This document shows, one piece after another, positions 1-64,000 of a stretch of 64,000 bases of DNA. The notes under the pieces are model-generated. The model had not been told where the DNA came from and made no database searches. It saw only the letters and a list, made by a program, of their open reading frames with translations. Numbering within the stretch: position 1 is the stretch's first letter; each line of letters begins with the position of its first letter. This DNA is from Spirochaetota bacterium (GTDB taxonomy: Bacteria > Spirochaetota > Spirochaetia > Treponematales > Treponemataceae), in NCBI GenBank assembly GCA_016285185.1, contig JAEEQG010000096.1, forward strand, positions 1 to 64,000, written 5' to 3'. A program made the translations under genes and the position numbers.

Positions 1-85
1 CACCGTCTTTCATGGGAACATTAAAATCAACACGCATAACAATGCGTTTTCCTGTAAGATCAATATCTTTTACTGTCTTAATCAT
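1..85 (-). CDS. pgk: Phosphoglycerate kinase, N-terminal fragment (cut by window edge)
   Basis: The first 28 codons of a minus-strand gene that runs off the left edge. The translation starts [20 protein letters not shown] and continues FNVPMKDG, the typical N-terminus of phosphoglycerate kinase, with the RVDFNVP motif that lines the 3-phosphoglycerate site. The enzyme makes ATP from 1,3-bisphosphoglycerate in glycolysis. The ATG is at 83-85, with a strong GGAGG ribosome site about 8 bases upstream. It diverges from the cyclase gene. The fragment is short, but the motif is specific. Confidence 0.9.
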
Positions 86-106
86 GAAGTAAACCTCCGG
101 ATAGTT

Positions 107-136
107 ACTATAGCTATTTGTGTAAAAATATATCAA
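107..136 (-). promoter_or_regulatory. Probable sigma-70-type promoter of pgk
   Basis: On the minus strand TTGATA (131-136) and TATAGT (107-112) are separated by 18 bases and point into pgk, leaving a leader of roughly 20 bases with the GGAGG site. Both hexamers match the consensus well. Inference from sequence only. Confidence 0.55.
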
Positions 137-182
137 TTCTATAAATAAAAGTAAATAGAGTTAGACCAAAGGGATTTTGCTT

Positions 183-210
183 TTTTAGTGAAAAATTTTT
201 AACACTAAAA
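183..210. promoter_or_regulatory. Inverted repeat upstream of the cyclase gene (possible operator)
   Basis: TTTTAGTG (183-190) and CACTAAAA (203-210) are perfect 8-base inverted repeats around the self-complementary centre AAAAATTTTT. TTAACA at 199-204 could be a -35 box, with a -10 near 224-229 (TAGAAT region), so a protein bound here would overlap the cyclase promoter. There is no strong T-run following a GC stem, so a terminator is unlikely. The regulator is unknown. Confidence 0.4.
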
Positions 211-260
211 TACGGATTTATGTTAGAATTGTAAATCTGAATTTTAAATTGAGGATATAT

Positions 261-3092
261 ATGAAAAAATCTGAAACGATTTCGGAAAAATCAAAAGAGA
301 TTATTGAAAAATCAAAAGAAACAAATGAAAGGGTAAAAAAGTACCTTGCATATAAACTTGAGTACGTTGTTGCATTCATAGTTTGTCTTGTAATTTGGCT
401 TTTTTCTTTGACCGACGGATTTGTTACGCTGGAAAACAGATATTATGACATTTATCTTAAACTGACTCCAGCCATAAAAGAAAGTAAGGATATTGCCATG
501 ATAGCCATTGACGATATGGCTGTAGAGCAGATTGGTACTTATCCGTGGAGCCGTGATATTATCGCGGATATGCTTCTTCGCCTGAGAGAATTCGGTGCAA
601 AGTCCATCACATTCGATATTGAGTTCCTGGATGCTTCGGCTCTGGGAATCAACCCGAAGTACGTTAATGAAATGTTCCCTGATGAATACGGTAGTGTTCA
701 GAACGAGATTATGGGAACTTTCAACGACTTTGCTCTTGCTGTAGAATCCAAGGCTGTACGTCCTGCGGAAGCTGTAGAAATCAGTCAGGAAATGACCGAT
801 TATCTCAATCCTATGATGGATGATCTTTATACTTCTATTAGAACGAATATTTTCCGTGATAACGATGAATATTTTGCCAAGACACTTAAGTTTTTCGGCA
901 ATGCATTTTTGACAGTTAACGCTTCAGAAGTAAACACAATGGATGAGGCAAAAAAGACAATCCAATATGCTTATGACAATATTTTGCATGATGAGGTTGT
1001 TGATGAGAAAGACTACATAAAAAAAGAAAACGAAGATGTACGTAAAGTTCAGTACCGTCGTTACGGAATTGGTCCTGCCCTGCAACTTTTGCTGGAGAAT
1101 GCCAGAGGCGCCGGATTTCCGAACGTTGCTCTTGACAACGACGGTGTTCACCGGCGTTTTGAGCTTTTAGCCGAATACAACGGCAAGTATGTGGCTCAGC
1201 TGGTTTTTGAACCTCTTTTGCACCAGCTTCAGCCTGAAAAAATCATAAGAAAAAAGTATTCTCTAACATTGAAAAATGCGCTTGTCCCCGATGGTAACGG
1301 AGTACGCAAAGACATAATTATCCCTCTGGACGGCACCGGAAAAGTTTTGGTCAACTGGCTCAAAACAAAATTTGATGACAGTTTTAAGCTTGATTCCGCA
1401 TATTTTCTGCATTATATAGATGAAATAGAAGCTTCTGTAATAGAACATATACAGGCTATTACTTCTCTTGAACTGCGTACGTCAAACGGTTATCTCAAAT
1501 ACCGCAACATGGGAGAATACCTGCTTTCATGCTACGATGAAATCGAAAAAATGAAGAACGAGCTGATTGAAGGAACCCGTGATGATTTTGACGAGTATTT
1601 TGAGATGCGCAACGCTTTTTACGAAGATATAGGTGCTTTTATTACCGACGGTTTTGACCAGGAAATATACGATACTTTTGATGCAATCCGCGAAGCCAGC
1701 GGTGATCCTGATTTGTACCGTGACATTCAGGAAGATATTGCAAAGTATTTTTCTGTTTTTGACGAAGACTACAAACTTTTTAAAGAAGAACTCAGCCGTT
1801 TGAGAGGATTGTACAAGGATTCGTTCTGTATTATCGGTCACAATGCGGTAGGTACAACGGATCTTGGTGTAACGCCCTATGATTCGTCTTATCCTAACGT
1901 AGGTACTCACGCCAACCTGTACAATACTTTGATAAATCAGGCATTTATCACTCCGCTTCCAAAATTCATAACCATTATCTTGATGTTCGGTGCATGTATT
2001 TTGTTCGGTATCCTTTTCAGACGCATCGAAAAGCTTAGTGTCCGTCTTATTTCAGGTACAGGAATCATCCTTGCGGTAATGCTTGTCCTTTATGGTATAT
2101 TTGCTGCCTTTAGGATTTATATTCAGTCATTTGCGGTTGTAATCTCGCTTTTGTTTGAATTCCTTATTGTTACGGTTGCCAAGTTCATTCTTTCCGAACG
2201 TGACAAAAACTTTTTGCGTAAGGCTTTTGCAACTTATCTTTCGGGTGATATTATCGATGAAATTGTTAATGACCCTGAAAAACTCAGGCTTGGTGGTCAG
2301 GAAAAAGAACTTACAGCTATTTTTACCGATGTTCGTTCATTCTCAACCTTGTCTGAAAAAGTAACGCCTACGCAGTTGGTTTCTATTCTTAACAAATATC
2401 TTACAACAATGAGTGATATTGTTCTTGAACACAAAGGTACAATCGATAAGTTTGAAGGTGATGCTATCATAGCGTTCTACGGTGCGCCTGTTGACAATCC
2501 GCAGCATGCGAGAATGGCTCTGCTTTCTGCAATCCGCATGAAGCAGGCTGAAATTGAGCTTAACAAGACACTTGTTGAATCCGGTGAAGCTCCTAACGAG
2601 CTTTTGACTCGTATCGGTATCAACTCCGGTCCAATGGTTGTAGGAAACATGGGCACGGATGCAAAGATGAACTACACCATCATGGGTAACGACGTAAACC
2701 TTGCGGCGCGTCTTGAGGGTGTTAACAAGGTATACGGAACCTGGATTCTTGCATCAGAAGCATCATATAAGGCTGCAGGTGAGGGATTCCTCGGCCGCCG
2801 CCTTGACCGTGTCCGCGTAGTTGGTATCAATACTCCTGTTCAGTTGTACAACGTAATGGGTCTGACAGAAGAAATGTCGCAGGATACAATAGACGGTGTT
2901 GCACATTTCCACGAAGCTCTGGATTTGTATCTTGAACAGAATTTTGAAAAGGCTACCAAATACTTTAACGAAGTTAAAAAGCTTATTCCGAATGATCCGC
3001 CGAGTGATGTTTACCTTGAACGCTGCCGAAAGTTCAATATTACAGGTGTTCCTGACGGCTGGGACGGCGTTGTAAACATGACTTCAAAATAA
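261..3092 (+). CDS. CHASE2-domain class III adenylate cyclase, membrane-bound
   Basis: A membrane sensor cyclase of about 943 residues. One N-terminal membrane segment (about residues 34-54) precedes a large CHASE2-type extracytoplasmic region (about 60-560). Three hydrophobic helices follow at about 569-650, then a class III cyclase domain (about 680-850). Both metal-binding aspartates are visible (FTDVRS and FEGDAIIAF). IDKFEGD supplies the lysine expected for ATP rather than GTP, and NLAARLEG carries the transition-state Asn and Arg. A TPR-like tail follows (about 865-930). It should make cAMP in response to an external or membrane signal. The ATG at 261 is preferred over the upstream TTG at 249 because GAGG lies 6 bases before it. 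CHASE2 cyclases are common in treponemes. Confidence 0.88.
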   Translation: MKKSETISEKSKEIIEKSKETNERVKKYLAYKLEYVVAFIVCLVIWLFSLTDGFVTLENRYYDIYLKLTPAIKESKDIAMIAIDDMAVEQIGTYPWSRDIIADMLLRLREFGAKSITFDIEFLDASALGINPKYVNEMFPDEYGSVQNEIMGTFNDFALAVESKAVRPAEAVEISQEMTDYLNPMMDDLYTSIRTNIFRDNDEYFAKTLKFFGNAFLTVNASEVNTMDEAKKTIQYAYDNILHDEVVDEKDYIKKENEDVRKVQYRRYGIGPALQLLLENARGAGFPNVALDNDGVHRRFELLAEYNGKYVAQLVFEPLLHQLQPEKIIRKKYSLTLKNALVPDGNGVRKDIIIPLDGTGKVLVNWLKTKFDDSFKLDSAYFLHYIDEIEASVIEHIQAITSLELRTSNGYLKYRNMGEYLLSCYDEIEKMKNELIEGTRDDFDEYFEMRNAFYEDIGAFITDGFDQEIYDTFDAIREASGDPDLYRDIQEDIAKYFSVFDEDYKLFKEELSRLRGLYKDSFCIIGHNAVGTTDLGVTPYDSSYPNVGTHANLYNTLINQAFITPLPKFITIILMFGACILFGILFRRIEKLSVRLISGTGIILAVMLVLYGIFAAFRIYIQSFAVVISLLFEFLIVTVAKFILSERDKNFLRKAFATYLSGDIIDEIVNDPEKLRLGGQEKELTAIFTDVRSFSTLSEKVTPTQLVSILNKYLTTMSDIVLEHKGTIDKFEGDAIIAFYGAPVDNPQHARMALLSAIRMKQAEIELNKTLVESGEAPNELLTRIGINSGPMVVGNMGTDAKMNYTIMGNDVNLAARLEGVNKVYGTWILASEASYKAAGEGFLGRRLDRVRVVGINTPVQLYNVMGLTEEMSQDTIDGVAHFHEALDLYLEQNFEKATKYFNEVKKLIPNDPPSDVYLERCRKFNITGVPDGWDGVVNMTSK

Positions 3093-3093
3093 A

Positions 3094-3681
3094 ATGCAAG
3101 TTCTCAAAGAGTACGCTGCTAACGAAATTGAAGTTAAAAAATCCCGTTTTCTTGCTGAAGCTTTCCCTGTGGAAAGCCAGCAGAAAGCGCGGGAGCTTTT
3201 AAAACAACAAAAAATAAAATATTCTGATGCAACTCATGTGGTTCACGCCTTTTCAGTCGGTTTGGGCGGAGAGATTTGCGGCTGCTCCGATGACGGTGAA
3301 CCAGCCGGCACTGCGGGACGCCCTGTTCTTGATGTGCTTAAAGGCAGCGGTTGTACAAATAGTTTGATTACAGTTACCAGATGGTTCGGGGGTACGCTCC
3401 TTGGAACCGGCGGTCTTGTCCGTGCATACGGAGATGCCGCAAAGGGTGTGCTTGCCGTCTGCCGGATGGAAGAATACATAAGCAAAGTTCCGTTTGCCGT
3501 GAATACGGATTATCAATTTTATGAGCAGATAAAAAAACTGCTTGTCATGTTCGAGGCAGAGATTGAAAGCGAAGATTTTACCGAGAACATTATGCTAAAA
3601 GGCAAACTGCCTGAAAAGAACAAGGCTGTGTTGCAGAAACAGGTTGTTGAACTGACAAGCGGCAAAGTTAGTGTCGTTTGA
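3094..3681 (+). CDS. IMPACT/YigZ family protein
   Basis: A 195-residue protein with the IMPACT N-terminal (UPF0029) fold. It shows the family blocks KSRFLAEAFPV, DATHVVHAFSVG and DDGEPAGTAGRPVLDVL, then the TRWFGGTLLGTGGLVRAYG segment. The C-terminal part matches the second YigZ domain. Bacterial members are small cytoplasmic proteins of uncertain role; eukaryotic IMPACT regulates translation through GCN2. It begins one base after the cyclase stop codon, so it is probably co-transcribed and translationally coupled. Its last 14 bases overlap the end of the convergent ParB-like gene. Confidence 0.9.
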   Translation: MQVLKEYAANEIEVKKSRFLAEAFPVESQQKARELLKQQKIKYSDATHVVHAFSVGLGGEICGCSDDGEPAGTAGRPVLDVLKGSGCTNSLITVTRWFGGTLLGTGGLVRAYGDAAKGVLAVCRMEEYISKVPFAVNTDYQFYEQIKKLLVMFEAEIESEDFTENIMLKGKLPEKNKAVLQKQVVELTSGKVSVV

Positions 3682-4057
3682 AAAGTCTTTGAAAAAAAAG
3701 TTTTATTGCGTTCAGAATCCGCTTCCATAGTGGTGGATGCTTGATTCTTTCCAGTTTCATATATCCGTCATAAAGTTCCTGCTGTGTAAAGTCTTCACGC
3801 TGAATATTTTCGTCCAATTCCATCTGCAAAAGAGCTTTTTTGTTTGTTTCAGAAATTATACGCGCTTCTATGGTTGTCCAGCCCAAAAGTTTTGCAGCTT
3901 CAAGACGTCTGTTGCCGGCTACAAGTTCCATTTTTTTGTTTACGGTTATGGGGTGCAAAAGACCGTATCGGCGCAGGCTTTCTTTGAGAGATTCCAGGTC
4001 GCCGAGGTCTTTTCGGATGCGGTGCTTGATTTTTATGTCATCAATTGGTATGCGCAT
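3668..4057 (-). CDS. Small ParB/Srx-fold (ParB N-terminal domain) protein
   Basis: A 129-residue protein whose first 95 residues form a ParB N-terminal-like domain. It has IPIDDI, LKESLRRYGLLHPITV, the nucleotide-binding motif LVAGNRRLEAAKLLGW (ParB consensus GERRxxA) and ENIQREDFT. The DNA-binding HTH and dimer domains of true ParB are missing; the tail is short and basic with a hydrophobic stretch (residues 105-129), perhaps an amphipathic membrane anchor. It lies 27 bases downstream of the PBP gene on the same strand, so it may act in envelope or division control rather than chromosome partition. The function is not known. Confidence 0.8.
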   Translation of the reverse strand: MRIPIDDIKIKHRIRKDLGDLESLKESLRRYGLLHPITVNKKMELVAGNRRLEAAKLLGWTTIEARIISETNKKALLQMELDENIQREDFTQQELYDGYMKLERIKHPPLWKRILNAIKLFFQRLFKRH

Positions 4058-4084
4058 ATTTAAAGAGTAAGCACTAAGAATGAA

Positions 4085-6655
4085 CTAGTCAAGCAAAAAG
4101 TTCTCGTTTTCCATATCGTACATATACGGATTTGTGTCATTGTCATTTTTGGGCTGCTCAGAATGTTCTTCTTCCATTGACGGAATCATGTTGCTGTCAA
4201 GGAATGAGAGATCGATTTTAAGCGGCGAATTATCGACTACGGAAGGTGTTTCAATACCTGCCATAAAACGTTCTTTTTCGAGTCTGCTTGTTGCAAGTTT
4301 TTCGGCATATTCTCTGTTTATATGGTAATCACATGTAGTCGTCGGCTGTGTACCTTCAAGAAAATACTGTGTAGTTGCATGGTCGCCGCAGGCATTTGTC
4401 AAAAGTTTTCCCGAAACTGAACAAACTTTTACCTTTACGATTCCCGTCTGTGGAACAGGGAAGTCCTTGGGCTGGTAGTCCTCGTTTGCCACATACATAA
4501 AGTCGCCCCAAAGCGGACCTGAAAGTGTAGAACCGGTGAGCGCAAGACCGAGAGACTGACCCGGTTTGTCAAATCCAAACCAGACGACAGCTGTGATATA
4601 CGGTGTATAACCGACTGCCCATGCATTCTGCCAGTTTTGGGTTGTTCCTGTTTTACCGGCGGACGGCATGGTGTACCGCTTACCGTTTATATCGGTGTAT
4701 GTCAGCTTGGTTCCATATTTTGAACCGTAAGCAAGGGTTCCCATTGTAACGGATTTTTTGAGTATTTCGGTCATTATGAAAGCTGTTTGAGGCGAAATAA
4801 CCTGTGCGTCTTTTCCCATTTTCTGGTGTTCAAGTCTGATATTTCTTTCGTTGTCAAGAACCAGCTTTCCTGTTCTGTCCTCGATTGAGCGGACTGCAAA
4901 AGGTGTAACCACACGACCCTGATTACCGAAAATGGCAAAAGCTCTTGCAAGCTCAACCGGTCTTACGGAACAAACACCGAGACCAATCGGATATACTCTT
5001 TCAAAGCTTCGCGAAGCCCATTCCTCCTGAGGAATGTTGAGTAATGTTGCAGCACGGTTTAATGCGGCGTCAAAGCCTATGCCTTCAAGAACGTGCAGTG
5101 ACGGAATGTTCATTGACTTTGCGAGTGCGTACCACAATTGAACCTGTCCCTGCCATTCGCCCTTAAAGTTTTCCGGAATATACTGAACACCGTCTGAATT
5201 ATAGAAAACGTACGGTGCGTCTTGTATCAACGAAACGGATGTAAATTCACGCGAGTCTATAGCCGCGGAATAATAAAGCGGTTTGAATGTACTTCCGGGC
5301 TGGAGCTTTGCCTGGGTTGCCCTTATGAACTGGTTGTCGGAGTCGTATTTGCTTCCGCCGACGAGCGCTGTGATGTGACCGGTTTCGTTTTCAACGGCGA
5401 TTAGAGCACCTTCAATGGTTGTCTTGCCTGATTCCTGCCGCATTTTTGCGTTAACACGGTTTGCAACGTCCATCTTGAGGCCTTCGATTCCAAACAGAAG
5501 CGACATTGTATCGATAACAGGGTTTATTTCTGTATTGTATATTTTAAGTGCCTGCAGTTCGTTGCGTTCCTGGGTAACTTTGAGTGAAGGAATATCAAAT
5601 GCCAGCGCGAGGAGTTCAACTATAGGTATATATGTAGAAATAGCGTCACTGCGCCTTGAGGAAATATCGCTCTGATAACTGTTGTTTGCATATTCAAGGC
5701 GGTTTGCCATTAATTCCTGGGCGGCAAGCTGGTGTTTGAGGTTCATGGTTGTATTAACGGTGTAACCTCCGGTGTAAATGTCCGCCTTACCGTAAATAAG
5801 TCGGCTCAGCTCGCTTATGACGTAGGCGCTGAACCAGGGAGCTTTGTCTTCGCGCATATAGTATGCGGCGGAATTTGTTCGTGTATAATCAAATCCGAGC
5901 CAGTATTCGTCAAAAGAATAATCCGCGGCTTCTTTTGAAATGAGGTTAAGCTCTACCATGTTGTCAAGAACTTCTTTCTGGCGTTCCTGTGCAACGGAAG
6001 GATGTTCAAACGGGTTGTACATTCCAGGGTTTGAAAGCTGAACAACAAGAATAGCTGCTTCGGCAGGAGTTATCTCGGATGCAGGATGCCCAAAGTAGTA
6101 TTTGGATGCGGCATTGACACCGTAGGTTCCGCCGCCGAGATAAATTTTGTTAAGGTAAAGCTCAAGAATATCGTTTTTGGAGTAGCGGCGTTCCATCTGG
6201 ATTGCCCACCAAAGTTCAGTTAGTTTGCGTTTTATTGTCATTTCTGTACGGTCACAGTACAGAGTTCCCGCAATCTGCTGGGTGAGCGTACTTCCGCCGC
6301 CCAGTGTCTTTCTGGTAAGTTTTCCGACTACAGCACGGACTAGTGCTTTAAGACTGAAGCCGCGGTGTTTGTAAAAGGTGCGGTCTTCGCGTGTAAGCAG
6401 AGCATCCAGCAAATGTTGCGGAAGCTCGTCCATGCCGATGAGTTCGCGTTTTTCGTCGGCGGAAAGTTCCGTTATTAGTTCACCGTTTATATCCAAAAGA
6501 CGGGTTGGAAGTGCCGTTGCAAATTCCGTAAAATTTTCATTGTTTATTGTGTTTACTGTATTTGAAAGTAAAAGCCCGAGGCCTGTACCAAAGAGTATGG
6601 CAAAGAAAAGACATATACCTGAAAGAATAAAAATTCCAGCTTTTGTTTTTTTCAT
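4085..6655 (-). CDS. Class A penicillin-binding protein (PBP1A type)
   Basis: A bifunctional peptidoglycan synthase of 856 residues. A signal-anchor helix at 6-29 leads into a GT51 glycosyltransferase domain (about 55-235) with the catalytic EDRTFYKHRGF and GGSTLTQQI motifs. The transpeptidase domain (about 410-720) has the active-site serine in PGSTFKPLYY, an SMN motif, and KTGTTQNWQNAW. It polymerises and crosslinks peptidoglycan in the periplasm and is the likely beta-lactam target. The C-terminus is Asp/Glu/Asn-rich. It follows a TPR lipoprotein gene by two bases and precedes a ParB-like gene, all on the minus strand. Both active sites look intact. Confidence 0.95.
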   Translation of the reverse strand: MKKTKAGIFILSGICLFFAILFGTGLGLLLSNTVNTINNENFTEFATALPTRLLDINGELITELSADEKRELIGMDELPQHLLDALLTREDRTFYKHRGFSLKALVRAVVGKLTRKTLGGGSTLTQQIAGTLYCDRTEMTIKRKLTELWWAIQMERRYSKNDILELYLNKIYLGGGTYGVNAASKYYFGHPASEITPAEAAILVVQLSNPGMYNPFEHPSVAQERQKEVLDNMVELNLISKEAADYSFDEYWLGFDYTRTNSAAYYMREDKAPWFSAYVISELSRLIYGKADIYTGGYTVNTTMNLKHQLAAQELMANRLEYANNSYQSDISSRRSDAISTYIPIVELLALAFDIPSLKVTQERNELQALKIYNTEINPVIDTMSLLFGIEGLKMDVANRVNAKMRQESGKTTIEGALIAVENETGHITALVGGSKYDSDNQFIRATQAKLQPGSTFKPLYYSAAIDSREFTSVSLIQDAPYVFYNSDGVQYIPENFKGEWQGQVQLWYALAKSMNIPSLHVLEGIGFDAALNRAATLLNIPQEEWASRSFERVYPIGLGVCSVRPVELARAFAIFGNQGRVVTPFAVRSIEDRTGKLVLDNERNIRLEHQKMGKDAQVISPQTAFIMTEILKKSVTMGTLAYGSKYGTKLTYTDINGKRYTMPSAGKTGTTQNWQNAWAVGYTPYITAVVWFGFDKPGQSLGLALTGSTLSGPLWGDFMYVANEDYQPKDFPVPQTGIVKVKVCSVSGKLLTNACGDHATTQYFLEGTQPTTTCDYHINREYAEKLATSRLEKERFMAGIETPSVVDNSPLKIDLSFLDSNMIPSMEEEHSEQPKNDNDTNPYMYDMENENFLLD

Positions 6656-6657
6656 AA

Positions 6658-7056
6658 TTACTTGTGTTTTCCGGCTTTTTCGATTTTTTCAAGGTCTTTT
6701 TGCGCTAAGACACGATATTTGGCAGGAATAAAACTTGCATCATAGGAATCATAGCATTCCAGAACCTGATTGAGCATTGATTCCGCCTCATCGTATTTTT
6801 TGGCTTTTACTTTTATGTGGGCAATTTCATAGAGTCCTGTAACAAGGTATGTGGAATCTGAGCCGTAGCGGTCGAGCAAAATTTCATACATATATTCTGA
6901 GGCTGCAGTATTACCTTTTTCGTAGTATTCCTGTGCCTGCTGGATTATTTCCTGTGGGCTTAAGTCTTCGGAAATATCGGAAGGAACTGCACTCTGGCAG
7001 CCGAAAAGTACTGTAATAAATGAAATCAAAAAAACAACAAAAATAATCTTTTTCAT
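6658..7056 (-). CDS. Small TPR lipoprotein upstream of the PBP gene
   Basis: A protein of about 132 residues starting MKKIIFVVFLISFITVLFGC, a signal peptide ending in a lipobox (LFGC), so it should be a lipoprotein. The mature part holds TPR-like helical pairs (EIIQQAQEYYEKGNTAASEY and KAKKYDEAESMLNQVLECY). I chose the ATG at 7054-7056 because the signal peptide begins there. It ends two bases before the PBP start, which suggests coupling. It may be a scaffold or activator of the synthase, by analogy with LpoA-type TPR lipoproteins; this is inference, not homology I can show. Confidence 0.75.
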   Translation of the reverse strand: MKKIIFVVFLISFITVLFGCQSAVPSDISEDLSPQEIIQQAQEYYEKGNTAASEYMYEILLDRYGSDSTYLVTGLYEIAHIKVKAKKYDEAESMLNQVLECYDSYDASFIPAKYRVLAQKDLEKIEKAGKHK

Positions 7057-7137
7057 AAAAGTTACTCTATCATGCAGTAAGGAGTCCGTCAATAATTATC
7101 GATTAATGCTTTTCAAGAAACATTGCCCTGTGATATT

Positions 7138-7605
7138 ATGTTTTATATGAAATCAAATTATTCAGATATTTTGTCCATTATTTCAAAGATACACGCTGAT
7201 GCCGCGTCTTTTTTAAAAACCGAGCTTAAAAACAAGGGTTACCCGGAACTTGTTTCTTCCCACGGGAATATTCTTTTTCAGCTTTCTCAGAATCAACAGA
7301 TGACCATGACACAGATAGCGGCGGCTGTCCATAGGGACAAGTCTACGACAACAGTCCTTGTAAACAAACTTATAAAGGAAGGTTATGTGGAATGTGAAGG
7401 TTCCGAAAAAGACAGCAGAATAAAAAAAATCAGACTGAGTGCCAAGGGTGAAGAACTTAGTTCCAGTATGAGAAAGATTTCAAAAAGTCTTCAGGATTTT
7501 TATTACAGAAACTTTAATGAAGAAGAAATAAAACAACTTTATAGTCTCTTAAAAAAGCTTTCTGACAGTTTTGACTCATGCCCGACCGATTCTGCTGTTT
7601 TTTAA
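7138..7605 (+). CDS. MarR family transcriptional regulator
   Basis: A winged-helix protein of about 155 residues. The recognition helix region is MTMTQIAAAVHRDKSTTTVL and the wing is GSEKDSRIKKIRLSAKGEEL, both characteristic of MarR. It probably dimerises through its terminal helices. The start may be the ATG at 7138 or at 7147; neither has a clear Shine-Dalgarno. It lies immediately upstream of, and in the same direction as, the nucleoside ABC importer operon, whose promoter carries two copies of a 16-base palindrome, the size of site MarR dimers bind. The probable role is ligand-responsive repression of that operon. Confidence 0.88.
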   Translation: MFYMKSNYSDILSIISKIHADAASFLKTELKNKGYPELVSSHGNILFQLSQNQQMTMTQIAAAVHRDKSTTTVLVNKLIKEGYVECEGSEKDSRIKKIRLSAKGEELSSSMRKISKSLQDFYYRNFNEEEIKQLYSLLKKLSDSFDSCPTDSAVF

Positions 7606-7632
7606 ATGCTGTATATTAAATTGCTCATCGGC

Positions 7633-7661
7633 TTGACAAGTTTTATATAAAACTGTATTGT
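7633..7661 (+). promoter_or_regulatory. Promoter of the nucleoside importer operon
   Basis: A perfect TTGACA (7633-7638) is followed after 17 bases by TATTGT (7656-7661), with the importer gene starting at 7697 behind AGAAGG. The spacer is filled by a perfect 16-base palindrome, so a bound repressor would exclude RNA polymerase. Confidence 0.65.
7639..7654. promoter_or_regulatory. Operator 1, perfect 16-base palindrome
   Basis: AGTTTTATATAAAACT is exactly self-complementary and occupies the -35/-10 spacer of the importer promoter. It is the likely MarR binding site because the marR gene ends only 33 bases upstream. Confidence 0.6.
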
Positions 7662-7667
7662 TTAGAT

Positions 7668-7683
7668 AGTTTTATATAAAAAT
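7668..7683. promoter_or_regulatory. Operator 2, near-identical palindrome copy
   Basis: AGTTTTATATAAAAAT differs from operator 1 by one base. The two copies are 29 bases apart centre to centre, close to three helical turns, so two dimers could sit on nearly the same face. Operator 2 covers the predicted transcription start region. Confidence 0.55.
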
Positions 7684-7696
7684 AAAGAAGGTCGTT

Positions 7697-8758
7697 ATGA
7701 AAACTGAAAAATCATTTGCAAAAGCATATCTGATTATACTCTGTGCAGTAATGTTGCTGTTTTGTTCATGTTCCGCCGGCAAAAAAAAGGTTTCTGCCAT
7801 TGCGGTTTTTGTTCCGGGAGTTATTTCCGGCAGTCCGGTATATGAGATGCTTTCTATGGGTGTTACCGAAGCGGTCGACAACTATAATGCAAGTCAAAAG
7901 CCGGAGGATGCTGTTGTTCTTGATATTATCGAAGCAGGAACAAACCAGGCTGAATGGGGCAGCAAAATTACAGCTCTTGCCGCATCCGGTAAATATGATT
8001 TAATAATTTCGTCAAATTCGTCTCTGCCTGAGATTATCGAACCTTTGACAGCACAGTTCCCAAAGCAAAAATTCATTATTCTTGATGCCTATATGCCTGA
8101 CAACAAGTCCATTGCAACGGTACGCTACAACCAGCGTGAGCAGGGTTATCTCACGGGATATGCCGCAGGACTTGTAACTGTTGCTGATAAAACGGAAATG
8201 GTTTTTGCGAATAAGGATAAAAAGATAGCGCTGATTGCCGCTCAGGAATATCCTGTTATGAACAATACGATTTTACCGGCTTTTACAGAAGGAGCAAAAG
8301 CTGTTGATCCCGAAATCGAAGTGGACTTCAGGATTGTAGGAAACTGGTACGATGCCGGAAAAAGCGCGGATATAGCCCGTGAAGTTTATCTTGACGGTGC
8401 GGATGTTATTCTGCCTATTGCAGGTGGTGCAAATCAGGGTGTTATTGTAGCTGCAAAAGCTATTGGTTTTTATGTTGCATGGTTTGACGACAACGGTTAT
8501 GAAAAAGCACCTGGTCTTGTAATATCAAGTTCCGTCATGGGTCAGAAAAAAATGGCTTATGAATTGACAGAACAGTATCTTGCTGGAAAAACAGAGTTTG
8601 GAACTGCAAAAACTGTCGGTGTTGCTGACGGATACGTGGACTTTGTTCTGGATGATCCACTTTTTGTAAAAGCTGTACCGGAATCAATCCGTGGAAAAAT
8701 AGAAAATACTGTTCGTTCTATTAAGAATGGAGAATTAGTTTTACCTGTAATTGACTGA
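7697..8758 (+). CDS. pnrA: BMP family lipoprotein, purine-nucleoside receptor (PnrA/TmpC type)
   Basis: A 353-residue substrate-binding lipoprotein. The signal peptide ends at LLFCSC, a lipobox. The mature protein has the Bmp fold, with TVRYNQREQGYLTGYAAGLV, an ILPIAGGANQGV hinge strand and a VAWFDDNGYEKAPG ligand loop. The family includes T. pallidum PnrA, which binds purine nucleosides for uptake. It is the first gene of an operon followed by an ATPase and two permeases; I see no equivalent of the small extra gene (pnrB) that I recall in T. pallidum. The ATG at 7697 has AGAAGG upstream. Substrate specificity is inferred from family and gene order. Confidence 0.88.
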   Translation: MKTEKSFAKAYLIILCAVMLLFCSCSAGKKKVSAIAVFVPGVISGSPVYEMLSMGVTEAVDNYNASQKPEDAVVLDIIEAGTNQAEWGSKITALAASGKYDLIISSNSSLPEIIEPLTAQFPKQKFIILDAYMPDNKSIATVRYNQREQGYLTGYAAGLVTVADKTEMVFANKDKKIALIAAQEYPVMNNTILPAFTEGAKAVDPEIEVDFRIVGNWYDAGKSADIAREVYLDGADVILPIAGGANQGVIVAAKAIGFYVAWFDDNGYEKAPGLVISSSVMGQKKMAYELTEQYLAGKTEFGTAKTVGVADGYVDFVLDDPLFVKAVPESIRGKIENTVRSIKNGELVLPVID

Positions 8759-8769
8759 TTTCTTTGTTT

Positions 8770-10221
8770 ATGAAGGAAAGCATTGAAAAACCCTGCACAT
8801 CTTTGCAGCTAAACGGAGTTACTCTCAATTTTGCGCATAAAAAGGCACTGGACAATGTTTCTGTAAGCTTTGTCCCCGGAAAAATCCATGCCTTGTTGGG
8901 CGAGAACGGCGCGGGAAAATCCTGCCTTGCGGATATCCTTTGCGGATTCCGCAGGCCGTCTTCGGGAACTGTTGTTCTGGATGGAAAGCCCGTTTTTTTT
9001 ACATCCCCGGCAGCTGCTCTCAAGTCGGGAGTTGCCGTTGTGCGTCAGCACCCTGTTTTGCTTGAAAAAGGCCGGGTTTGGGAAAATGTTTTTCTTGGTT
9101 ACAGCGAAAAAAGGAAGCGGTTTTTTGCGTTTAAGCAAACCGTAAAGGCAAAACTCGACAGCTTGTGCCGTGAATGGAACGTAAGTCTTGATCCCGATCT
9201 TGCAATAGAAGATACTACGGATGCTGAGCGTTTTTATATTGCCCTGTTTACGGCACTATTGCACAATCCTGTATTTTTGCTTCTTGACGAGCCTTCTGCG
9301 CTTTTAAACGAAGAAGAAAGATGCAATTTTCTTGTTTGTCTGAAAAGAAAAGTTGCGGAAGGTCTTGGAATTGTTTATATAACGCACAACGTAAAGGAAG
9401 CGGCAGAATTTTGTAACTCTGTTTATGTTTTGAGGAAAGGGCAGCTTGCTGCTGTACTTGAAAACTCTGATTTTCAGCTCGATGAAAAAGTTATTCTCGA
9501 AAAAATGTTTGACAAGCCGGTCCGGGAAACGGACCCGTCATTGGAGTCGTATTCGGGCACTGAACAAACCGCTTTTGAGGTTTCAAATCTATATACGTTT
9601 TCAAAAAAAGCAAAGAATCTGGAAAATTTTTCTTTTTCTGCCTGTTACGGACGGATAACGCTCGTTAAAATAAACAGCCGTTATGCTCTTGAGGATATTT
9701 TGACCGGAATGTATAACGGAAAAGTAAAAGGCAGTTTTTATATCAATGGAAATGAAGTTTTCCCGTATAACACTAAAAATCTGCGTAATCTCGGAGTTGG
9801 AATAGTATCTTCCAAAAAATATATACGTTCTTCGAGCCCTGCCTTAACTGTAAAAGAGTTGATGATTCCGTATTTTGTAAAAAAGTATGATACAAAGTTC
9901 CGTGAAGCGGATGCGTTTGCGCAGAACCTTGTTGATTCTGAAGATATAGACATTTCGATTGAGGAGCCTGTGTCCGATTTGTCCGGCGGAATGCTGCAAC
10001 GGCTTATTTTTGGCCGCGAATTTTCCTGCCGCCCTAAGATTCTTATACTTTGTGAACCTTTGTACGGATTTGATAAAAATGTCTGTGCCATAGTTGAATA
10101 TAACCTTCGTCTTCTTGCGGATTCGGGTGTTGCCGTAATAATTTTGTCTACAGATTCTGAAAGCTGCCCGGAAACGTACGACAAGGTATATGATTTTTTG
10201 ACTCTTGACGGGAAAAAGTGA
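8770..10221 (+). CDS. pnrC: ABC importer ATPase, tandem NBDs with asymmetric motifs (PnrC-like)
   Basis: A protein of about 483 residues with two fused nucleotide-binding domains, as in the RbsA/YufO class. NBD1 has a good Walker A (GENGAGKSC) and Walker B (VFLLLDEPSA), but its signature region reads TTDAERFYIALF instead of LSGGQ. NBD2 is the reverse: where Walker A should be it reads LVKINSRYALEDIL, while its signature VSDLSGGMLQRLIFGREF is intact, followed by ILILCEPLYGFD. Because ABC sites form from Walker A/B of one half and LSGGQ of the other, one composite site should hydrolyse ATP and one should not. The ATG at 8770 is 11 bases after the receptor stop; the TTG at 8764 is a weaker alternative. 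Confidence 0.88.
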   Translation: MKESIEKPCTSLQLNGVTLNFAHKKALDNVSVSFVPGKIHALLGENGAGKSCLADILCGFRRPSSGTVVLDGKPVFFTSPAAALKSGVAVVRQHPVLLEKGRVWENVFLGYSEKRKRFFAFKQTVKAKLDSLCREWNVSLDPDLAIEDTTDAERFYIALFTALLHNPVFLLLDEPSALLNEEERCNFLVCLKRKVAEGLGIVYITHNVKEAAEFCNSVYVLRKGQLAAVLENSDFQLDEKVILEKMFDKPVRETDPSLESYSGTEQTAFEVSNLYTFSKKAKNLENFSFSACYGRITLVKINSRYALEDILTGMYNGKVKGSFYINGNEVFPYNTKNLRNLGVGIVSSKKYIRSSSPALTVKELMIPYFVKKYDTKFREADAFAQNLVDSEDIDISIEEPVSDLSGGMLQRLIFGREFSCRPKILILCEPLYGFDKNVCAIVEYNLRLLADSGVAVIILSTDSESCPETYDKVYDFLTLDGKK

Positions 10222-10222
10222 T

Positions 10223-11251
10223 ATGAAGTTGTGTATTAAAAAAGGATCATATTTATATTCAATGCTGATTGCTGTTGCAGCTGCACTTATTGTCTCCGTC
10301 CCTATCCTGTCGCTTGGATCCGACCGGCCTCTTGAGGCTGCTTTGCATTTTTTTGTTCAACCTTTTGCTTCCACATATTCAGTAGGAACAATGTTGAATA
10401 CTGCTTCGCTTTTTATTTTTGCCGCCTGCGGAATGTGTTTCAGTTTTAATGCTGGATGTTTTAATCTTGGTGGAGAAGGGCAGATTTATCTTGCCGGTTT
10501 TCTTACCGCTGTTTTACTGAACAGGTTTTCCGGTGTTCCGCCGTTTATTCTGCTGCCGGTTGTTTTTATATTGGTTTTTTGTATAACAGGTCTTACGGGG
10601 CTTTTTTCTGCCTTATTACGACTTTTCAGGAATATAAACGAACTGTTGTCTTCTTTTCTTTTTTCATGCGCTATTATTCCTATTATAGACTTTTTGATTG
10701 TTGACTGTTTTCGTGATGAAAAAAAATCTCTGCTTGCTACTCCATACATTCACGCAAATTTGCGGCTTAAAAGTATTTTACCGCCGTCCGTCCTGAATTT
10801 TTCGTTTTTTCTCGCACTTGCGGTTGTTTTTGGGTTTTATGCTTATCTTTATTGGACAAAAAAAGGTTATGTAACAAGAATTTGCGGAAAAGCGGAGGAA
10901 TTTGCCCTGTACTGCGGTTTTTCGGTACGCAGTGAAAAACTTAAAGGTATGTTTATCAGTGCAGGTTGTCATGGCATTACAGGTTTTTTTGCTGTTACAG
11001 GGACTTATTTTACGTGCCACAGCGGATTTTATTCAGGCATGGGCTGGAATGCGCTTTCTGTCGCGCTTATGGCAGGTAATAATCCGATATTTGTGCTTCC
11101 GTCCGCGCTCATTATGAGTTATATGCTTGTTGCTGCAGACCAGTCGGTATTACTGAACGGCGGTTCATTTGATACTGCAAACATTATTCAGGCCGCGGTT
11201 CTTGTAGCAATCTCCGTACGGCATTTTACGAATGGAAGGGAGAAGAAATAA
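10223..11251 (+). CDS. pnrD: ABC importer permease, nucleoside type (PnrD/YufP-like)
   Basis: A hydrophobic protein of about 342 residues with roughly eight to ten membrane segments. It carries the BPD_transp_2 family features FNAGCFNLGGEGQIYLAGF (the nucleoside/branched-chain permease NLGAEG block) and LSVALMAGNNPIFVLPSALI. It forms half of the translocation channel in the inner membrane. The ATG at 10223 overlaps the end of the ATPase stop codon region (TGATATG), indicating translational coupling; an upstream TTG at 10205 is in frame but lies inside the ATPase gene. Confidence 0.87.
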   Translation: MKLCIKKGSYLYSMLIAVAAALIVSVPILSLGSDRPLEAALHFFVQPFASTYSVGTMLNTASLFIFAACGMCFSFNAGCFNLGGEGQIYLAGFLTAVLLNRFSGVPPFILLPVVFILVFCITGLTGLFSALLRLFRNINELLSSFLFSCAIIPIIDFLIVDCFRDEKKSLLATPYIHANLRLKSILPPSVLNFSFFLALAVVFGFYAYLYWTKKGYVTRICGKAEEFALYCGFSVRSEKLKGMFISAGCHGITGFFAVTGTYFTCHSGFYSGMGWNALSVALMAGNNPIFVLPSALIMSYMLVAADQSVLLNGGSFDTANIIQAAVLVAISVRHFTNGREKK

Positions 11252-12061
11252 ATGCTGCTGAATGTGTTAAGAGTTTCTGTCCCGCTGCTTCTTGTTTCGC
11301 TTGGGGCATTGGTTTCGGAATATGCTGGTGTCACTGCAATTTTCCTGGAAGGTGCTGTAAATCTTTCTGCCTTTTTGTTTCTTGTATTTTTGACATGTAC
11401 AAAAGCAACTTTACCAGCTTTGTTTTTAAGTATTTGCTTTACATGTATACCTGTTTTCTTGCTTGCGCTTTTTTCGCAAAAACGGCGCGCTGATATTTTT
11501 TTGCTTGGTCTTGCATTCAATTTGTTTTCGGGCGGTATAATTTCGATTTTGTCATCGTATTTCTTTGGAACAAACGGTGTTGTTGACTGTTCGCAGTTTT
11601 TTTCAACTTCTGCCTTTTTTCAGACCGATTCTTCTGTATTAATCTGGCTTTTGGCAATATTTGTTGCAGTTATTTTTGAAATAACTCCGCTTGGCCTTAA
11701 AATCAGGTTTGCAGGAACAGATTCCGAAGCTCTGAGTCTGAATGGAATAAATGTTTCACGATTACGTATTTTTTCATGGATAACTGCCGCCTGTTTTTCA
11801 TCTGCGGCGGGTATAATTATGGTAACAAGGCTTCAGGCTTTTGTTCCTGGCATAAGTTCCGGCAAGGGATGGCTTGCTCTTGTCGCTGTATTTTTGGGTA
11901 GAAAAACAATTGCAGGCGTTGTCGTTGCAGTATTGCTTTTTTCGGCACTGGAACTGGCGGGAATAAGCCTCCAGGGAATTTTGGGTATTCCTCCGACTGT
12001 CCTTTTATCAATGCCTTATGTTGTGGTTCTGATTGTTTTTGCTTTTGTTCCTGAAAGGTAA
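11252..12061 (+). CDS. pnrE: ABC importer permease, nucleoside type (PnrE/YufQ-like)
   Basis: A 269-residue membrane protein, the second permease of the importer. It shows the family block AVNLSAFLFLVFL near the N-terminus (compare EGxxNLG in relatives), the LKIRFAGTDSEALSLNGINV cytoplasmic loop that couples to the ATPase, and ISSGKGWLALVAVFLGRKT. The ATG follows the pnrD stop directly behind GGGAGAAG. This is the last gene of the operon. Only a weak A/T-rich region follows; I see no clear hairpin terminator. Confidence 0.86.
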   Translation: MLLNVLRVSVPLLLVSLGALVSEYAGVTAIFLEGAVNLSAFLFLVFLTCTKATLPALFLSICFTCIPVFLLALFSQKRRADIFLLGLAFNLFSGGIISILSSYFFGTNGVVDCSQFFSTSAFFQTDSSVLIWLLAIFVAVIFEITPLGLKIRFAGTDSEALSLNGINVSRLRIFSWITAACFSSAAGIIMVTRLQAFVPGISSGKGWLALVAVFLGRKTIAGVVVAVLLFSALELAGISLQGILGIPPTVLLSMPYVVVLIVFAFVPER

Positions 12062-12103
12062 ATTGCTTCATAAATTCAAAAAAAAATTATTATAAAAAAA
12101 CTC

Positions 12104-12194
12104 TTGACTAATTGAATAAAACGTATTATAAACTTTGTTCATTTTTTCTAAAATTTCATTGTTATATTGACTAAAACCTGCAATTCAGTATAAT
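12104..12194 (+). promoter_or_regulatory. Tandem promoters ahead of the TPR-greA pair
   Basis: Two good promoters lie in a row: TTGACT (12104-12109), 17 bases, TATAAA (12127-12132); and TTGACT (12167-12172), 16 bases, TATAAT (12189-12194). The second -10 ends only 12 bases before the ATG at 12207, which would leave a leader of about six bases. Both are sequence predictions. Confidence 0.6.
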
Positions 12195-12206
12195 TAAAAC
12201 AGTGCT

Positions 12207-13139
12207 ATGAATACTCAATCAGAAAACGGATTATCAAAAGCCTATGATTTGCTCAAAGCCGGTAATTCGGAGCAGGCACGGGTAGTTCTTGAAGAAGCTT
12301 TATCATTTGATCTTGAAAATGCAGAAATATTATACACGCTGAAATGTATTACTTTCTGGGCTGATAAACTGAAGAAAGCAAAAGTACAATCTACCGCATA
12401 CGAGCAGGGTGAGTGTATAGTTTCACAATGGAAGCCTTTTACCGTTTATATGGAAAAAGACGGGCAGTATTTTGAAAAAAGTATGTATGCCGTTAAACAG
12501 GGAATTTTTTCCATTGCCCTAAATTATTATCAGGCAATGTTCAATGATGCGTCCATTCAACCGAACGCGGATTTGTACCGAAAAATCGGCTTGTGTTACA
12601 AAAAGCTGGGAGATTATGAAACAGCACTTAAATATTTGGAATCTGCCAATTCAATTCTGACTGATTCATCTACTGTGTTGTCAGAAATGGCTGATTGTTA
12701 TGCTCTTTGCGGAGAAGAACGTATTGCAAAGGTTTTATTTCGCGAAGCTTTTTTTATAGAACCTCAGAAAGTCGATTTGACTTTGCTGGACTCTGATTTG
12801 ATTTGTAATCTGATAGATAAAACTGAAGCGTTGGGATATTCAGGAAGTGTTCTTCAGGAATGGATTCCTGTTTATGGAGTATTGTACGGGGTTTTTTCGG
12901 TAAAAAGAGAATTACGTGCTCTTGAAATCGGAAAACTGAAACAAAGTATCTATTCATTGGAAAACAGCGTAAGAGAAGCTGGTGACGATGAAAAACTGCT
13001 TGTTCCTCGTCTTATTAACCATTATTTTTGGCTTATTGACCATTATTTAACAGTTAATGAGGACAGGGCAAGAATAAACGAAACATTATTAAAGATAAAG
13101 GTTCTGGATGCCAACATTTATAACAAATATACAATGTAG
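12207..13139 (+). CDS. TPR-repeat protein, function unknown
   Basis: A 310-residue soluble protein built of TPR-like helical hairpins (AYDLLKAGNSEQARVVLEEA, KIGLCYKKLGDYETALKYLE, MADCYALCGEERIAKVLF). There is no signal peptide and no catalytic motif that I recognise. It lies 25 bases upstream of the giant greA gene and shares its promoters, so it could interact with GreA's own TPR region or simply be co-expressed. The ATG at 12207 has no Shine-Dalgarno and sits very close to a strong -10 box, so the mRNA may be nearly leaderless. Confidence 0.72.
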   Translation: MNTQSENGLSKAYDLLKAGNSEQARVVLEEALSFDLENAEILYTLKCITFWADKLKKAKVQSTAYEQGECIVSQWKPFTVYMEKDGQYFEKSMYAVKQGIFSIALNYYQAMFNDASIQPNADLYRKIGLCYKKLGDYETALKYLESANSILTDSSTVLSEMADCYALCGEERIAKVLFREAFFIEPQKVDLTLLDSDLICNLIDKTEALGYSGSVLQEWIPVYGVLYGVFSVKRELRALEIGKLKQSIYSLENSVREAGDDEKLLVPRLINHYFWLIDHYLTVNEDRARINETLLKIKVLDANIYNKYTM

Positions 13140-13164
13140 GGTAAATTTTTAAGGAGTTGTTAAT

Positions 13165-15879
13165 ATGTCAGAAGCATTGTTGAAGTCTGTCAAAGATATG
13201 CTGAACGAAGAAAAATGGACAAGAGCTGCTATTTCAAATTATTCAAAAAATAATTTTCAGGAATTCAGTACTATCGTTGAAAATGCAAAAAATGAAAACT
13301 GCATTGATGAGATAAAGGCTGTATGTGACGAGTATCTTACGCATACAAAGAACAGTATTATCGGCCTTTATTTATCAGGAATGCTTTCCTTAAAAAAGAA
13401 GGCTCTTGATGATTCCAACCTTGTTACGCTCGTTAATATTTTCCTTGACAACCACAGAATCCCGATTGTTGTTTATCTTTGTGAATCAATCCTTGCAGAA
13501 GACGAAAACAATAAATTTGCGCTCCGTACTTTATGTAACTGCTATAAGGACGAAAACAACGAAAAAGTATGGGAACTCTACAAAAACCTTGTAAAAATCG
13601 ACCATGACGAAGCGGATATAGCAAAACTCCTTGCCGAAAAATATGAACAGGAAGGCAATCTGCAGGATGCTGTTGATAATTATAAAAAAGCCATTCACCG
13701 CTATATAAACAGAAAAATGCTGAATCAGGTAAAAGCTGTTTGGACAAAGCTTGTTTCTCTTATTCCTGAGGAAATTGACTTTTTCTATCTTGTTCAGCGC
13801 AAAATTGCAAAAACGTTTAGTGAAGACAAAAGCACTCTTTTGATGCATGAACTTTATAATTACTATTATGATAACCAAAAATGGGATATCGCCATTGATA
13901 TTCTTAAGCTTATCCTATCATGCGATGAAAAGGATTCATGGGCAAGAAAAGAAATCGTAGAATGCTATAAAGGCAAATATGCCAAACACAGTCAGCTTGA
14001 AGAATACATCCGTGTTTCAAACATCAATCAGGGTTGGCGCAATGTTTTTGAAGCTATTGCAGATTTTGAAAAACACATCTCGTTCGATGTCAAAAACTTT
14101 GTTTTCCATCGTTCCTGGGGTGTAGGAAAAATCGTAAAAGTAGACGGCGATCAGCTGACAATCAATTTTGGTAAAAAATATGGTGTACGTGATATGTCCC
14201 TCAAAATGGCGATTGACGCTTTGCAGCCGCTCAAAAAGGATCATATCTGGGTTTTGAAGGCGACTACCAAAAAAGAAGACCTTGCCAAAAAAGTTAAGGA
14301 CGACAAAACATGGACTCTGAAAACTATAATAAAGAGTTTTGACAACAGCTGTGATATCAAGCGTATCAAGGCAGAACTTGTTCCTGCAATCCTTTCCGCA
14401 GGTGAATGGACAAGCTGGAGCAACAGCGCCAGAAAAATCCTTGATTCTGACCCCACATTCGGTGTTGATCCCAACGACAATTCAAAATATGTTGTTCGTG
14501 ACCGCCCTATAACACAGGAAGAAAAACTTGCAAATGAGTTTAAGGCACAAAAGAATTTCTTCCCGCGTGTGGATATACTTATGAAGTTTGTTGATTCCGA
14601 CGAAACGGACACAAACTCAGAGCTTTTTGCTGAAATGTTCGGTTACTTTGTTGGTTATCTGCGTTCTTTCAGTTCCGTTGATGAAGAAATCATCGCCGCA
14701 TTCCTTGTTGTACGCCGCATTGTAATGGCCAATCCGCAGCTGAACCCCGGAATTACATATTCTTTTGCAGACTTGTTCAATGCAATTGAAGAGCCTGTAT
14801 CAGAAAGAAAAATCTATGAAGAACTTAAAGATACAAAGAATACATACTTGCGAAAGGATTATCTGACATGTATCAGAGAACTGCTTCCTAACTGGGATGA
14901 TGTTTATGTACGTTTGTTCCCGTGTGTACTTGAAGACAATATTCTTACAAGTCTCGTAAGTGCGGGTCATGCAGACAAAGTCAGGGCTCTGGCCGAAAAC
15001 TGTTTTGAGAACTATCGTGATAATAACAATAGAGAAGCTGTTCTGTACTTCTTTAAGGAATGTCAGAATGAAAAATGGTTCAAGGAATCTGATGTTTCCT
15101 ATGAAAAGCAGCTTATAACATTGATTCATATTCTTGACCTTTCTTACAGGGAAATTGCAAACCATTACAAAACAACAGAAAATAGAAAAATTATAAACAG
15201 AATTTCAGTTCTTCTTTTCAAGAACGATACACTTCTTAATTATGCCCTTGATCAGGGAAAAAATACGGCGGAACGTTTGTTTACACTGGTTGATGATATT
15301 CAGGAGCTTGATGCTGCAATCAAGATGAACGGTAGAAACAAAGTTCTTGAAAAGTATCCTGATATCAAGTTCTCCGAAACAAAAGAAAAGGTCGCTGCTC
15401 CAAAGGGACTTATCGTTACATCAAAGATGATGGAGATAAGAAAGAAGCGGCTTGAAGAAATTGTTAAGGTTGAGATTCCTGCAAATGCAAAAGATATTGC
15501 AGAAGCTTCTGCTAAGGGAGACTTGAAGGAAAATGCCGATTATTCAGCTGCAAAAGAAAAGCAGAAGCAGCTTGGTATTGAGGCTTCAAAACTTGAAGAC
15601 GAGATTGCAAAGGCAACAATCTTTAACCCTGCAACAATTACAACAACAAGAGTTTCTTTCGGTACAGTTGTTACACTCAAATACGAACCGTCAGGAAAAC
15701 AGGAAAAATACACAATCTTGGGACCATGGGAATCAGATCCGGACAACGACATTATTTCTTACATGTCTCCTCTGGGAACTGCATTGCAGGGTCTTACCGA
15801 AGGTGCAAAAAAGACTTTCAAAATCGGTGATAATGAAAACACAATTACTGTTGTTTCCATTAAAGCAGCCAAATTCTAG
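13165..15879 (+). CDS. greA: Giant GreA transcript-cleavage factor with TPR N-terminus
   Basis: A 904-residue protein; ordinary GreA has about 158. Residues 1-300 are TPR-like helices. At about 305-360 a small beta domain (FVFHRSWGVGKIVKVDGDQL) resembles Tudor/CarD-type RNA-polymerase-binding folds. A further helical region follows. From about 752 comes a complete GreA: the coiled coil with KGDLKENADYSAAKEKQKQL, which keeps the Asp and Glu that insert into the polymerase secondary channel, then the FKBP-like domain ending about 903. GreA rescues backtracked RNA polymerase. Such long forms are known in spirochaetes; what the extension binds is, to my knowledge, unclear. The ATG has AAGGAG upstream. 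Confidence 0.9.
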   Translation: MSEALLKSVKDMLNEEKWTRAAISNYSKNNFQEFSTIVENAKNENCIDEIKAVCDEYLTHTKNSIIGLYLSGMLSLKKKALDDSNLVTLVNIFLDNHRIPIVVYLCESILAEDENNKFALRTLCNCYKDENNEKVWELYKNLVKIDHDEADIAKLLAEKYEQEGNLQDAVDNYKKAIHRYINRKMLNQVKAVWTKLVSLIPEEIDFFYLVQRKIAKTFSEDKSTLLMHELYNYYYDNQKWDIAIDILKLILSCDEKDSWARKEIVECYKGKYAKHSQLEEYIRVSNINQGWRNVFEAIADFEKHISFDVKNFVFHRSWGVGKIVKVDGDQLTINFGKKYGVRDMSLKMAIDALQPLKKDHIWVLKATTKKEDLAKKVKDDKTWTLKTIIKSFDNSCDIKRIKAELVPAILSAGEWTSWSNSARKILDSDPTFGVDPNDNSKYVVRDRPITQEEKLANEFKAQKNFFPRVDILMKFVDSDETDTNSELFAEMFGYFVGYLRSFSSVDEEIIAAFLVVRRIVMANPQLNPGITYSFADLFNAIEEPVSERKIYEELKDTKNTYLRKDYLTCIRELLPNWDDVYVRLFPCVLEDNILTSLVSAGHADKVRALAENCFENYRDNNNREAVLYFFKECQNEKWFKESDVSYEKQLITLIHILDLSYREIANHYKTTENRKIINRISVLLFKNDTLLNYALDQGKNTAERLFTLVDDIQELDAAIKMNGRNKVLEKYPDIKFSETKEKVAAPKGLIVTSKMMEIRKKRLEEIVKVEIPANAKDIAEASAKGDLKENADYSAAKEKQKQLGIEASKLEDEIAKATIFNPATITTTRVSFGTVVTLKYEPSGKQEKYTILGPWESDPDNDIISYMSPLGTALQGLTEGAKKTFKIGDNENTITVVSIKAAKF

Positions 15880-15890
15880 TCTTTTGAAGA

Positions 15891-15930
15891 TTTCAGGTTG
15901 AAAATTATTTCAACCTGAAATTCCTTTTTT
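15891..15930 (+). terminator. Rho-independent terminator after greA
   Basis: TTTCAGGTTGAAA (15891-15903) pairs perfectly with 15908-15920 across the loop ATTA, followed by TTCCTTTTTT. A 13-base stem directly after the greA stop makes this a clear intrinsic terminator. Confidence 0.88.
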
Positions 15931-15955
15931 AACCAATCTATGTTATTATTCTTTC

Positions 15956-16354
15956 ATGTTATTCTCATTTTCATTAAAAACTGAACGGGAACAGTTTTAC
16001 AATATTACCCGTCAGGTTCAATCTTTTCTGGAAGAAAGCGGCGTTCAGGACGGGCTGTGCTGTGTGTACTGTCCTCATACCACGGCTGGAATCACAATTA
16101 ACGAAAATGCTGATCCCGATGTAGTTCATGATTTGCTTTTAGGCTTGGATTCTGCTTTCCCCGATCGGCCTGCGTTCCGGCATGCGGAAGGTAATTCGTC
16201 GGCTCACCTTAAGTCATCGTGTATCGGTGCAAGCGCAATGGTTATTGTTGAAAACGGCAGACTTGTTCTCGGAACATGGCAGGGCATTTATTTTTGCGAA
16301 TTTGACGGACCGCGTAACCGCCGTTGTTATGTAAAATTTATTGAAAACAAATAA
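15956..16354 (+). CDS. YjbQ family protein (UPF0047)
   Basis: A 132-residue protein with the UPF0047/YjbQ signature CPHTTAGITINENADPDV and the C-terminal LVLGTWQGIYFCEFDGPRNR. The conserved His and Asp/Glu residues suggest a metal site. Some members have thiamine-phosphate synthase activity in vitro, but the physiological role is unsettled. It stands alone after the greA terminator. There is no Shine-Dalgarno before the ATG, and TATTAT at 15944-15949 is only 6 bases away, so the start may be leaderless. Confidence 0.88.
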   Translation: MLFSFSLKTEREQFYNITRQVQSFLEESGVQDGLCCVYCPHTTAGITINENADPDVVHDLLLGLDSAFPDRPAFRHAEGNSSAHLKSSCIGASAMVIVENGRLVLGTWQGIYFCEFDGPRNRRCYVKFIENK

Positions 16355-16370
16355 TTTTCAGGACTCTAAA

Positions 16371-17165
16371 ATGAAAATAAAATATCTGTTTATTTTTGCA
16401 GCTTGCTTGTGTGTTTTTTCCTGTGCTCAAAAAGAAGCTTCATTTGTACCGGAAGGCTATAATTTGGTTTGGTCAGACGAATTTGACTATGAAGGTGAAC
16501 CGGACAAGGAAAAATGGGCCTATTCAATAGGCGGTAACGGCTGGGGAAACGGTGAAATCCAAAAATATACCGACAGTCGTGACAATTCTTTTGTAAAAGA
16601 CGGTGTTCTTAGTATTGTCGCCAAAAACAACAACGGGATGTGGACAAGCGCAAGACTCAAAACCCAGTACAAGGAGTCTTGGACATACGGATATATTGAA
16701 ATAAGGGCAAAACTGCCGGTTGGTGTTGGTACATGGCCCGCACTGTGGCTTATGCCGGAATTTGACAAATACGGCGGCTGGCCCCGTTCCGGTGAGATAG
16801 ACATTATGGAGCACGTGGGCTTTGATCAGGATGTTATCCACACAACGATACATTCCAGCGAATTTAACCACAAAAAAAATACGCAGATAGGACATTCCGC
16901 AAAAGTGCGCAATGTTTCCGGAAAATATCACACTTATGCCGTAAACTGGACAGAAGATTATATCGAATGGTTTGTTGACGGAGAATCATTTTTTAAGGCG
17001 GACAAAACTGCTGATACTGTTGAAGCATGGCCGTTCAACCACAATTTTTACCTGATTATGAACATTGCCATAGGCGGCAGTTGGGGTGGTCAGGAAGGTA
17101 TAGACAAGAACCTTAAACAGGCTGTAATGAATGTGGACTATGTGAGGGTTTATCAAAAGCAGTAA
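16371..17165 (+). CDS. Glycoside hydrolase family 16 lipoprotein (beta-glucanase)
   Basis: A secreted lipoprotein of about 264 residues. The signal peptide ends at CVFSC, and the mature part is a GH16 beta-jelly-roll with WSDEFDYEGEPD, the catalytic motif GEIDIMEHVG (nucleophile and acid/base Glu in ExDxxE) and a WPFNHNFYLIMNIAIGG strand. GH16 enzymes with this motif cut beta-1,3- or mixed beta-1,3/1,4-glucans such as laminarin and lichenin. Anchored outside the cell, it would release oligosaccharides from plant or fungal glucans, in keeping with a gut habitat. I chose the ATG at 16371 for the signal peptide and the AGGA before it; it starts shortly after the yjbQ stop. Confidence 0.92.
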   Translation: MKIKYLFIFAACLCVFSCAQKEASFVPEGYNLVWSDEFDYEGEPDKEKWAYSIGGNGWGNGEIQKYTDSRDNSFVKDGVLSIVAKNNNGMWTSARLKTQYKESWTYGYIEIRAKLPVGVGTWPALWLMPEFDKYGGWPRSGEIDIMEHVGFDQDVIHTTIHSSEFNHKKNTQIGHSAKVRNVSGKYHTYAVNWTEDYIEWFVDGESFFKADKTADTVEAWPFNHNFYLIMNIAIGGSWGGQEGIDKNLKQAVMNVDYVRVYQKQ

Positions 17166-17178
17166 TTAGTTTGTATCA

Positions 17179-17934
17179 TTAGTGAATGCGCTTGCCGTCA
17201 AAGCCCACTGACCACAAAAAAAGACCTGTGGGCGGTGCTGTTACGCCGGCAAGGCTTCTGTCTTTTGATGACAATATCCGCTTAAAGTCTTCGCCGTTAA
17301 ATCCTTTTTTTTCATATTCTATAAGAGAACCTACAAGTGAACGTACCATTTTCCAAAGGAAAGCGTTCGCCTTTATCTCAAAAACAAGATTATCATCCTG
17401 AACATAGAAAACCGCTTTTTCTATGTAGCGGCATTTGGAAAGGCTTTTGTCTTCGGCTGCGGAAAATGTTGTACAGTCGATTTCACCGTGCAGATGCGAA
17501 GCCATCTGGTTAAGTCTGTTAATGTCGGGATGCCTGTGTATAGGCCATACGTAAGGCATTTGTGTTGCAAGCGGATTTGGGGCACAGTTTATAAAATACC
17601 TGTAGGTTCTGCTTGTTGCCGAAAACCGTGCATGAAAGTCCAGCGGTTTTTCCTCTGCTTTAAGTATTCGGATGTCGTGCGGCAGATGCGAATTCAGAGC
17701 GAGAGGGTAGTTTTCAATAGGTATGGAGTCTATAGGTGAGTGAAAATTGGCCGCTTGTCCCGCAGCATGAACACCGGAATCAGTTCTTCCTGAGCCGAAT
17801 AGCGATATCGGTTTTTTGTGTATAAGGCAGATTACTTTTTCGATTTCTTCCTGAACTGTTCTCTGTCCGTTTTGTCTTTGCCAGCCGCAGAAATTTGTTC
17901 CGTCATACGAAATTGTCAGCAGGATGTTCCGCAT
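17179..17934 (-). CDS. truA: tRNA pseudouridine synthase A
   Basis: A 251-residue TruA. It has ISYDGTNFCGWQRQNGQRTV at the N-terminus and the catalytic aspartate in FGSGRTDSGVHAAGQ, followed by ARFSATSRTYRYFIN. It isomerises U38-U40 in tRNA anticodon arms. It is the last gene of the minus-strand dxs operon, four bases after the DUF2225 gene, and converges with the GH16 gene. Length and motifs are normal. Confidence 0.95.
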   Translation of the reverse strand: MRNILLTISYDGTNFCGWQRQNGQRTVQEEIEKVICLIHKKPISLFGSGRTDSGVHAAGQAANFHSPIDSIPIENYPLALNSHLPHDIRILKAEEKPLDFHARFSATSRTYRYFINCAPNPLATQMPYVWPIHRHPDINRLNQMASHLHGEIDCTTFSAAEDKSLSKCRYIEKAVFYVQDDNLVFEIKANAFLWKMVRSLVGSLIEYEKKGFNGEDFKRILSSKDRSLAGVTAPPTGLFLWSVGFDGKRIH

Positions 17935-17937
17935 GTT

Positions 17938-18834
17938 TTATTCATCATCGTCTTCGGTGAGAGCATCGGCGGCTTTAAGTTCAGCGGTAAGCTGGTCGTA
18001 AAGGTTTCGGGCATGCTCAAGAAGTGGACCCGGCTTTGATTTTGACGATTTTCCAAGACCGAACATTCTTGCAAGTGCGCGTTTGTTTTCGTCCAAAGCT
18101 TTAAGCCGTTTTTCCATATCGACTTTTTGACCGAATTTGTATTCAAAAAGACCGTTCAGATATACTACGCCGTCAAAACCGTAGTTTTTATCAAGGTCCG
18201 GTCCGAATGAGGGAAGGTTTGAGATACGTTCTTCACCGTTTGATTCTTTGCGCATTGCTTCACTGTAAAAGAACACGGCTTTTTTGTAGAACACATTGGA
18301 AATAAAGTCATAATTTCGTCCGGGGCAGGCTTCATTCAAATCCTGGGCAATCCATGCGGAGCGTAGTGTTATGAGTGCCCGCTTCATAGTTGTAGAAAAT
18401 TTTGTAGGAGGCAGCATTTCGTAGCACAAAAGAGCAAGATAGTAAGAGGCTGCGCCTTCGAGAAGGGTTCTGTTGCGTGTAAAATCAAAATGAGGAAAAA
18501 TAGTACTTACAGTTTTTACACGGTCGTTGGCGGAGTTTTCGAACATTTCCTGATATGATTGATCTATTGCTGCAAAGTCGTTCCAGAATAAGGACAGGTA
18601 ACAGTTAGGACATGTACCGACTGAATATATAAGAGGGTAAACTTTTCCGTATCGTTGAGAAGGAATATAATTACGGCGTAATTCATCAGTAAGGTTTCCC
18701 GCTATAAGACGGCCGCTTCCCGAAAGAAGTTCTTCTCTTGGAATTACCTTGCCGCAAACGGGACAAAACATCTTTGTTTTTGAAAAATAGGTGAGGGCAA
18801 GTGTTTTTTGTTCTACAACGTGTTTTCGTACCAT
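17938..18834 (-). CDS. DUF2225 family protein
   Basis: A 298-residue protein with a zinc-type site formed by CPVCGKVI near residue 20 and CPNCYLSLFW near residue 75, the arrangement of DUF2225 proteins. The rest is helical and TPR-like. The family is widespread in spirochaetes and Firmicutes and uncharacterised. It sits between cdaR and truA in the operon, 19 bases after cdaR. The C-terminus is acidic (EDDDE). No enzyme motif is visible. Confidence 0.82.
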   Translation of the reverse strand: MVRKHVVEQKTLALTYFSKTKMFCPVCGKVIPREELLSGSGRLIAGNLTDELRRNYIPSQRYGKVYPLIYSVGTCPNCYLSLFWNDFAAIDQSYQEMFENSANDRVKTVSTIFPHFDFTRNRTLLEGAASYYLALLCYEMLPPTKFSTTMKRALITLRSAWIAQDLNEACPGRNYDFISNVFYKKAVFFYSEAMRKESNGEERISNLPSFGPDLDKNYGFDGVVYLNGLFEYKFGQKVDMEKRLKALDENKRALARMFGLGKSSKSKPGPLLEHARNLYDQLTAELKAADALTEDDDE

Positions 18835-18853
18835 GATAATGTCCTTTGTCTGA

Positions 18854-19813
18854 TTATGGTATTTCTATAGGTGCAGTATCAACTGATATAGTTATTTCTT
18901 CGGCAGAAGCAGAAACAAAAGTTAATTCATTCGGCAAATGAATCGTGTAGGGCAGTGTGTATGTGCCTGTTGTATCGATTTCGGAACAGTCAACCTGTAT
19001 CGCATATTGTGATAATGAGTATGCGGAAAGATAATTCTGATTTCCTGTCACCACTATTGACAGCGGTGTCTCCTGCTTTATCGTAAAGAAAGGATTTGCA
19101 GATACAAAGTGAACTTGTACGTTCTGGAATGTTCTGCTTATTTGGCGAGGTACTATGTTTACCGAGGAGTATACAACAGAAGGCTCTTCAACTTTTATAA
19201 GCGGATTTTTTATTAATGGATTTATTGAAATATTCTGATTAAACGGCCTCTCTTTGTCAGTAAGACCGATTGTTACCGTTATTGAGTCCTGGAAAGCGTT
19301 TATTACCGATACAGGACCGCTTATTTTTATTTCCTGCGGTTGTATTGTTGAACCGATAACTTCAAACCCGTCTGCAGGTTCTCCTGTAAAAAGTACCTCT
19401 ACCGGAATCATTCGTGAGATTTTTTCTTCTATCATTACAGGAATTTTTTTTGGTTTAACATTTATTTCAAGCGGTTCCATAACCTGTACTTTTGGTGGCA
19501 ATTCGATTCTTACAGGAACCTCATATTTTCCGTGCAACGAATACTGGTCAAGGTCAAGATATGCCTTAAAATCGCTTTGCTGTAATATGGATGCATTGTC
19601 CGGTGAAGTTTTTACAGAAATCTGTACACTTTTTTCGATTGTATTGGCAGGAACAAGATTGCGATCAGAATAAACCGTTAAAGGAATAGAAAAGTTTTTA
19701 GTATCTATGGAAATACTCTGATAAGTGCTGTAGAGCAGTATTGCAATTATAAGACAGAGTATTTTTATGAACCAGTCATCGGTGATAATTTTGAGCGTAT
19801 TCTTAAGATTCAT
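18854..19813 (-). CDS. cdaR: YbbR-domain protein, CdaR-type regulator of the diadenylate cyclase
   Basis: A protein of about 319 residues with one N-terminal membrane helix (WFIKILCLIIAILLYSTY) and then repeated YbbR domains outside the membrane (for example IPLTVYSDRNLVPANTIEKS and VPVRIELPPKVQVMEPL). In Firmicutes CdaR binds and modulates CdaA. Here it follows cdaA directly and overlaps it by 11 bases if the ATG at 19813 is used, which has AAGGATGGGG just upstream inside cdaA; an in-frame start at 19855 is possible but less likely. Confidence 0.85.
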   Translation of the reverse strand: MNLKNTLKIITDDWFIKILCLIIAILLYSTYQSISIDTKNFSIPLTVYSDRNLVPANTIEKSVQISVKTSPDNASILQQSDFKAYLDLDQYSLHGKYEVPVRIELPPKVQVMEPLEINVKPKKIPVMIEEKISRMIPVEVLFTGEPADGFEVIGSTIQPQEIKISGPVSVINAFQDSITVTIGLTDKERPFNQNISINPLIKNPLIKVEEPSVVYSSVNIVPRQISRTFQNVQVHFVSANPFFTIKQETPLSIVVTGNQNYLSAYSLSQYAIQVDCSEIDTTGTYTLPYTIHLPNELTFVSASAEEITISVDTAPIEIP

Positions 19814-20609
19814 AAGCCCCATCCTTTTTTGCAGGTTTTTTGGAACTTGTTTCAAATTTGCCTGAAAGTGTTTTTATTATCTGCTCTCTTGAAAGGTCAT
19901 AGTACAGCTTTGAGTCGTAAGCCAGGCTAAGAGCTCCTGTTTCTTCCGAAACAACCAGTACAACTGCATCGGTCTGCTCCGAAAGTCCGAGAGCGGCGCG
20001 GTGTCTTGTACCGAATGTCTTTTTTATGTCGTATTGTTCTGAAAGCGGCAAAAAGCAGCCTGCCGCAAGAATTTTATCATTCTGTATCAGAACCGCACCG
20101 TCATGCAGTGGTGTGTCGTGTCCGAATATCGTAATCAGCAGACTGGAACTGACCTGCGCATTGATTTCTGTTCCAGTGACAGCAACATCTTTGAGGCTTG
20201 TTCTGCGTGAAAAGACAACCAGCATACCGCGCCGCCGTTCCGAAAGGAATTCTGCCGCATCAAGAACATATTCTATTGTCAGGTCTTGTTCTTCTGCCTT
20301 AAAACGGGTAAACCGTGTCTGACCAAGCTGAAGAAAAAGTTTTCGCAACTCGGGCTGAAAAATAACGGCAACTGCAACGATTAATCCGGGTGCCATTTTG
20401 TTTAACACCCATAAAAGTGTTGAAAGTTTGAGCCAAAGCGCAATTGAATAAAAGACTGCTACAAGGAAAGCTGCTCTGAGAAGCTGTACGCTGTATGTTT
20501 TTTTGATGATCTCGTAAGCTTTGTATAAAATGAACGCAAGAATCCCGATGTCAAGACCAGGTCTTATAAAGTTGTCATAAATCTGTATCCATTGATCGTA
20601 AACAATCAC
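19803..20609 (-). CDS. cdaA: Diadenylate cyclase, membrane CdaA type
   Basis: A 268-residue protein with about three N-terminal membrane helices (residues 15-90) and a DAC (DisA_N) domain at about 95-245. The catalytic motifs are present: TPLHDGAVLIQN (DGA) and FGTRHRAALGLSE (RHR), plus SEETGALSLAYD. It condenses two ATP to c-di-AMP, a messenger for osmotic, potassium and wall homeostasis. The start is GTG in a GTGA overlap with the folP stop, so it is translationally coupled to folP. cdaR follows; the phosphoglucosamine mutase gene often found next to it elsewhere is not here. Confidence 0.93.
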   Translation of the reverse strand: MIVYDQWIQIYDNFIRPGLDIGILAFILYKAYEIIKKTYSVQLLRAAFLVAVFYSIALWLKLSTLLWVLNKMAPGLIVAVAVIFQPELRKLFLQLGQTRFTRFKAEEQDLTIEYVLDAAEFLSERRRGMLVVFSRRTSLKDVAVTGTEINAQVSSSLLITIFGHDTPLHDGAVLIQNDKILAAGCFLPLSEQYDIKKTFGTRHRAALGLSEQTDAVVLVVSEETGALSLAYDSKLYYDLSREQIIKTLSGKFETSSKKPAKKDGAYES

Positions 20610-21475
20610 TTTTCAAATCCTTTCAGTACTTTCAGCATGTCAACGGTTTCGGAAACATCATGTACCCTGAGTATCGAAGCTCCGTACTGAACTGCCAGCT
20701 GATGGATTGCAAGCGTTCCCGCAAGGCGGTTCTCAGCTGGTTTACCTGTAAGCTGTCCGACACAGCTTTTTCTTGAAGCACCGATAAGAACAGGATATGT
20801 GCCTTCAAAGGAAAAATCAAAGGTTCTTGAGATAATCTCTATGTTCTGGGCAAGGTTCTTTGAAAAACCGATTCCCGGATCAATTATTATCCTGCTGTCT
20901 TCAATTCCCTGTGAATGTGCGTAGTCTATCCGTTCCTTAAAATAAGAAACAATGTCCGTAACAATATTATTATAGCACAGATTTGACATCATTTCATCAG
21001 GATTTCCTTTTTTGTGCATTAATATAACGGGAATTTTTTGTTCGGCGGCAAAAGGAGCCAGTTTGTCGTCGTCTTCCAAAGCAGAAATATCGTTGAGTAT
21101 GTCGGCGCCGTTATCAAACATTGTCTGAAAAACTTTAAGACTGCGTGTATCAATCGAAACAGGGCAGTCCGTTTTTTTGCGGATTGCCTGCAGTACCGGC
21201 AGCATACGTTTTATTTGTTCATCTTCTGAAACATACATTGCGCCCGGACGCGTGGATTCGGCACCAAGGTCAAGGATATCGGCACCATCCTGTACCATTT
21301 TGAGCGCAGTTTGGACTGCATCGTCAGGGTTTGTTTTACGGCTGCCGGAAAAAAAGGAATCCGGTGTCGTATTGATTATTCCCATAACGAATACACCGTT
21401 TTTGGGGAGAATGGTTCTGCCGCTCAGGTTGATCTGCGGCGTTAGATTATTACCGGTGTATCTGAATTTGCACAT
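20606..21475 (-). CDS. folP: Dihydropteroate synthase
   Basis: A 289-residue DHPS. It shows GIINTTPDSFFSGSR (pterin/pyrophosphate loop), ADILDLGAESTRPGA and DPGIGFSKNLAQN, with VLIGASRKSCVGQLTG toward the C-terminus. It joins dihydropterin pyrophosphate to p-aminobenzoate in folate synthesis and is the sulfonamide target. It overlaps the end of dxs by 34 bases and the start of cdaA by 4, so the three are one transcript. Confidence 0.95.
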   Translation of the reverse strand: MCKFRYTGNNLTPQINLSGRTILPKNGVFVMGIINTTPDSFFSGSRKTNPDDAVQTALKMVQDGADILDLGAESTRPGAMYVSEDEQIKRMLPVLQAIRKKTDCPVSIDTRSLKVFQTMFDNGADILNDISALEDDDKLAPFAAEQKIPVILMHKKGNPDEMMSNLCYNNIVTDIVSYFKERIDYAHSQGIEDSRIIIDPGIGFSKNLAQNIEIISRTFDFSFEGTYPVLIGASRKSCVGQLTGKPAENRLAGTLAIHQLAVQYGASILRVHDVSETVDMLKVLKGFEK

Positions 21476-23307
21476 ATATTCAAATGGGACAGTAAGATTT
21501 CAGCCTGCATTGCAAGCTGGAACGGAGCGAGACCAGCTGATTCAAAAACTTCACTGCGTTTTCCCTGCGGCAGAAAAGAATCAGGGAAACCGCAGACCAG
21601 TGATTTTATATGAGGAAAGTTTTCCTGAATAAGTGTTTCAAGAAAAGTTCCTATGCCGCCGATACGGACGCCGTCTTCTACAAAAACAATAGCCTTGTAG
21701 TCTTCTGCAATTTTAAGGAAATACTTTTTGTCGAGAGGCTTTAAGAACCGCAGATTGTATATGTCGTTCGGGATACCTTTTAAAAGCAGAAGCCTTGATG
21801 TTTCAAGCACTTCGGGAAAAATGCCGCCCGTACAGACAAACAAAAGCTTTGCGTTTTCAGCCTCCGTAACTTTAACGCCGCGGCCTTCTTCAACAGGGAG
21901 TGAAAAAGCATTTTGTTCCGTAGGGCAAGAAGATTTTGGGTATCTTATGACAACCGGCAGTTTTTGGTTTACAGCCCAATTCATGCACAACTCAAGTTCA
22001 GCCGCCGAAGCAGGTGCAAGCAGCGTAAGGTTGGGAATCGGTCTGAAAAGTGAAATGTCATACATTCCCTGATGAGTTTCACCGTCGCCCGGAACAGCGC
22101 CCGCGCGGTCAAGTGCCATAATCACGGGAACTCTTTGCAGAGCCACGTCATGTATTACTTGGTCAATTGCGCGCTGCATAAATGTGGAATAAATAGCCGC
22201 GACCGGCTTCATTCCGGCTCTCGCAAGGCCGCCTGCAAACGTTATTGCGTGTTGTTCCGCAATTCCTACATCAAAAAAACGGTCGGGATAGCGGTGCGCA
22301 AAGGCAGTGAGCCCGGTTCCTTTCATCATTGCAGCCGTTACCGCAGCAATTTTGGGATCCTTTTCGCCCAAATCAAGCATTATATTTGAGAATGCTTCGG
22401 TAAAGCTGAGCGTATCGAATTTTTCTACCTTTCCGTCGGAAATACAGAAAGGTCCAACGCCGTGGAACGTGGTCGGGTCATTTTCGGCAGGACTGTAACC
22501 TTTTCCTTTTTGTGTTATTACATGAACAACAACAGGTCTGTGCAGTTTTTTTACGCGGTTAAGAACCAGTTCCAGCTCTTCTATGTTGTGTCCGTTAAGC
22601 GGACCTACGTATTCAAATCCTAAGTCGATAAAAAGGTTGTTCTTGTAAAAAACACCCTTTAGACCGCGTTTTAATCTGAAAATTACGTTTGTTAAATGTT
22701 TGTTTATGAACGGAAGTCTGTCAACCATCCGGTCGAACCTGTAGCGGAACGACTGGTACTGCGCGGTCATCGTAAGGCGCGAAAGATATTTTGAAAGAGA
22801 ACCTGTGTTTTCGCTTATGGACATTTGGTTGTCGTTCAAAATTACTATCAGGTTTTTGGCAAGCTGACCCGCGTGCGACAAAGCTTCCATCGCCATACCG
22901 CCTGTAAGCGCGCCGTCGCCTATAACGGCAATAACCTTGTCATTATTGCCCTGCAAACTTCTGCCGGTAAGCAGCCCGAGTGCGGACGAAATTGAAGTTG
23001 ACGAATGACCGGAATCAAAGTAATCATGAGGACTTTCTATTATTTTTGTAAAACCCGAAAGACCGCCGTGTTGGCGCAGTGTTTTGAACTGCTCATAACG
23101 TCCGGTAAGCATTTTGTGCGGATAGCACTGGTGACCGACATCCCACACGATTGCGTCACGTGGACTGTCAAATACGCGGTGCAGGGCTATGGTAAGTTCT
23201 ACAACGCCGAGGTTACTCGCCAGATGACCGCCGTTTCTGCCGACAACGTTTATGATTTCGGTTCTTATTTCGGAAGCAAGTTTTGTTAATTGAGACTGAG
23301 ATAACAT
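21442..23307 (-). CDS. dxs: 1-deoxy-D-xylulose-5-phosphate synthase
   Basis: A 621-residue thiamine-diphosphate enzyme, the first step of the MEP isoprenoid pathway (pyruvate plus glyceraldehyde-3-phosphate). Visible motifs are VWDVGHQCYPHKMLTGR, HSSTSISSALGL, GDGALTGGMAMEALSHAG (ThDP binding) and DVGIAEQHAITFAGGLA (transketolase central region), with VMALDRAGAVPGDGETHQG. The length is standard. It is the first gene of the six-gene minus-strand operon that ends with truA. The ATG at 23305-23307 has GGAAG upstream. Confidence 0.96.
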   Translation of the reverse strand: MLSQSQLTKLASEIRTEIINVVGRNGGHLASNLGVVELTIALHRVFDSPRDAIVWDVGHQCYPHKMLTGRYEQFKTLRQHGGLSGFTKIIESPHDYFDSGHSSTSISSALGLLTGRSLQGNNDKVIAVIGDGALTGGMAMEALSHAGQLAKNLIVILNDNQMSISENTGSLSKYLSRLTMTAQYQSFRYRFDRMVDRLPFINKHLTNVIFRLKRGLKGVFYKNNLFIDLGFEYVGPLNGHNIEELELVLNRVKKLHRPVVVHVITQKGKGYSPAENDPTTFHGVGPFCISDGKVEKFDTLSFTEAFSNIMLDLGEKDPKIAAVTAAMMKGTGLTAFAHRYPDRFFDVGIAEQHAITFAGGLARAGMKPVAAIYSTFMQRAIDQVIHDVALQRVPVIMALDRAGAVPGDGETHQGMYDISLFRPIPNLTLLAPASAAELELCMNWAVNQKLPVVIRYPKSSCPTEQNAFSLPVEEGRGVKVTEAENAKLLFVCTGGIFPEVLETSRLLLLKGIPNDIYNLRFLKPLDKKYFLKIAEDYKAIVFVEDGVRIGGIGTFLETLIQENFPHIKSLVCGFPDSFLPQGKRSEVFESAGLAPFQLAMQAEILLSHLNICANSDTPVII

Positions 23308-23361
23308 TTTTACATCTTCCGGTGATGAAATTTCTGATAATAACGTAACCGCTGCCCCCTT

Positions 23362-23399
23362 AAAAAAAAGACCGCAGTCAGTAATCTAAACCACGGTCT
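23362..23399 (-). terminator. Rho-independent terminator of the 29-codon basic gene
   Basis: Reading the minus strand, AGACCG (23394-23399) pairs with CGGTCT (23369-23374) around a 19-base loop and is followed by a run of T (23362-23369). It lies between the small gene and dxs and would insulate them. The loop is long, so the stem may be weaker than usual. Confidence 0.6.
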
Positions 23400-23454
23400 C
23401 TATTGGCACAATGTTATTTATGAGTACGGTTATTCCGAAAAACGGAACTCATCC

Positions 23455-23544
23455 CTACTTATTCTTATGCCGATTACGTCTAAGCTTCTTCTTCCGCTTA
23501 TGTGTAGCGATTTTCTGCTTTTTTCTTTTTCTACCGCAAGGCAC
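23455..23544 (-). CDS. 29-residue basic protein resembling AURKAIP1/COX24 (mS38-type) ribosomal proteins
   Basis: A tiny minus-strand gene. GTG at 23542-23544, TAG at 23455-23457, AAGGAG at 23552-23557 seven bases before the start. The product has the core KRKKQKIATHKRKKKLRRNR, about half Lys and Arg, which matches the AURKAIP1/COX24 pattern KRxxKxxxHKxxKRxRRxRH. That family includes mitochondrial ribosomal protein mS38 and small bacterial relatives near the 30S decoding site. A strong promoter stands upstream and a terminator downstream, so it is its own transcription unit. Expected role: small structural ribosomal protein; this rests on pattern recognition. Confidence 0.72.
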   Translation of the reverse strand: MPCGRKRKKQKIATHKRKKKLRRNRHKNK

Positions 23545-23573
23545 TAGGGCACTCCTTAATCAAAACTGTTGCT

Positions 23574-23602
23574 ATTATGAACCAATTATTTTTTCAAGTC
23601 AA
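23574..23602 (-). promoter_or_regulatory. Promoter of the 29-codon basic gene
   Basis: Minus strand TTGACT (23597-23602), 17 bases, CATAAT (23574-23579), about 30 bases upstream of the GTG start. Such a good promoter supports the reality of the small gene. It diverges from comF. Confidence 0.65.
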
Positions 23603-23650
23603 GTGGTTTTGAAAAGTACAAAAAATGAATTTCAAAACTATGTATATAGT

Positions 23651-24403
23651 ATGAAAATAATAAATTTAATTTTGCGCGGGTGCCTTGCGGTGCGCTATTA
23701 CGCAGGTATAGGTACTCTTTATTTGTGCGGTGAAAAGAACTGCGTTGTGTGTGGTGGTATTACGGATTTGCTTCCGGTGTGCGCCGGCTGTTTTCAAAAA
23801 ACAATTGCGAACATAAGGCTTAACGCAAAACGCTGTTTGGTTTGCGGACGAGTACTTGTTTCCGAAAAATCCGTGTGCGTTTTGTGTCGGTCACGTCCGT
23901 CCATCGGAAACCTTAATACGGTTTTTCCGCTGTACAATTATTATTTGTGGGCACGGGATTTGCTTTTTATGTGGAAAATGCAGAACAATCGCTACTTCTC
24001 TTTTGTTTTTGCGCGGCAGATTCTTGTTGTTCTGCAAAATCGGTTTGACGGTATTCCGGTTGTCCCTGTACCGCCCCGACCGTCCAAAATAAAAAACAGC
24101 GGCTGGGATCAGATTAAGGATATTAGTGACATATTAAAGTACAGGTACAAGATGAACGTACTGGATCTTTTGCGACGCTGTGATAACAGCGAGCAAAAAA
24201 AACTGGGCAGAACCGAGCGGCTGGGCAGGGCCGAAAAACGCTATGTATGGAATCAGGCATTTAAAGGACACATTCCGCGGTCAGTTGTTCTACTGGACGA
24301 CATAATGACGACCGGCGCAACCCTTAATGAGTGTGCCGTTGCCCTAAAAGCCGCCGGAGTGGAAACGGTCCACGCAGTTACATTGTTCTCTGTATCAGAT
24401 TAA
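23651..24403 (+). CDS. ComF family phosphoribosyltransferase-like protein
   Basis: A protein of about 250 residues. An N-terminal double zinc-finger region (CVVCGGITDLLPVCAGC and CLVCGRVLVSEKSVCVLC) precedes a type I phosphoribosyltransferase domain with VVPVPPRPSKIKNSGWDQ and the PRPP loop VVLLDDIMTTGATLNECA. ComF proteins assist DNA uptake in competent bacteria, but many species carry one without known competence. The open frame extends upstream to 23411, but that part is the antisense of the small basic gene; the ATG at 23651 fits the family N-terminus. There is no obvious ribosome site. Confidence 0.85.
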   Translation: MKIINLILRGCLAVRYYAGIGTLYLCGEKNCVVCGGITDLLPVCAGCFQKTIANIRLNAKRCLVCGRVLVSEKSVCVLCRSRPSIGNLNTVFPLYNYYLWARDLLFMWKMQNNRYFSFVFARQILVVLQNRFDGIPVVPVPPRPSKIKNSGWDQIKDISDILKYRYKMNVLDLLRRCDNSEQKKLGRTERLGRAEKRYVWNQAFKGHIPRSVVLLDDIMTTGATLNECAVALKAAGVETVHAVTLFSVSD

Positions 24404-24679
24404 GTAACAAATCTCAAACACCCGACAGCTCTCACGTCCTTGCGAAGCACGAAGCACAAAAGCGATCTTTATAATCTAATTTTATTTTAAAACACGTACT
24501 GTTTGAATCTTAAAAACAAGCTTTTTACCATTCTTCCGTGCCCGTATCAGCGGTATGGTGAAAGTAAGCCGGAAGTTACCCAAATAGGCTGTTGGAAAGA
24601 TAAAATACGTCGGGTGGAAAGAGATTTTAAACCGAAAATTTTAACAACAACGTTTATTCAGTCTGGTGCAGACGTGAAC
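24404..24679. other. Intergenic stretch with no recognisable gene
   Basis: I find no start codon with a ribosome site followed by convincing coding sequence, and no hairpin terminator or RNA gene. A plus-strand open frame from 24503 runs on into the antisense of brnA, but its product resembles nothing I know. This is the left flank of the accessory island. Confidence 0.5.
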
Positions 24680-25021
24680 TTAATGGAATGCATACTGTCT
24701 GAGAACGGCGTTCATCTTGGTCTGATAGCCTTTTCCTTGGCTTTTGAACCATTCAAGAACATCGGTATCAATCCGCATAGAAATTTCCGTTTTATCGGGC
24801 TTGTTCTGGTTGGGATGAAGCTTTGCAAAAAGCTCTGGTTTTACATCTTTGAGCGGACGAAATTCAGCAAGCTCTTCTTTTGTTTGCACAGGACAATCGG
24901 GGTCAACAGCTGTTTGAACAGATTTTGATTTTGCTGATGCCATACGGATGGTTTGAATTTCGTTTTCGGTAAGCGGTGTGTTTATAACTTCTTCAAGCGT
25001 CATAGTTACGATAGTACTCAT
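24680..25021 (-). CDS. brnA: BrnA family antitoxin
   Basis: A 113-residue protein. The C-terminal half is the BrnA signature: KPDKTEISMRIDTDVLEWFK followed by SQGKGYQTKMNAVLRQY, a ribbon-helix-helix DNA-binding fold. The N-terminal part would wrap and neutralise BrnT. BrnA proteins repress their own operon. The ATG at 25019-25021 lies inside the end of brnT with AGGAGG seven bases before it, the classic toxin-antitoxin overlap. The gene looks intact, whereas its partner carries a frameshift. Confidence 0.87.
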   Translation of the reverse strand: MSTIVTMTLEEVINTPLTENEIQTIRMASAKSKSVQTAVDPDCPVQTKEELAEFRPLKDVKPELFAKLHPNQNKPDKTEISMRIDTDVLEWFKSQGKGYQTKMNAVLRQYAFH

Positions 25022-25276
25022 TGATTTCCTCCTGTTCTGCAAGCCGGGCAGAAATAATTCTGATACAATCTTTACCTCGTACTGTAAAGACAACAAACAA
25101 AACATCTTCAACCATGCCGATTACATTCCATCTGTCTTCTTCCAAAGTTGAATGCAGGGCATCATATTTTATGACTGCGTGGGAATCGTAAAAACTTTAG
25201 AAGCCATTTTGAAAGTGATTCCGTTATGCTTTTCGATATTGAGTTTTTCTTTATCGGAATCCCATTCAAAAGTCAT
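24993..25276 (-). pseudogene. brnT: BrnT family toxin, frameshifted
   Basis: Starts at ATG 25274-25276 with AAGGGG upstream: MTFEWDSDKEKLNIEKHNGI, the usual BrnT N-terminus. After about 29 codons frame 0 reaches a stop (36 residues in all). Moving to another frame at the T-run 25190-25194 recovers the rest: YDSHAVIKYDALHSTLEEDR, then WNVIGMVEDVLFVVFTVRG and CIRIISARLAEQEEINEYYR, ending at 24993. Adding one T to the run of five rejoins both parts as KVFYDSHAV. BrnT is a RelE-fold ribonuclease. The gene is either inactivated, phase-variable at the homopolymer, or affected by a sequencing error. Confidence 0.82.
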
Positions 25277-25296
25277 ACGTTATACCCCTTGATTTT

Positions 25297-25325
25297 AGTA
25301 TACATCGTTTGATGTATGTCGGCAA
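25297..25325 (-). promoter_or_regulatory. brnTA promoter with palindromic operator
   Basis: Minus strand TTGCCG (25320-25325), 17 bases, TATACT (25297-25302). Between and over the -10 lies a perfect inverted repeat, ATACATC-AAAC-GATGTAT (25300-25317). BrnA's ribbon-helix-helix fold binds such short palindromes, so this is the likely autoregulatory operator. Confidence 0.6.
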
Positions 25326-25437
25326 GTTGAAATATGAATACAATGCTTTGTGCCTTGTAACAAAAGCTGTTGATACCGAAGGAGTTTTCTTTGAATGCAC
25401 ATACAACCGCGACGGTTTGTTAACAACTGAAAAATGA
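25312..25437 (+). pseudogene. Fragment of an Rhs/YD-repeat protein
   Basis: A plus-strand reading frame of 41 codons. It contains KYEYNALCLVTKAVDTEG followed by VFFECTYNRDGLLTTEK, which follows the YD-repeat rhythm YxYDxxGxLxxxxDxxGxxxxYxYDxxGxL over one and a half repeats. Rhs and related polymorphic toxins have dozens of these repeats, so this is a scrap of a lost gene. It begins inside the brnTA promoter and ends at TGA 25435-25437; nothing recognisable follows it. Gene type is inferred from the repeat pattern alone. Confidence 0.5.
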
Positions 25438-25596
25438 CACAGATTTTTCAATGTCTGCATTATATCTGTCACAATAATAAAATCAACCGCTTTATCTTTG
25501 ACACATTTAATAACACATACAGTATTATTATTCAGTGAGCGGGACGGAGGTCTCTCTCTCATGGATACATAAATTAAAACAGCCGGACTGTTGTTG
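25438..25596. other. Intergenic stretch without a supported gene
   Basis: No convincing coding sequence. A minus-strand open frame (25266-25562) crosses the Rhs scrap and the brnTA promoter but has no family resemblance and no ribosome site. The sequence is probably the decayed right flank of the island. Confidence 0.45.
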
Positions 25597-25650
25597 CGAG
25601 ATTTATCCTTATGGATAAATCTCGTTGACCATTGGTTTTAACCAATGGTC
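25597..25650. repeat. Two adjacent perfect hairpin palindromes
   Basis: Palindrome A: CGAGATTTATCC (25597-25608) pairs exactly with 25613-25624 around TTAT. Palindrome B: GACCATTGGTT (25627-25637) pairs exactly with 25640-25650 around TT. Only two bases separate them, and neither has a T-run. They lie about 20 bases upstream of the rimP-nusA promoter. They could be protein sites, a bidirectional terminator without U-tract, or remnants of a mobile element end. Confidence 0.75.
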
Positions 25651-25668
25651 GGGATTAGCCGGGAGAGG

Positions 25669-25697
25669 TTGACACATATGGTTTTTTCTGATAATAT
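25669..25697 (+). promoter_or_regulatory. Promoter of the rimP-nusA-infB operon
   Basis: TTGACA (25669-25674), 17 bases, TAATAT (25692-25697). Transcription would start near 25704, before the leader terminator and about 75 bases upstream of rimP. Confidence 0.68.
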
Positions 25698-25720
25698 ATC
25701 GCTAATTATTGGTTGTCTTT

Positions 25721-25752
25721 AAAAAAGAGTCGTCCGAACGGCTCTTTTTTTT
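25721..25752 (+). terminator. Intrinsic terminator inside the rimP-nusA leader (attenuator candidate)
   Basis: AGAGTCGT (25726-25733) pairs with ACGGCTCT (25738-25745, one G-T pair) across the loop CCGA, flanked by six A before and eight T after. It stands between the operon promoter and the rimP ribosome site, so every transcript must read through it. A comparable leader terminator controlled by NusA is, as I recall, known in Bacillus subtilis. Confidence 0.85.
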
Positions 25753-25780
25753 ATAGTTTTTATATCCAAAAGGAGTTGAT

Positions 25781-26245
25781 TTGGAATATAAATCATTTGT
25801 CGAAATTCCGTACTATACTGACTGCGAGCCTGTCGTTACAGGTCTGGGCTATTCACTGGTTGAACTGCGGATTTTCAGAACAAACGGTACGGTTCAGGTG
25901 AAAATTGCAATTGCGCATAAAGATCCTGCTGTTACGGCAGGTATCGGTATTGATGACTGTGCAAAAGTTCACCGTCTTTTGCTGCCGAGACTGGAAGCTC
26001 TGCTCCAGTCACAGGATGTGTATATGGAAGTTACATCTCCTGGTTTGGAACGTCATATAAAAAATGCAGCCGAATTTGTGTTTTTTATCGGAAAGTACGT
26101 AAAAGTTTACGATGTTTCTGTTTCTGACTGGGTTTCAGGCAGGATAACATCTGCAGACGAAAAATCTTTAACCTTAAAAACTGAAGATACAGAACGTAGT
26201 ATTCTGTATGAACAAATATCAAAAGCTAAGTTAATCAATTCATAG
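25781..26245 (+). CDS. rimP: Ribosome maturation factor RimP
   Basis: A 154-residue protein with the RimP features LGYSLVELRIFRTNGTVQVK, IGIDDCAKVHRLLLPRLE and MEVTSPGLERHIKNAAEF, then the C-terminal SH3-like domain. It assists 30S assembly. The start is TTG at 25781, five bases after AGGAG (25771-25775); no better ATG exists. It is the first gene of the nusA-infB operon, behind the leader terminator. Confidence 0.92.
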   Translation: MEYKSFVEIPYYTDCEPVVTGLGYSLVELRIFRTNGTVQVKIAIAHKDPAVTAGIGIDDCAKVHRLLLPRLEALLQSQDVYMEVTSPGLERHIKNAAEFVFFIGKYVKVYDVSVSDWVSGRITSADEKSLTLKTEDTERSILYEQISKAKLINS

Positions 26246-26257
26246 GGAGGCAGTGTT

Positions 26258-27706
26258 ATGTCATCACAAATGGCAGAAGCTATCCAGCAACTGACACAGG
26301 ATAAAGGAATTTCAGAAGATCTGATTAAAAAAATGATTGAGAATGCTCTTGTGGCAGCATATAAGAAAAAGTTTGGAACAAGTGAGAATGCGGTTGTCAA
26401 ATTTGCGGACGACTTGTCAGATGTATCCATTTATTCACGAAAAGTAATTGTTGACGGTGTTTATGACCCTGTCGTAGAAATCGAACTTGAAGACGCCCTT
26501 AAACTTTCTGAGGATTGTGAAATTGGTGATGAAATTGATATTCTTGTAGATCCTAAGGAATTTGACCGTGTTTCTGTTCAAACCGGAAAACAAACGGCTC
26601 ACCAGGGCTTGCGGGATATTCAGAAAGACAGTCTTTACGTTGAGTTTAAGGACAAAGTCGGTGAGATTATTACCGGAACATACCAGCGTGAAAGAAACGG
26701 AAACATTTATGTCGACGTTGGAAGGGTAGAAGCTGTTCTTCCTAAAAAATTCCAGTCACCAAGAGAAGTTTACAGTAAAAATGACAGAATCAGAGCCCTT
26801 GTAAAAGAAATAAGAAAGACAAATACAGGATTGCAACTGGTTCTCACCAGAACAGATCCTGATTTTGTAAGAAAGATTCTTGAACTGGAAGTTCCCGAGA
26901 TTTATGACAAGACAATCGAAATTATTAAAATTGTCCGTGAACCGGGATACAGAACAAAGATTGCGGTTTCTTCTTCAAAAGAAGAGGTCGATCCTGTTGG
27001 AGCATGCGTTGGTCAAAAAGGTGTCCGTATTCAGAATGTTATTCATGAACTTGAGGGCGAAAAAATTGATGTTCTTAAGTACGATCCGGATCCGGCGGTA
27101 TTTATACGCAACGCACTTTCACCGGCAGAGGTTTCGGATGTAATAATTCTTGACAAGACAAAGAGACAGGCTTTGGCTGTAGTAAACGAAACACAGTTTT
27201 CGCTTGCAATCGGCAAGCAGGGCTTGAACGTTCGTCTTGCAAACAAGCTTGCAGACTGGAACATCGACGTCAAGACCGAAGACCAGTGCGAAGAAATCGA
27301 AGCACTTTCCGCCGAAGCGAGAAAGGCTGCTGATGAGTTGTTCAGTAACGAAGAAATTGAAATCAACAAGATTGAAGATTTGCCGAACGTTGATATAAAT
27401 GTTGCAGAAATCCTTAAGGCACACGGCATAGAAAAAATCGAAGATTATCTTGATGCTTATGATAAGGGCGAGATAGCAAAGATTGAAGGTCTTTCGCAGG
27501 AAAAAATCGAAGAACTTCAGTCTATTATTGAATCAGTCGTTGAAATTGTTGAGGAACAGCCTCAGGAAGAAGAATATGACCAGTCTTCCGAAGAAGAAGA
27601 GGAATCATATGTATGTCCTGAATGTGGAAGTCCTATTACAATAGACATGACAACCTGCCCGAACTGCGGTGTTGAGTTGAGTTTTGAATATGAGGATGAA
27701 GAATAG
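26258..27706 (+). CDS. nusA: Transcription factor NusA with C-terminal zinc ribbon
   Basis: A 482-residue NusA. Order of domains: N-terminal RNA-polymerase-binding region (1-125), S1 (about 130-200), and two KH domains (about 225-345; GACVGQKGVRIQNVIHEL and LAIGKQGLNVRLANKLADW). A helix-hairpin-helix type repeat follows (about 365-425; LPNVDINVAEILKAHGIEKI), then a very acidic linker. The last 30 residues form a CPECG...CPNCG four-cysteine zinc ribbon, which is not part of standard NusA. NusA promotes pausing, termination and antitermination. It lies 12 bases after rimP with GGGAGG before the ATG. Confidence 0.94.
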   Translation: MSSQMAEAIQQLTQDKGISEDLIKKMIENALVAAYKKKFGTSENAVVKFADDLSDVSIYSRKVIVDGVYDPVVEIELEDALKLSEDCEIGDEIDILVDPKEFDRVSVQTGKQTAHQGLRDIQKDSLYVEFKDKVGEIITGTYQRERNGNIYVDVGRVEAVLPKKFQSPREVYSKNDRIRALVKEIRKTNTGLQLVLTRTDPDFVRKILELEVPEIYDKTIEIIKIVREPGYRTKIAVSSSKEEVDPVGACVGQKGVRIQNVIHELEGEKIDVLKYDPDPAVFIRNALSPAEVSDVIILDKTKRQALAVVNETQFSLAIGKQGLNVRLANKLADWNIDVKTEDQCEEIEALSAEARKAADELFSNEEIEINKIEDLPNVDINVAEILKAHGIEKIEDYLDAYDKGEIAKIEGLSQEKIEELQSIIESVVEIVEEQPQEEEYDQSSEEEEESYVCPECGSPITIDMTTCPNCGVELSFEYEDEE

Positions 27707-27708
27707 GA

Positions 27709-30222
27709 ATGGCAGAAGAAGTAGAAAAAAAACCAAATTTTGTTCTTAATAAAAAGCAGCCTGCAGCCGCTGCGCCCGAGAAAACTGAGGCAAAACCGGC
27801 TGAAAATGCTGCCCCAAAAAAGAAGGTTGTCGTAGTAAAGAAAAAGCCTCCATTCCCGAACAAACAGAATACGACTGCTCCGTCCGGAAAACCTCATGTT
27901 GCAGAAAAGAGCGGAACACCTGAAAAGAAAAGACCTGTTTCATCAATCGAACTTAGCCCGCCAAGACCTAATATCAAGGTCGGTAACCTTGCGGACAAGC
28001 CTAAAAGACCTGCTGAAGGCCGAAGAGAGGGCGGTGTCGGTCCGAGAAGAGACGGCGGCAGTTTTACCGGTACTCAGGCCAGAGAGGGATATCATAACAG
28101 AAATTCACAGTCTTCCGGCGGAAACAACCGAGGTGGGTTTGGCGGTAAATCTGATGGTGACAGACCTCGTTCATTCGGTGGCAATTTCCAACAGGGGGCA
28201 AACCGTGGTGGTCTTCGTCCCAGACCTGCAGGACAGGGTGGCTTTGGTCAGCGTACCGGCGGTTTTGGCGGTGGAATGGCAGCGCCTCCTGTTGAAGAAA
28301 ATAAAAAAGCCAGCTCAAAGAAAACCTTTAAGGGTAAAAAACAGGTATATTCACGAAAGGATAAGGAAGATTTTGATACAGTAGACAAGCTTCTTAACCA
28401 AAAGAAAAAGCAGGTCGCAAAGACAAACGCTGTTCCTAAAGAAATAGAAATAATGGATACCATCTCTGTTTCGGAACTTGCTAAAAAGATGAATCTTAAG
28501 GCTTCCGAAATCATTTCCAAGTTGATGTCGATGGGAATGATGGTTTCTATAACTCAGACAATTGATGCTGATACGGCAACTCTTGTAGCTTCTGAATTTG
28601 ACTGCGAAGTAAAGATTATCAGTCTTTATGATGAAACGGTTATCAAGAGTGAGGAAGACCGCGAAGAAGATTTAAAGCCGCGTCCTCCTGTAGTTACTAT
28701 TATGGGTCATGTTGACCACGGAAAGACCAAAACTCTTGATGCAATCCGCAGTGCAAACGTAGCCGCTTCTGAATTTGGCGGAATTACACAGCATATCGGT
28801 GCGTATATGGTTGAGACTCCTAAAGGCCGGATTACTTTCCTTGATACTCCTGGACACGAGGCCTTTACAATGATGCGTGCCCGTGGTGCAAAGGTAACGG
28901 ATATTGTTGTTCTTGTTGTTGCAGCCGATGATGGTGTTATGCCGCAGACTATAGAAGCGATAAACCACGCTAAGGATGCAAATGTTCCTATAATCGTTGC
29001 GGTAAACAAGATAGACAAGCCTGAGGCAAATCCCGACAGAGTAAAAACACAGCTTTCAGAACTGGGACTTACACCGGAAGAATGGGGCGGTCAGACACAG
29101 TATGTGGCTATCAGTGCTTTAAAAAAAGAAGGTATAGATGATCTTCTTGATGCAATCCTGTTACAGGCTGAAATCCTTGAACTAAAGGCAAACTATACAT
29201 GTCGTGCCGAAGGTAAGGTTATTGAATCACGCATTGACCACGGACGTGGTGTTGTTTGTACTGTTATAGTCGAACGCGGAACATTGCGTGTTGGAGATCC
29301 TTTTGTCGGCGGAATATATTCCGGTCACGTAAAAGCAATCTTTAATGATAGAGGCGTTAAAATTCCTGAAGCAACGCCGAGTACCCCTGTAGAAATTATG
29401 GGCTTTGAGGGAATGCCTAATGCGGGTGATCCTTTCCAGGTAACCGAGTCAGAACGCGATGCGCGCGATATTTCTGCAAAACGTCAGGAACTTAAGCGCT
29501 TTGAAGATTCCAAAGCTGTTAAGAAAGTTAACCTTGACAACCTGTATGATACAATCGAACAGGGTGAGGTTATGGAACTCAAGGTTATCATCAAGGCCGA
29601 CGTTCAGGGTTCTGCGGAAGCGCTCAAGCAGTCGCTCGAAAAACTTTCTACAAAAGACATACGGCTTGTCGTTATTCACTCTTCTGCAGGTGCAATCAAC
29701 GAGAGCGATGTTGTACTCGCAGCCGCTGACTCAAATGCAATTATCATCGGATTTAACGTTCGTCCTACACCAAAGGCAAAGCTGCTTGCAGAGCAGGAAA
29801 AAGTAGATATCCGCAAATATAACATAATCTATAAGGCTGTTGAAGAAATAACCGCCGCTATGGAAGGTATGCTGGCTCCTGATGAAAAAGAAGAAGTTAT
29901 CGGTACTGTTGAAGTCCGCGATACATTCAAAGTTCCTAAAGTCGGAGTTATTGCAGGTTGTTATGTACTTACCGGAAACGTAAAACGTTCCTGCACTGCA
30001 AATGTTATCCGTGACGGTATTGTAATAGCTTCTTCGTTAAAGATAACTTCTCTCAAACGTTTTAAGGATGATGTAAAAGAAGTTGCATCAGGCTTTGAAT
30101 GCGGTATGGGACTTGAAAACTGGCAGGATATTCAGGTCGGTGATCAGTTCGAAATTATCGAAATGGTAAAGGTTGCAAGAAAGCTGAACGATTCCGCTCC
30201 AAAAACGGAAGAAAAGCAATAG
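27709..30222 (+). CDS. infB: Translation initiation factor IF-2
   Basis: An 837-residue IF-2. The N-terminal 200 residues are low-complexity: a Pro/Ala/Lys part and then a Gly/Arg/Phe-rich part (for example [19 protein letters not shown]). The IF2-N domain follows ([20 protein letters not shown]), then the GTPase domain with GHVDHGKT (G1), DTPGHEAF (G3) and NKID (G4), and domains II-IV ending at 837. It places initiator tRNA on the 30S subunit. It starts two bases after nusA stops. The RGG/FGG-type tail could bind RNA or be disordered. Confidence 0.96.
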
Positions 30223-30246
30223 CTTGCAGGAATTGTGGGGTAATGA

Positions 30247-30642
30247 ATGTCTGAATACAGACTTGTCCGGCTTGGAGAACAGATTAGGAACGAAATTTCC
30301 GGTATGATTCTGAAGCAACAGATAAAGGATCCTCGTGTATCAACGTTTTTGAACGTAAACAGGGTTGAAGTTTCCCGTGATTTGAGCTACGCAAAGGTTT
30401 ATGTTTCAAGCTTTATGGACGACAAAAAGACTGAAAAAGGCGTTAAAGGACTCGAAAGTGCTGCCGGTTTTATTCAGTCGACACTGAGCCGCAAACTTAC
30501 TTTGCGGCAGTTCCCCAAGCTTCAGTTTGTTTGTGACTCAAGTATTAAAGAGGGTTTTGAAATGGTCCGCAAACTTGCTGAAATAACCGAAGCAGATGCG
30601 GCTGTCGCTGCAGCTTCTGAGAATAATGAAGGCCAAGAATAA
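30247..30642 (+). CDS. rbfA: Ribosome-binding factor A
   Basis: A 131-residue protein with the RbfA fold: RLGEQIRNEISGMILKQQIK, DPRVSTFLNVNRVEVSRDLS and YAKVYVSSFMDD. The C-terminal tail is short and Ala/Glu-rich. It helps 16S rRNA 5' end maturation and cold adaptation. It follows infB by 24 bases, and its end overlaps the start of truB. Confidence 0.93.
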   Translation: MSEYRLVRLGEQIRNEISGMILKQQIKDPRVSTFLNVNRVEVSRDLSYAKVYVSSFMDDKKTEKGVKGLESAAGFIQSTLSRKLTLRQFPKLQFVCDSSIKEGFEMVRKLAEITEADAAVAAASENNEGQE

Positions 30643-31672
30643 CGAAGCCGAATTCTGTTCGTACAATTCTCCGGTTGACGGCATTGTTTTGTATGCCAAG
30701 CAGCCGGGATTAACAAGTTTTTCTTCTCTTTGGGTTGTAAAACACGCATTGAATACAACAAAAATTGGTCATACCGGTACTCTTGACAGTTTTGCAGACG
30801 GTCTGCTGGTTGTTTGTGCCGGCAGACTGACACGGCTTGCCGGCGCTATAACGGCCTTTGACAAGGAATATGAGGCAATAATTGCATTCGGAAAAGAAAC
30901 CAATACTCTTGATCCTTCCGGCAGGGTGATAAAAACCGCGCCATTGCCTGTTTTTGATAACCTTAAAAGCTCGATTGAAAAGTTTACCGGTGATATTATG
31001 CAGGCCCCTCCGGCTTTCAGTGCATTACATATCAACGGCAGGAGGGCAAGCGATTTGGCTCGTGCGGGAAAGACGGCAACTATTCCGCCACGTCCCGTTA
31101 CAGTGTTCAAGACGGAACTAAAAGATGTGGTTTTTGAGAATGAGTCGTTAAAAACCGTAAAATATGTGCATGCGGTCTTTAACGTAAGCAAAGGTACATA
31201 CATACGCTGTCTCGCCCGCGATATTGCAGCCGGTTGTGGTTCTGCTGCACATCTTGTAGGTTTGCGACGCACAAAGGTCGGTGACTTTCACTTGCGCGAT
31301 GCTTCGGGATTTTCTCAGCTTGATGAATTTAATATAGAAAATGCGATGCAGGCATTAAAAACTGAAAAAGTAAACAAGTCGCAAAATGCAGAAAAAATGC
31401 TCCGTGAGGAGATAAGAAATAAAATCCAAAAAATGAGCAAAAGCCTTGCGGAAAAATGTGGATTTTGCCCTGTAATTATAAAACCTGAATATGAAAGATG
31501 TTTTTTTTCGGGGCAGCCCTTGAATATGAGATATTTTTATGAGCCGGTTTCCTCTGCTGAAACGGATAAAAAACTGGCGGTTTTTTCTCAAAATGAAGAT
31601 TTTTACGGAATGATTCATGTTGAAAACAACAGAATCTGTTATGATTATGTAATTAATACCGACAAGGAATAA
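30626..31672 (+). CDS. truB: tRNA pseudouridine-55 synthase
   Basis: A protein of about 348 residues. The catalytic aspartate is in IGHTGTLDSFADGLLVV, where the usual Pro after Asp is Ser. FSALHINGRRASDLARAG and GTYIRCLARDIAAGCG are further TruB landmarks. After about residue 245 a longer helical segment leads to a PUA-like C-terminal region (FFSGQPLNMRYF, KLAVFSQNEDFYGMI). It modifies U55 in the T loop of tRNAs. I use the ATG at 30626, which overlaps the end of rbfA by 17 bases. Confidence 0.93.
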   Translation: MKAKNNEAEFCSYNSPVDGIVLYAKQPGLTSFSSLWVVKHALNTTKIGHTGTLDSFADGLLVVCAGRLTRLAGAITAFDKEYEAIIAFGKETNTLDPSGRVIKTAPLPVFDNLKSSIEKFTGDIMQAPPAFSALHINGRRASDLARAGKTATIPPRPVTVFKTELKDVVFENESLKTVKYVHAVFNVSKGTYIRCLARDIAAGCGSAAHLVGLRRTKVGDFHLRDASGFSQLDEFNIENAMQALKTEKVNKSQNAEKMLREEIRNKIQKMSKSLAEKCGFCPVIIKPEYERCFFSGQPLNMRYFYEPVSSAETDKKLAVFSQNEDFYGMIHVENNRICYDYVINTDKE

Positions 31673-31675
31673 AAA

Positions 31676-32434
31676 ATGCAAGTTTTTTCATGGAATGACG
31701 GTTATTTTCCTCAGTTGTCCGGCAAAAAAACGGCCGTTACAATCGGTAGTTTTGACGGTATACACAGGGGGCACCGCATGCTTTTTGATACACTTACTCA
31801 AATCTGTGCCGAAAAGAACTATCACTCCGTTGTAATAACATTTACGAGGCCTTTGCCCGCAATAAAGCATGCGAACGATTATGCGGGCGATATTTCGTCC
31901 CTTTCGCAGCGGCTGAGTCTTTTTGAATCGCTGGGTATTAATACGGTTATTCTTGTTGATTTTAACGATGACTTTGCAGCTCTCCCGGGCATTGACTTTC
32001 TTTCAAATCTTGCGCAGCGCATAAACATGAAGTGTCTTGTTGAAGGCTTTGATTTTCACTGTGGTTACAAAGGTAAAACTCAGAGAACCGACATTGAGGC
32101 TTGGGCAAAAACTGTACAGATTGAAACGCATTTTCTTGCGCCTGTGTATTATGAGACCGAATCCGGAAAAACCGAGCGTATAAGCTCGTCGTTTATAAGA
32201 CAGATGATTCTTTGCGGTAATTTTACTGCTGCTGCCGAGCTTTTGGAACGCCCTTATGAGCTTGATATCTCCGAAATCCGCAAAGCCTCCGCCTCAGGTT
32301 CTCCTGTTACGCAGCTTATTCCTCCCGATGGAAGTTACCGTACCCTTTCAGAAAAGGACGAGCCAATCTCAATAACCGTAAAATCCCGTAATTTGCTGAA
32401 TCTGCCGGACTGTAACAGCCTGAAGTTTGTGTAA
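31676..32434 (+). CDS. ribF: FAD synthetase (RibF N-terminal domain) lacking the riboflavin kinase domain
   Basis: A 252-residue protein. The nucleotidyltransferase half is clear: VTIGSFDGIHRGHRMLF (HxGH-like site), VEGFDFHCGYKGKTQRTD and ISSSFIRQMILCGNFTAAAE. Normal RibF then has a flavokinase domain of about 120 residues opening with GRP...GFPTAN; here only about 60 residues follow LLERPYELDISEI and no such motif is present. It may adenylylate FMN only, with riboflavin kinase encoded elsewhere. It begins 3 bases after truB stops. Confidence 0.82.
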   Translation: MQVFSWNDGYFPQLSGKKTAVTIGSFDGIHRGHRMLFDTLTQICAEKNYHSVVITFTRPLPAIKHANDYAGDISSLSQRLSLFESLGINTVILVDFNDDFAALPGIDFLSNLAQRINMKCLVEGFDFHCGYKGKTQRTDIEAWAKTVQIETHFLAPVYYETESGKTERISSSFIRQMILCGNFTAAAELLERPYELDISEIRKASASGSPVTQLIPPDGSYRTLSEKDEPISITVKSRNLLNLPDCNSLKFV

Positions 32435-32472
32435 GCTTTAATCGTTGTTTTTGGACAATTCTTTTCTACCGG

Positions 32473-32499
32473 TTGATTAAAATCTTTATATCTTATAAT
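32473..32499 (+). promoter_or_regulatory. Probable rpsO promoter
   Basis: TTGATT (32473-32478) and a perfect TATAAT (32494-32499) are 15 bases apart, slightly short. The implied leader of about 130 bases before rpsO contains small stem-loops (for example TTCGG...CCGAA near 32590-32604), where S15 could bind its own message; that part is inference. Confidence 0.5.
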
Positions 32500-32634
32500 A
32501 TTAGGTGTCTGTCTTTACGGAATGTGTTGTGATTAATTTCTCAAAACCCGGAAGTTAACACGCAACTTTTTCCGCTTATGCAGATGATTTTCGGTTTTGT
32601 CCGAAGATTACACTATATTCAAGGGGTTCCGTTC

Positions 32635-32904
32635 ATGGCACTTGCAAAAGAAAAAACATCTGCACTGATCAGCACATTCGGTGCAAATGACAAAGACACA
32701 GGCAACGTAAAAGTTCAGATTGCGATTCTTACAGAACGCATCAAGCAGCTCACAGAGCACTGCAAAAATCTTAAAAAAGACAAAAGTGCAGCCCGCAGTT
32801 TGCTTAAACTCGTCGGACAGCGCAGAAAGCTGCTCAAATACATGCAGAGAACAAATCTTGAAGGTTATCGTGCATTGATTAAAGAACTTGGATTGCGCAA
32901 GTAA
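32635..32904 (+). CDS. rpsO: 30S ribosomal protein S15
   Basis: An 89-residue S15 from MALAKEKTSALISTFGANDK through VQIAILTERIKQLTEH to GYRALIKELGLRK. It binds 16S rRNA helices 20-22 early in 30S assembly. The ATG at 32635 has AAGGGG upstream; the open frame extends further 5' but that part is not S15. It is followed by a strong terminator, then pnp, the common rpsO-pnp order. Confidence 0.96.
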   Translation: MALAKEKTSALISTFGANDKDTGNVKVQIAILTERIKQLTEHCKNLKKDKSAARSLLKLVGQRRKLLKYMQRTNLEGYRALIKELGLRK

Positions 32905-32913
32905 ATAGGGAAA

Positions 32914-32952
32914 GGAAATTGTCTTGGTCGTAAAGACAGTTTCCTTTTTTTT
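32914..32952 (+). terminator. Rho-independent terminator after rpsO
   Basis: GGAAATTGTCTT (32914-32925) pairs with AAGACAGTTTCC (32933-32944) with a single G-T pair, followed by eight T. A strong terminator between rpsO and pnp. Confidence 0.88.
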
Positions 32953-32961
32953 AGTTAGGTG

Positions 32962-33063
32962 GAGTTGATGCATGAAAATGGTATCAACTCTGGCAGAATC
33001 ATTTGATTTGCTGCATTCTGTATGTACAGAATTTCTTAAAACCCGTTTACAAAAGCGGTTTTT
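32962..33063 (+). promoter_or_regulatory. Structured pnp leader with three hairpins
   Basis: Hairpin 1: GAGTTGAT (32962-32969) with ATCAACTC (32983-32990). Hairpin 2: ATTCTGTA with TACAGAAT (33015-33032), perfect, loop TG. Hairpin 3: AAAACC with GGTTTT near 33039-33063. PNPase controls its own mRNA through leader stem-loops in enterobacteria, so a similar role is reasonable here. Confidence 0.5.
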
Positions 33064-33088
33064 AATGAATTCTGTTACAGTGCAGTAA
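32972..33088 (+). CDS. Possible 38-residue leader peptide ahead of pnp
   Basis: ATG at 32972 has AGGTGGAG about seven bases upstream and opens 38 codons (MKMVSTLAESFDLLHSVCTE, then FLKTRLQKRFLMNSVTVQ) ending at TAA 33086-33088, 31 bases before pnp. The ribosome site lies partly inside hairpin 1 and the start codon lies in its loop, so translation and folding would compete. I know of no homologue; it may be chance. Confidence 0.3.
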   Translation: MKMVSTLAESFDLLHSVCTEFLKTRLQKRFLMNSVTVQ

Positions 33089-33119
33089 ATTGGAAACATC
33101 ATTATTAAAGGATTTACTC

Positions 33120-35231
33120 ATGGTACAGAGAGTTTCTTACAAAATCGGAAATGAAGAGTTGATTCTCGAAACAGGTCGTCTTGCAAAACAGGCAAACGGT
33201 GCTGTTTATGCACAATTTGCAGGATCAGCTGTTATTGCAACTGTCTGCGCGTCAGATTCTGCGCAGGAAGGACTTGATTATGTCCCTGTAACAGTTGACT
33301 ACAACGAAAAGTATTATGCCGCAGGAAAAATCCCCGGCGGTTTTATCAAAAGGGAAGGACGCCCGAAGGACAAGGAAATTCTTGTTTCTCGTCTTATTGA
33401 TCGTCCTATGCGTCCTCTTTTTGACATCTCATTCGGTCGCGAAATACAGATTATTCCAACCTGTATTTCTTCAGATCAGATTAACCCGCCGGATATTCTT
33501 GCAGTTATTGCTTCAAGTGCTGCTGTTACGATTTCAGACATTCCGTTTAACGGACCGGTTGCCGCAGTACGCGTAGGCTATGTTGACGGTGATTACGTTA
33601 TCAACCCGACTTATGAACAGATTGAAAAAGGCGAGCTTGAGATTGTCGTTGCTGGTACAGCAGACGGCTTTACAATGGTAGAAGGCGGCGCAAACGAAGT
33701 TTCGGAAGACCTTATGCTCGGTGCTCTCGAAAAGGCTCAGGAGTTTATTACTGCTATGTGTCATCTGCAGGATGAACTCAGAAAACTTGCGGGCAAGGAA
33801 AAACTTCCGCTTGCTCCTCTCACAGTTGATCTCCAGAACAAAGACGCAATCGAACAGGAAGCAATGCCTCTCCTTCAGAAGGCCTGCTACGAAGCAACCA
33901 AATTTGCAAGACACGATTCAATTGAAAAAGTAAAGGCACAAATTGCTGAAAAATATGCCGAACAGCTTGAAGATGAAATTCAGAAAAAGCTTTTCAATGC
34001 ATTGTTTGACGATATGCAGTACAAAATCCTGCGTGCCGGTATTCTCGAGCGCGGACAGCGTGTAGACGGCCGCGGTCTTGAAGATATCCGTCCGATTACA
34101 TGCGAAATAAACGTTCTTCCGCGCCCGCACGGTTCTGCAATTTTTACACGCGGCGAAACACAGTCTTTGGCTGTAGCAACTTTGGGAACAGCTTTGGATG
34201 AGCAGGTTTATGACGACATTGACGGTGAAAAACGCGAACACTTTATTCTTCACTACAACTTCCCGCCATACTCAGTAGGTGAGTGCGGACGCATCGGTAC
34301 TGGCCGCCGCGAAATTGGTCACGGAAACCTTGCACGACGTTCTCTTGAACCGATGGTTCCGAGCCGCGAGCAGTTCCCGTACACAATCCGCGTTGTTTCC
34401 GAAATTATGGAATCAAACGGTTCTTCTTCCATGGCATCTGTCTGTGGCGGTACACTCTGTATGCTGGCTGCCGGTGTTCCGATGAAAAAGCCTGTTGCTG
34501 GTATTGCAATGGGACTTATTACAGAACCGGAAGGCGATAATCCTTACGGCAAATATGCAATTCTTTCTGATATTCTTGGTGAAGAAGATCACCTCGGTGA
34601 TATGGACTTTAAGGTAGCCGGAACGGAAGACGGTATCACAGGTTTTCAGATGGATATCAAGATTGCAGGTGTTACAACTGAGATAATGAAAAAAGCCCTT
34701 GCCCAGGCAAAACGCGGAAGACTGCATATTCTCGGCATTATGAGCAAGACGATTGCAAAACCTGCTGACACAATAAGTGAATATGCTCCAAAAATCGAAA
34801 CAATGAAGATTGCCGTTGACAAAATCGGTGCATTAATTGGTCCTGGCGGAAAGACTGTAAAAGCAATTTCAGCACAGTATGCGGTTACAATCAATACCGA
34901 AGATGATGGAACTGTTACAATCTACGGTAAGAACGCCAAATCCACCGACGGTGCAAAAAAGGCAATCAAAGGTATAGTTGAAGACCCTGAAGTAGGTACA
35001 ATCTATAACGGAACCGTAAAGCGCATTATGGACTTTGGTGCATTTGTAGAGATTCTTCCTGGCAAGGAAGGGCTCTGCCACATTTCAAAGTTCAGCCGCA
35101 AAAAGATTGCCAAAGTAACCGATGTTGTTACCGAAGGACAGCAGATTCCTGTAAAACTGCTTGAAATTGACAAAATGGGCAGACTGAACCTTTCTTATAT
35201 TGATGCAATTGAGGCTCAAGAAAACAAATAG
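33120..35231 (+). CDS. pnp: Polyribonucleotide nucleotidyltransferase (PNPase)
   Basis: A protein of about 703 residues with two RNase PH domains (1-220 and about 310-540; SDILGEEDHLGDMDFKVAGT carries the catalytic region), a KH domain (IGALIGPGGKTVKAI, about 555-610) and an S1 domain (IMDFGAFVEILPGKEGLCHI, about 620-695). It degrades RNA 3'-5' using phosphate and takes part in the degradosome. I use the ATG at 33120, which has AAAGGA eight bases upstream. The downstream M16 gene starts three bases after the stop. Confidence 0.97.
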   Translation: MVQRVSYKIGNEELILETGRLAKQANGAVYAQFAGSAVIATVCASDSAQEGLDYVPVTVDYNEKYYAAGKIPGGFIKREGRPKDKEILVSRLIDRPMRPLFDISFGREIQIIPTCISSDQINPPDILAVIASSAAVTISDIPFNGPVAAVRVGYVDGDYVINPTYEQIEKGELEIVVAGTADGFTMVEGGANEVSEDLMLGALEKAQEFITAMCHLQDELRKLAGKEKLPLAPLTVDLQNKDAIEQEAMPLLQKACYEATKFARHDSIEKVKAQIAEKYAEQLEDEIQKKLFNALFDDMQYKILRAGILERGQRVDGRGLEDIRPITCEINVLPRPHGSAIFTRGETQSLAVATLGTALDEQVYDDIDGEKREHFILHYNFPPYSVGECGRIGTGRREIGHGNLARRSLEPMVPSREQFPYTIRVVSEIMESNGSSSMASVCGGTLCMLAAGVPMKKPVAGIAMGLITEPEGDNPYGKYAILSDILGEEDHLGDMDFKVAGTEDGITGFQMDIKIAGVTTEIMKKALAQAKRGRLHILGIMSKTIAKPADTISEYAPKIETMKIAVDKIGALIGPGGKTVKAISAQYAVTINTEDDGTVTIYGKNAKSTDGAKKAIKGIVEDPEVGTIYNGTVKRIMDFGAFVEILPGKEGLCHISKFSRKKIAKVTDVVTEGQQIPVKLLEIDKMGRLNLSYIDAIEAQENK

Positions 35232-35234
35232 GGA

Positions 35235-36485
35235 ATGTCAGTTCAGCAGAAGATTCTGTCAAATAATATTATTCTCGTAACTGAACCGATTGCAACAGTT
35301 AAAACCGTTGCAATCGGTTTTTGGTTTCCTGTGGGGTCTGTGAACGAATCTTACGGGGCAGTAATCCCTAATGCGGGAGCAACCCATTATGTCGAGCACA
35401 TGCTTTTTAAGGGAACGCAGACAAAGTCAGCATTTGATATAGCACGCTCATTTGACCAGATAGGTGGTTACATAAATGCGTTTACAGAGCGTGATACAAC
35501 CTGCCTTTATGCGATAGTCCCTGCACTCAAAATCACTTATGCGTTGAAAATCATGTGCGAGATGGTTACCGATTCCGTTTTTACTGCAGAAGAGCTGGAA
35601 AAAGAACGCAAGGTTATCGAAAGTGAGATTATTGCTTCGCATGATGATCCGGAGGAATCCGCATTTGACGCTGTGTATGCGGCGTTGTGGAAAGACCAGT
35701 CAATTTCACGGTCAATCAGTGCTTCGGAGCATGATGTAAAAAAACTTAAACGCGATGATATTCTGTATTGGTATAAAAAATATTTTCAGAATGGAAAACT
35801 TGTCGTAACAATATCAGGAAATGTTGATGTAAATGAGGTTGAACGGATTCTTTCAATGCAGCCTGTTCGTAATTCTGATGAGGCGGATTATAATGTTCCT
35901 GATGCTGTATGGTCTTCTGGACAGTCTCTGATAACTGCGCCGTTTCAGCAAAACCAGATTTTTGTGGCATATCCGCTTTTAATTCCATTTAAAGAAAAAA
36001 ATTGTACTTTTTGGACTTTGTTAAATGCCATAATAGGTGATACAATGAGTTCAAGACTGTTTCAGCGTATACGTGAGGATCAGGGCTATTGCTACAATGT
36101 ATACAGCTTTTTTTCGGTATATAAGAATGCGGGCCTTGTTTGTGCTTATGCGGCAGTAGAAAAAAACAACACCGAAAGGGTAATAGATGAATTGCACGAG
36201 GAACTCAAAAATCTTGTTACATATGGTGTTACTGAAAAAGAACTGCATGACGCAAAGGCACATGTTTGGGGTGAAGAAATAATCGCATCCGAAGACGTGG
36301 AATCCAGAATGAAAAGGCTTGCAAGGCTTTATTTTTCTGATTATTCGCTTTGTTCGCCTGAAGAATATATAGAAACAATACGTTCTGTAACGGTTGCCGA
36401 CTTGAATGAAGAACTGGTTCGTGTTATTGATGAAAAACAGGAAGCGCTTGTTGTATACGGGAGGAAATATGGAAAAAAACGATAG
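35235..36485 (+). CDS. M16 family zinc metallopeptidase
   Basis: A 416-residue peptidase. The inverted zinc motif [10 protein letters not shown] (HxxEH) is at about residues 51-60, with the distal glutamate in ERKVIESEI about 70 residues on. The C-terminal half is the second M16 domain ([20 protein letters not shown]). It resembles the PqqL/YmxG group often found after pnp; substrates are unknown. It is soluble with no signal peptide. The dut start lies inside its last 17 bases. Confidence 0.9.
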
Positions 36486-36924
36486 CCGCAAAGTACAGGT
36501 TTTTTGTGTTACAAAAGACGGTGTTAAACTCCCGGTATACCAGACGGCAGGTTCTGCAGGAGCTGATGTCTGCGCACTTTTGGATAAGCCTTTGGAACTA
36601 AAGCCTCTTGAACGCTTTGCTGTACCGACCGGTTTGTTTTGTCAGATTCCTCAGGGGTATGAAATTCAGGTGCGTCCGCGATCCGGGCTTGCCTTAAAAA
36701 ACGGAATTACTTGTCTTAACACGCCTGGAACAATAGACAGCGATTATAGAGGCGAGATAAAAGTTATTCTCATAAACTTAAGTTCAGAGCCTTTTACCAT
36801 AAACAACGGCGACAGGATTGCACAATTGGTTGCAGCTCCGGTTACACAGGTGGATTTTGTTGTAACGGACGAACTTGATGAGACAAAGCGAGGAACAGGT
36901 GGCTTCGGTTCAACTGGAAAATAA
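36469..36924 (+). CDS. dut: dUTP diphosphatase
   Basis: A protein of about 151 residues with all five dUTPase motifs: [45 protein letters not shown] and the C-terminal arm [11 protein letters not shown]. It hydrolyses dUTP to dUMP and keeps uracil out of DNA. I chose the ATG at 36469 because GGGAGG precedes it; the open frame reaches further upstream inside the M16 gene. Both ends overlap neighbours. Confidence 0.95.
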
Positions 36925-38037
36925 AAACAAAGTTCCTACAATAATTCTTTACCTCGTAAAAGATTTGCTTCTCTATTATGGAATAGCGTTTTTGTTCTTT
37001 TTTGTCGTTTTTTTTGTAAACCAGATTCTTCTCATGGTTCAGGACGTACTCAAGCAAAAAGTTCCGATTGTAGATGTTTTTAAACTGATTTTTTATTCGC
37101 TGCCTTTCGTTATTTCACAGTCAGCACCATTTGCAACACTGGTCGGTTTTTTGGTTTGCTTTGGTAGAATGATCAGTGATAATGAGATTCTAATTTTGCG
37201 GGCACTTGGCTTTTCTTACGCAAAGATATTGATGCCTGTTCTTGTTGTCGGAATTATAATCTCATGTCTTTCTTTTGTGGTTAATGATGTTCTTATGCCT
37301 AGAGGAACAATTGAATACAACCGGCTTTATCGGAAAATGCTTATCTCAAATCCGGGTGTTGTGCTTGAGTCTAACTCGGTAAAAAGACTTAAGAATTCGG
37401 TACTTGTAATAGGCAATGTTGAAGAAACGGATGTTTCTGACTTGTTGTATTTTGATATAGACAAATATGGAGCTGTGCGGATTATCACAGCTGAAGATTC
37501 TGTTGTATTGCAGCCTCCGGATCCAGCCATTCTAATGCAGATACAGATGAACAATGCTGTTATTTTTTTGCCGGAAAATTCCAGTGTAAATGATTTAGAC
37601 TATGTTATTACAGACTCCACCGTGCTTAATGTGCTTGCCGCCGACTTTAGCGAGTTTGCGCCAAATGGTGTAAATCCGCGAGAAATGACTGTCCTTGACC
37701 TTAAAAATTATTTAAAGAAATTGAGAGAAGACGGCAATAATTCTGCTGCTTACATTAATATCTTTGATGTAGAATATTACAGAAAGTATGCACTTCCGTT
37801 CAGTGCCGTGTTTTTTGCGCTGCTTGCCTTGCCGCTTGCGGTTGTATTTGGCAAGCATAATGGACAGACTGTTGGTTTTATAATCGGGGTCCTTATTTGC
37901 GTTGTCTACTGGGCATTACAGACGCTTGGTCAGATATTCGGACAAAAAAACGGTCTTAATGCATTCTGGGCTATGTGGATACCCGATATTGCACTGGGTG
38001 TTTTTTCTATTCCGTTTTATATAAGGATGCTTAGAAC

Positions 38038-38041
<4 letters not shown>
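36899..38041 (+). CDS. lptF: LptF-type permease of the LPS/lipid export system
   Basis: A YjgP/YjgQ family membrane protein of about 380 residues. It has three membrane helices near the N-terminus ([19 protein letters not shown] and following), a beta-jelly-roll periplasmic domain (about 135-260) and three C-terminal helices. With LptG and the LptB ATPase it extracts lipid from the inner membrane. GTG at 36899 has GAGG five bases before it and lies inside dut; ATG at 36878 is in frame but lacks a ribosome site. Treponemes such as T. pallidum lack classical LPS, so the cargo here is uncertain. Confidence 0.87.
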
Positions 38042-40266
<2,225 letters not shown>

Positions 40267-40267
<1 letters not shown>

Positions 40268-41652
40268 TGAAACAATGGATTTGTGTTTTTTTGATTTTTG
40301 CATGGGTTGCTGCCACTGTATTTTCTCAGGAAGTGGAAGAAAAAGAAAAGGAAGCTTCTCAGTTTGAACAGCGTCAGGAAAAAATAATGTTCGGACTTGA
40401 ACCTGAGATTATTGAACTCATTGACAAAGTTCTAGAAGAAGAAGATTTTGAATACGGTGATGACTTTTACGCACTCTTTAACAAGACTCGTTCAAATTCT
40501 GTCCGCGAGAAAATAATAGGTTATTTTGAAAAAACAAAAGACGACAGATTAAAGGATTTTGCCGCTGAGCTTTTGGAAGATCCCTTTGAAGAAAACAAAG
40601 AAATTGTGAATGCGATATTCAGTTATGTATCACAAGTTCCCGTTCCACAGGCGCTTGAGCCGCTTCGCGTTTTGCTTGAAAGCGAAGATGAAACATATCA
40701 GATTCAGACAATAAAAACACTTGGCAAGATTGGTAATTCGGAAGATTCAGAAAATCTCAGAAAGCTTTTAGACAAAGAAATTCAACCTGGTGTAAAACAG
40801 GCAGTTATAGATGCACTCGGCGATTTGGGAACGTCTGACAGCTGGGACAGCCTTTGTGAGATAGTGAATGATAAAGGTGAAGATACATACATGCGAATGC
40901 ATGCTGTGGAATCTTTGGGCAAAATTGATTCCGACAAGGCGGCCGGTATTCTTGTTTCGCTTTATGATGACAAAGATGCAAACTTCCGCGTTTCTGTAAT
41001 AAAAGGACTGGCGGCATCTTCCGACCCTGAGGCACAGTCTGTACTGATTGAAGCATTGCAGGATTCGTATTTTCGTGTACGACTTGAAGCACTGGAAGCA
41101 ATAAAAAACCAGAAGCTTTCTGCCGCTTCCAAGTCCTTGCTCTACAGGGCCAAAAATGATACGGAAAATGTTGTTAAATACAAGGCTTATGAAACACTTG
41201 CCGCTTTGGGCGAAAAAGAAGGTCTTGATTATCTTGTTTCGCTTGTGAAAAGTGACAAGCAGACTGAAACAACTCGTGGTAAAGCAGCAACAGCTCTTCT
41301 CAAGTATGCTTTTTCGGAAACTGTCTATCCGGTCATTAGCGCCGCAGAATCGACACTTAACGATGAAAAGCAAAAAAAAGTACGTTATGCTCTCGGCAAA
41401 GAATTTGCCAGGTACGAAAGTTCCTCTTTGGAAGATATCTGTCTAAAGTACCTTGAAAATTCTGATGTTGCTACAAAAGGTACAGGTTTGGATATTTACG
41501 CAAAGAATGCGTTTCCCGCATTAACGCAGAAGGTTGAAGAAATCGCCAAAAACGAGAAGGAAGGTGCAAACCAGAAAAAAGCCAAGTATATTCTTGAAAA
41601 ACTGGAACGTGCCGGCAGAATTGTCCGTATAAAAACGGCAGAACAAAATTGA
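40267..41652 (+). CDS. Exported HEAT-repeat protein
   Basis: A 461-residue protein with an N-terminal signal peptide (WICVFLIFAWVAATVFSQ) and then HEAT/PBS-lyase-type repeats, about 30 residues each (for example ALEPLRVLLESEDETYQIQT and MRMHAVESLGKIDSDKAAGI). Such solenoids are protein-binding scaffolds; no catalytic motif is visible. It should work in the periplasm. It starts at the last base of the tgt stop codon and ends the plus-strand block. Confidence 0.83.
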
Positions 41653-41742
41653 TGTAGAATTGGTTAAATAAAAACGGCCTTTTACTTGTAAAAATCAAAT
41701 TTTAGTTGTATCATTTATTGTATAGTAATATTGGAGGCATTA

Positions 41743-42225
41743 ATGGCAATTGGTGAATCGCAATTTCAGTTAGTAAGTTTTGAGCTCGGTGAAGAATTAT
41801 ATGGTGTAGATATTATGGACGTAAAAGAAATTGTAAAACTCCAATCTGTTCGTCCTATACCAAACGCACCTTATTATGTTGAAGGAATATTCAATCTCCG
41901 CAGCGAAATTATACCCGTAATCAATCTGCATAAACGTTTTCATCTTAAAGAAAAAGAAAAGACTGATGAATATGATGATTTTGAGGGCGGTTTTGTTATA
42001 CTTAATATAGACGGTTGTAAAATTGGTATTATAATCGATAAAATTGCCAGAGTCGTCAGTATAAAATCTGATGAAGTCAAACCACCGCCACAAATGCTTG
42101 CTGGTATTGGAACCGAATATATTCATGGTGTTGTAAGACAGGAAGCCGGTGGCTATCTAATTATTCTTGATATGAGAAGAGTTTTCAATCCAAAAGAACT
42201 GCAAAAACTGGCAGACATAAATTAG
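41743..42225 (+). CDS. cheW: CheW-type chemotaxis coupling protein
   Basis: A protein of about 160 residues with the CheW fold: FQLVSFELGEELYGVDIMDV, VEGIFNLRSEIIPVINLHKR and the C-terminal YLIILDMRRVFNPKELQ. CheW links receptors to CheA. No cheA, cheY or receptor gene is nearby, so it is an orphan copy. The ATG at 41743 follows GGAGG by five bases. An A/T-rich region of 90 bases before it may hold its promoter. Confidence 0.92.
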   Translation: MAIGESQFQLVSFELGEELYGVDIMDVKEIVKLQSVRPIPNAPYYVEGIFNLRSEIIPVINLHKRFHLKEKEKTDEYDDFEGGFVILNIDGCKIGIIIDKIARVVSIKSDEVKPPPQMLAGIGTEYIHGVVRQEAGGYLIILDMRRVFNPKELQKLADIN

Positions 42226-42226
42226 T

Positions 42227-43282
42227 ATGAAAATTCCCGTAACAAGTTCAACTATCCGCAGAAGAGAAATGGATGCTGTGCTTTCATGCATGGTCTCCGA
42301 AAAAATAGGACCGGGAGAACTGAATCTTCGTTTGCAGCAACAGGTAAAAGACTCTTTTGGAGCAGCCTGTTGCGCTGCTTTGCGAAGTCCTGCAATTGCG
42401 CTGGAATATGCATTGAAAGCATTGGAAATTCCGCAGAATTCAGGCGTAATGATATCGTCTCTTGCACCGGACTGGCAATATCCGGTAATAAAAAAAGCAA
42501 ATTATAATCCTATTGTTCTTGATGTTTCACAAGATACGGCACTTATAACACAAGAAGCTGTTGAAAACGGTATAAAACAAGGTGGACGTGTTATTCTTTT
42601 ACATGAAACATGCGGCATGCTGCCTGATTTTGAAATGTTGAACAGTTTTGGACTACCAGTAATAGAAGATGCCTCTCAGAGTGCAGGTGCGTATGTTATT
42701 TTGCATGATGAAGAAAAGGGAGACGAGCAAAAAAACGCAGGAACTTTTGGTGTTTTTTCGATTATTGGGCTTGAAGAACAGGATATACTCACAGCTGGTG
42801 GCGGTGCTGTCTTAATGACATCAGGAAAGCGTGAAGGAATTGTGCTTAAAAAATTGATTGATGAAGCCCCTGTCACTGATATTCTGCCCGATATTAACTG
42901 TGCTTTGGGACTTGTCCAGCTGAAGGAAAGAGAACGAAACGAACAAATACGCAACGACATGAAGACTATGTATAATCAAGCAGTAATGCAGGGCAAGCAT
43001 AAAACTTTTTCTACGTCAGCCGAAAACATTGTACCTGCGGTTTTTTCTTTTCCTGTTGTTCTTGTAGAAGGCTTAAAAGATGTTGTTTCTTATGCATCCC
43101 GAAAAGAAATAGAAGTTATTCCAGCTTTTCAAAATACAGTAATAGCAAAATATGGGGAAGAGATACCTTTATGTATCAACGCCAAATCACTGTTGCTCCG
43201 CTGTGTTTTGTTTCCGTTGTATCCGCGTCTGGGCATGACTCAGGCAGAAAAAATCGCAAAGGTTTTGAGGACTTTGCCTTGA
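42227..43282 (+). CDS. DegT/DnrJ/EryC1/StrS-like protein lacking the PLP lysine
   Basis: A 351-residue protein with the fold-type I sugar-aminotransferase plan: SEKIGPGELNLRLQQQVKDS at the N-terminus, VIEDASQSAGAYV (Asp that would contact the PLP ring nitrogen) and DINCALGLVQLKERERN. In real members the Schiff-base lysine follows in FSF...KNxxxGEGG; here the stretch reads FSIIGLEEQDILTAGGGAVL, with no lysine. It is therefore probably not an aminotransferase and may bind a nucleotide sugar or act as a regulator. It begins one base after the cheW stop codon. Confidence 0.78.
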   Translation: MKIPVTSSTIRRREMDAVLSCMVSEKIGPGELNLRLQQQVKDSFGAACCAALRSPAIALEYALKALEIPQNSGVMISSLAPDWQYPVIKKANYNPIVLDVSQDTALITQEAVENGIKQGGRVILLHETCGMLPDFEMLNSFGLPVIEDASQSAGAYVILHDEEKGDEQKNAGTFGVFSIIGLEEQDILTAGGGAVLMTSGKREGIVLKKLIDEAPVTDILPDINCALGLVQLKERERNEQIRNDMKTMYNQAVMQGKHKTFSTSAENIVPAVFSFPVVLVEGLKDVVSYASRKEIEVIPAFQNTVIAKYGEEIPLCINAKSLLLRCVLFPLYPRLGMTQAEKIAKVLRTLP

Positions 43283-43301
43283 CAACAGCCAAAGGTGTAT
43301 T

Positions 43302-44150
43302 GTGAAAAAGAAAAAAGTTGTTATTGTTACAAATACATATAAGAACGAATCTATTTTGCTTGGAAAACAGATAAAAGCTTTTCTTGAGCAAAAACAGATT
43401 GATTCGGATATTTTTGAATTTTCAAACAGTTCAACGGGTTGCTCTTTTTCAGAATACGATTTTGCAATTACTCTCGGCGGCGATGGTACTGTTCTTTTTG
43501 CAGCAAGAGGTTGTCTTGATTATGGAGTTCCGATTTTTCCCGTAAATCTTGGTAAATTCGGTTTTATCTCGGGAATTCAGAAAGAAGAATGGGAAAACTC
43601 TCTTTCACTTTTTCTTGCGGGAAAACTGCCTGTTACAGAGAGAACTATGCTTTCTGTTTCGGTTTGCTCAAAAGGCAAAACCACAGCAACATCAACAGCG
43701 CTTAATGATGTTATAATATCGGCAGATGCTTCGGCAAGGCTTGTTTCGCTTGAGATTGAATACAACCACATCCCGTTCGGGAGATATGAGGCTGACGGAG
43801 TGATAATCGCAACACCTACAGGCTCAACCGCATATTCTGCAGCGGCTGGTGGTCCGATTGTAGACCCTGAACTTGAATGCTTTATAGTAAACCCGATTTG
43901 TCCGTTTTCGCTTTCGAACCGTCCCGTTGTTTTACCTGCAACAGGTCCTCTTTTGATTAAAGTTCTGCCTTCAAGAGAAACACCTGTTTCACTTTCGGCT
44001 GACGGACAGGTATCATTTGCACTCGAAACGGATGATTTGATTACGATAACAAAAGCGGGAAAAAAAGTTTTGCTTGTGAACTGTACATCTGATATCTTTT
44101 ATGGAGCATTAAAATCCAAACTCCATTGGTCAGGAGGTCCTCATGCTTGA
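43302..44150 (+). CDS. nadK: NAD kinase
   Basis: A 282-residue NadK with the diphosphate motif LGGDGTVLFAARGCLDYG (GGDG) and the NAD site TPTGSTAYSAAAGGPIVDP. It phosphorylates NAD to NADP. The start is GTG at 43302 with AAAGGTG upstream, 19 bases after the DegT-like gene. Its end overlaps recN, whose ribosome site lies within nadK. Confidence 0.95.
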   Translation: MKKKKVVIVTNTYKNESILLGKQIKAFLEQKQIDSDIFEFSNSSTGCSFSEYDFAITLGGDGTVLFAARGCLDYGVPIFPVNLGKFGFISGIQKEEWENSLSLFLAGKLPVTERTMLSVSVCSKGKTTATSTALNDVIISADASARLVSLEIEYNHIPFGRYEADGVIIATPTGSTAYSAAAGGPIVDPELECFIVNPICPFSLSNRPVVLPATGPLLIKVLPSRETPVSLSADGQVSFALETDDLITITKAGKKVLLVNCTSDIFYGALKSKLHWSGGPHA

Positions 44151-45843
44151 AGATTTGACGATTAAAGATTTTGCTTTGATTAATTCTGTTCAGTTGGAAT
44201 TCACAAAGGGTTTTAATGTTTTAACTGGTGAAACAGGGGCTGGAAAATCAATTCTCATAGGTGCAATTTCATTTTTGCTTGGTGGAAAAGCTGATGTTAC
44301 ACAGATTCGCACAAATGCTGCAGAGGCGAGGGTTAGCGGAACTATTTTTTTGAAAAATGCTCCGCCGGCAGTTTTTGAATGGCTTTCGGAACATGGAGCT
44401 GAGCCCGAAAATGACAGGGTTCTTTTGCGTCGAATTATACGTGATACAGGCAAATCAAGCGCATGGATACAGGATGTGCCTGTTACAAAAACTGAGTTGA
44501 ATGATTTTACTTCGTATCTTGTTGATATTCACGGACAGCACGAACACCAGTCTCTGATGAGGGTGAGTGAACACAGAAAGTTTTTGGATTCATACGCCGG
44601 TATAACGGCTGAAGTTGCTGATTTTACCACTTTATTTACCAAACTTGTGGAAAAAAGACGTCTTTTGGACGAGATGAACAGTTCTGATTCCGCAAGAGCC
44701 GAAAAAATAGAGCTTTTGCATTTTGCACTTGATGAGATTGAAAAAGCAAAACTAAGCGAAAATGAAGAAGACGAACTCTCTGCCGAAGAAACACGGCTTA
44801 CACAGTACGAAAAGCTTTACGGCGATATTGAGTCTGTCTGCGATTTTTTTCAGGCGGCGGACGGCGGTCTTTTATCCGGTTTGAAAAAAATCCGCAACAC
44901 TTTTGAAAAATCTGTTACAATAGATTCATCTCTTGAAAAGTTTCAGAGCAGGCTTGAAAATGCCTATTATGAAATTGAGGATATAGCAGAAGAAATAAAG
45001 AACTACAAAAACATGCTTGTTTTTGATGCCGACCGTCTGGCTTTTGTTCAGGAACGTCTGGCTCTGATATACAAGCTAAAGCAAAAATATCTGCAATCTT
45101 CACAGGGAACAGTTGCTGATTTACTTGTCTATGCCGAGAACGCTGCAAAGCAGCTTGTTCAGCTTGAAAACTGGCAGGGTAACAGGGAAGAACTTGTAAG
45201 GGAAGTTTCAGAACTTGAAAAACAGGTTTATAATTCTGCAAAGACGTTGTCCGAAAAGCGTACAAAAGCTGCTTCCATTATGGCAGAAAAAATTGTTGAG
45301 GTACTGGCGCATCTTGGAATGAAAGGAACACAATTTGATGCTGGTTTGAAGCAGAAACCTCTTGAAGGCGGAGAACAAAAATGCGGTCCATACGGTTTTG
45401 ATGACATTGAGTTTATGATAAGTGCCAATCCTGGTTCACCATTGCAACCGCTTGCAAAGATTGCTTCAGGTGGTGAACTTTCTCGTGTTATGCTGGCATT
45501 CAAAACGATTCTTGCTGATTCGGACACAACACCTACTTTAATATTTGACGAGATAGACACAGGAATCGGCGGTGAGGTCGCTGTTTCGGTAGGCGAGCAT
45601 CTTCGCATGCTTTCTCAAAAACATCAAATATTGTGTATTTCGCACCTTGCCAATATTGCCGTTTGTGCCGATACTCATATAAAGATAGAAAAGTCTGTAA
45701 ACGGTCAAGAGACAACGACACAGGTGTTTGCAATTAACGGACAAAAAAGAATTGAAGAAATCGCCCGCATGTTAGCCGGTGATAGTGCAAGCGAAGCTTC
45801 TTTGGAGCACGCAAAAACACTGCTTGCAAAATATGGAGGATAG
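44143..45843 (+). CDS. recN: DNA repair protein RecN
   Basis: A 566-residue SMC-like protein. Walker A is GETGAGKSILIGA near residue 30, the central part is coiled coil (about 155-350), and the C-terminal ATPase lobe has KIASGGELSRVMLAFK (signature) and TLIFDEIDTGIGGEVA (Walker B). It acts in double-strand break repair and recombination. It overlaps nadK by 8 bases behind GGAGG, an order (nadK-recN) seen in many bacteria. Confidence 0.95.
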   Translation: MLEDLTIKDFALINSVQLEFTKGFNVLTGETGAGKSILIGAISFLLGGKADVTQIRTNAAEARVSGTIFLKNAPPAVFEWLSEHGAEPENDRVLLRRIIRDTGKSSAWIQDVPVTKTELNDFTSYLVDIHGQHEHQSLMRVSEHRKFLDSYAGITAEVADFTTLFTKLVEKRRLLDEMNSSDSARAEKIELLHFALDEIEKAKLSENEEDELSAEETRLTQYEKLYGDIESVCDFFQAADGGLLSGLKKIRNTFEKSVTIDSSLEKFQSRLENAYYEIEDIAEEIKNYKNMLVFDADRLAFVQERLALIYKLKQKYLQSSQGTVADLLVYAENAAKQLVQLENWQGNREELVREVSELEKQVYNSAKTLSEKRTKAASIMAEKIVEVLAHLGMKGTQFDAGLKQKPLEGGEQKCGPYGFDDIEFMISANPGSPLQPLAKIASGGELSRVMLAFKTILADSDTTPTLIFDEIDTGIGGEVAVSVGEHLRMLSQKHQILCISHLANIAVCADTHIKIEKSVNGQETTTQVFAINGQKRIEEIARMLAGDSASEASLEHAKTLLAKYGG

Positions 45844-45851
45844 TTCACTAT

Positions 45852-46658
45852 ATGGCAAAGATTACGGCAGAAAGCAGAGAATTGTTTGAAAAAAAGAGTG
45901 TTGCTTACAAAAATGAAATAAAAGAGATAATGAAGCGTGAAAAAACAACGCTCGATTCGATAAGCAAGGATAAGACTGGTGTCGGCTACAAGAAACTTCA
46001 GCTTGTTGAAGACATGATTTATATTTCGACTATCTATATCGCAATAAGTAATCTTTCAATGGAGATTCTTGCCGTAAGAAGTGAGGAATCTCTCAACGAA
46101 GGACGCAAAACTCTATACAAAGCAATTATTTATCTTGAAGAAGTCGTTACAAATATTATAGATGCTCCATATTCCGATTTTGAAAAGAATCTTGAAGAAA
46201 TTGCGGAAACTCCAGTTGAAAAGCGTTATTACCTTATAAGAAAACTTGGTCTTGCAATCAGACTTATTATGGATGCTTACGGCGACAACACAAAATGGAA
46301 ATGGTCTTTTGTAGAGCTTAACGGACGCTATACAACTGTTGCCAAGAATGTTCTCGACATGAACAAGGCTATGAAAGATTATTTTGATGGTCGTGCCGAA
46401 GATCATGATGTATCTGTTTATTATATCCGCCTATTAAAAAAACTGCTTTCAAAATCTGCTGACGGTTATCGTGAACGCTATGAGCTTTCAACCAGACGTG
46501 CCGATGATATGCGTCTTGGTATCAACTATCTTATTGCTTATCGTCGTCTTTTGATTGTTATGGGCGAAAAGGACGAAGCTGAAGAAATCAAGAAGAAAAT
46601 TCAGGTTTGGAAAGAAAAGATGGAGCAGGATAGTAAAAAGCAGAAAGATGCCAAGTAG
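45852..46658 (+). CDS. Conserved helical protein, function unknown
   Basis: A 268-residue soluble, highly charged, mostly helical protein with no signal peptide or membrane segment. I do not recognise a family. Features include YLIRKLGLAIRLIMDAYGDN, a KWKWSFVELNGRYTTVAKN block with several aromatics, and a Lys/Glu-rich C-terminal helix. GGAGGATAG lies upstream, and recN ends 8 bases before the ATG, so they are co-transcribed. It may be a treponeme-specific partner of the repair or methyltransferase genes; that is a guess from position. Confidence 0.72.
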   Translation: MAKITAESRELFEKKSVAYKNEIKEIMKREKTTLDSISKDKTGVGYKKLQLVEDMIYISTIYIAISNLSMEILAVRSEESLNEGRKTLYKAIIYLEEVVTNIIDAPYSDFEKNLEEIAETPVEKRYYLIRKLGLAIRLIMDAYGDNTKWKWSFVELNGRYTTVAKNVLDMNKAMKDYFDGRAEDHDVSVYYIRLLKKLLSKSADGYRERYELSTRRADDMRLGINYLIAYRRLLIVMGEKDEAEEIKKKIQVWKEKMEQDSKKQKDAK

Positions 46659-46694
46659 TTTTAGAACTATTACAATTTTAGTTGAAAAAGTTTC

Positions 46695-47495
46695 ATGAAA
46701 AAACAGTCCAAAACTAATGGCAAAGAAAGTTTTGATGCTTATTACAATGAGGTTTTCGGCGAGCGATGGAAACAGCTGAAAAAGGCTCTGCTTGCTGAAA
46801 ACAAACAGGCCGCGTTTTCTGATTCCTTAAAAAAAACATACTGGCTCGATTCCGGCAGTTATATTGCAGCAATGAATCTGCCTCTTGATGGTGCAAAAAC
46901 TATTGCAGACATGTGTGCTGCTCCCGGTGGAAAATCGCTTGTAATCGCAACACATATGGACAAGGATGCGGTGCTTGTTTCCAATGAGCGTTCAAGAGAC
47001 CGCAAGGCACGATTACAGCGTGTTTTACAGGAACATCTTGCGGAAGATGTTTTTTCGCGGATTAAGGTTACAGGTTATGATGCAGGCAGATGGTGTCAAC
47101 ACGAACAGAATGCTTATGATCGTATTCTGCTGGATGTTCCTTGTTCTTCTGAGCGGCATGTTATTTCTGATCCCAAGTATCTTGCAATGTGGTCTCCTGC
47201 AAGAATACGGAATCTTTCAACAACACAATGGTCTATCCTTTCATCAGCACTGATAGTGCTTAAAAAGGGAGGATATTTGCTTTATTCTACCTGCGCTTTG
47301 ACCGATAAAGAAAATGATGGAGTAATTGATCGTGCCTTAAAAAAGTACGATAACGTAAGTGTTGTTTCTATTGATGAAAAAAAATACAGCACTATTTGTT
47401 CCGGGGAAAAAACAAAAAATGGTGTGATAGTTCTTCCTGATGTTCAGGATGGTGCAGGACCACTTTATTTTAGTTTATTATTTAAAAGTTTTTAA
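46695..47495 (+). CDS. RNA m5C methyltransferase, NOL1/NOP2/Sun (RsmB/RsmF) family
   Basis: A 266-residue SAM-dependent methyltransferase. MCAAPGGKSLVIATHM is the SAM motif, ILLDVPCSSERHVI holds the motif IV cysteine and LLYSTCALTDKENDGV the catalytic motif VI cysteine, the two-cysteine arrangement of RNA cytosine-5 methyltransferases. It is short: the N-terminal NusB-like and C-terminal PUA parts of larger relatives are missing. The target (rRNA or tRNA) cannot be told from sequence. Confidence 0.87.
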   Translation: MKKQSKTNGKESFDAYYNEVFGERWKQLKKALLAENKQAAFSDSLKKTYWLDSGSYIAAMNLPLDGAKTIADMCAAPGGKSLVIATHMDKDAVLVSNERSRDRKARLQRVLQEHLAEDVFSRIKVTGYDAGRWCQHEQNAYDRILLDVPCSSERHVISDPKYLAMWSPARIRNLSTTQWSILSSALIVLKKGGYLLYSTCALTDKENDGVIDRALKKYDNVSVVSIDEKKYSTICSGEKTKNGVIVLPDVQDGAGPLYFSLLFKSF

Positions 47496-47541
47496 TGGAC
47501 TATTAAAAAATTATATATTATACTTTTGCCAAGGAGTAGGT

Positions 47542-48777
47542 ATGGTATCCGATACAACTATACGTGAAAAAAAATTACAAAAGATAATTGAACTCGAAAA
47601 AGTGTTGAGTCAGATTCAGGATACTGACGTACTTCTTGAAAGAATTCTTACAGAAGCAAGAGCTATTGTTCATGCTGATGCAGGTTCAATTTATGTGCAT
47701 GAGGATGGAATGATTAAAATCCGTTATGCTCAGAATGAAACACAGCGTCGACGTCTTGCACCCGGACAAAAACTACCTTTCAATTTCTTTTCTTTTAGGG
47801 TTGATGAAAAATCAATGTGCGGTTATTCCGTTCTTACTGGAAAAATCGTAAATGTTCCAGACGCTTATGAAATAGATGGTTTGCCTTTTGTTTTCAATAA
47901 GCAGTCTGATATGCTCACAGGTTATAGAACTAAATCTGTTCTGACTGTACCGTTACGAACCGCAGCTGGAAAGACTCTCGGAGTTATGCAAATTCTTAAT
48001 GCGGAGGACGAGAAAGGCAATATTATTGAATTTGACCCTGATGCGGAATTGTACATTGCTCATTTTGCAAGTAGTGCTACTCAGGCTTTGGAACGGGCAA
48101 ATCTCACACGATCAATGGTTTTGCGTATGGTTCAGATGGCAGAGTTCCGTGATCCAAAAGAAACCGGTTCGCATGTAAATCGTGTTGCCAACTATGCGGT
48201 TGAAATTTATGACCATTGGGCATTTAAACACAATATCTCTATCCAAGAATCAGAAAAATTCCGTGATACTCTTAAAATAGCGGCTATGTTGCATGATGTC
48301 GGCAAGGTAGCTGTTTCTGATGTTATTCTAAAAAAACCAGACAAACTTACGGATGAAGAATATAAAATAATCCAAAATCATACACTTGTTGGTGCGTCTC
48401 TTTTTGATGATCTACAGTCTGATTTGGATCTTATGTCAAGGGATGTAGCTCTTCGACACCACGAACGCTGGGATGGTAAAGGATATCCTGGCAAAGTGGA
48501 CTTGAAAAGTGGAAAAGCGCTTGAAACGGATCCTGAAACAGGAAGACCGAAAGGTCTGCATGGTGACGAAATCCCGCTTGCTGCAAGGATTGTATCGCTT
48601 GCAGATGTTTATGATGCGCTTTCTTCAAAGCGTTCTTATAAGCGTTCCTGGACAGAAGATGAAGTTTTGCGCGAAATTCAGGCTCAGGCAGGATCTCAGT
48701 TTGACCCGGAACTTGTTATGGATTTTTTTGAAGTTTTACCGAATATCAGACAGATTCAACTTGCTTGGCCGGATTAA
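47542..48777 (+). CDS. GAF/HD-GYP protein, probable c-di-GMP phosphodiesterase
   Basis: A protein of about 411 residues. A short coiled coil (1-30), a GAF domain (about 25-190; RAIVHADAGSIYVHEDG), then an HD-GYP domain (about 205-400). The metal ligands are present in MLHDVGKVAV and RHHERWDGKGYPG, and ARIVSLADVYDALSSKR completes the site. There is an insertion of about 15 residues after GYPGK compared with the usual GYPxGLKGEEIP. It should hydrolyse c-di-GMP, controlled by ligand binding to GAF. I chose the ATG at 47542 after AAGGAG. Confidence 0.9.
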   Translation: MVSDTTIREKKLQKIIELEKVLSQIQDTDVLLERILTEARAIVHADAGSIYVHEDGMIKIRYAQNETQRRRLAPGQKLPFNFFSFRVDEKSMCGYSVLTGKIVNVPDAYEIDGLPFVFNKQSDMLTGYRTKSVLTVPLRTAAGKTLGVMQILNAEDEKGNIIEFDPDAELYIAHFASSATQALERANLTRSMVLRMVQMAEFRDPKETGSHVNRVANYAVEIYDHWAFKHNISIQESEKFRDTLKIAAMLHDVGKVAVSDVILKKPDKLTDEEYKIIQNHTLVGASLFDDLQSDLDLMSRDVALRHHERWDGKGYPGKVDLKSGKALETDPETGRPKGLHGDEIPLAARIVSLADVYDALSSKRSYKRSWTEDEVLREIQAQAGSQFDPELVMDFFEVLPNIRQIQLAWPD

Positions 48778-49259
48778 TTCTGGACGGCTAATTCTTTCAG
48801 TTTTTTTTGTAATTCTCTATCAAGACTATTTGCAAATAGGTTTATTTCTTTTTTCCCGTAAACGCTGGTTCGTTCGGGCATTATGCCGTTATTGTACAGT
48901 TCAAGATGAAAATTTCTCATTGCAAGTTTTTCTTTTATATTCTCTTTTGTAAAAACTAACCCTCTGTCATTAAGAGTACAGATATTTTTATCCAAAAGAC
49001 GTGATGCAAGAGGAATATCACGCGTGACTACCAAATCATTTGCTTTGATATTGTCAACAATATAATTGTCTGCTGCGTTTTCTGAAGAATCACATATGTA
49101 CATTGAAAAAAGGTTGTCTTTAGGAATAGGTATTTGGCGATTGGCAACAAAGTTGACTTTTATATTAAGGCGTTTTGAAAAGCGGATAACAAGATCTTTA
49201 ACTTGAAGGGGACAGGAATCTGCGTCTATCCAGATAGAAAAGGGCTGTAATGTTGTCAT
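48774..49259 (-). CDS. YaiI/YqxD family protein (UPF0178, DUF188)
   Basis: A 161-residue protein with the DUF188 signature SIWIDADSCPLQVKDLVIRF and LVVTRDIPLASRLLDKN, a PIN-like/NYN-like nuclease fold whose conserved aspartates (IDAD, TRD) suggest metal binding. The activity is not established. It is the last gene of the infC operon. It overlaps zapA by 4 bases at its start and the convergent HD-GYP gene at its end. Confidence 0.88.
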   Translation of the reverse strand: MTTLQPFSIWIDADSCPLQVKDLVIRFSKRLNIKVNFVANRQIPIPKDNLFSMYICDSSENAADNYIVDNIKANDLVVTRDIPLASRLLDKNICTLNDRGLVFTKENIKEKLAMRNFHLELYNNGIMPERTSVYGKKEINLFANSLDRELQKKLKELAVQN

Positions 49260-49564
49260 TTTAGTATTTGATCGATGGAATCAATCATTTTCAGTGTTCT
49301 CTTTTCAAGTTCAGCTAATTCGGTTTTTGTACAATTTTCTTTTATTGAATCATGTGAAAGCTGGGCCTTAAACAACTCGTCTGTTAGCATTATACCGGCA
49401 AGAACAGCAGTTTTAAGAGGTTCTTTTAATGGTGTTGTATTCTGTATGTTTTGGACGACTGATTCATAATATTGTAAAAGGCGGTTCAGATATTCAGAAT
49501 CTTCATCTGCCTGTATGCTGAAAGAAGTACCCAAAATTGTTATGGAAAGTGTACTTTTTTTCAT
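49256..49564 (-). CDS. zapA: Cell division protein ZapA
   Basis: A 102-residue protein with the ZapA plan: a beta strand STLSITILGTSFSIQADEDS, a conserved helix EYLNRLLQYYESVVQNIQN and a C-terminal coiled coil. ZapA crosslinks FtsZ protofilaments at the division ring. It follows a coiled-coil gene in the infC-rpmI-rplT operon. In several bacteria zapA sits next to ribosomal or pheT genes, so the placement is not odd. Confidence 0.82.
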   Translation of the reverse strand: MKKSTLSITILGTSFSIQADEDSEYLNRLLQYYESVVQNIQNTTPLKEPLKTAVLAGIMLTDELFKAQLSHDSIKENCTKTELAELEKRTLKMIDSIDQILK

Positions 49565-49570
49565 AAAATA

Positions 49571-50056
49571 TTAAAAAATGTCTAATTGCTGTGAATTGTC
49601 AGTAGAATTGTCTGTTTCTTCATCAGCCTGTTTTTCGAATGCTGTTTCGGTAAAAACTGATGACTGAAAATGATCCTGCTGTTCAATAGGACTTATCGGT
49701 TGTTGATGTGATACAGAAGCTGGCTGAACAGGAGGTGTATTTGTTTGGGGAATCGGATTTGAAACTGTATCAGACAATGAAGCTGTCTCGGAACGCGTGT
49801 TCAAAACCGAATCCTCAACGTTATCAAGATATTTCAAAGCGTTGATTATCCCTTGCTCGATTCTTGGCTGATCATTTTCAAAAATTGTCAGTTTGTTCTG
49901 CATTTCGGTATTTGTTTTTTGCAGTTCGTCACTTTTGACTTTTAGTGCCGAAAACTCGTTACGCAAAAAATCATTTTCCTTTTGCAGTTCGCTGATTTTT
50001 TTTACAGCCAATTCAACTTTTTGTTCTAAAAGTTGAATCTGATCAAGGGAAATCAT
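49571..50056 (-). CDS. Coiled-coil protein next to zapA (ZapB-like)
   Basis: A 161-residue protein. Residues 1-75 are a heptad coiled coil (ISLDQIQLLEQKVELAVKKI, ELQKENDFLRNEFSALKVK). The C-terminal half is low-complexity and Gln/Pro/Ser-rich, with the end DNSQQLDIF that could be a short linear binding motif. ZapB is a small coiled-coil FtsZ-ring factor that binds ZapA; position beside zapA and the shape make a similar role reasonable, but sequence alone cannot prove it. Confidence 0.65.
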   Translation of the reverse strand: MISLDQIQLLEQKVELAVKKISELQKENDFLRNEFSALKVKSDELQKTNTEMQNKLTIFENDQPRIEQGIINALKYLDNVEDSVLNTRSETASLSDTVSNPIPQTNTPPVQPASVSHQQPISPIEQQDHFQSSVFTETAFEKQADEETDNSTDNSQQLDIF

Positions 50057-50059
50057 AAA

Positions 50060-50419
50060 TTATGCTCCAATTGCTTTTTTTGCAACTGCTACAACTTCCT
50101 TAAAAGCTGCAGGATCTTCAATGGCCATATTTGATAAAGCTTTGCGGTTAATAACAACATTAGCTTTTGTCAAACCGTCAATGAATCTTGAGTAACTGAT
50201 ACCCTCAGCACGGCATGCTGCATTCAGACGTGAAATCCACAGAGAACGCATTACACCTTTTTTATCACGGCGGTCAACATATGCACTGCACAATGCCTTT
50301 ACAACAGCATCCTTTGCAGCTTTGAAGTTTGTTCCGCGTCTTCCACGGAAACCTTTGGCAAGTTTAAGAATCTTTTTACGGTGATTCTTGCGTTTTGTAC
50401 CATCTATTGCTCTAGACAT
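50060..50419 (-). CDS. rplT: 50S ribosomal protein L20
   Basis: A 119-residue L20: MSRAIDGTKRKNHRKKILKL, AKGFRGRRGTNFKAAKDAV, SLWISRLNAACRAEGISYS. It binds 23S rRNA early in assembly and represses the rpmI-rplT messages in E. coli and B. subtilis. It is third in the infC-rpmI-rplT cluster. Confidence 0.97.
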   Translation of the reverse strand: MSRAIDGTKRKNHRKKILKLAKGFRGRRGTNFKAAKDAVVKALCSAYVDRRDKKGVMRSLWISRLNAACRAEGISYSRFIDGLTKANVVINRKALSNMAIEDPAAFKEVVAVAKKAIGA

Positions 50420-50448
50420 CTAATACTCCTTAAAAGACATGAAACTGA

Positions 50449-50649
50449 TTAACCGTAAGGCAACATTTGTTTTCTTACTCTAGGCGCTTCGGATTCGCTG
50501 AGGATTCCTGCTGCACGAAGGTTTCTCTTGCGTTTTGCAGCCTTTTTTGTAAGAATATGTCGAAGGTTCATTTTTTTGTACTTTACTTTTCCTGTTCCTG
50601 TCAGAGAAAAGCGTTTAGCGGCACTTCGCTTTGATTTCATTTTGGGCAT
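50449..50649 (-). CDS. rpmI: 50S ribosomal protein L35
   Basis: A 66-residue L35: [40 protein letters not shown], ending KQMLPYG. It lies between infC and rplT with gaps of 10 and 29 bases. Normal length and composition. Confidence 0.96.
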
Positions 50650-50659
50650 TTCGTCAACC

Positions 50660-51181
50660 TCATTTTTTTACTTTAGGAACAACTACCATTGACATAAAAC
50701 GACCTTCCATAGCGGGTTGTTTTTCCAGTGTGTAGTCATCTTCAAGTCGATTTAAAACTTCTTTAAGAACTTCCAGTCCAAGATCGGTATGAGCCAGTTC
50801 ACGTCCCCGAAAACGTACTGTAACTTTTACCTTGTTACCTTCTGCTAAAAATTCTTTAATATGTTTTGATTTAAACTCAATGTCACCATCAGCAATTTTA
50901 GGTTGCATTCTGATTTCTTTGAGCTTAAGTACTTTTTGTTTTTTCTTGGAGTCACGGAGCTTTTTCTCCAATTCAAAACGATATTTACCATAATCAAGGA
51001 TTTTACATACGGGCGGATTCGCCTGAGGTGCGACTTCAACAAGATCCAGTTCCTGTTCCTTTGCTATTTTAAGTGCTTCAAGAATTGGAACTATACCTCT
51101 CTGTTCACCCTCACCATCAATAAGTCTGACTTCACGTACACGGATTTGTTCATTAACCCGCAAGCCTTTATTTTCCGCCAA
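50660..51181 (-). CDS. infC: Translation initiation factor IF-3 (TTG start)
   Basis: A 173-residue IF-3: [20 protein letters not shown] in the N-domain, a linker, and [19 protein letters not shown] in the C-domain. It discriminates initiator tRNA and start codons. The start is TTG (51179-51181), four bases after GGAGG; the N-terminus aligns with the family, and no ATG is near. IF-3 commonly uses a rare start codon so that excess IF-3 represses its own translation. Confidence 0.96.
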
Positions 51182-51194
51182 CGATCCTCCTCAT

Positions 51195-51264
51195 GTACGG
51201 TAATTCCGTACTATAAAAGCAAAACATATAGGATATAATAACAGAAAATTCATTAAAATGTCTA
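51195..51264 (-). promoter_or_regulatory. infC promoter and leader hairpin
   Basis: Minus strand TAGACA (51259-51264), 18 bases, TATTAT (51235-51240). In the leader, GTACGG and CCGTAC (51206-51211 with 51195-51200, loop of five) form a hairpin that ends a few bases before the GAGGAGG ribosome site. The stem could limit ribosome access. Confidence 0.55.
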
Positions 51265-51304
51265 TAGCATTTTACAATCATTATATGCAGACAGGGTTTG
51301 TTAA

Positions 51305-52423
51305 TTATAAATCGGTGAGAATATTTGTCTGGTTCTCATACTTGAATTTGTCTGCTACTTCCTTGAAAAGCTCTACAAGTTTAGGATCAAATTGTGTTCC
51401 GCTTGATTCAATAATGATTTTTACAGCTTCGTCATGAGTGAAAGCCTTTTTGTAGGGTCTGTCCGAAACTAGTGCATCATATACATCAGCTATGGCCATT
51501 ACTCTTCCAGGTAGAGGAATATCTTCTCCTTTCAGTTTATTGGGATAGCCTTGTCCGTCCCATCGTTCGTGGTGATGTTGTGCCAGTATTTCCGCATATT
51601 TTAGGAATTCATCACCATATATTGAAACAGAAATTTTTCGTATAATTTTAGCGCCGAATGTGGTATGTTGCATCATTATTTCCATTTCTTCCGGAGTAAG
51701 CTTTTCCTGTTTTTTCAGTATTGTATCAGAAATTGCAATTTTACCTACATCATGAAGCTGGGCTGACTGTATAAGTAATGGGATTTTCCAGTATGAGATT
51801 TCTTCTTTGTAAACACCTTTTTCTTTCATGGCTTTAAGCATAACTGAAAGATAATGTTGTGTACGTTCTATGTGTCCACCTGTATTTACATCTCTGAATT
51901 CAACAAGGTTTGCAACCGTACTTAGTATCGAATATTGTAATTGAAGGATTGTTTCTGTTTTTTCTTTTACGATTCTGTTAAGATTTTCGTTGAAAAACTG
52001 AAGTTCTTTTTGTTGTTCAATTAATGCGAGATGGTGTTCTATGCGTTTAAGAAGAATAGGCGGAGAGAAAGGCTTGTAAATGTAGTCAATTGCACCGAGT
52101 GTAAGTCCTTTAATTTCGCTTTCAACATCATCTTTTGCCGTAAGAAAGATTACAGGTATATTTTGGGTTTCTTCTTTTCGCTTTAGTTCTTTTATTATCT
52201 CGAAACCACTGACTCCAGGCATTTCTATATCAAGTAATAAAAGATCCGGTATGTTTTTTTCAAGCACATTAAGCAATTCAAGACCGGATGTTAAAAGGGT
52301 AAGTTTATAATGTTCTCTCAGAACACCTGCGGCAACTTTAAGATTTGTAACTTCATCATCTACTATAAAAACTTGTTTTTTACTTTCTTTATTAAATATA
52401 TCATTATTAAATACTTCATTCAT
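51305..52423 (-). CDS. Response regulator with HD-GYP output (RpfG type)
   Basis: A 372-residue protein. The receiver domain (about 15-135) has VFIVDDEVTNLKVA, the phospho-acceptor Asp in LLLLDIEMPGVSGFE and the Lys in VIFLTAKDD. A helical linker follows, then HD-GYP (about 165-350) with QLHDVGKIAISD, HHHERWDGQGYPNKLKGEDI and MAIDVYDAL-type sequence (VMAIADVYDALVSDR). It should degrade c-di-GMP when phosphorylated. No kinase gene is adjacent. The -10 TATAAT is only 6 bases before the ATG, so the message may be leaderless. Confidence 0.92.
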   Translation of the reverse strand: MNEVFNNDIFNKESKKQVFIVDDEVTNLKVAAGVLREHYKLTLLTSGLELLNVLEKNIPDLLLLDIEMPGVSGFEIIKELKRKEETQNIPVIFLTAKDDVESEIKGLTLGAIDYIYKPFSPPILLKRIEHHLALIEQQKELQFFNENLNRIVKEKTETILQLQYSILSTVANLVEFRDVNTGGHIERTQHYLSVMLKAMKEKGVYKEEISYWKIPLLIQSAQLHDVGKIAISDTILKKQEKLTPEEMEIMMQHTTFGAKIIRKISVSIYGDEFLKYAEILAQHHHERWDGQGYPNKLKGEDIPLPGRVMAIADVYDALVSDRPYKKAFTHDEAVKIIIESSGTQFDPKLVELFKEVADKFKYENQTNILTDL

Positions 52424-52429
52424 ATATTT

Positions 52430-52458
52430 ATTATAACAGAAAAATAGATGAATTTGAA
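52430..52458 (-). promoter_or_regulatory. Promoter of the HD-GYP regulator, start-codon proximal
   Basis: Minus strand TTCAAA (52453-52458), 17 bases, TATAAT (52430-52435). The start codon begins at 52423, 6 bases past the -10, about where transcription should begin. Confidence 0.6.
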
Positions 52459-52493
52459 CTTTTTGAGAAAAAAAATGTTTATCTTTCTAGAAC

Positions 52494-53081
52494 TCAGCAA
52501 AAGCGTTGAGGTGGTGATACAACCCAGATAGCTTTAAGTTCCTTATCGCCTTTGTTATAAATAACATGTGGGGTAGAAGCCGAAAAAGATACACTATCAC
52601 CTTCATAAAGTTCATAGGTGTTTGATTCATAGTGCAGTTCTGCTTTTCCTTTCAATATATAACCCATTTCTCTTCCAGGATGTCCGTATGATCCCCTGTG
52701 TGTATTACCGTGTGGTGGAATCGTTATTATATAGGCTTCTAAAGCATGAGCGCCATCTGAAGTAGCTGGTTTAGATATTTCTTCATAAACAACTTCATCT
52801 TCCGAAATTTTTCTTCTGGCTTTTGCTTTTGTAACTCTAACTGTCACTTCCTGTCTGTATCCTTCAAAAAGGTATTCCAGATTTACATCAAGAATATCAG
52901 ACAGTGCTAGCAGTGTTTCTACAGAAGGTGATACTTTGTTTCTTTCAATTTGTGAAACAAGACTTTCACTAATATCCGCTTGTTGTGCGACTTGTTTTAA
53001 TGTATAACCGCGGCGTTCCCGTACTTGGCGAAGCTTTGCTCCGCATCTGAAGATTTCTTTTTTATTTTGCATATATATCAT
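52494..53081 (-). CDS. XRE-cupin transcriptional regulator
   Basis: A 195-residue protein. An XRE helix-turn-helix (about 12-72; GYTLKQVAQQADISESLVSQ) is followed by a cupin_2 barrel (about 110-190; PHGNTHRGSYGHPGREMGYI and YELYEGDSVSFSASTPHVIY). This domain pair is found in regulators such as PuuR and MppR-like proteins, often controlling amine or amino-acid metabolism. The ATG could be at 53081 or 53072. It overlaps the end of the preceding gene, so they are co-transcribed. The ligand is unknown. Confidence 0.87.
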   Translation of the reverse strand: MIYMQNKKEIFRCGAKLRQVRERRGYTLKQVAQQADISESLVSQIERNKVSPSVETLLALSDILDVNLEYLFEGYRQEVTVRVTKAKARRKISEDEVVYEEISKPATSDGAHALEAYIITIPPHGNTHRGSYGHPGREMGYILKGKAELHYESNTYELYEGDSVSFSASTPHVIYNKGDKELKAIWVVSPPQRFC

Positions 53082-54156
53082 TGTGCTGTTTTTCTAGATT
53101 TTTTTCAAGAATAAAACGTGTAAAATGATCTTCAAGTGTCTTATGTGGACCATCAAGATTGAGTCTCGTTCTGGCGCGTGCATTATCGCGGCGTATTGTA
53201 TAACGCAGATAAAAATTGCGGGGATCAAGCTCAACGTCTACTGGAATACGTTCACCGAGAAGTGCATAAACATCTTCACGACTGATTGAGGTACAAGACT
53301 GTTCTTTTATTTTATTCTTAAGGATATTTATCTGTTCATGTGATAAGGAAAATAAGAATTCTTCAAGTGCCTGAGAAATATCCGGATCACTAAGTTTTTC
53401 CTTAATGAATAATGTCCATTGTTCATCAAGCTCAATGGTAAGCAAAAGCAATTCACTTGTTCCAACCATTGTTCCAAAAGCTGGCACAAGTTTGTCCCTT
53501 ACTGTCCATACTGCTTCAAGAACCGGTGCAATATCGGCAACATTCTGGTCACTGCGGTGTTCCCACAAAACAATAAGCGAAACGGCAATCTGTTCTCGTA
53601 TATCCTGTGGAATCTGGGTGTCTTCCAACAGAGAAAGATAAACGTCCTCAGCCATGATTGTGAACATTATTCTGAGTGTCGCAGATCGTAATGCTTCAAG
53701 GTCTTTTGTATGAAAATGCTGTGCCCGTGCTGCTTTTGACATGGAAACAAAAGTATGAAATTTAGCTACAAGAAAACCTTTTCCCAGAATTGCCTTTGAG
53801 GGAAGATGCAACATTCTGTCACCTGTTCTGAATTCCAAAAGTGCGTGTACAAGAGATTCCTGCGTGCGTACTTCCTGTCCTGCAAAAACCTGTCTTTGCA
53901 AAAGAGATGGAAATCGCGCAATTGCAGCGGCAAGGCGTTCCAAATCTGCTATTTGTGCAGTTATATTTTCAAGAGATTGTGGCGAAGAAGTGCGTAATTG
54001 TTCAAAGACCATGTTGACAAGTTCTTTTTCTTTTGTGGATAAAACGACGATATTTGTATTTATATCATCGTTCTTTTTGCTTGAATCGTTATCAAAGAAT
54101 TCATCAATGCTTACCGGAGTAAAAAGTAAATCTTGTTTATCGCCTGATTCTTCCAC
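53062..54156 (-). CDS. Conserved helical protein, function unknown (GTG start)
   Basis: A 364-residue soluble, mainly helical protein; I do not recognise a family. Notable parts are a hydrophobic/charged N-terminal domain, LLEFRTGDRMLHLPSKAILG, QHFHTKDLEALRSATLRIMF, and a C-terminal basic block (RDNARARTRLNLDGPHK). The frame opens at GTG 54154-54156, supported by a strong promoter whose -10 lies 9 bases upstream, and there is no Shine-Dalgarno. The XRE-cupin gene overlaps its end and may regulate with or through it. Confidence 0.72.
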   Translation of the reverse strand: MEESGDKQDLLFTPVSIDEFFDNDSSKKNDDINTNIVVLSTKEKELVNMVFEQLRTSSPQSLENITAQIADLERLAAAIARFPSLLQRQVFAGQEVRTQESLVHALLEFRTGDRMLHLPSKAILGKGFLVAKFHTFVSMSKAARAQHFHTKDLEALRSATLRIMFTIMAEDVYLSLLEDTQIPQDIREQIAVSLIVLWEHRSDQNVADIAPVLEAVWTVRDKLVPAFGTMVGTSELLLLTIELDEQWTLFIKEKLSDPDISQALEEFLFSLSHEQINILKNKIKEQSCTSISREDVYALLGERIPVDVELDPRNFYLRYTIRRDNARARTRLNLDGPHKTLEDHFTRFILEKNLEKQHNDIYAK

Positions 54157-54165
54157 AATAATCTA

Positions 54166-54194
54166 ATTATAACACGAAAAAATAAAAATGTCAT
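54166..54194 (-). promoter_or_regulatory. Strong promoter, start-codon proximal
   Basis: Minus strand ATGACA (54189-54194), 17 bases, a perfect TATAAT (54166-54171). The GTG start codon begins 9 bases beyond the -10, so the expected leader is three to four bases. Confidence 0.68.
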
Positions 54195-54262
54195 TAGAAT
54201 CAAAATAATGAAAAAGTGAGAAAATATAGGTTTAAAAGAATTATAAAATGAAAGATTTGAAA

Positions 54263-55516
54263 TCAGATTCCCGCTTTTGAGACTTCTTCTGCAAGAAATT
54301 TGCGATATCGTTCAGCATCTACCTTGAAGGCAACAATAGGAAGAGAAGGATCTTCCATTGCTTTGTCGACTGCTTGCATTGCTTCTTTTATAAGTCTTAT
54401 ACCTGGAATAAGGCGAAGTGTTCTGCTCGAAAGACCAAAGAAGACTTTTTTGTCCACATCAAATTCTTGTAAAATAGATGTAATTTCGGTATAGAGCTTT
54501 TCGCAAATGTTCAATGAATGTACAAGGTCGCTGTTCTGTAAAATCAGTACGTAGCCGTCTTCTCCAAATTCAAAAATCAAATCTTTAAACGAAAAACATT
54601 TAACCAAAATATCGGATACTTTGCGTGCTGCCGGATGATTATGCGGTAAGTCGAGAATTTTTATATATACAAGCGATATATCCTGTTCGGCGGAAGCTGC
54701 TCTGACAAGTTCAGAATCAAGTCTTGTTTCAAGATAGGATTCCCAACTCAAACCTGTTGTAGGTGAAAAAAGGCCTAATGGATCAATTTGTACAGAGTCA
54801 GATCCTAATACCTGATTTTCTTTTTGAGGGATATCTTGTGTTTTTGTAATTTCAGGTTGTGAAGTTGATTTGAGTTCAACTGAACTCGTTGGAGTTGGTT
54901 CTGGCTGCTCAGAAAAAGCAGTGTCTATATCAATTTCATCAAAAGTATTTGAAGGCGTATTATCGATTTCATGTTGTTTTGAGGTGTCTTTTTTTTCTGC
55001 TTTTGAACAGATGATTAAGAAGATAAAAGCCAGTAATGTTCCTGAAAGAATAATGAAAAAAGCATTTCTTGCAAATTTGAAAACAGTATGAGGAGGAAGC
55101 AGATAAACTGCGGCAGTTACGATTGTATTGATTTTGTCGTTAAGAGGAATATTTGTTGAGCGTACAATCATCGCCGGAGAAGAAACTGCGATTTCAGGAG
55201 TAATTGAATCTGTTGATATATAACGGGATTTTACAGGATATGCAAAATAAGTTGTAGTATCACTTTTTATAGTAAGGGCTGCAATATAATCGTTCTTCTC
55301 TATAATTGGTTGAAGAGAGTTAAGATAGTCTGCAGAAAGGAATTTTGACGAAGCGGCTTTGGAATCCATTTCACGCAAAAGAGCTTTGAACTGTTGTTCG
55401 GCACCTATAGTTCCTGCCTTTATGTCATATATACAGCTGGCTGTAAAATAGCCAAAACCTGCAAGAAATATAAGTATTATTATGATAACAAAGAAAACTA
55501 CGCTTTTATTCGTCAT
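54263..55516 (-). CDS. Membrane protein with degenerate GGDEF domain
   Basis: A 417-residue protein with two membrane helices (about 7-28 and 152-170) enclosing an extracytoplasmic domain, a low-complexity linker (about 175-255) and a C-terminal domain shaped like GGDEF (LETRLDSELVRAASAEQDIS, LVYIKILDL). At the signature place it reads FEFGEDGYVLIL instead of GGDEF, and the usual Asp/Asn catalytic residues are not apparent, so it should not make c-di-GMP; it may bind it or serve as a scaffold. It is the last gene of the DUF115 operon, 3 bases after the second DUF115 gene. Confidence 0.78.
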   Translation of the reverse strand: MTNKSVVFFVIIIILIFLAGFGYFTASCIYDIKAGTIGAEQQFKALLREMDSKAASSKFLSADYLNSLQPIIEKNDYIAALTIKSDTTTYFAYPVKSRYISTDSITPEIAVSSPAMIVRSTNIPLNDKINTIVTAAVYLLPPHTVFKFARNAFFIILSGTLLAFIFLIICSKAEKKDTSKQHEIDNTPSNTFDEIDIDTAFSEQPEPTPTSSVELKSTSQPEITKTQDIPQKENQVLGSDSVQIDPLGLFSPTTGLSWESYLETRLDSELVRAASAEQDISLVYIKILDLPHNHPAARKVSDILVKCFSFKDLIFEFGEDGYVLILQNSDLVHSLNICEKLYTEITSILQEFDVDKKVFFGLSSRTLRLIPGIRLIKEAMQAVDKAMEDPSLPIVAFKVDAERYRKFLAEEVSKAGI

Positions 55517-55519
55517 ATG

Positions 55520-57151
55520 TTACTCCGCATAACGCTTGAAAAAGTCCTGTGCCAAATCAAGAATTATATCAAATGAGTTTTTTGAACTTTGATAATATCC
55601 TTTTTTCTCGCACCAGGCTGCAAAAGGTAAAAGTGCTGTAATTATGTCTGACTGCGGTTTTCCTCTTGCTTCTGAAATACTTTTAAGTATCCAAGTTATA
55701 AAATCGGCAAAATTTGACGGGTTATAAAGAGTTTCTGAAAAAAAATCAAGCTGGTCTTGATTATTGATAGTGTTTTTTCTTGTCGTGAGATTTTGAGGTT
55801 GTAAATCTGCAGAAATTCTTACAATATGTGAGGAAGATTTTTCAAAGGCATTTGTTAGGGCTCTGTTGTATTGTTGTAAGGTTTCGGTAGTTGTTGTACC
55901 ATTCTCAAGGGGAATAAGGGATGTCCTGAACATTAGTGCCGAAAAGGCTGTTTCCTGTGTTCCTATTCTACTTGAAGAGTTATTGTATGTTTCATCAAGA
56001 TATGAACCTTTGCAATATGGTTTTCCTCTTGAGTAAGCAAAATCTGCCCCGAACAGCTCAATTTTATTAAAGCCGGCTTTTATTGCAAAATCCAATGCAG
56101 CTCCTGTAACTGTCCCTGAAGTTGAGTCTATAAACGGGAAAAGGGTTGTATTGTTGTTTGCTTTGAAAAAATCAGCAGCCAGTTTGCATAAAGGATGACT
56201 TCCTGAAGCAAAACGCAAGGTTCCGTTGGTATTTACAACAGCTTTACTTATCGAAGGATTAGCGCATAAATCAAGAATATAGAGAGTTTGGGGTAATATG
56301 TTCGTTTTTAAGAAGTGTCGGTATGAGATATTCTGGCCATCAACACTGACTACTGCATCAGGTATTATATCGTTTAAAAAAAGAACTTGTGATGCAGTGT
56401 CTGTTGCGATTATGTAGAAATTGCTTCGCTTGTTTTTTAGAATTTGTATTGTTGAATCAAGAGTTGGTCCTGCTGCGATTATAGCTGCTGTTTTGTGATT
56501 TGGAATTGTAAGCAAACTGTTTTTTTTCTGCTTTGAAAAAATGTAAAGATTTTCAAGAATATTACGTTGCCAGATTTTACCGAAGTGAGCCTGTACAGAA
56601 TAGTCCGCGCTTATTCTTTTTAGAGAGGACTGGATTTGCTGATTAATTGTTTTTTCTGTTTCAATATTGTTTTCTGCCCAGACTCTGTTAGCTGAATAGT
56701 TAAAAACACCATTAATTTGAGGAATGTAAGTAGAAAGAATTGTTTGTTCCAATGAATCTGATGTACAAATGTCAAAATTGGGTTTTGACAATATTTGCGA
56801 AAAATCATATTGAGAAAAAAGAAACTTGATAGAATCTGCATTTTTTTCAACTACTAATACATGGTTTTCTGAATCTTCAAGCAAAGTCTGAAAATGATAT
56901 CCGTTGCCAAGTCCTCCGACCAGATTAAACGCTCTGGTGAAATCTGCCGGTTGAATCCTGGGAGCAGGATTATACAATGAGTACATTGGTTTTGAATTTG
57001 CAAACACTACAACACTCATACCATTTTTTGCCGTCATTGTACCTGTATAGACAGATTTTTGTGTTCCTGCATCAAGAATTTGTTTTGTGAGATTCTGATT
57101 TTTTGTGGCTAAAATAGATATGTTCTTTTCGAAAAAATTATTATCACTCAT
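55520..57151 (-). CDS. DUF115 (Maf-type, motility accessory) protein 1
   Basis: A 543-residue protein. The central DUF115/MAF_flag10 domain shows NHKTAAIIAAGPTLDSTIQI, FYIIATDTASQVLFLNDIIP, DAVVSVDGQNISYRHFL and FIDSTSGTVTGAALDFAIKA followed by KIELFGADFAYSRGKPYC. DUF115 proteins include Campylobacter and Helicobacter Maf, glycosyltransferases that attach nonulosonic acids to flagellins. A second DUF115 gene overlaps its start (ATGA). Together they suggest protein glycosylation, likely of flagellar filament proteins, but no flagellin gene is in this window. Confidence 0.82.
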   Translation of the reverse strand: MSDNNFFEKNISILATKNQNLTKQILDAGTQKSVYTGTMTAKNGMSVVVFANSKPMYSLYNPAPRIQPADFTRAFNLVGGLGNGYHFQTLLEDSENHVLVVEKNADSIKFLFSQYDFSQILSKPNFDICTSDSLEQTILSTYIPQINGVFNYSANRVWAENNIETEKTINQQIQSSLKRISADYSVQAHFGKIWQRNILENLYIFSKQKKNSLLTIPNHKTAAIIAAGPTLDSTIQILKNKRSNFYIIATDTASQVLFLNDIIPDAVVSVDGQNISYRHFLKTNILPQTLYILDLCANPSISKAVVNTNGTLRFASGSHPLCKLAADFFKANNNTTLFPFIDSTSGTVTGAALDFAIKAGFNKIELFGADFAYSRGKPYCKGSYLDETYNNSSSRIGTQETAFSALMFRTSLIPLENGTTTTETLQQYNRALTNAFEKSSSHIVRISADLQPQNLTTRKNTINNQDQLDFFSETLYNPSNFADFITWILKSISEARGKPQSDIITALLPFAAWCEKKGYYQSSKNSFDIILDLAQDFFKRYAE

Positions 57152-58650
57152 AATATGTCTTCAAAATCCAGTATTATTTTATCATTTATTGGACCTTTTG
57201 TTTTTTCAAGAATTAGATATTCCCCTAATGATACTGTTTTAATCCATAAAAGTAATTCTTTGTTCAAGTCTGTAATAGGAGTTAGATTGTTTTTTGCTTT
57301 GATAAGTTCTGATTTTATTTGCAAAAGCATAGAAGAAATCTTTTCACGATTTGTTGCAATTAAATTATTCAACGGTACTGAAATAGGCCTGGTCTTTTCT
57401 GGGCCATTTTTCATTTGTTCTTCAAAAACTGTATGTGGAATTTCTTTTATATTACCAAAGTGTTCTAAAAGAGGATTATTTTTGTGATAAACACGTACAA
57501 AACGTCTTTCAAATTCAGAATTCCTTGATGAAAACCAGTTTTTATATACAGAAAGGGATTCAGAATTGAAACTTTGAATAGCGGTTCTAGTTGATAAAGG
57601 TATAAGCCTGTAGTCCTTTGAGGTTGCTCCCAATTCAAGATTGTTCGGCTGTGCGTGCTGAAATCCTTTTGAAGTTGTAAGATCCAATCCTACAGCATAT
57701 ACAAATTTATCTGTCAGTGAAAAAGCGAGCTCTGTTGCTGTTCCCGCTACAGTACCGTTTCTAACTGCTTTTATGCAAGGAATATTGCAATAATCAAGAA
57801 GAATTGTTTCTACACCATCACCATAGCAAAGTGGAATTATTTGAGAAGTTTTAAGCAGATCGGCAGAAATTGCACTTTCTGGTGACAAAAAAAGTGGTAT
57901 CGGCGGTATGTTAAAGAATTTCAGAACATCAAGATGTTTTTTTGCCCAATACCCACCGTCTGTTGAAATGGCTGCATCAGGAATAATATTATAATGTAGT
58001 AGAGGATACAAAGATGAAGACACTGCAATAAGATAGAATTGAGTTCTGAGTTGTTTTATTACAGGCAACATAGGCGAAAGAGATGGTCCTGAGGCTGTAA
58101 TTAATATTGGTAAAGTCCTATCACATGATATCTGATTTATATGCGATATGTAATTTAGAAATCGAATGGAATTTTTTGTCCAGCGTTTGTTAAAATACAT
58201 TCTTGTAGCAAGAACATTTTTTGACGTTGTTAAAAATTGTTTTATTTCATACCAGGTTTTTTTGTACTCTTCTGGAAATGCTGATTCGCTTGGTTTCCAG
58301 GACAAAAAAAGGACAGAAGATGCATCTTCTTCTCCTATGTAGGAGAATAATTGGTTCTGTACTGAGTCCTTTGAATAAATAATTTTGTCCCATGGTGATT
58401 CATCATTATCAAATTGATTTGTATAATGAATACAGATAAATTTTGAATATGCAAATCTTTGCTTCAAAAACGGCAGGCAGTATGATAGGGCAGGACCTGT
58501 TACAGTAATGTATTTAGGGGTGAAATCAATTGAAATGGCTTGCACAAATCGTTCTGCTTCTTTTTCGGGATTGTATGCAGAATGTAAAAGTATATTATTA
58601 TATGAACAAATTTTAAGGTTGTTTTTGGACTGCAGATAAGTTAGGTTCAA
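57148..58650 (-). CDS. DUF115 (Maf-type, motility accessory) protein 2
   Basis: A 500-residue paralogue of its neighbour. It keeps the landmarks PILITASGPSLSPMLPVIKQ, FYLIAVSSSLYPLLHYNIIP, DAAISTDGGYWAKKHLDVLK and NGTVAGTATELAFSLTDKFV followed by YAVGLDLTTSKGFQHAQP. The two share plan but little identity, so they are an old duplication. The start is TTG (58648-58650) overlapping the upstream stop (TTGA), showing coupling. Likely a glycosyltransferase for surface or flagellar proteins; the donor sugar cannot be read from sequence. Confidence 0.8.
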   Translation of the reverse strand: MNLTYLQSKNNLKICSYNNILLHSAYNPEKEAERFVQAISIDFTPKYITVTGPALSYCLPFLKQRFAYSKFICIHYTNQFDNDESPWDKIIYSKDSVQNQLFSYIGEEDASSVLFLSWKPSESAFPEEYKKTWYEIKQFLTTSKNVLATRMYFNKRWTKNSIRFLNYISHINQISCDRTLPILITASGPSLSPMLPVIKQLRTQFYLIAVSSSLYPLLHYNIIPDAAISTDGGYWAKKHLDVLKFFNIPPIPLFLSPESAISADLLKTSQIIPLCYGDGVETILLDYCNIPCIKAVRNGTVAGTATELAFSLTDKFVYAVGLDLTTSKGFQHAQPNNLELGATSKDYRLIPLSTRTAIQSFNSESLSVYKNWFSSRNSEFERRFVRVYHKNNPLLEHFGNIKEIPHTVFEEQMKNGPEKTRPISVPLNNLIATNREKISSMLLQIKSELIKAKNNLTPITDLNKELLLWIKTVSLGEYLILEKTKGPINDKIILDFEDIL

Positions 58651-59585
58651 AATTGATTTTCCGTGTTCTGTAAGTGTAGAAAGCTTAAAAGTTCTTCCGG
58701 TTCATACGTTGTTCCTTCAGTAGAAAAAACGATAAACTTTTCCTCTCCATTTGAAAGATAATCGGATAAATAGGTCATCATGTCTTTTGCAAATTTCTCT
58801 ATGCAAATACCGTTTTGCGAAAAAAGTACTAATTTAAGGTTTTCGGAATCATATTCAATACATATGCTGTTTTCGGGAAGATGATCTTTTATAAGACGGC
58901 TTAGAATAGTTATAATTTGAACAATGTCGGGATTCGGGTTTGAATTTCGTAAGAACTGTATCAAATTTGAAAAAGAAATATTAACCATTGTTCCGGATAA
59001 ATCTGCGTTAGTATTTTCTTGAATGAGATCGGAAGAAAACTGATTTATTATTTCCGGTTTTTGTGTATAAAGGTGAAACCGAAGTATATTTTCGATAGCT
59101 GGCAATAATTCTGAAAAGTTTTCATCTATAAAGTCCAGTAAGTTGTCTGTTTCATTCTGATTTGTGTTTTCCTGTGATACAAGTATTATACAGTTTGAAA
59201 TGCTGTTCAGTGTTATAAATTTAATGTGAAGCAGAGAAATATGTTCTCTGTCTTTAATAGAAAAAAGCTGAAGGAATGAATCCAATTGTTGGTTTTCCTG
59301 TGTGTACCATGTATTTTCTTCAGGTACAATGCCAAGTGTACCAAACCAAAAGTCTGCACTGGAATCACCCTGAGAAAGGGTTTGAGCATCAAAACCATGG
59401 TTAAAGAACATTGTGTAGTGCTTGTCAACAGGAACATATAGCCCAAAATGCAAAACACCAAACTTATTTAAAATTCGGTGCAATTGTTGAAAAGAAAAAG
59501 GTATTGTATTTTTGGAGTTTTGGAAAGATACAAACATATTGTTGTATCTTTCCAGTATGTCACTACAGCGTTGTAGCAAACCCAT
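58647..59585 (-). CDS. Unknown protein of the DUF115 operon
   Basis: A 312-residue soluble protein I do not recognise. The middle (about 25-170) has alternating strands and helices reminiscent of a GAF/PAS sensor fold (FGVLHFGLYVPVDKHYTMFF, ISLLHIKFITLNSISNCIIL). Near the C-terminus, ICIEYDSENLKLVLFSQNGI resembles the central strands of a GGDEF-like domain without its motif. It sits between the acidic gene (3 bases) and DUF115 gene 2 (TTGA overlap), so it is a fixed member of the operon. Confidence 0.68.
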   Translation of the reverse strand: MGLLQRCSDILERYNNMFVSFQNSKNTIPFSFQQLHRILNKFGVLHFGLYVPVDKHYTMFFNHGFDAQTLSQGDSSADFWFGTLGIVPEENTWYTQENQQLDSFLQLFSIKDREHISLLHIKFITLNSISNCIILVSQENTNQNETDNLLDFIDENFSELLPAIENILRFHLYTQKPEIINQFSSDLIQENTNADLSGTMVNISFSNLIQFLRNSNPNPDIVQIITILSRLIKDHLPENSICIEYDSENLKLVLFSQNGICIEKFAKDMMTYLSDYLSNGEEKFIVFSTEGTTYEPEELLSFLHLQNTENQF

Positions 59586-59588
59586 AAA

Positions 59589-62294
59589 TCAGGACAGTCC
59601 TAATTCCTTGAAAAGTTTTTTGTATGTCTCAAAGTATTCGGATTTTGCAAACTCTTCAATTTTATCTTCAGGCAGATTTTCCAAAAGTTGATCCATATAA
59701 ATCAATACTGATTTTATTTCGTCTTTCAAATCTGCAGGCATACTATCATGAATCTGATTTGCTTTTTCAAGTACAGAATGAGATCCTTCTGATTCTGGTT
59801 CTGGAGATGCAACTGGTTCTTCAGCTGGAGCTGATTCAGGTTCATTCCATTGATCACTTTCGAAAACCTTCTCTGTAGGTTCATTTGCTTCTGATTCTTC
59901 GTCAAGTTCTTCTGAAGGCAAATCTAATGGAGCTTCAGGAATTAAATCCTGTTCTGTAAAATCGACTGACAAGTCATCAGTTGATTCAGGCATTGAAAAA
60001 TCAACATTTCCTTCATCTGTCGGAATATCATTTGTAACAGATTCAACAGTAGGAACAGGTTCCTCTTCCGGTTCTTCAAGCGAAATATCCTGTGTTTCTT
60101 CTTCTATTTCAAAGTTATCTGGGATATCAAGACCGCCTTTTTCAGGAATAACAGAAGACTCATCAGTTGGTGCTGATTCTGATTCAAGGTAATCAATATT
60201 GTCTGAAGAAAGCGAATCCGTTGTAACAGGAACTTCTTCACCTACTATATCGTCTTCTGCAGGTGGTTCAAGAATATCGTCAACCTTTGGAATTGATATA
60301 TCGTCTTCGACTGTTGCATCGAGGTCATTTGAAATTTCAATATCATCAAGTTCAGGTTCTTCAAGTTTTTCATCAAAATTGATGTCCGTATCGATCCCTA
60401 CAGCTTCTGATTCTTCTGTAACAGGTTCTTCATCAAATGATATTTCATCTTCTTGAGCAACTTCTGTAACAGAACCAGGCAGTTCTGAATCCTGAGGTTC
60501 TTCCTGAGTATTGTCAACATATTCTTCTGTAAAATCAGCACTGTTTAGAATATTACTCAACTCATCACCAGAGAGGGCGATTGTATCATCTTCTGCATTA
60601 TCATCAAAAAAACCGGTTGAGCCGGATTCTGCCACGGGTGCTGCTTCCGGTTCTTCAGCAGGCTCAACATTAAGTTCGATATTTTCCTCAGCTGTTTCTT
60701 CAGAAACAATCTGTTCGTCAGTAGAAATATCTTCTGTTAAAGATTCCGGCATTGCCTTAGAATTCTTGAACGCCGAAAACTCTGCTTTTAGAGAGGCCAG
60801 CTCGGAACGTAACTGGCTAAGTTCAGAAGAAATCTCTTTTAAGACCGAACTGGAATCAGATGAAGAAGCCACTTCTCCGGGATCAGAAAATTCATTCAGT
60901 TTTTCATCTTCCTGTGGTGTTTGTGTTATGTCTTCAAAATTCATGGGCTCCTCCTCATCAAGCTCAATACTATTGTACTCTGATTTTTTTGTAATATCAA
61001 GTTTTTTATTATCATTTAATGCATTAAAATCAGAATTTATTTCCTCTTTTACTGTAAAATTATCAGTTTCAGGCTCTGTAAAGGAATTTTCAGAGCTGTA
61101 ACTGTCGGGTATTAACTCTTCTTGAACCGGAATAACAAATTCTATCGTGTCATTAGACGGCTCATCAGGAGTTTGAGAATCATTAATTATTTCCATATCA
61201 TCGATTTCTGGTATGGTTGTATCAACACCGTCAAAATCATCAAGAGTAGGAATCCCTTTTTCCGTATCGGCAGGAAGTTCAGTTTCTGCTATACTCCCGG
61301 TTATATCCGTTGTATCCTCCACTTCTGCAAGAAGAGAATCAACATCAAAATCTTCTGTAGAAGAAGATGATGTTTCTATATTTGATACAGAATCATTTTT
61401 CTTTGTATAGCGTGCAATCTGCTGTTTCCTTTCTTCCTCGGAAGTAAAGAGAGGAATGGATTCATTCACGTCAAGTTCATTATCGGTGTCTGACGAGGCG
61501 ATTGTTCGTGAACTAGTGACATCGTCTTCTTTAACCGTAATGTTATAATCAACAATCTTTAGAATTTTATGTTCATCTTTATTGACTTCTGAGAGGGGAG
61601 CTTCCTGTGTATCTGAGGAAAGAAAATCATCAAATTCATTTACGATGTCAAAAGTTGTAGTTTCATGCGATTTTGTTTCGGAAACTGATGGAATATCTGA
61701 CGGAGTATTGAAGAAATCATCAAAATTGTCTTCAACTCCATTGGCATCAGTTATTGTAATGTCTGCAAAAGCTTCTGTCTCATCGATAACATGTTCGTAG
61801 GATTCTGATTGTATTCCTTCAACATAACTGTCGTCAAATGTAAGCTCGATTTCAACAGGTGCATCAAATAGGTATTCGTTCTTGTCTTCTTTTTTGGGAC
61901 TGTTAGAAAAATCACTGTTCAGTTCGCTTAAAAAGTCATCGGTAATATCATCACCGCCACCTACAACAAAATCCGAAACAGGTAAATCGAACTGTGCTGT
62001 AACGTCTTCTCCTCCACCAGAAAGAAAATTATCAAGATCAATTTCTTCTTCTTCTGAAAATGAAACTTCCGTTGGTTGTTGAACAGGAGAAGGCTTAGTT
62101 TCTTTTTTTTCTATAGCAGGTTTTGGAGTCGGTAATGTAAAATCTTCAAACTCATATTCGGAAAAATTCTGAATATCAATATCATTTTCGTCGTAAGCAG
62201 CTTCAACTTTTTTTGCAAGAGAAGGTGAATCCGGTAGGATTAACGGATTTTCAGAATCATCAATATTAAAATCTGTTACGTCTTCAAAAGTCAA
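59589..62294 (-). CDS. Very acidic 901-residue protein, first gene of the DUF115 operon
   Basis: A protein dominated by Asp, Glu, Ser and Thr with hardly any Arg or Cys. No signal peptide or membrane helix is seen. Short motifs recur irregularly (DDFLS, EEPE, DDIS, FDDFF). A coiled coil near the middle (VLKEISSELSQLRSELASLK) and an ordered C-terminus (about 845-901; KANQIHDSMPADLKDEIKSV, LPEDKIEEFAKSEYFETYKK) are the only structured parts. It looks like a long disordered scaffold or counter-ion protein. The start is TTG at 62294 behind AAAGGA. Its first residues (MTFEDVTDFNI) match short acidic repeats inside. Confidence 0.75.
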   Translation of the reverse strand: MTFEDVTDFNIDDSENPLILPDSPSLAKKVEAAYDENDIDIQNFSEYEFEDFTLPTPKPAIEKKETKPSPVQQPTEVSFSEEEEIDLDNFLSGGGEDVTAQFDLPVSDFVVGGGDDITDDFLSELNSDFSNSPKKEDKNEYLFDAPVEIELTFDDSYVEGIQSESYEHVIDETEAFADITITDANGVEDNFDDFFNTPSDIPSVSETKSHETTTFDIVNEFDDFLSSDTQEAPLSEVNKDEHKILKIVDYNITVKEDDVTSSRTIASSDTDNELDVNESIPLFTSEEERKQQIARYTKKNDSVSNIETSSSSTEDFDVDSLLAEVEDTTDITGSIAETELPADTEKGIPTLDDFDGVDTTIPEIDDMEIINDSQTPDEPSNDTIEFVIPVQEELIPDSYSSENSFTEPETDNFTVKEEINSDFNALNDNKKLDITKKSEYNSIELDEEEPMNFEDITQTPQEDEKLNEFSDPGEVASSSDSSSVLKEISSELSQLRSELASLKAEFSAFKNSKAMPESLTEDISTDEQIVSEETAEENIELNVEPAEEPEAAPVAESGSTGFFDDNAEDDTIALSGDELSNILNSADFTEEYVDNTQEEPQDSELPGSVTEVAQEDEISFDEEPVTEESEAVGIDTDINFDEKLEEPELDDIEISNDLDATVEDDISIPKVDDILEPPAEDDIVGEEVPVTTDSLSSDNIDYLESESAPTDESSVIPEKGGLDIPDNFEIEEETQDISLEEPEEEPVPTVESVTNDIPTDEGNVDFSMPESTDDLSVDFTEQDLIPEAPLDLPSEELDEESEANEPTEKVFESDQWNEPESAPAEEPVASPEPESEGSHSVLEKANQIHDSMPADLKDEIKSVLIYMDQLLENLPEDKIEEFAKSEYFETYKKLFKELGLS

Positions 62295-62329
62295 ACTTGT
62301 AAAATCCTTTTTGTCGTTTTCCGATTATC

Positions 62330-62342
62330 TGCTATTATAGCA
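62330..62342 (-). promoter_or_regulatory. -10 region of the DUF115 operon inside a palindrome
   Basis: A perfect TATAAT (minus strand, 62334-62339) lies within TGCTATAATAGCA, arms TGCTAT and ATAGCA. No good -35 box is visible at the normal distance, so transcription may need an activator. About 40 bases separate it from the TTG start. Confidence 0.45.
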
Positions 62343-62519
62343 TTATTTTCAACATTATGGGAAATTATTATAAATTTCTTTACATTTTTTCCCCAAAAAA
62401 TGTATTTATCCTTATTGTTTATCGGCAGGAGTATAAAATTTGCCCATAATCATACTTGGAAATATTTTAAAAATGCAAGATAACTTCAGAAAAGAAGTTT
62501 AAATGCCGTTATTAATTGT

Positions 62520-63008
62520 ATGACACAGAATAAAGTTTTGTTATCGGCTTTAATGGGAACATTGATGTATGTTTTAGTTTCTGCCTTTTTTGGTCCTGAC
62601 GGACTTTGGGCTGCTTCACAGCTTGAAGAACAGAAGCAGGTCATCTCTGCTAATTTTCAAAAAATCAAACAAATTAATGAAAACCTGTCTACAGAATTAA
62701 ATTCTCTCATAGTTGACCCGGAAGTAATTGCATCCTATGCAAAAAAGCTGGGATATATTGAAGAAAATGAAAAAATAATCAGGCTTCGAGGACTGAATCC
62801 TCCTATGGATTATATTCCTGAAACAGGTACTCCTGTTCTTATAAAAGAAGTAGAATATGTTCCAGAGTGGGTATGCAAAACATCTGGTATTGTTATGTTT
62901 CTTTTTTCTCTTTTATTAGTTTCTATGCATAGTTTAAGGGAAAAACTTCACAAACGTCAACTTGAGGAAATTGTAATTGATAATCCGGAAGAACAGCCCG
63001 AAATCTGA
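62520..63008 (+). CDS. FtsB/DivIC-like septum formation initiator protein
   Basis: A 162-residue protein. An N-terminal membrane helix (about 6-30), a coiled coil (about 35-66; LEEQKQVISANFQKIKQINE) and the conserved segment VIASYAKKLGYIEENEKIIR match the FtsB/DivIC family, which joins FtsL and FtsQ in the divisome. Unlike typical FtsB it has a second hydrophobic helix (about 121-141; TSGIVMFLFSLLLVSMHS). The downstream Sua5 gene starts inside its end. No strong ribosome site precedes the ATG. Confidence 0.75.
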   Translation: MTQNKVLLSALMGTLMYVLVSAFFGPDGLWAASQLEEQKQVISANFQKIKQINENLSTELNSLIVDPEVIASYAKKLGYIEENEKIIRLRGLNPPMDYIPETGTPVLIKEVEYVPEWVCKTSGIVMFLFSLLLVSMHSLREKLHKRQLEEIVIDNPEEQPEI

Positions 63009-63552
63009 GCTGATAGCAGCAGATTATATAAAGCAGGGAAAAGTAGTTATAATTCCGACGGATACGATATATGGTTTTTCTGCTCGTGTTCCTGATGGTG
63101 GTAATGATATAAAGGCAATAAAGGGCAGAGATGAAAATAAACCATTTATCGAACTTATTGCATTGTCTCAGGATTATAAAAAGTATACGGATCAAGAAAT
63201 CCCTAAAGAGCTTCTGGCTTTATGGCCAGGTTCATTGACTATAATAATAGGGAAGAAAAAAGAACTTGGAGGTGGAACAGTTGCCTTGCGCTGTCCTGAT
63301 GATGATTGGCTCAGAACCGTCATCGAATGTTCAGATTGTTCTATCTATTCTACAAGTGTAAACAGATCTGGTTCACCTGCTCTATGGAAAATAGCAGATA
63401 TTATAGAAGAATTTGGAAAAGATGTGCCGCTGATTGTTGCTGATGGAGACAAAGAAAGCGGCGTCCCTTCGACTATTGTTGATGTTTCAGACGGCAGAAT
63501 AAGGCTTGTCAGAGCAGGTGCAGTAAACCTGGACAGTACTCTGCTGAAGTGA
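62977..63552 (+). CDS. Sua5/YciO/YrdC family protein (threonylcarbamoyl-AMP synthase type)
   Basis: A 191-residue protein with the YrdC features VVIIPTDTIYGFSARV and KAIKGRDENKPF (KxRxxxKP motif), LWPGSLTIIIGKKKELGGG, and PSTIVDVSDGRIRLVRAG. The family makes threonylcarbamoyl-AMP for the t6A37 modification of ANN-decoding tRNAs. It has no C-terminal Sua5 domain. The start is TTG at 62977, about 8 bases after GAGGA, overlapping the FtsB-like gene by 32 bases; no ATG is available in the right place. Confidence 0.87.
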   Translation: MIIRKNSPKSELIAADYIKQGKVVIIPTDTIYGFSARVPDGGNDIKAIKGRDENKPFIELIALSQDYKKYTDQEIPKELLALWPGSLTIIIGKKKELGGGTVALRCPDDDWLRTVIECSDCSIYSTSVNRSGSPALWKIADIIEEFGKDVPLIVADGDKESGVPSTIVDVSDGRIRLVRAGAVNLDSTLLK

Positions 63553-63560
63553 AATGTCAT

Positions 63561-64000
63561 CTATTTTGCAAGTTCCTCAACAGGCTCAAGTGTTTCATCT
63601 GTGTGTTTGACGATTTTTTTTCTGCGGTATGTGATGACAATTTTTTCCCTTTTATAATCAATAACAATTTCATCTGTTTTTTCGGTTTTACCGCTTATTA
63701 TTGCATAAGCAACAGGATCTTCGATTTCTCTTTGAATCAGGCGACGCATCGGCCTTGCTCCGTATGAAGGTTCATATCCGTTTTCAATTAGATAGTTTTT
63801 TGCACTGGCTTTCACATTTAATGCAAATCCTTGTTCCTTAAGACGATCTGCGAGTTCTGCAAGTTGAATTTCCAGTATCTTAGAGACTTCCTCTTTTGAG
63901 AGAGAATCAAAAACAATTATATCATCAATACGGTTGATAAGTTCCGGACTCATAAGCTTTTTAAGCTCATTCATGGCATTGGACTTTATATCGGAATAAT
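63561..64000 (-). CDS. ClpA/ClpC-type Clp protease ATPase, C-terminal part (cut by window edge)
   Basis: The last 146 codons of a minus-strand gene that runs off the right edge. NAMNELKKLMSPELINRIDD is followed by IIVFDSLSKEEVSKILEIQL and NGYEPSYGARPMRRLIQREI, the sensor-2 and D2-small domain of Clp/Hsp100 ATPases (the GAR motif contacts ATP). The end (KHTDETLEPVEELAK) is more like ClpC than ClpB. It unfolds substrates for ClpP. It converges with the Sua5 gene, eight bases apart. The frame continues to base 64000 with no stop. Confidence 0.88.
   Translation of the reverse strand, partial: YSDIKSNAMNELKKLMSPELINRIDDIIVFDSLSKEEVSKILEIQLAELADRLKEQGFALNVKASAKNYLIENGYEPSYGARPMRRLIQREIEDPVAYAIISGKTEKTDEIVIDYKREKIVITYRRKKIVKHTDETLEPVEELAK

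Follow-up and report, generated by a model that had tools for sequence, protein, structure and literature searches.

Promoter and terminator hairpin upstream of the rimP operon

The window, i.e. the whole 64,000-nucleotide stretch of DNA analysed here, carries rimP, nusA, infB and rbfA in succession on the plus strand, preceded by a promoter and a hairpin with a T tract. The features are the following.

23411..24403, plus strand: comF-like gene (PF00156); the ComF call rests on the phosphoribosyltransferase domain
25669..25697, plus strand: promoter of the rimP-nusA-infB operon (direct sequence reading)
25704..25720, plus strand: predicted 5' end of the leader RNA, ahead of the hairpin (alignment, co-occurrence table)
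25721..25752, plus strand: intrinsic terminator, the putative attenuator (sequence, folding, conservation)
25770..25775, plus strand: rimP ribosome-binding site AAGGAG, outside the hairpin (sequence)
25781..26245, plus strand: rimP, TTG start (PF02576, E 4.6e-11; PF17384)
26258..27706, plus strand: nusA, encoding NusA_N, S1 and KH domains and a C-terminal zinc ribbon (Pfam)
27709..30222, plus strand: infB, encoding IF-2 (PF11987 and others)
30247..30642, plus strand: rbfA, the next gene of the operon (PF02033)

The identities of RimP, NusA, IF-2 and RbfA, and of BrnA encoded upstream, were upheld by Pfam. The nusA gene follows rimP on the same strand after a gap of 12 nt, which is the operon arrangement of a NusA-autoregulated leader. 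The zinc ribbon of NusA (PF13248, residues 451-474, window positions 27608-27679) lies after the KH and helix-hairpin-helix regions.

Direct reading of the sequence bears out a promoter followed by a terminator ahead of the rimP ribosome-binding site, as had been proposed in the original prediction. The -35 hexamer TTGACA (25669-25674) and the -10 hexamer TAATAT (25692-25697) are separated by a spacer of 17 nt, and a TG ahead of the second hexamer forms an extended -10 element (TG-A-TAATAT). The predicted transcript starts at about 25704; the terminator begins approximately 24 nt past this position and a short leader RNA reaching to the end of the T tract is predicted to comprise approximately 49 nt. 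Of the stem of eight bases that had been described, the hairpin, its CCGA loop (25734-25737) and the eight T residues (25745-25752) stand, whereas the core stem, GAGTCGT (25727-25733) pairing with ACGGCTC (25738-25744), has seven pairs including one G-T pair, the eighth being one flanking A-T pair. A-T pairs lengthen the core stem, which is flanked by an A tract, and 28 nt lie between the end of the T tract at 25752 and the rimP start codon at 25781.

The segment 25710-25760 folds with -14.3 kcal/mol (z -3.16), a value equalled by one of 200 shuffled sequences. A strict terminator score returned four hairpins in the 64 kb on both strands compared to 0, 0, 1, 0, 1 and 2 in six Markov controls, and only the hairpin in the rimP leader sits between a promoter match and the first gene of the rimP operon. 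Another of the four is the intrinsic terminator between rpsO and pnp (32912-32946), whose sequence and presence vary freely among relatives. A wider consensus scan of the window gave nine terminator-like sites against 8.4 expected, which is weak if taken alone. Simple scanning thus fails to separate the terminator from the background, and the real evidence for it comes from its conservation. Scanning the whole window with Rfam yielded no family at the gathering threshold, including riboswitches, T-boxes and ribosomal-protein leaders; permissive matches within 25600-25850 all scored below the gathering scores of their own families and were taken as chance.

Conservation and sequence constraint within the order

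Of 98 genomes of the order, 92 yielded a NusA, and for 90 of these the upstream DNA was taken. One locus (L050) is cut by a contig end and another (L054) was read by hand, leaving 88 loci for the pattern count. A hairpin followed by a T tract precedes rimP in 85 of these 88 loci; with L054 added, 86 of the 89 loci that could be read have it, so that the search for the leader hairpin in relatives suggested in the original prediction recovered the complete promoter-hairpin-T unit nearly throughout. The three exceptions are L080, with an imperfect hairpin approximately 0.37 kb upstream, L070, with a degenerate leader, and L088, with none; in the latter two the unit is lost or nearly so and nusA is kept. 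L088 belongs to the one reduced genome of its family (G026, 1.1 Mb), in which the conserved leader is lost and no TTGACA was seen upstream, rimP and nusA both being retained.

Ahead of the hairpin, 8 or more of the 12 promoter positions are matched in all 85 leaders, with a median distance of 62 nt from the -35 element to the stem. The automatic promoter choice was wrong at a few loci (e.g. L004-L007, in which TTGACA at about -62 was missed). A fixed search for the distance placed TTGA or TTGC 57-68 nt ahead of the stem in 49 of 50 leaders of the Treponemataceae (standard deviation 2.3 nt). The distance from the hairpin to the start codon ranges in this family from 15 to 93 nt (standard deviation 19). 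The fixed spacing between promoter and hairpin and the free spacing between hairpin and gene place the terminator in the leader of the operon itself. The matched hairpin-plus-T motif ends at most 20 nt ahead of the start codon in 27 of 83 loci, leaving no room there for a downstream promoter.

The stem is constrained in its sequence as well as in its shape. Its pairs are intact in 95.8% of the alignment cells within the Treponemataceae, and none of 500 shuffles reached its covariation score. The exact hairpin sequence occurs once per genome and always at rimP in all 25 genomes with a match among 59 searched, the reversed pattern giving no match in these 59 genomes. A covariance model of the Treponemataceae leader matches at the rimP leader alone in 22 of 37 genomes; in the genome of the window the leader scores E 0.0014 against E 0.94 for the next-best place. 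In one genome (G069) the palindrome was counted on both strands in both searches, corresponding to one place only. A regulon away from rimP was considered and rejected, as neither the exact pattern nor the covariance model finds the leader elsewhere. In ten genomes having both terminators, the mean identity of the stem arm is 0.92 for rimP and 0.34 for the rpsO-pnp terminator, showing that the rimP stem is conserved beyond ordinary terminators, as described for rimP-leaders. The comparison of sequences shows that the promoter-hairpin unit is not a product of chance, being real, conserved, sequence-constrained and unique to the rimP operon. The near-fixed stem suggests that the sequence of the hairpin, besides its shape, is read by something.

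These data bear on a model according to which the hairpin is a fixed attenuator or a 5' RNA-stability hairpin acting without a regulator, resulting either in a constant fraction of readthrough or in a stable short RNA with its own function. The predicted short RNA is well defined, as this model would have it. The near-invariant stem, though, exceeds the needs of a fixed terminator and the element is restricted to the nusA operon, and we regard this explanation as highly improbable.

The upstream neighbourhood and comF

A hairpin at this position might also be the terminator of an upstream gene, ancestrally comF, insulating rimP. The position of the promoter would then be incidental and rimP transcription would mostly leak past the hairpin. 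The statement in the original prediction that no gene ends here that needs stopping holds for the window, but its relatives usually do have such a gene: tblastn matched a comF of the same orientation ahead of the leader in 40 of 85 loci, often ending a few nucleotides from the -35 element. Against comF termination, the promoter match precedes the hairpin at a near-fixed distance in every one of the 85 leaders, the hairpin is kept in 15 of 85 loci in which the nearest long ORF, by rough ORF calls, is on the minus strand and comF was not found, and in the window it stands 1.3 kb from comF. Moreover, no such sequence conservation is seen in the rpsO-pnp terminator of these genomes. We therefore consider the hairpin quite unlikely to be a comF terminator, and the placement of the terminator within the operon's own leader is sustained by its tight distance to the promoter, its variable distance to the gene and its retention where no plus-strand gene ends upstream.

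Within the window, comF, which in relatives usually adjoins the leader on its upstream side, is displaced by approximately 1.27 kb from the rimP promoter. The interval 24404-25668 harbours brnTA, which indeed reads the other way as had been stated; brnA on the minus strand has an intact frame, whereas brnT is split over two frames. The segment ends in two adjoining perfect palindromes (within 25590-25660, z -8.85), and part of this palindromic stretch is repeated on three further contigs of the same genome (C117, C37 and C61). In the closest relative (L002) the brnTA segment is missing and comF ends approximately 40 nt ahead of the -35 element, suggesting that the segment was inserted in the genome of the window. 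Its absence from L002 and the palindrome copies on other contigs make it look mobile or repeat-associated.

Putative antiterminators and leader-start motifs

Leaders of the sister family f3 contain an upstream GAUUCU that is complementary to the AGAGUC in the terminator arm. When the f3 RNA was folded up to this arm, the mean z was -2.53 and the arm was paired in all 12 loci; the same fold reached -3.63 in f2 (one locus), -0.97 in f4 (12 loci) and -0.28 in f5 (10 loci). The hand-read locus L054 of f4 has the GAUUCU/AGAGUC arrangement as in f3, and 25 further leaders from mixed families gave a mean z of -1.4, seven of them reaching -2 and eight showing the GAUUCU arrangement by eye. In a 20-locus alignment of f2, f3 and f4, from which the f4 rows L043, L051, L052, L053 and L062 were omitted, the antiterminator pairs hold in 90% of the cells; covariation in this alignment was not above shuffles (245 of 500 for cells paired, 453 of 500 for the score). 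The sister families are thus predicted to carry an antiterminator on the grounds of complementarity and folding energy. In the 50 loci of the Treponemataceae (f1) the folding energy does not support an antiterminator (mean z 0.01; 0.04 in a repeat), and the leader of the window (L001) does not show the significant antiterminator fold that a terminator-antiterminator switch would have (z 0.62).

The Treponemataceae leaders show another pair of complementary motifs. GAAC is found 25-29 nt ahead of the stem in 38 of 50 leaders, and it co-occurs strictly with GUUC in the hairpin: 38 leaders have both, 12 have neither and none is discordant, the Fisher value for this co-occurrence ignoring relatedness. 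In 29 of the 38 leaders GAAC lies 5-8 nt past the -10 hexamer and thus at the predicted transcript start, the other nine differing by the automatic promoter choice. In 28 of 33 testable leaders, GAAC can pair with GUUC at a cost no greater than 1 kcal/mol. The window and L002 have neither GAAC nor GUUC, and both are without the GAACA...ATCC element that leaders of the family usually have. Other families break the rule, having GUUC without GAAC in 14 of 35 loci, and no compensatory GAAC/GUUC changes were seen among the leaders compared; shared divergence is therefore a possible source of the agreement. The motif AGAACA may be similar to a mycobacterial NusA-binding RNA; a literature search on the motif gave nothing, and this likeness was set aside.

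Taken together, these motifs would be compatible with the spirochaete rimP leader being a small sequence-read switch, built on GAUUCU/AGAGUC in the sister families and on GAAC/GUUC in the Treponemataceae, with NusA or another factor binding to the start of the leader choosing the state. In the sister families GAUUCU, a copy of the 3' arm of the terminator, would block the latter by pairing with AGAGUC. We put this forward as a tentative model that is less likely to be true than not.

The predicted f3 antiterminator would also give a signal other than NusA a way in, the attenuator then answering to RimP, another ribosome-related protein, NusG, transcription-translation coupling or an antiterminator/terminator switch. 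RimP has been raised as a hypothesis for the regulator by Naville and Gautheret (PMC2965389). The Treponemataceae leaders, in which no antiterminator stands out by energy, and the lack of a match to any Rfam riboswitch, T-box or ribosomal-protein leader at the gathering threshold argue against such a signal, which we judge to be rather unlikely.

Distribution in the phylum and relation to known rimP leaders

Outside the order, a hairpin with a T tract is present at most 420 nt upstream in 34 of 48 further rimP loci from other families (50 less two repeats), and 18 of 24 families are represented by one or more members among these 34 loci. These matches are looser than those within the order, and the wider-survey figure of 39 of 59 is rough, as L164 and L204 are too close to a contig end and the wrong hairpin was picked at L148. 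The family f7, with small genomes of approximately 1 Mb, has the hairpin, and TTGACA lies approximately 130 nt upstream of its RimP domain; no hairpin match came from f8, f14, f21, f28, f30 and f35 or from the g58 loci of f18. Hence, the promoter-hairpin unit is order-wide and, from the sequences compared, probably phylum-wide. Several loci of the Neomarinimicrobiota have a hairpin upstream of nusA, which is probably another form of the rimP-leader. Upstream of nusA, L193-L199, L202 and L203 from this group share a conserved hairpin of their own, AAGTGGGTT...AACCCACTT, with a T-rich tail.

Naville and Gautheret (2010) described the rimP-leader as the most ubiquitous attenuator and NusA as the best candidate for its regulator (PMC2965389). 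The element of the window has in common with it a promoter-proximal intrinsic terminator with an unusually conserved stem in the leader of rimP-nusA-infB, all three genes having Pfam calls in the window, and its distance of 28 nt to the gene falls within the 4-130 nt given for the short hairpin and T stretch of the rimP-leader (PMC2965389). It differs in the stem, which is GAGUCGU/ACGGCUC in the window and GGGc(...)gCCC in the published motif (PMC2965389), some spirochaete loci such as L056 having a GGGCCG/CGGCCC stem. It differs also from several Gammaproteobacteria, which have a second, tandem terminator further upstream (PMC2965389); none was seen in the window. An antiterminator is predicted in some sister-family leaders, whereas the text of that paper reports none for the rimP-leader in general (PMC2965389). 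We conclude that the element works like a rimP-leader and classify it as a variant thereof. It had been thought to be an independent spirochaete case; being order-wide and belonging with the widespread published rimP-leader (PMC2965389), it is not an independent spirochaete invention. The main text of PMC2965389 does not name spirochaetes, a paper on 3' ends in Borrelia treats NusA in general, its main text mentioning neither rimP nor infB (PMC10319736), and a description of a spirochaete rimP leader was not found in the papers searched. The Rfam family RF01770 (rimP) gave three weak hits and exceeded the cut-off in none of the 98 genomes, leaving the window unmatched, while the E. coli control was detected.

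Related leaders have been characterised in other bacteria. A review describes the autoregulation of NusA in B. subtilis to which the original prediction had pointed: NusA stimulates intrinsic termination in the 5' leader and in this way controls transcription into the operon (PMC12288461). The B. subtilis leader comprises approximately 180 nt (PMC2965389), compared to approximately 49 nt to the end of the T tract in the window; both have a leader terminator ahead of the nusA operon, a dependence on NusA being proposed for the window by analogy. In the S. agalactiae operon gbs0413-gbs0418, the same operon as in the window, a terminator lies 31 nt past a mapped start, two RNAs, one short and one long, share a single start, and NusA feedback was proposed (PMC4448216). 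That leader was mapped by RNA-seq (PMC4448216), whereas the leader of the window is predicted from sequence. The E. coli operon metY-rimP-nusA-infB has two terminators upstream of rimP (PMC6511841), and NusA feedback is reported for it.

A model for control of the operon

We favour, with moderate confidence, a model according to which the hairpin is an operon-specific attenuator of rimP-nusA-infB subject to feedback by NusA, in analogy to the systems above. In this model 25669-25752 would form one regulatory unit comprising the operon's own promoter and an intrinsic terminator ahead of rimP. A share of RNA polymerase would stop at the hairpin resulting in the short leader RNA, and the remaining polymerase would read on into rimP-nusA-infB-rbfA. 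By analogy to B. subtilis, NusA would raise termination at the hairpin so that excess NusA lowers expression of its own operon, whereas shortage of NusA would let polymerase past. Feedback by NusA is most likely the best mechanism for the attenuator of the window.

Our data suggest that a control element of the nusA operon has been kept across a deep phylum, and it would provide a compact and conserved leader for NusA feedback outside the Firmicutes and Gammaproteobacteria. The antiterminator predicted in the sister families would offer an explanation of how a leader of this kind could be tuned. If the switch proposed for the spirochaete leaders were true, an essential operon would have a minimal antitermination switch within approximately 50-70 nt of its start.

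Follow-up and report, generated by a model that had tools for sequence, protein, structure and literature searches.

The window, a 64,000-nucleotide stretch of Treponemataceae DNA, carries a five-gene operon (E-D-C-B-A, positions 54263-62294) whose products probably belong to the apparatus for decorating and assembling the flagella of spirochaetes. We lean, by a modest degree, toward a reading in which the operon forms a cytoplasmic unit for flagellin glycosylation and filament assembly, with the acidic protein E as its scaffold. Flagellins of spirochaetes, T. pallidum and T. denticola among them, are glycosylated; in T. denticola, filament assembly depends on a glycan of 450.2 Da attached to FlaB (PMC9481697), and PseI (TDE0960) is critical for the flagellin (PMC9862357). 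No paper found by a literature search of the searchable library named the transferase for this modification in spirochaetes. The operon offers two concrete transferase candidates and three uncharacterized partners, and its analysis brought to light a nearly phylum-wide two-gene core, E-D.

Operon layout and conservation

Five minus-strand open reading frames were recovered, with spacings of +3 (E/D), -4 (D/C), -4 (C/B), and +3 (B/A) nucleotides. The features are as follows.

62520..63008 (+), FtsB/DivIC-type septum protein (PF04977, 5e-14), divergent neighbor of E, outside the operon
59589..62294 (-), gene E, 901 aa, TTG start, orthologue of T. pallidum TP0179, acidic and mostly disordered
60753..60854 (-), E, coiled coil SVLKEISSELSQLRSELASLKAEFSAFKN predicted from sequence, conserved in the E alignment
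60522..60614 (-), E, internal short motif GFFDDNAEDDTIALSGDELSNILNSADFTEE, D/E-x-IxLS/TxxELxxIL, from the E alignment
59592..59732 (-), E, C-terminal domain EIKSVLIYMDQLLENLPEDKIEEFAKSEYFETYKKLFKELGLS, about 47-50 residues, near-invariant
58647..59585 (-), gene D, 312 aa, cytosolic, N-terminal MGLL motif, GAF and degenerate GGDEF domains
59166..59492 (-), D, GAF-like domain, residues 32-140, from predicted structure and Foldseek
58674..59003 (-), D, degenerate GGDEF domain without the GGDEF motif, residues 195-304, from predicted structure and Foldseek
57148..58650 (-), gene C (Maf2), 500 aa, TTG start, Maf-type glycosyltransferase, PF01973
57667..58149 (-), C, MptE-like/Maf central domain, from domain search
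55520..57151 (-), gene B (Maf1), 543 aa, Maf-type glycosyltransferase, PF01973
56027..56563 (-), B, MptE-like/Maf central domain, from domain search
54263..55516 (-), gene A, 417 aa, membrane protein with degenerate GGDEF domain
54326..54769 (-), A, degenerate GGDEF domain, FEFGEDGY replacing RYGGDEF, inhibitory-site R replaced

Conservation of this arrangement in Treponemataceae is far beyond chance, because 17 of 20 loci from other genera of the family keep all five genes in identical order and strand; the exceptions are L042 (C broken and E moved), L046 (without A), and L052 (without D). The synteny includes T. pallidum, where the E orthologue (locus L035) was identified as TP0179 by mapping published primers for tp0179 onto it, and the divergence of A, B, and C is correlated (r 0.73-0.86). 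The preliminary description of this DNA had taken the five co-directional genes, with their 3-base gaps and 4-base overlaps, for one operon and had named co-occurrence across spirochaetes as a check, and both points are borne out. In loci of f5, a seeming sixth member lying between genes B and A was rejected, the same-strand open reading frames there being antisense shadows of an opposite-strand gene. At 1.14 Mb, the genome of T. pallidum still retains all three uncharacterized partners of the Mafs.

The neighborhoods differ with phylogenetic distance. In almost every locus read at the order and class levels, E-C-B, usually with D, adjoins the divergent FtsB gene, a conserved neighbor of E within class Spirochaetia, whereas outside the class E lies not by FtsB but by FliS, FliM, or atpGDC. 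E and D without the rest of the operon are present in most of Spirochaetota, and in other families the pair repeatedly adjoins FliS, FapA, FliM, or Maf genes. Four families (f29, f35, f45, and f52) have E-D or E-Maf directly beside fliS, a likeness to loci of the FliS flagellin chaperone from which the treponeme operon departs in containing no fliS. Two observations stand against a glycosylation unit: no flagellin gene adjoins the operon in treponemes, and E-D is located behind atpGDC in several families.

Maf-type transferases and their link to flagellin

B and C match PF01973 at E 3.7e-32 (111.9 bits) and 2.5e-18 (66.9 bits), respectively, both above the curated cut-off of 34.6 bits. The FlagModPseD model matches B (7.3e-16) and also C, and profile matches to the M. 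magneticum Maf structure 5MU5 gave E values of 1.2e-13 for B and 8.5e-5 for C; the N-terminal Maf domain PF20157 scored 16.8 bits in B against a cut-off of 23.5 and was not listed for C. The C alignment contains conserved RNGTVSGTA, STDGG, and GLDL motifs, and a deep split separates the paralogues B and C, whose conserved motifs differ, in agreement with their initial designation as two divergent DUF115 (Maf-type) paralogues. Both share the central Maf domain with Aeromonas Maf1, Campylobacter PseD/PseE, Clostridium CbMaf, and the M. magneticum Maf, and have the GxGPS/PD/DL motifs and a possible N-terminal Maf-like region of known Mafs (PF01973/PF20157). As in the known systems, the genomes that contain them carry NeuB and a CMP-sugar transferase and their presence follows flagellin, but B and C differ in being divergent tandem paralogues that share their operon with D, A, and E and do not adjoin flagellin genes, and their donor and acceptor are putative.

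Of 98 genomes compared, 92 had either both Maf and flagellin (66) or neither (26), 6 had flagellin only, and none had Maf only, a correlation that rests on few independent losses, the flagellin-less lineages belonging to at least three families. Expressed by group, 26 of 26 flagellin-less genomes lacked Maf and 66 of 72 flagellin genomes had it. NeuB and CTP_transf_3 (CMP-sugar transferase) were both present in all 15 Maf-bearing genomes tested, including the source genome and T. pallidum, and absent from the Borrelia-like and flagellum-less genomes tested. Together with the FliS, FapA, and FliM neighborhoods of E-D, these patterns sustain the tie to flagella and glycosylation that had been suggested at the outset, and B and C are probable flagellin-sugar transferases. 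As Maf O-glycosyltransferases they would put a nonulosonate-type sugar, supplied by the NeuB/PseI-type synthase and CMP-sugar transferase of the genome, onto FlaB flagellins, presumably before FliS binding and export. Borrelia-like genomes, which make flagella yet contain neither E nor Maf, and the persistence of E after flagellum loss both count against a glycosylation unit, as does the presence in the source genome of two further Maf genes outside the operon (G000:C130 and C37), which could be the flagellin enzymes.

If the two stand-alone Mafs do modify the flagellins, B and C could glycosylate a different target, such as FlaA, a surface protein, or some other protein exported to the filament or sheath. 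We regard this as unlikely: it would account for the 3-4 Mafs carried by most treponemes, T. pallidum too, and for the deep separation of B and C with their different motifs, but Maf presence overall follows flagellin, the E gene adjoins FliS in four other families, and, according to the title of Wyss 1998 as it appears in the reference list of PMC13144727, glycosylation in T. pallidum is found on the flagellins but not on the sheath proteins.

The acidic protein E

E consists of 29% D/E and 5% K/R, with a net charge of about -220. No Pfam or NCBIfam match to E rose above cut-off, comparison of its C-terminal domain with PDB sequences gave nothing above noise, and neither a second copy nor another protein with E motifs was found in the source genome. 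The C-terminal domain averages 52% identity among 36 aligned sequences; of 327 high-quality Spirochaetota genomes, 223 contain it, each in a single copy. Of 120 intact long E proteins, 93 carry a relaxed form of the internal motif, and none of the 18 short ones from flagellum-less f3 genomes does; the coiled-coil stretch is also retained in short E proteins.

An E of approximately 200 residues is kept beside FtsB in 19 flagellum-less genomes (18 of f3 and one of f10), and E therefore also has a non-flagellar role rather than a purely flagellar one. Other families without flagella (f13) have no E, nor do Borrelia-like genomes. This natural gene-loss series (long E in flagellated, short E in flagellum-less, and none in Borrelia-like genomes) makes the role of E testable. 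YGVWVK and IxLSxxELxxIL, missing in the 18 flagellum-less f3 genomes, were considered as strictly Maf-linked motifs; this was rejected because the flagellum-less f10 genome keeps YGVWIK, some f3 proteins keep the variant SPEELxxLL, and the E of the window itself lacks YGVWVK. Both the E-D core and the survival of E after flagellum loss had been overlooked in the preliminary description.

Within the proposed glycosylation and assembly unit, E would be a long acidic disordered scaffold that is probably anchored or oligomerized through its C-terminal domain, with its short motifs and acidic chain collecting D, both Mafs, and flagellin/FliS as clients, and with an older flagella-independent role preserved in the short E beside FtsB. 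Like PopZ-type polar scaffolds, E has a disordered acidic chain rich in proline, glutamate, and aspartate, and its C-terminal segment is conserved and probably helical. E may work in a similar manner, but it is several times longer, its motifs differ, and no sequence relation to PopZ was found.

This resemblance also fits an improbable alternative in which E chiefly organizes division or the cell pole as a partner of the divergent FtsB, with the Maf, GAF-GGDEF, and membrane proteins as polar clients and flagellar glycosylation as a secondary matter. The divergent placement of E and FtsB across the class and the short E alone beside FtsB in the 19 flagellum-less genomes speak for it; against it, the neighbors outside the class are FliS, FliM, or atpGDC, E is missing from flagellum-less f13 and from the normally dividing Borrelia-like genomes, and divergent adjacency may reflect merely a shared promoter region. 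A bolder and quite tentative proposal makes E the first member of a new family of acidic disordered organizers specific to Spirochaetota. Together with D, it might build a scaffold or condensate at the (sub)polar base of the flagella and there link the glycosylation of flagellin with its export; the older core function of E, as seen in species without flagella, would be exercised at the division site or the cell pole.

The degenerate GGDEF proteins A and D

From sequence and model, A is predicted to consist of a helix (residues 3-56) with TM1, a small alpha/beta periplasmic domain, TM2 at about 150-170, a disordered linker (178-245), and the degenerate GGDEF domain. The Pfam GGDEF match was sub-threshold (17.1 bits versus a cut-off of 23.8); the fold is indicated by the match to the 5EUH profile (E 2.1e-7) and by a structural TM score of 0.80 (by target length) against 5EUH, in keeping with the original call of a membrane protein with GEDGY in place of GGDEF. 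A lacks the active-site motif of an active diguanylate cyclase, and GG(D/E)EF was found in none of 127 A relatives. At the inhibitory site, Lys usually takes the place of Arg, giving mostly KxxD; the A of the window has SxxD there.

The possible second degenerate domain suspected in the 312-residue protein is present in D and accompanied by a GAF domain, as emerged from the structure prediction that had been advised (AlphaFold2, pLDDT 83.7). The best Foldseek match was DcsBis 4ZMU (E 4.7e-6), with PelD 4ETZ lower in the list. Since hhalign of the D profile against A or distant D proteins gave low probability only, D was identified instead by its fold and by Pfam GAF and GGDEF matches in distant orthologues. 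D has the domain order and dead GGDEF of Pseudomonas PelD, a c-di-GMP receptor, but lacks a conserved RxxD site (PENS stands at that position) and transmembrane helices, starts with an MGLL motif, and is linked with E instead of with genes for exopolysaccharide; no pel operon context was found for D, the neighbors being E, Maf, FliS, or atp.

That c-di-GMP binding to A or D switches glycosylation or filament assembly, as the preliminary description proposed, would agree with two GGDEF-fold proteins in one operon, the likeness of D to PelD, and a response regulator with a C-terminal HD-GYP-like region at 51305-52423 nearby in the window, but it now appears very improbable given that, by sequence, neither A nor D retains the catalytic GGDEF motif or a conserved RxxD at the inhibitory site and that the domain search detected no other c-di-GMP-binding family in the five proteins. 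For the favored glycosylation and assembly unit, D would instead serve as a catalytically dead GAF-GGDEF adaptor, and A, which may sense via its periplasmic domain, would tie the assembly to the inner membrane and use its dead GGDEF domain as a protein-contact module.

The operon and its products

The five minus-strand reading frames are placed exactly as the preliminary description had them, running from the promoter side in the order E, D, C, B and A with intergenic spacings of +3, -4, -4 and +3 nt.

59589-62294 (-), E, 901 aa, acidic disordered protein
58647-59585 (-), D, 312 aa, GAF and degenerate GGDEF
57148-58650 (-), C, 500 aa, Maf-type
55520-57151 (-), B, 543 aa, Maf-type
54263-55516 (-), A, 417 aa, membrane protein with degenerate GGDEF
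62520-63008 (+), FtsB/DivIC-type septum protein, next upstream of E and divergent
53062-54156 (-), 364-aa protein immediately downstream of A, for which neither Pfam nor NCBIfam gave a match above cut-off
51305-52423, response regulator with an HD-GYP-like C-terminal half (possible c-di-GMP phosphodiesterase), two genes past the operon's downstream end and outside the conserved neighbourhood

The source genome (2.77 Mb, 173 contigs) has an estimated contamination of 8.15%, which does not affect the finding since the operon and its neighbours all lie on one contig.

B and C belong, as had been proposed, to the Maf family (PF01973) and retain its conserved motifs. Two more Maf genes lie elsewhere in this genome, one (G000:C130, locus L055) behind a penicillin-binding protein gene and one (G000:C37, L056) behind a PPIC-type prolyl isomerase gene; a flagellin gene adjoins neither. 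Protein A has two membrane helices flanking a small periplasmic alpha/beta domain, and, after a disordered linker, a GGDEF fold whose suspected degeneracy was borne out, with GG[DE]EF kept by 0 of 127 relatives and the inhibitory-site arginine mostly replaced by lysine (serine in the window). A second degenerate domain had been thought possible in D, and the predicted structure, of good confidence (pLDDT 83.7), indeed retrieved GAF-GGDEF proteins as top Foldseek matches (DcsBis, then phytochrome cyclases and PelD), with distant orthologues scoring in Pfam as GAF and GGDEF. D carries neither GG[DE]EF nor the inhibitory-site motif; its N-terminus, MGLL, is often repeated as GLLxKA. With these motifs absent, A and D very probably lack catalytic activity and are unlikely to bind c-di-GMP in the canonical way, so that the c-di-GMP-controlled switch envisaged in the preliminary description finds little support. 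E proteins (300-1650 aa, about 30% acidic and 4% basic residues) are unalignable over most of their length yet end in a near-invariant C-terminus. E possibly founds a new family.

Conservation across spirochaetes

Of 145 Treponemataceae genomes, 144 gave a match to B, among them every one of the 106 good-quality genomes, the match in a few cases being a distant Maf paralogue only. The proposed co-conservation of the genes held within the family, where 17 of 20 loci from other genera contained all five in the same order and strand; the exceptions lacked A (L046), lacked D (L052) or were rearranged (L042). In L042, from a single-contig Treponema genome (G063), C is split into three reading frames and E lies ~730 kb away, with B and A in place. 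Flanking genes were variable apart from FtsB and a Sua5-type gene. Distances for A, B and C were correlated across loci (r 0.73-0.86, exceeding every permutation), the pattern expected of jointly inherited genes.

Co-occurrence also extended further: in 19 loci from the order's other families and 11 from the class, E, C and B sit next to one another on the same strand. A D reading frame usually separates E from C, and FtsB is nearly always divergent to E. A adjoins the operon in some families, and in others an opposite-strand gene intervenes. Outside the class, D follows E in most families read, and the last ~50 residues of E form an almost phylum-wide marker: of 327 good Spirochaetota genomes, 223 contain it, each in a single copy. 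Among the positional evidence, the best case for a flagellar link comes from the repeated, independent placement of E, or E-D, beside flagellar genes.

Genes neighbouring E or E-D, by family label
f35 and f52: E-D, FliS upstream and FapA downstream
f45: E-D, FliS alone
f29: E, Maf then FliS
f37 and f56: E-D, one gene, then FliM
f23: Maf pair
f26, f39, f50 and f57: E-D, atpGDC upstream (L212-L215, L222, L224; AtpG, AtpD and AtpC Pfam-confirmed in sampled loci, other atp loci assigned by position and sequence similarity)

Flagellin, Maf proteins and the short form of E

Flagellin (PF00669) and Maf were scored in 98 genomes: 66 had both, 26 neither, 6 flagellin only and none Maf only (Fisher p 2e-18, computed without regard to relatedness). 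The genomes without flagellin represent at least three families (an f3 subclade, f13 and f10), so that independent losses are few. The flagellin-only genomes comprise two incomplete assemblies and four f7 genomes, whose Borrelia-like identity we infer. NeuB and CTP_transf_3 occurred together in 15 of 15 Maf genomes tested and were absent from the one Borrelia-like and one flagellum-less genome tested. Maf-dependent flagellin glycosylation is already known. In T. denticola, PseI (TDE0960) is critical for flagellin (reviewed in PMC9862357), and a 450.2 Da glycan on FlaB is needed for filament assembly and motility (PMC9481697). Action of B and C on other targets is a rival account.

A short E (184-268 aa) occurs in 18 of 19 flagellin-less f3 genomes and in one f10 genome. 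At these 19 loci (L102, L103, L186-L201, L208) it still has the C-terminal domain along with a coiled coil, FtsB remains divergent, and none of D, C, B or A was found. The acidic chain is reduced (20% acidic, 11% basic). Thus the long acidic stretch accompanies flagella and Mafs, whereas the core of E has a function that requires neither. These FtsB-linked short forms bring a second rival into view, in which E acts primarily at the pole or in division, to be set against the placements beside flagellar genes. E has been lost altogether from Borrelia-like genomes and f13, bar one f13 genome with a marginal match.

A proposed glycosylation unit and the T. pallidum locus

The most economical reading is that the operon is a flagellin-glycosylation and assembly unit. 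NeuB and the CMP transferase would supply the donor sugar, B and C would transfer it in the cytoplasm to flagellin, their presumed target, and the glycosylated flagellin would be handed over to FliS, as has been shown for Aeromonas (PMC4065374). Through putative contacts, E may serve as scaffold, D may be a catalytically dead GAF-GGDEF adaptor, and A may tether the unit to the membrane. No description of the five-gene form or of the E-D core was found in the literature searched, coverage of which was incomplete.

The operon is also present in T. pallidum (genome G020, a single contig of 1,139,633 bases; locus L035), adjoined by genes which we take to be tro and tpp15. Published tp0179 primers (PMC7864442) map to the beginning of the E gene in this locus, which identifies E as TP0179; by position, A would correspond to TP0172-0173, B to TP0174-0176, C to TP0177 and D to TP0178, a numbering that follows reported gene fusions (PMC3265458; PMC3105029). 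At L035:12678, shortly before the E reading frame begins, nine identical bases form a homopolymer that reads as poly-C on the sense strand. Since the tp0179 tract is among those surveyed in PMC7864442, most of which varied in length, phase variation of E is possible in T. pallidum.
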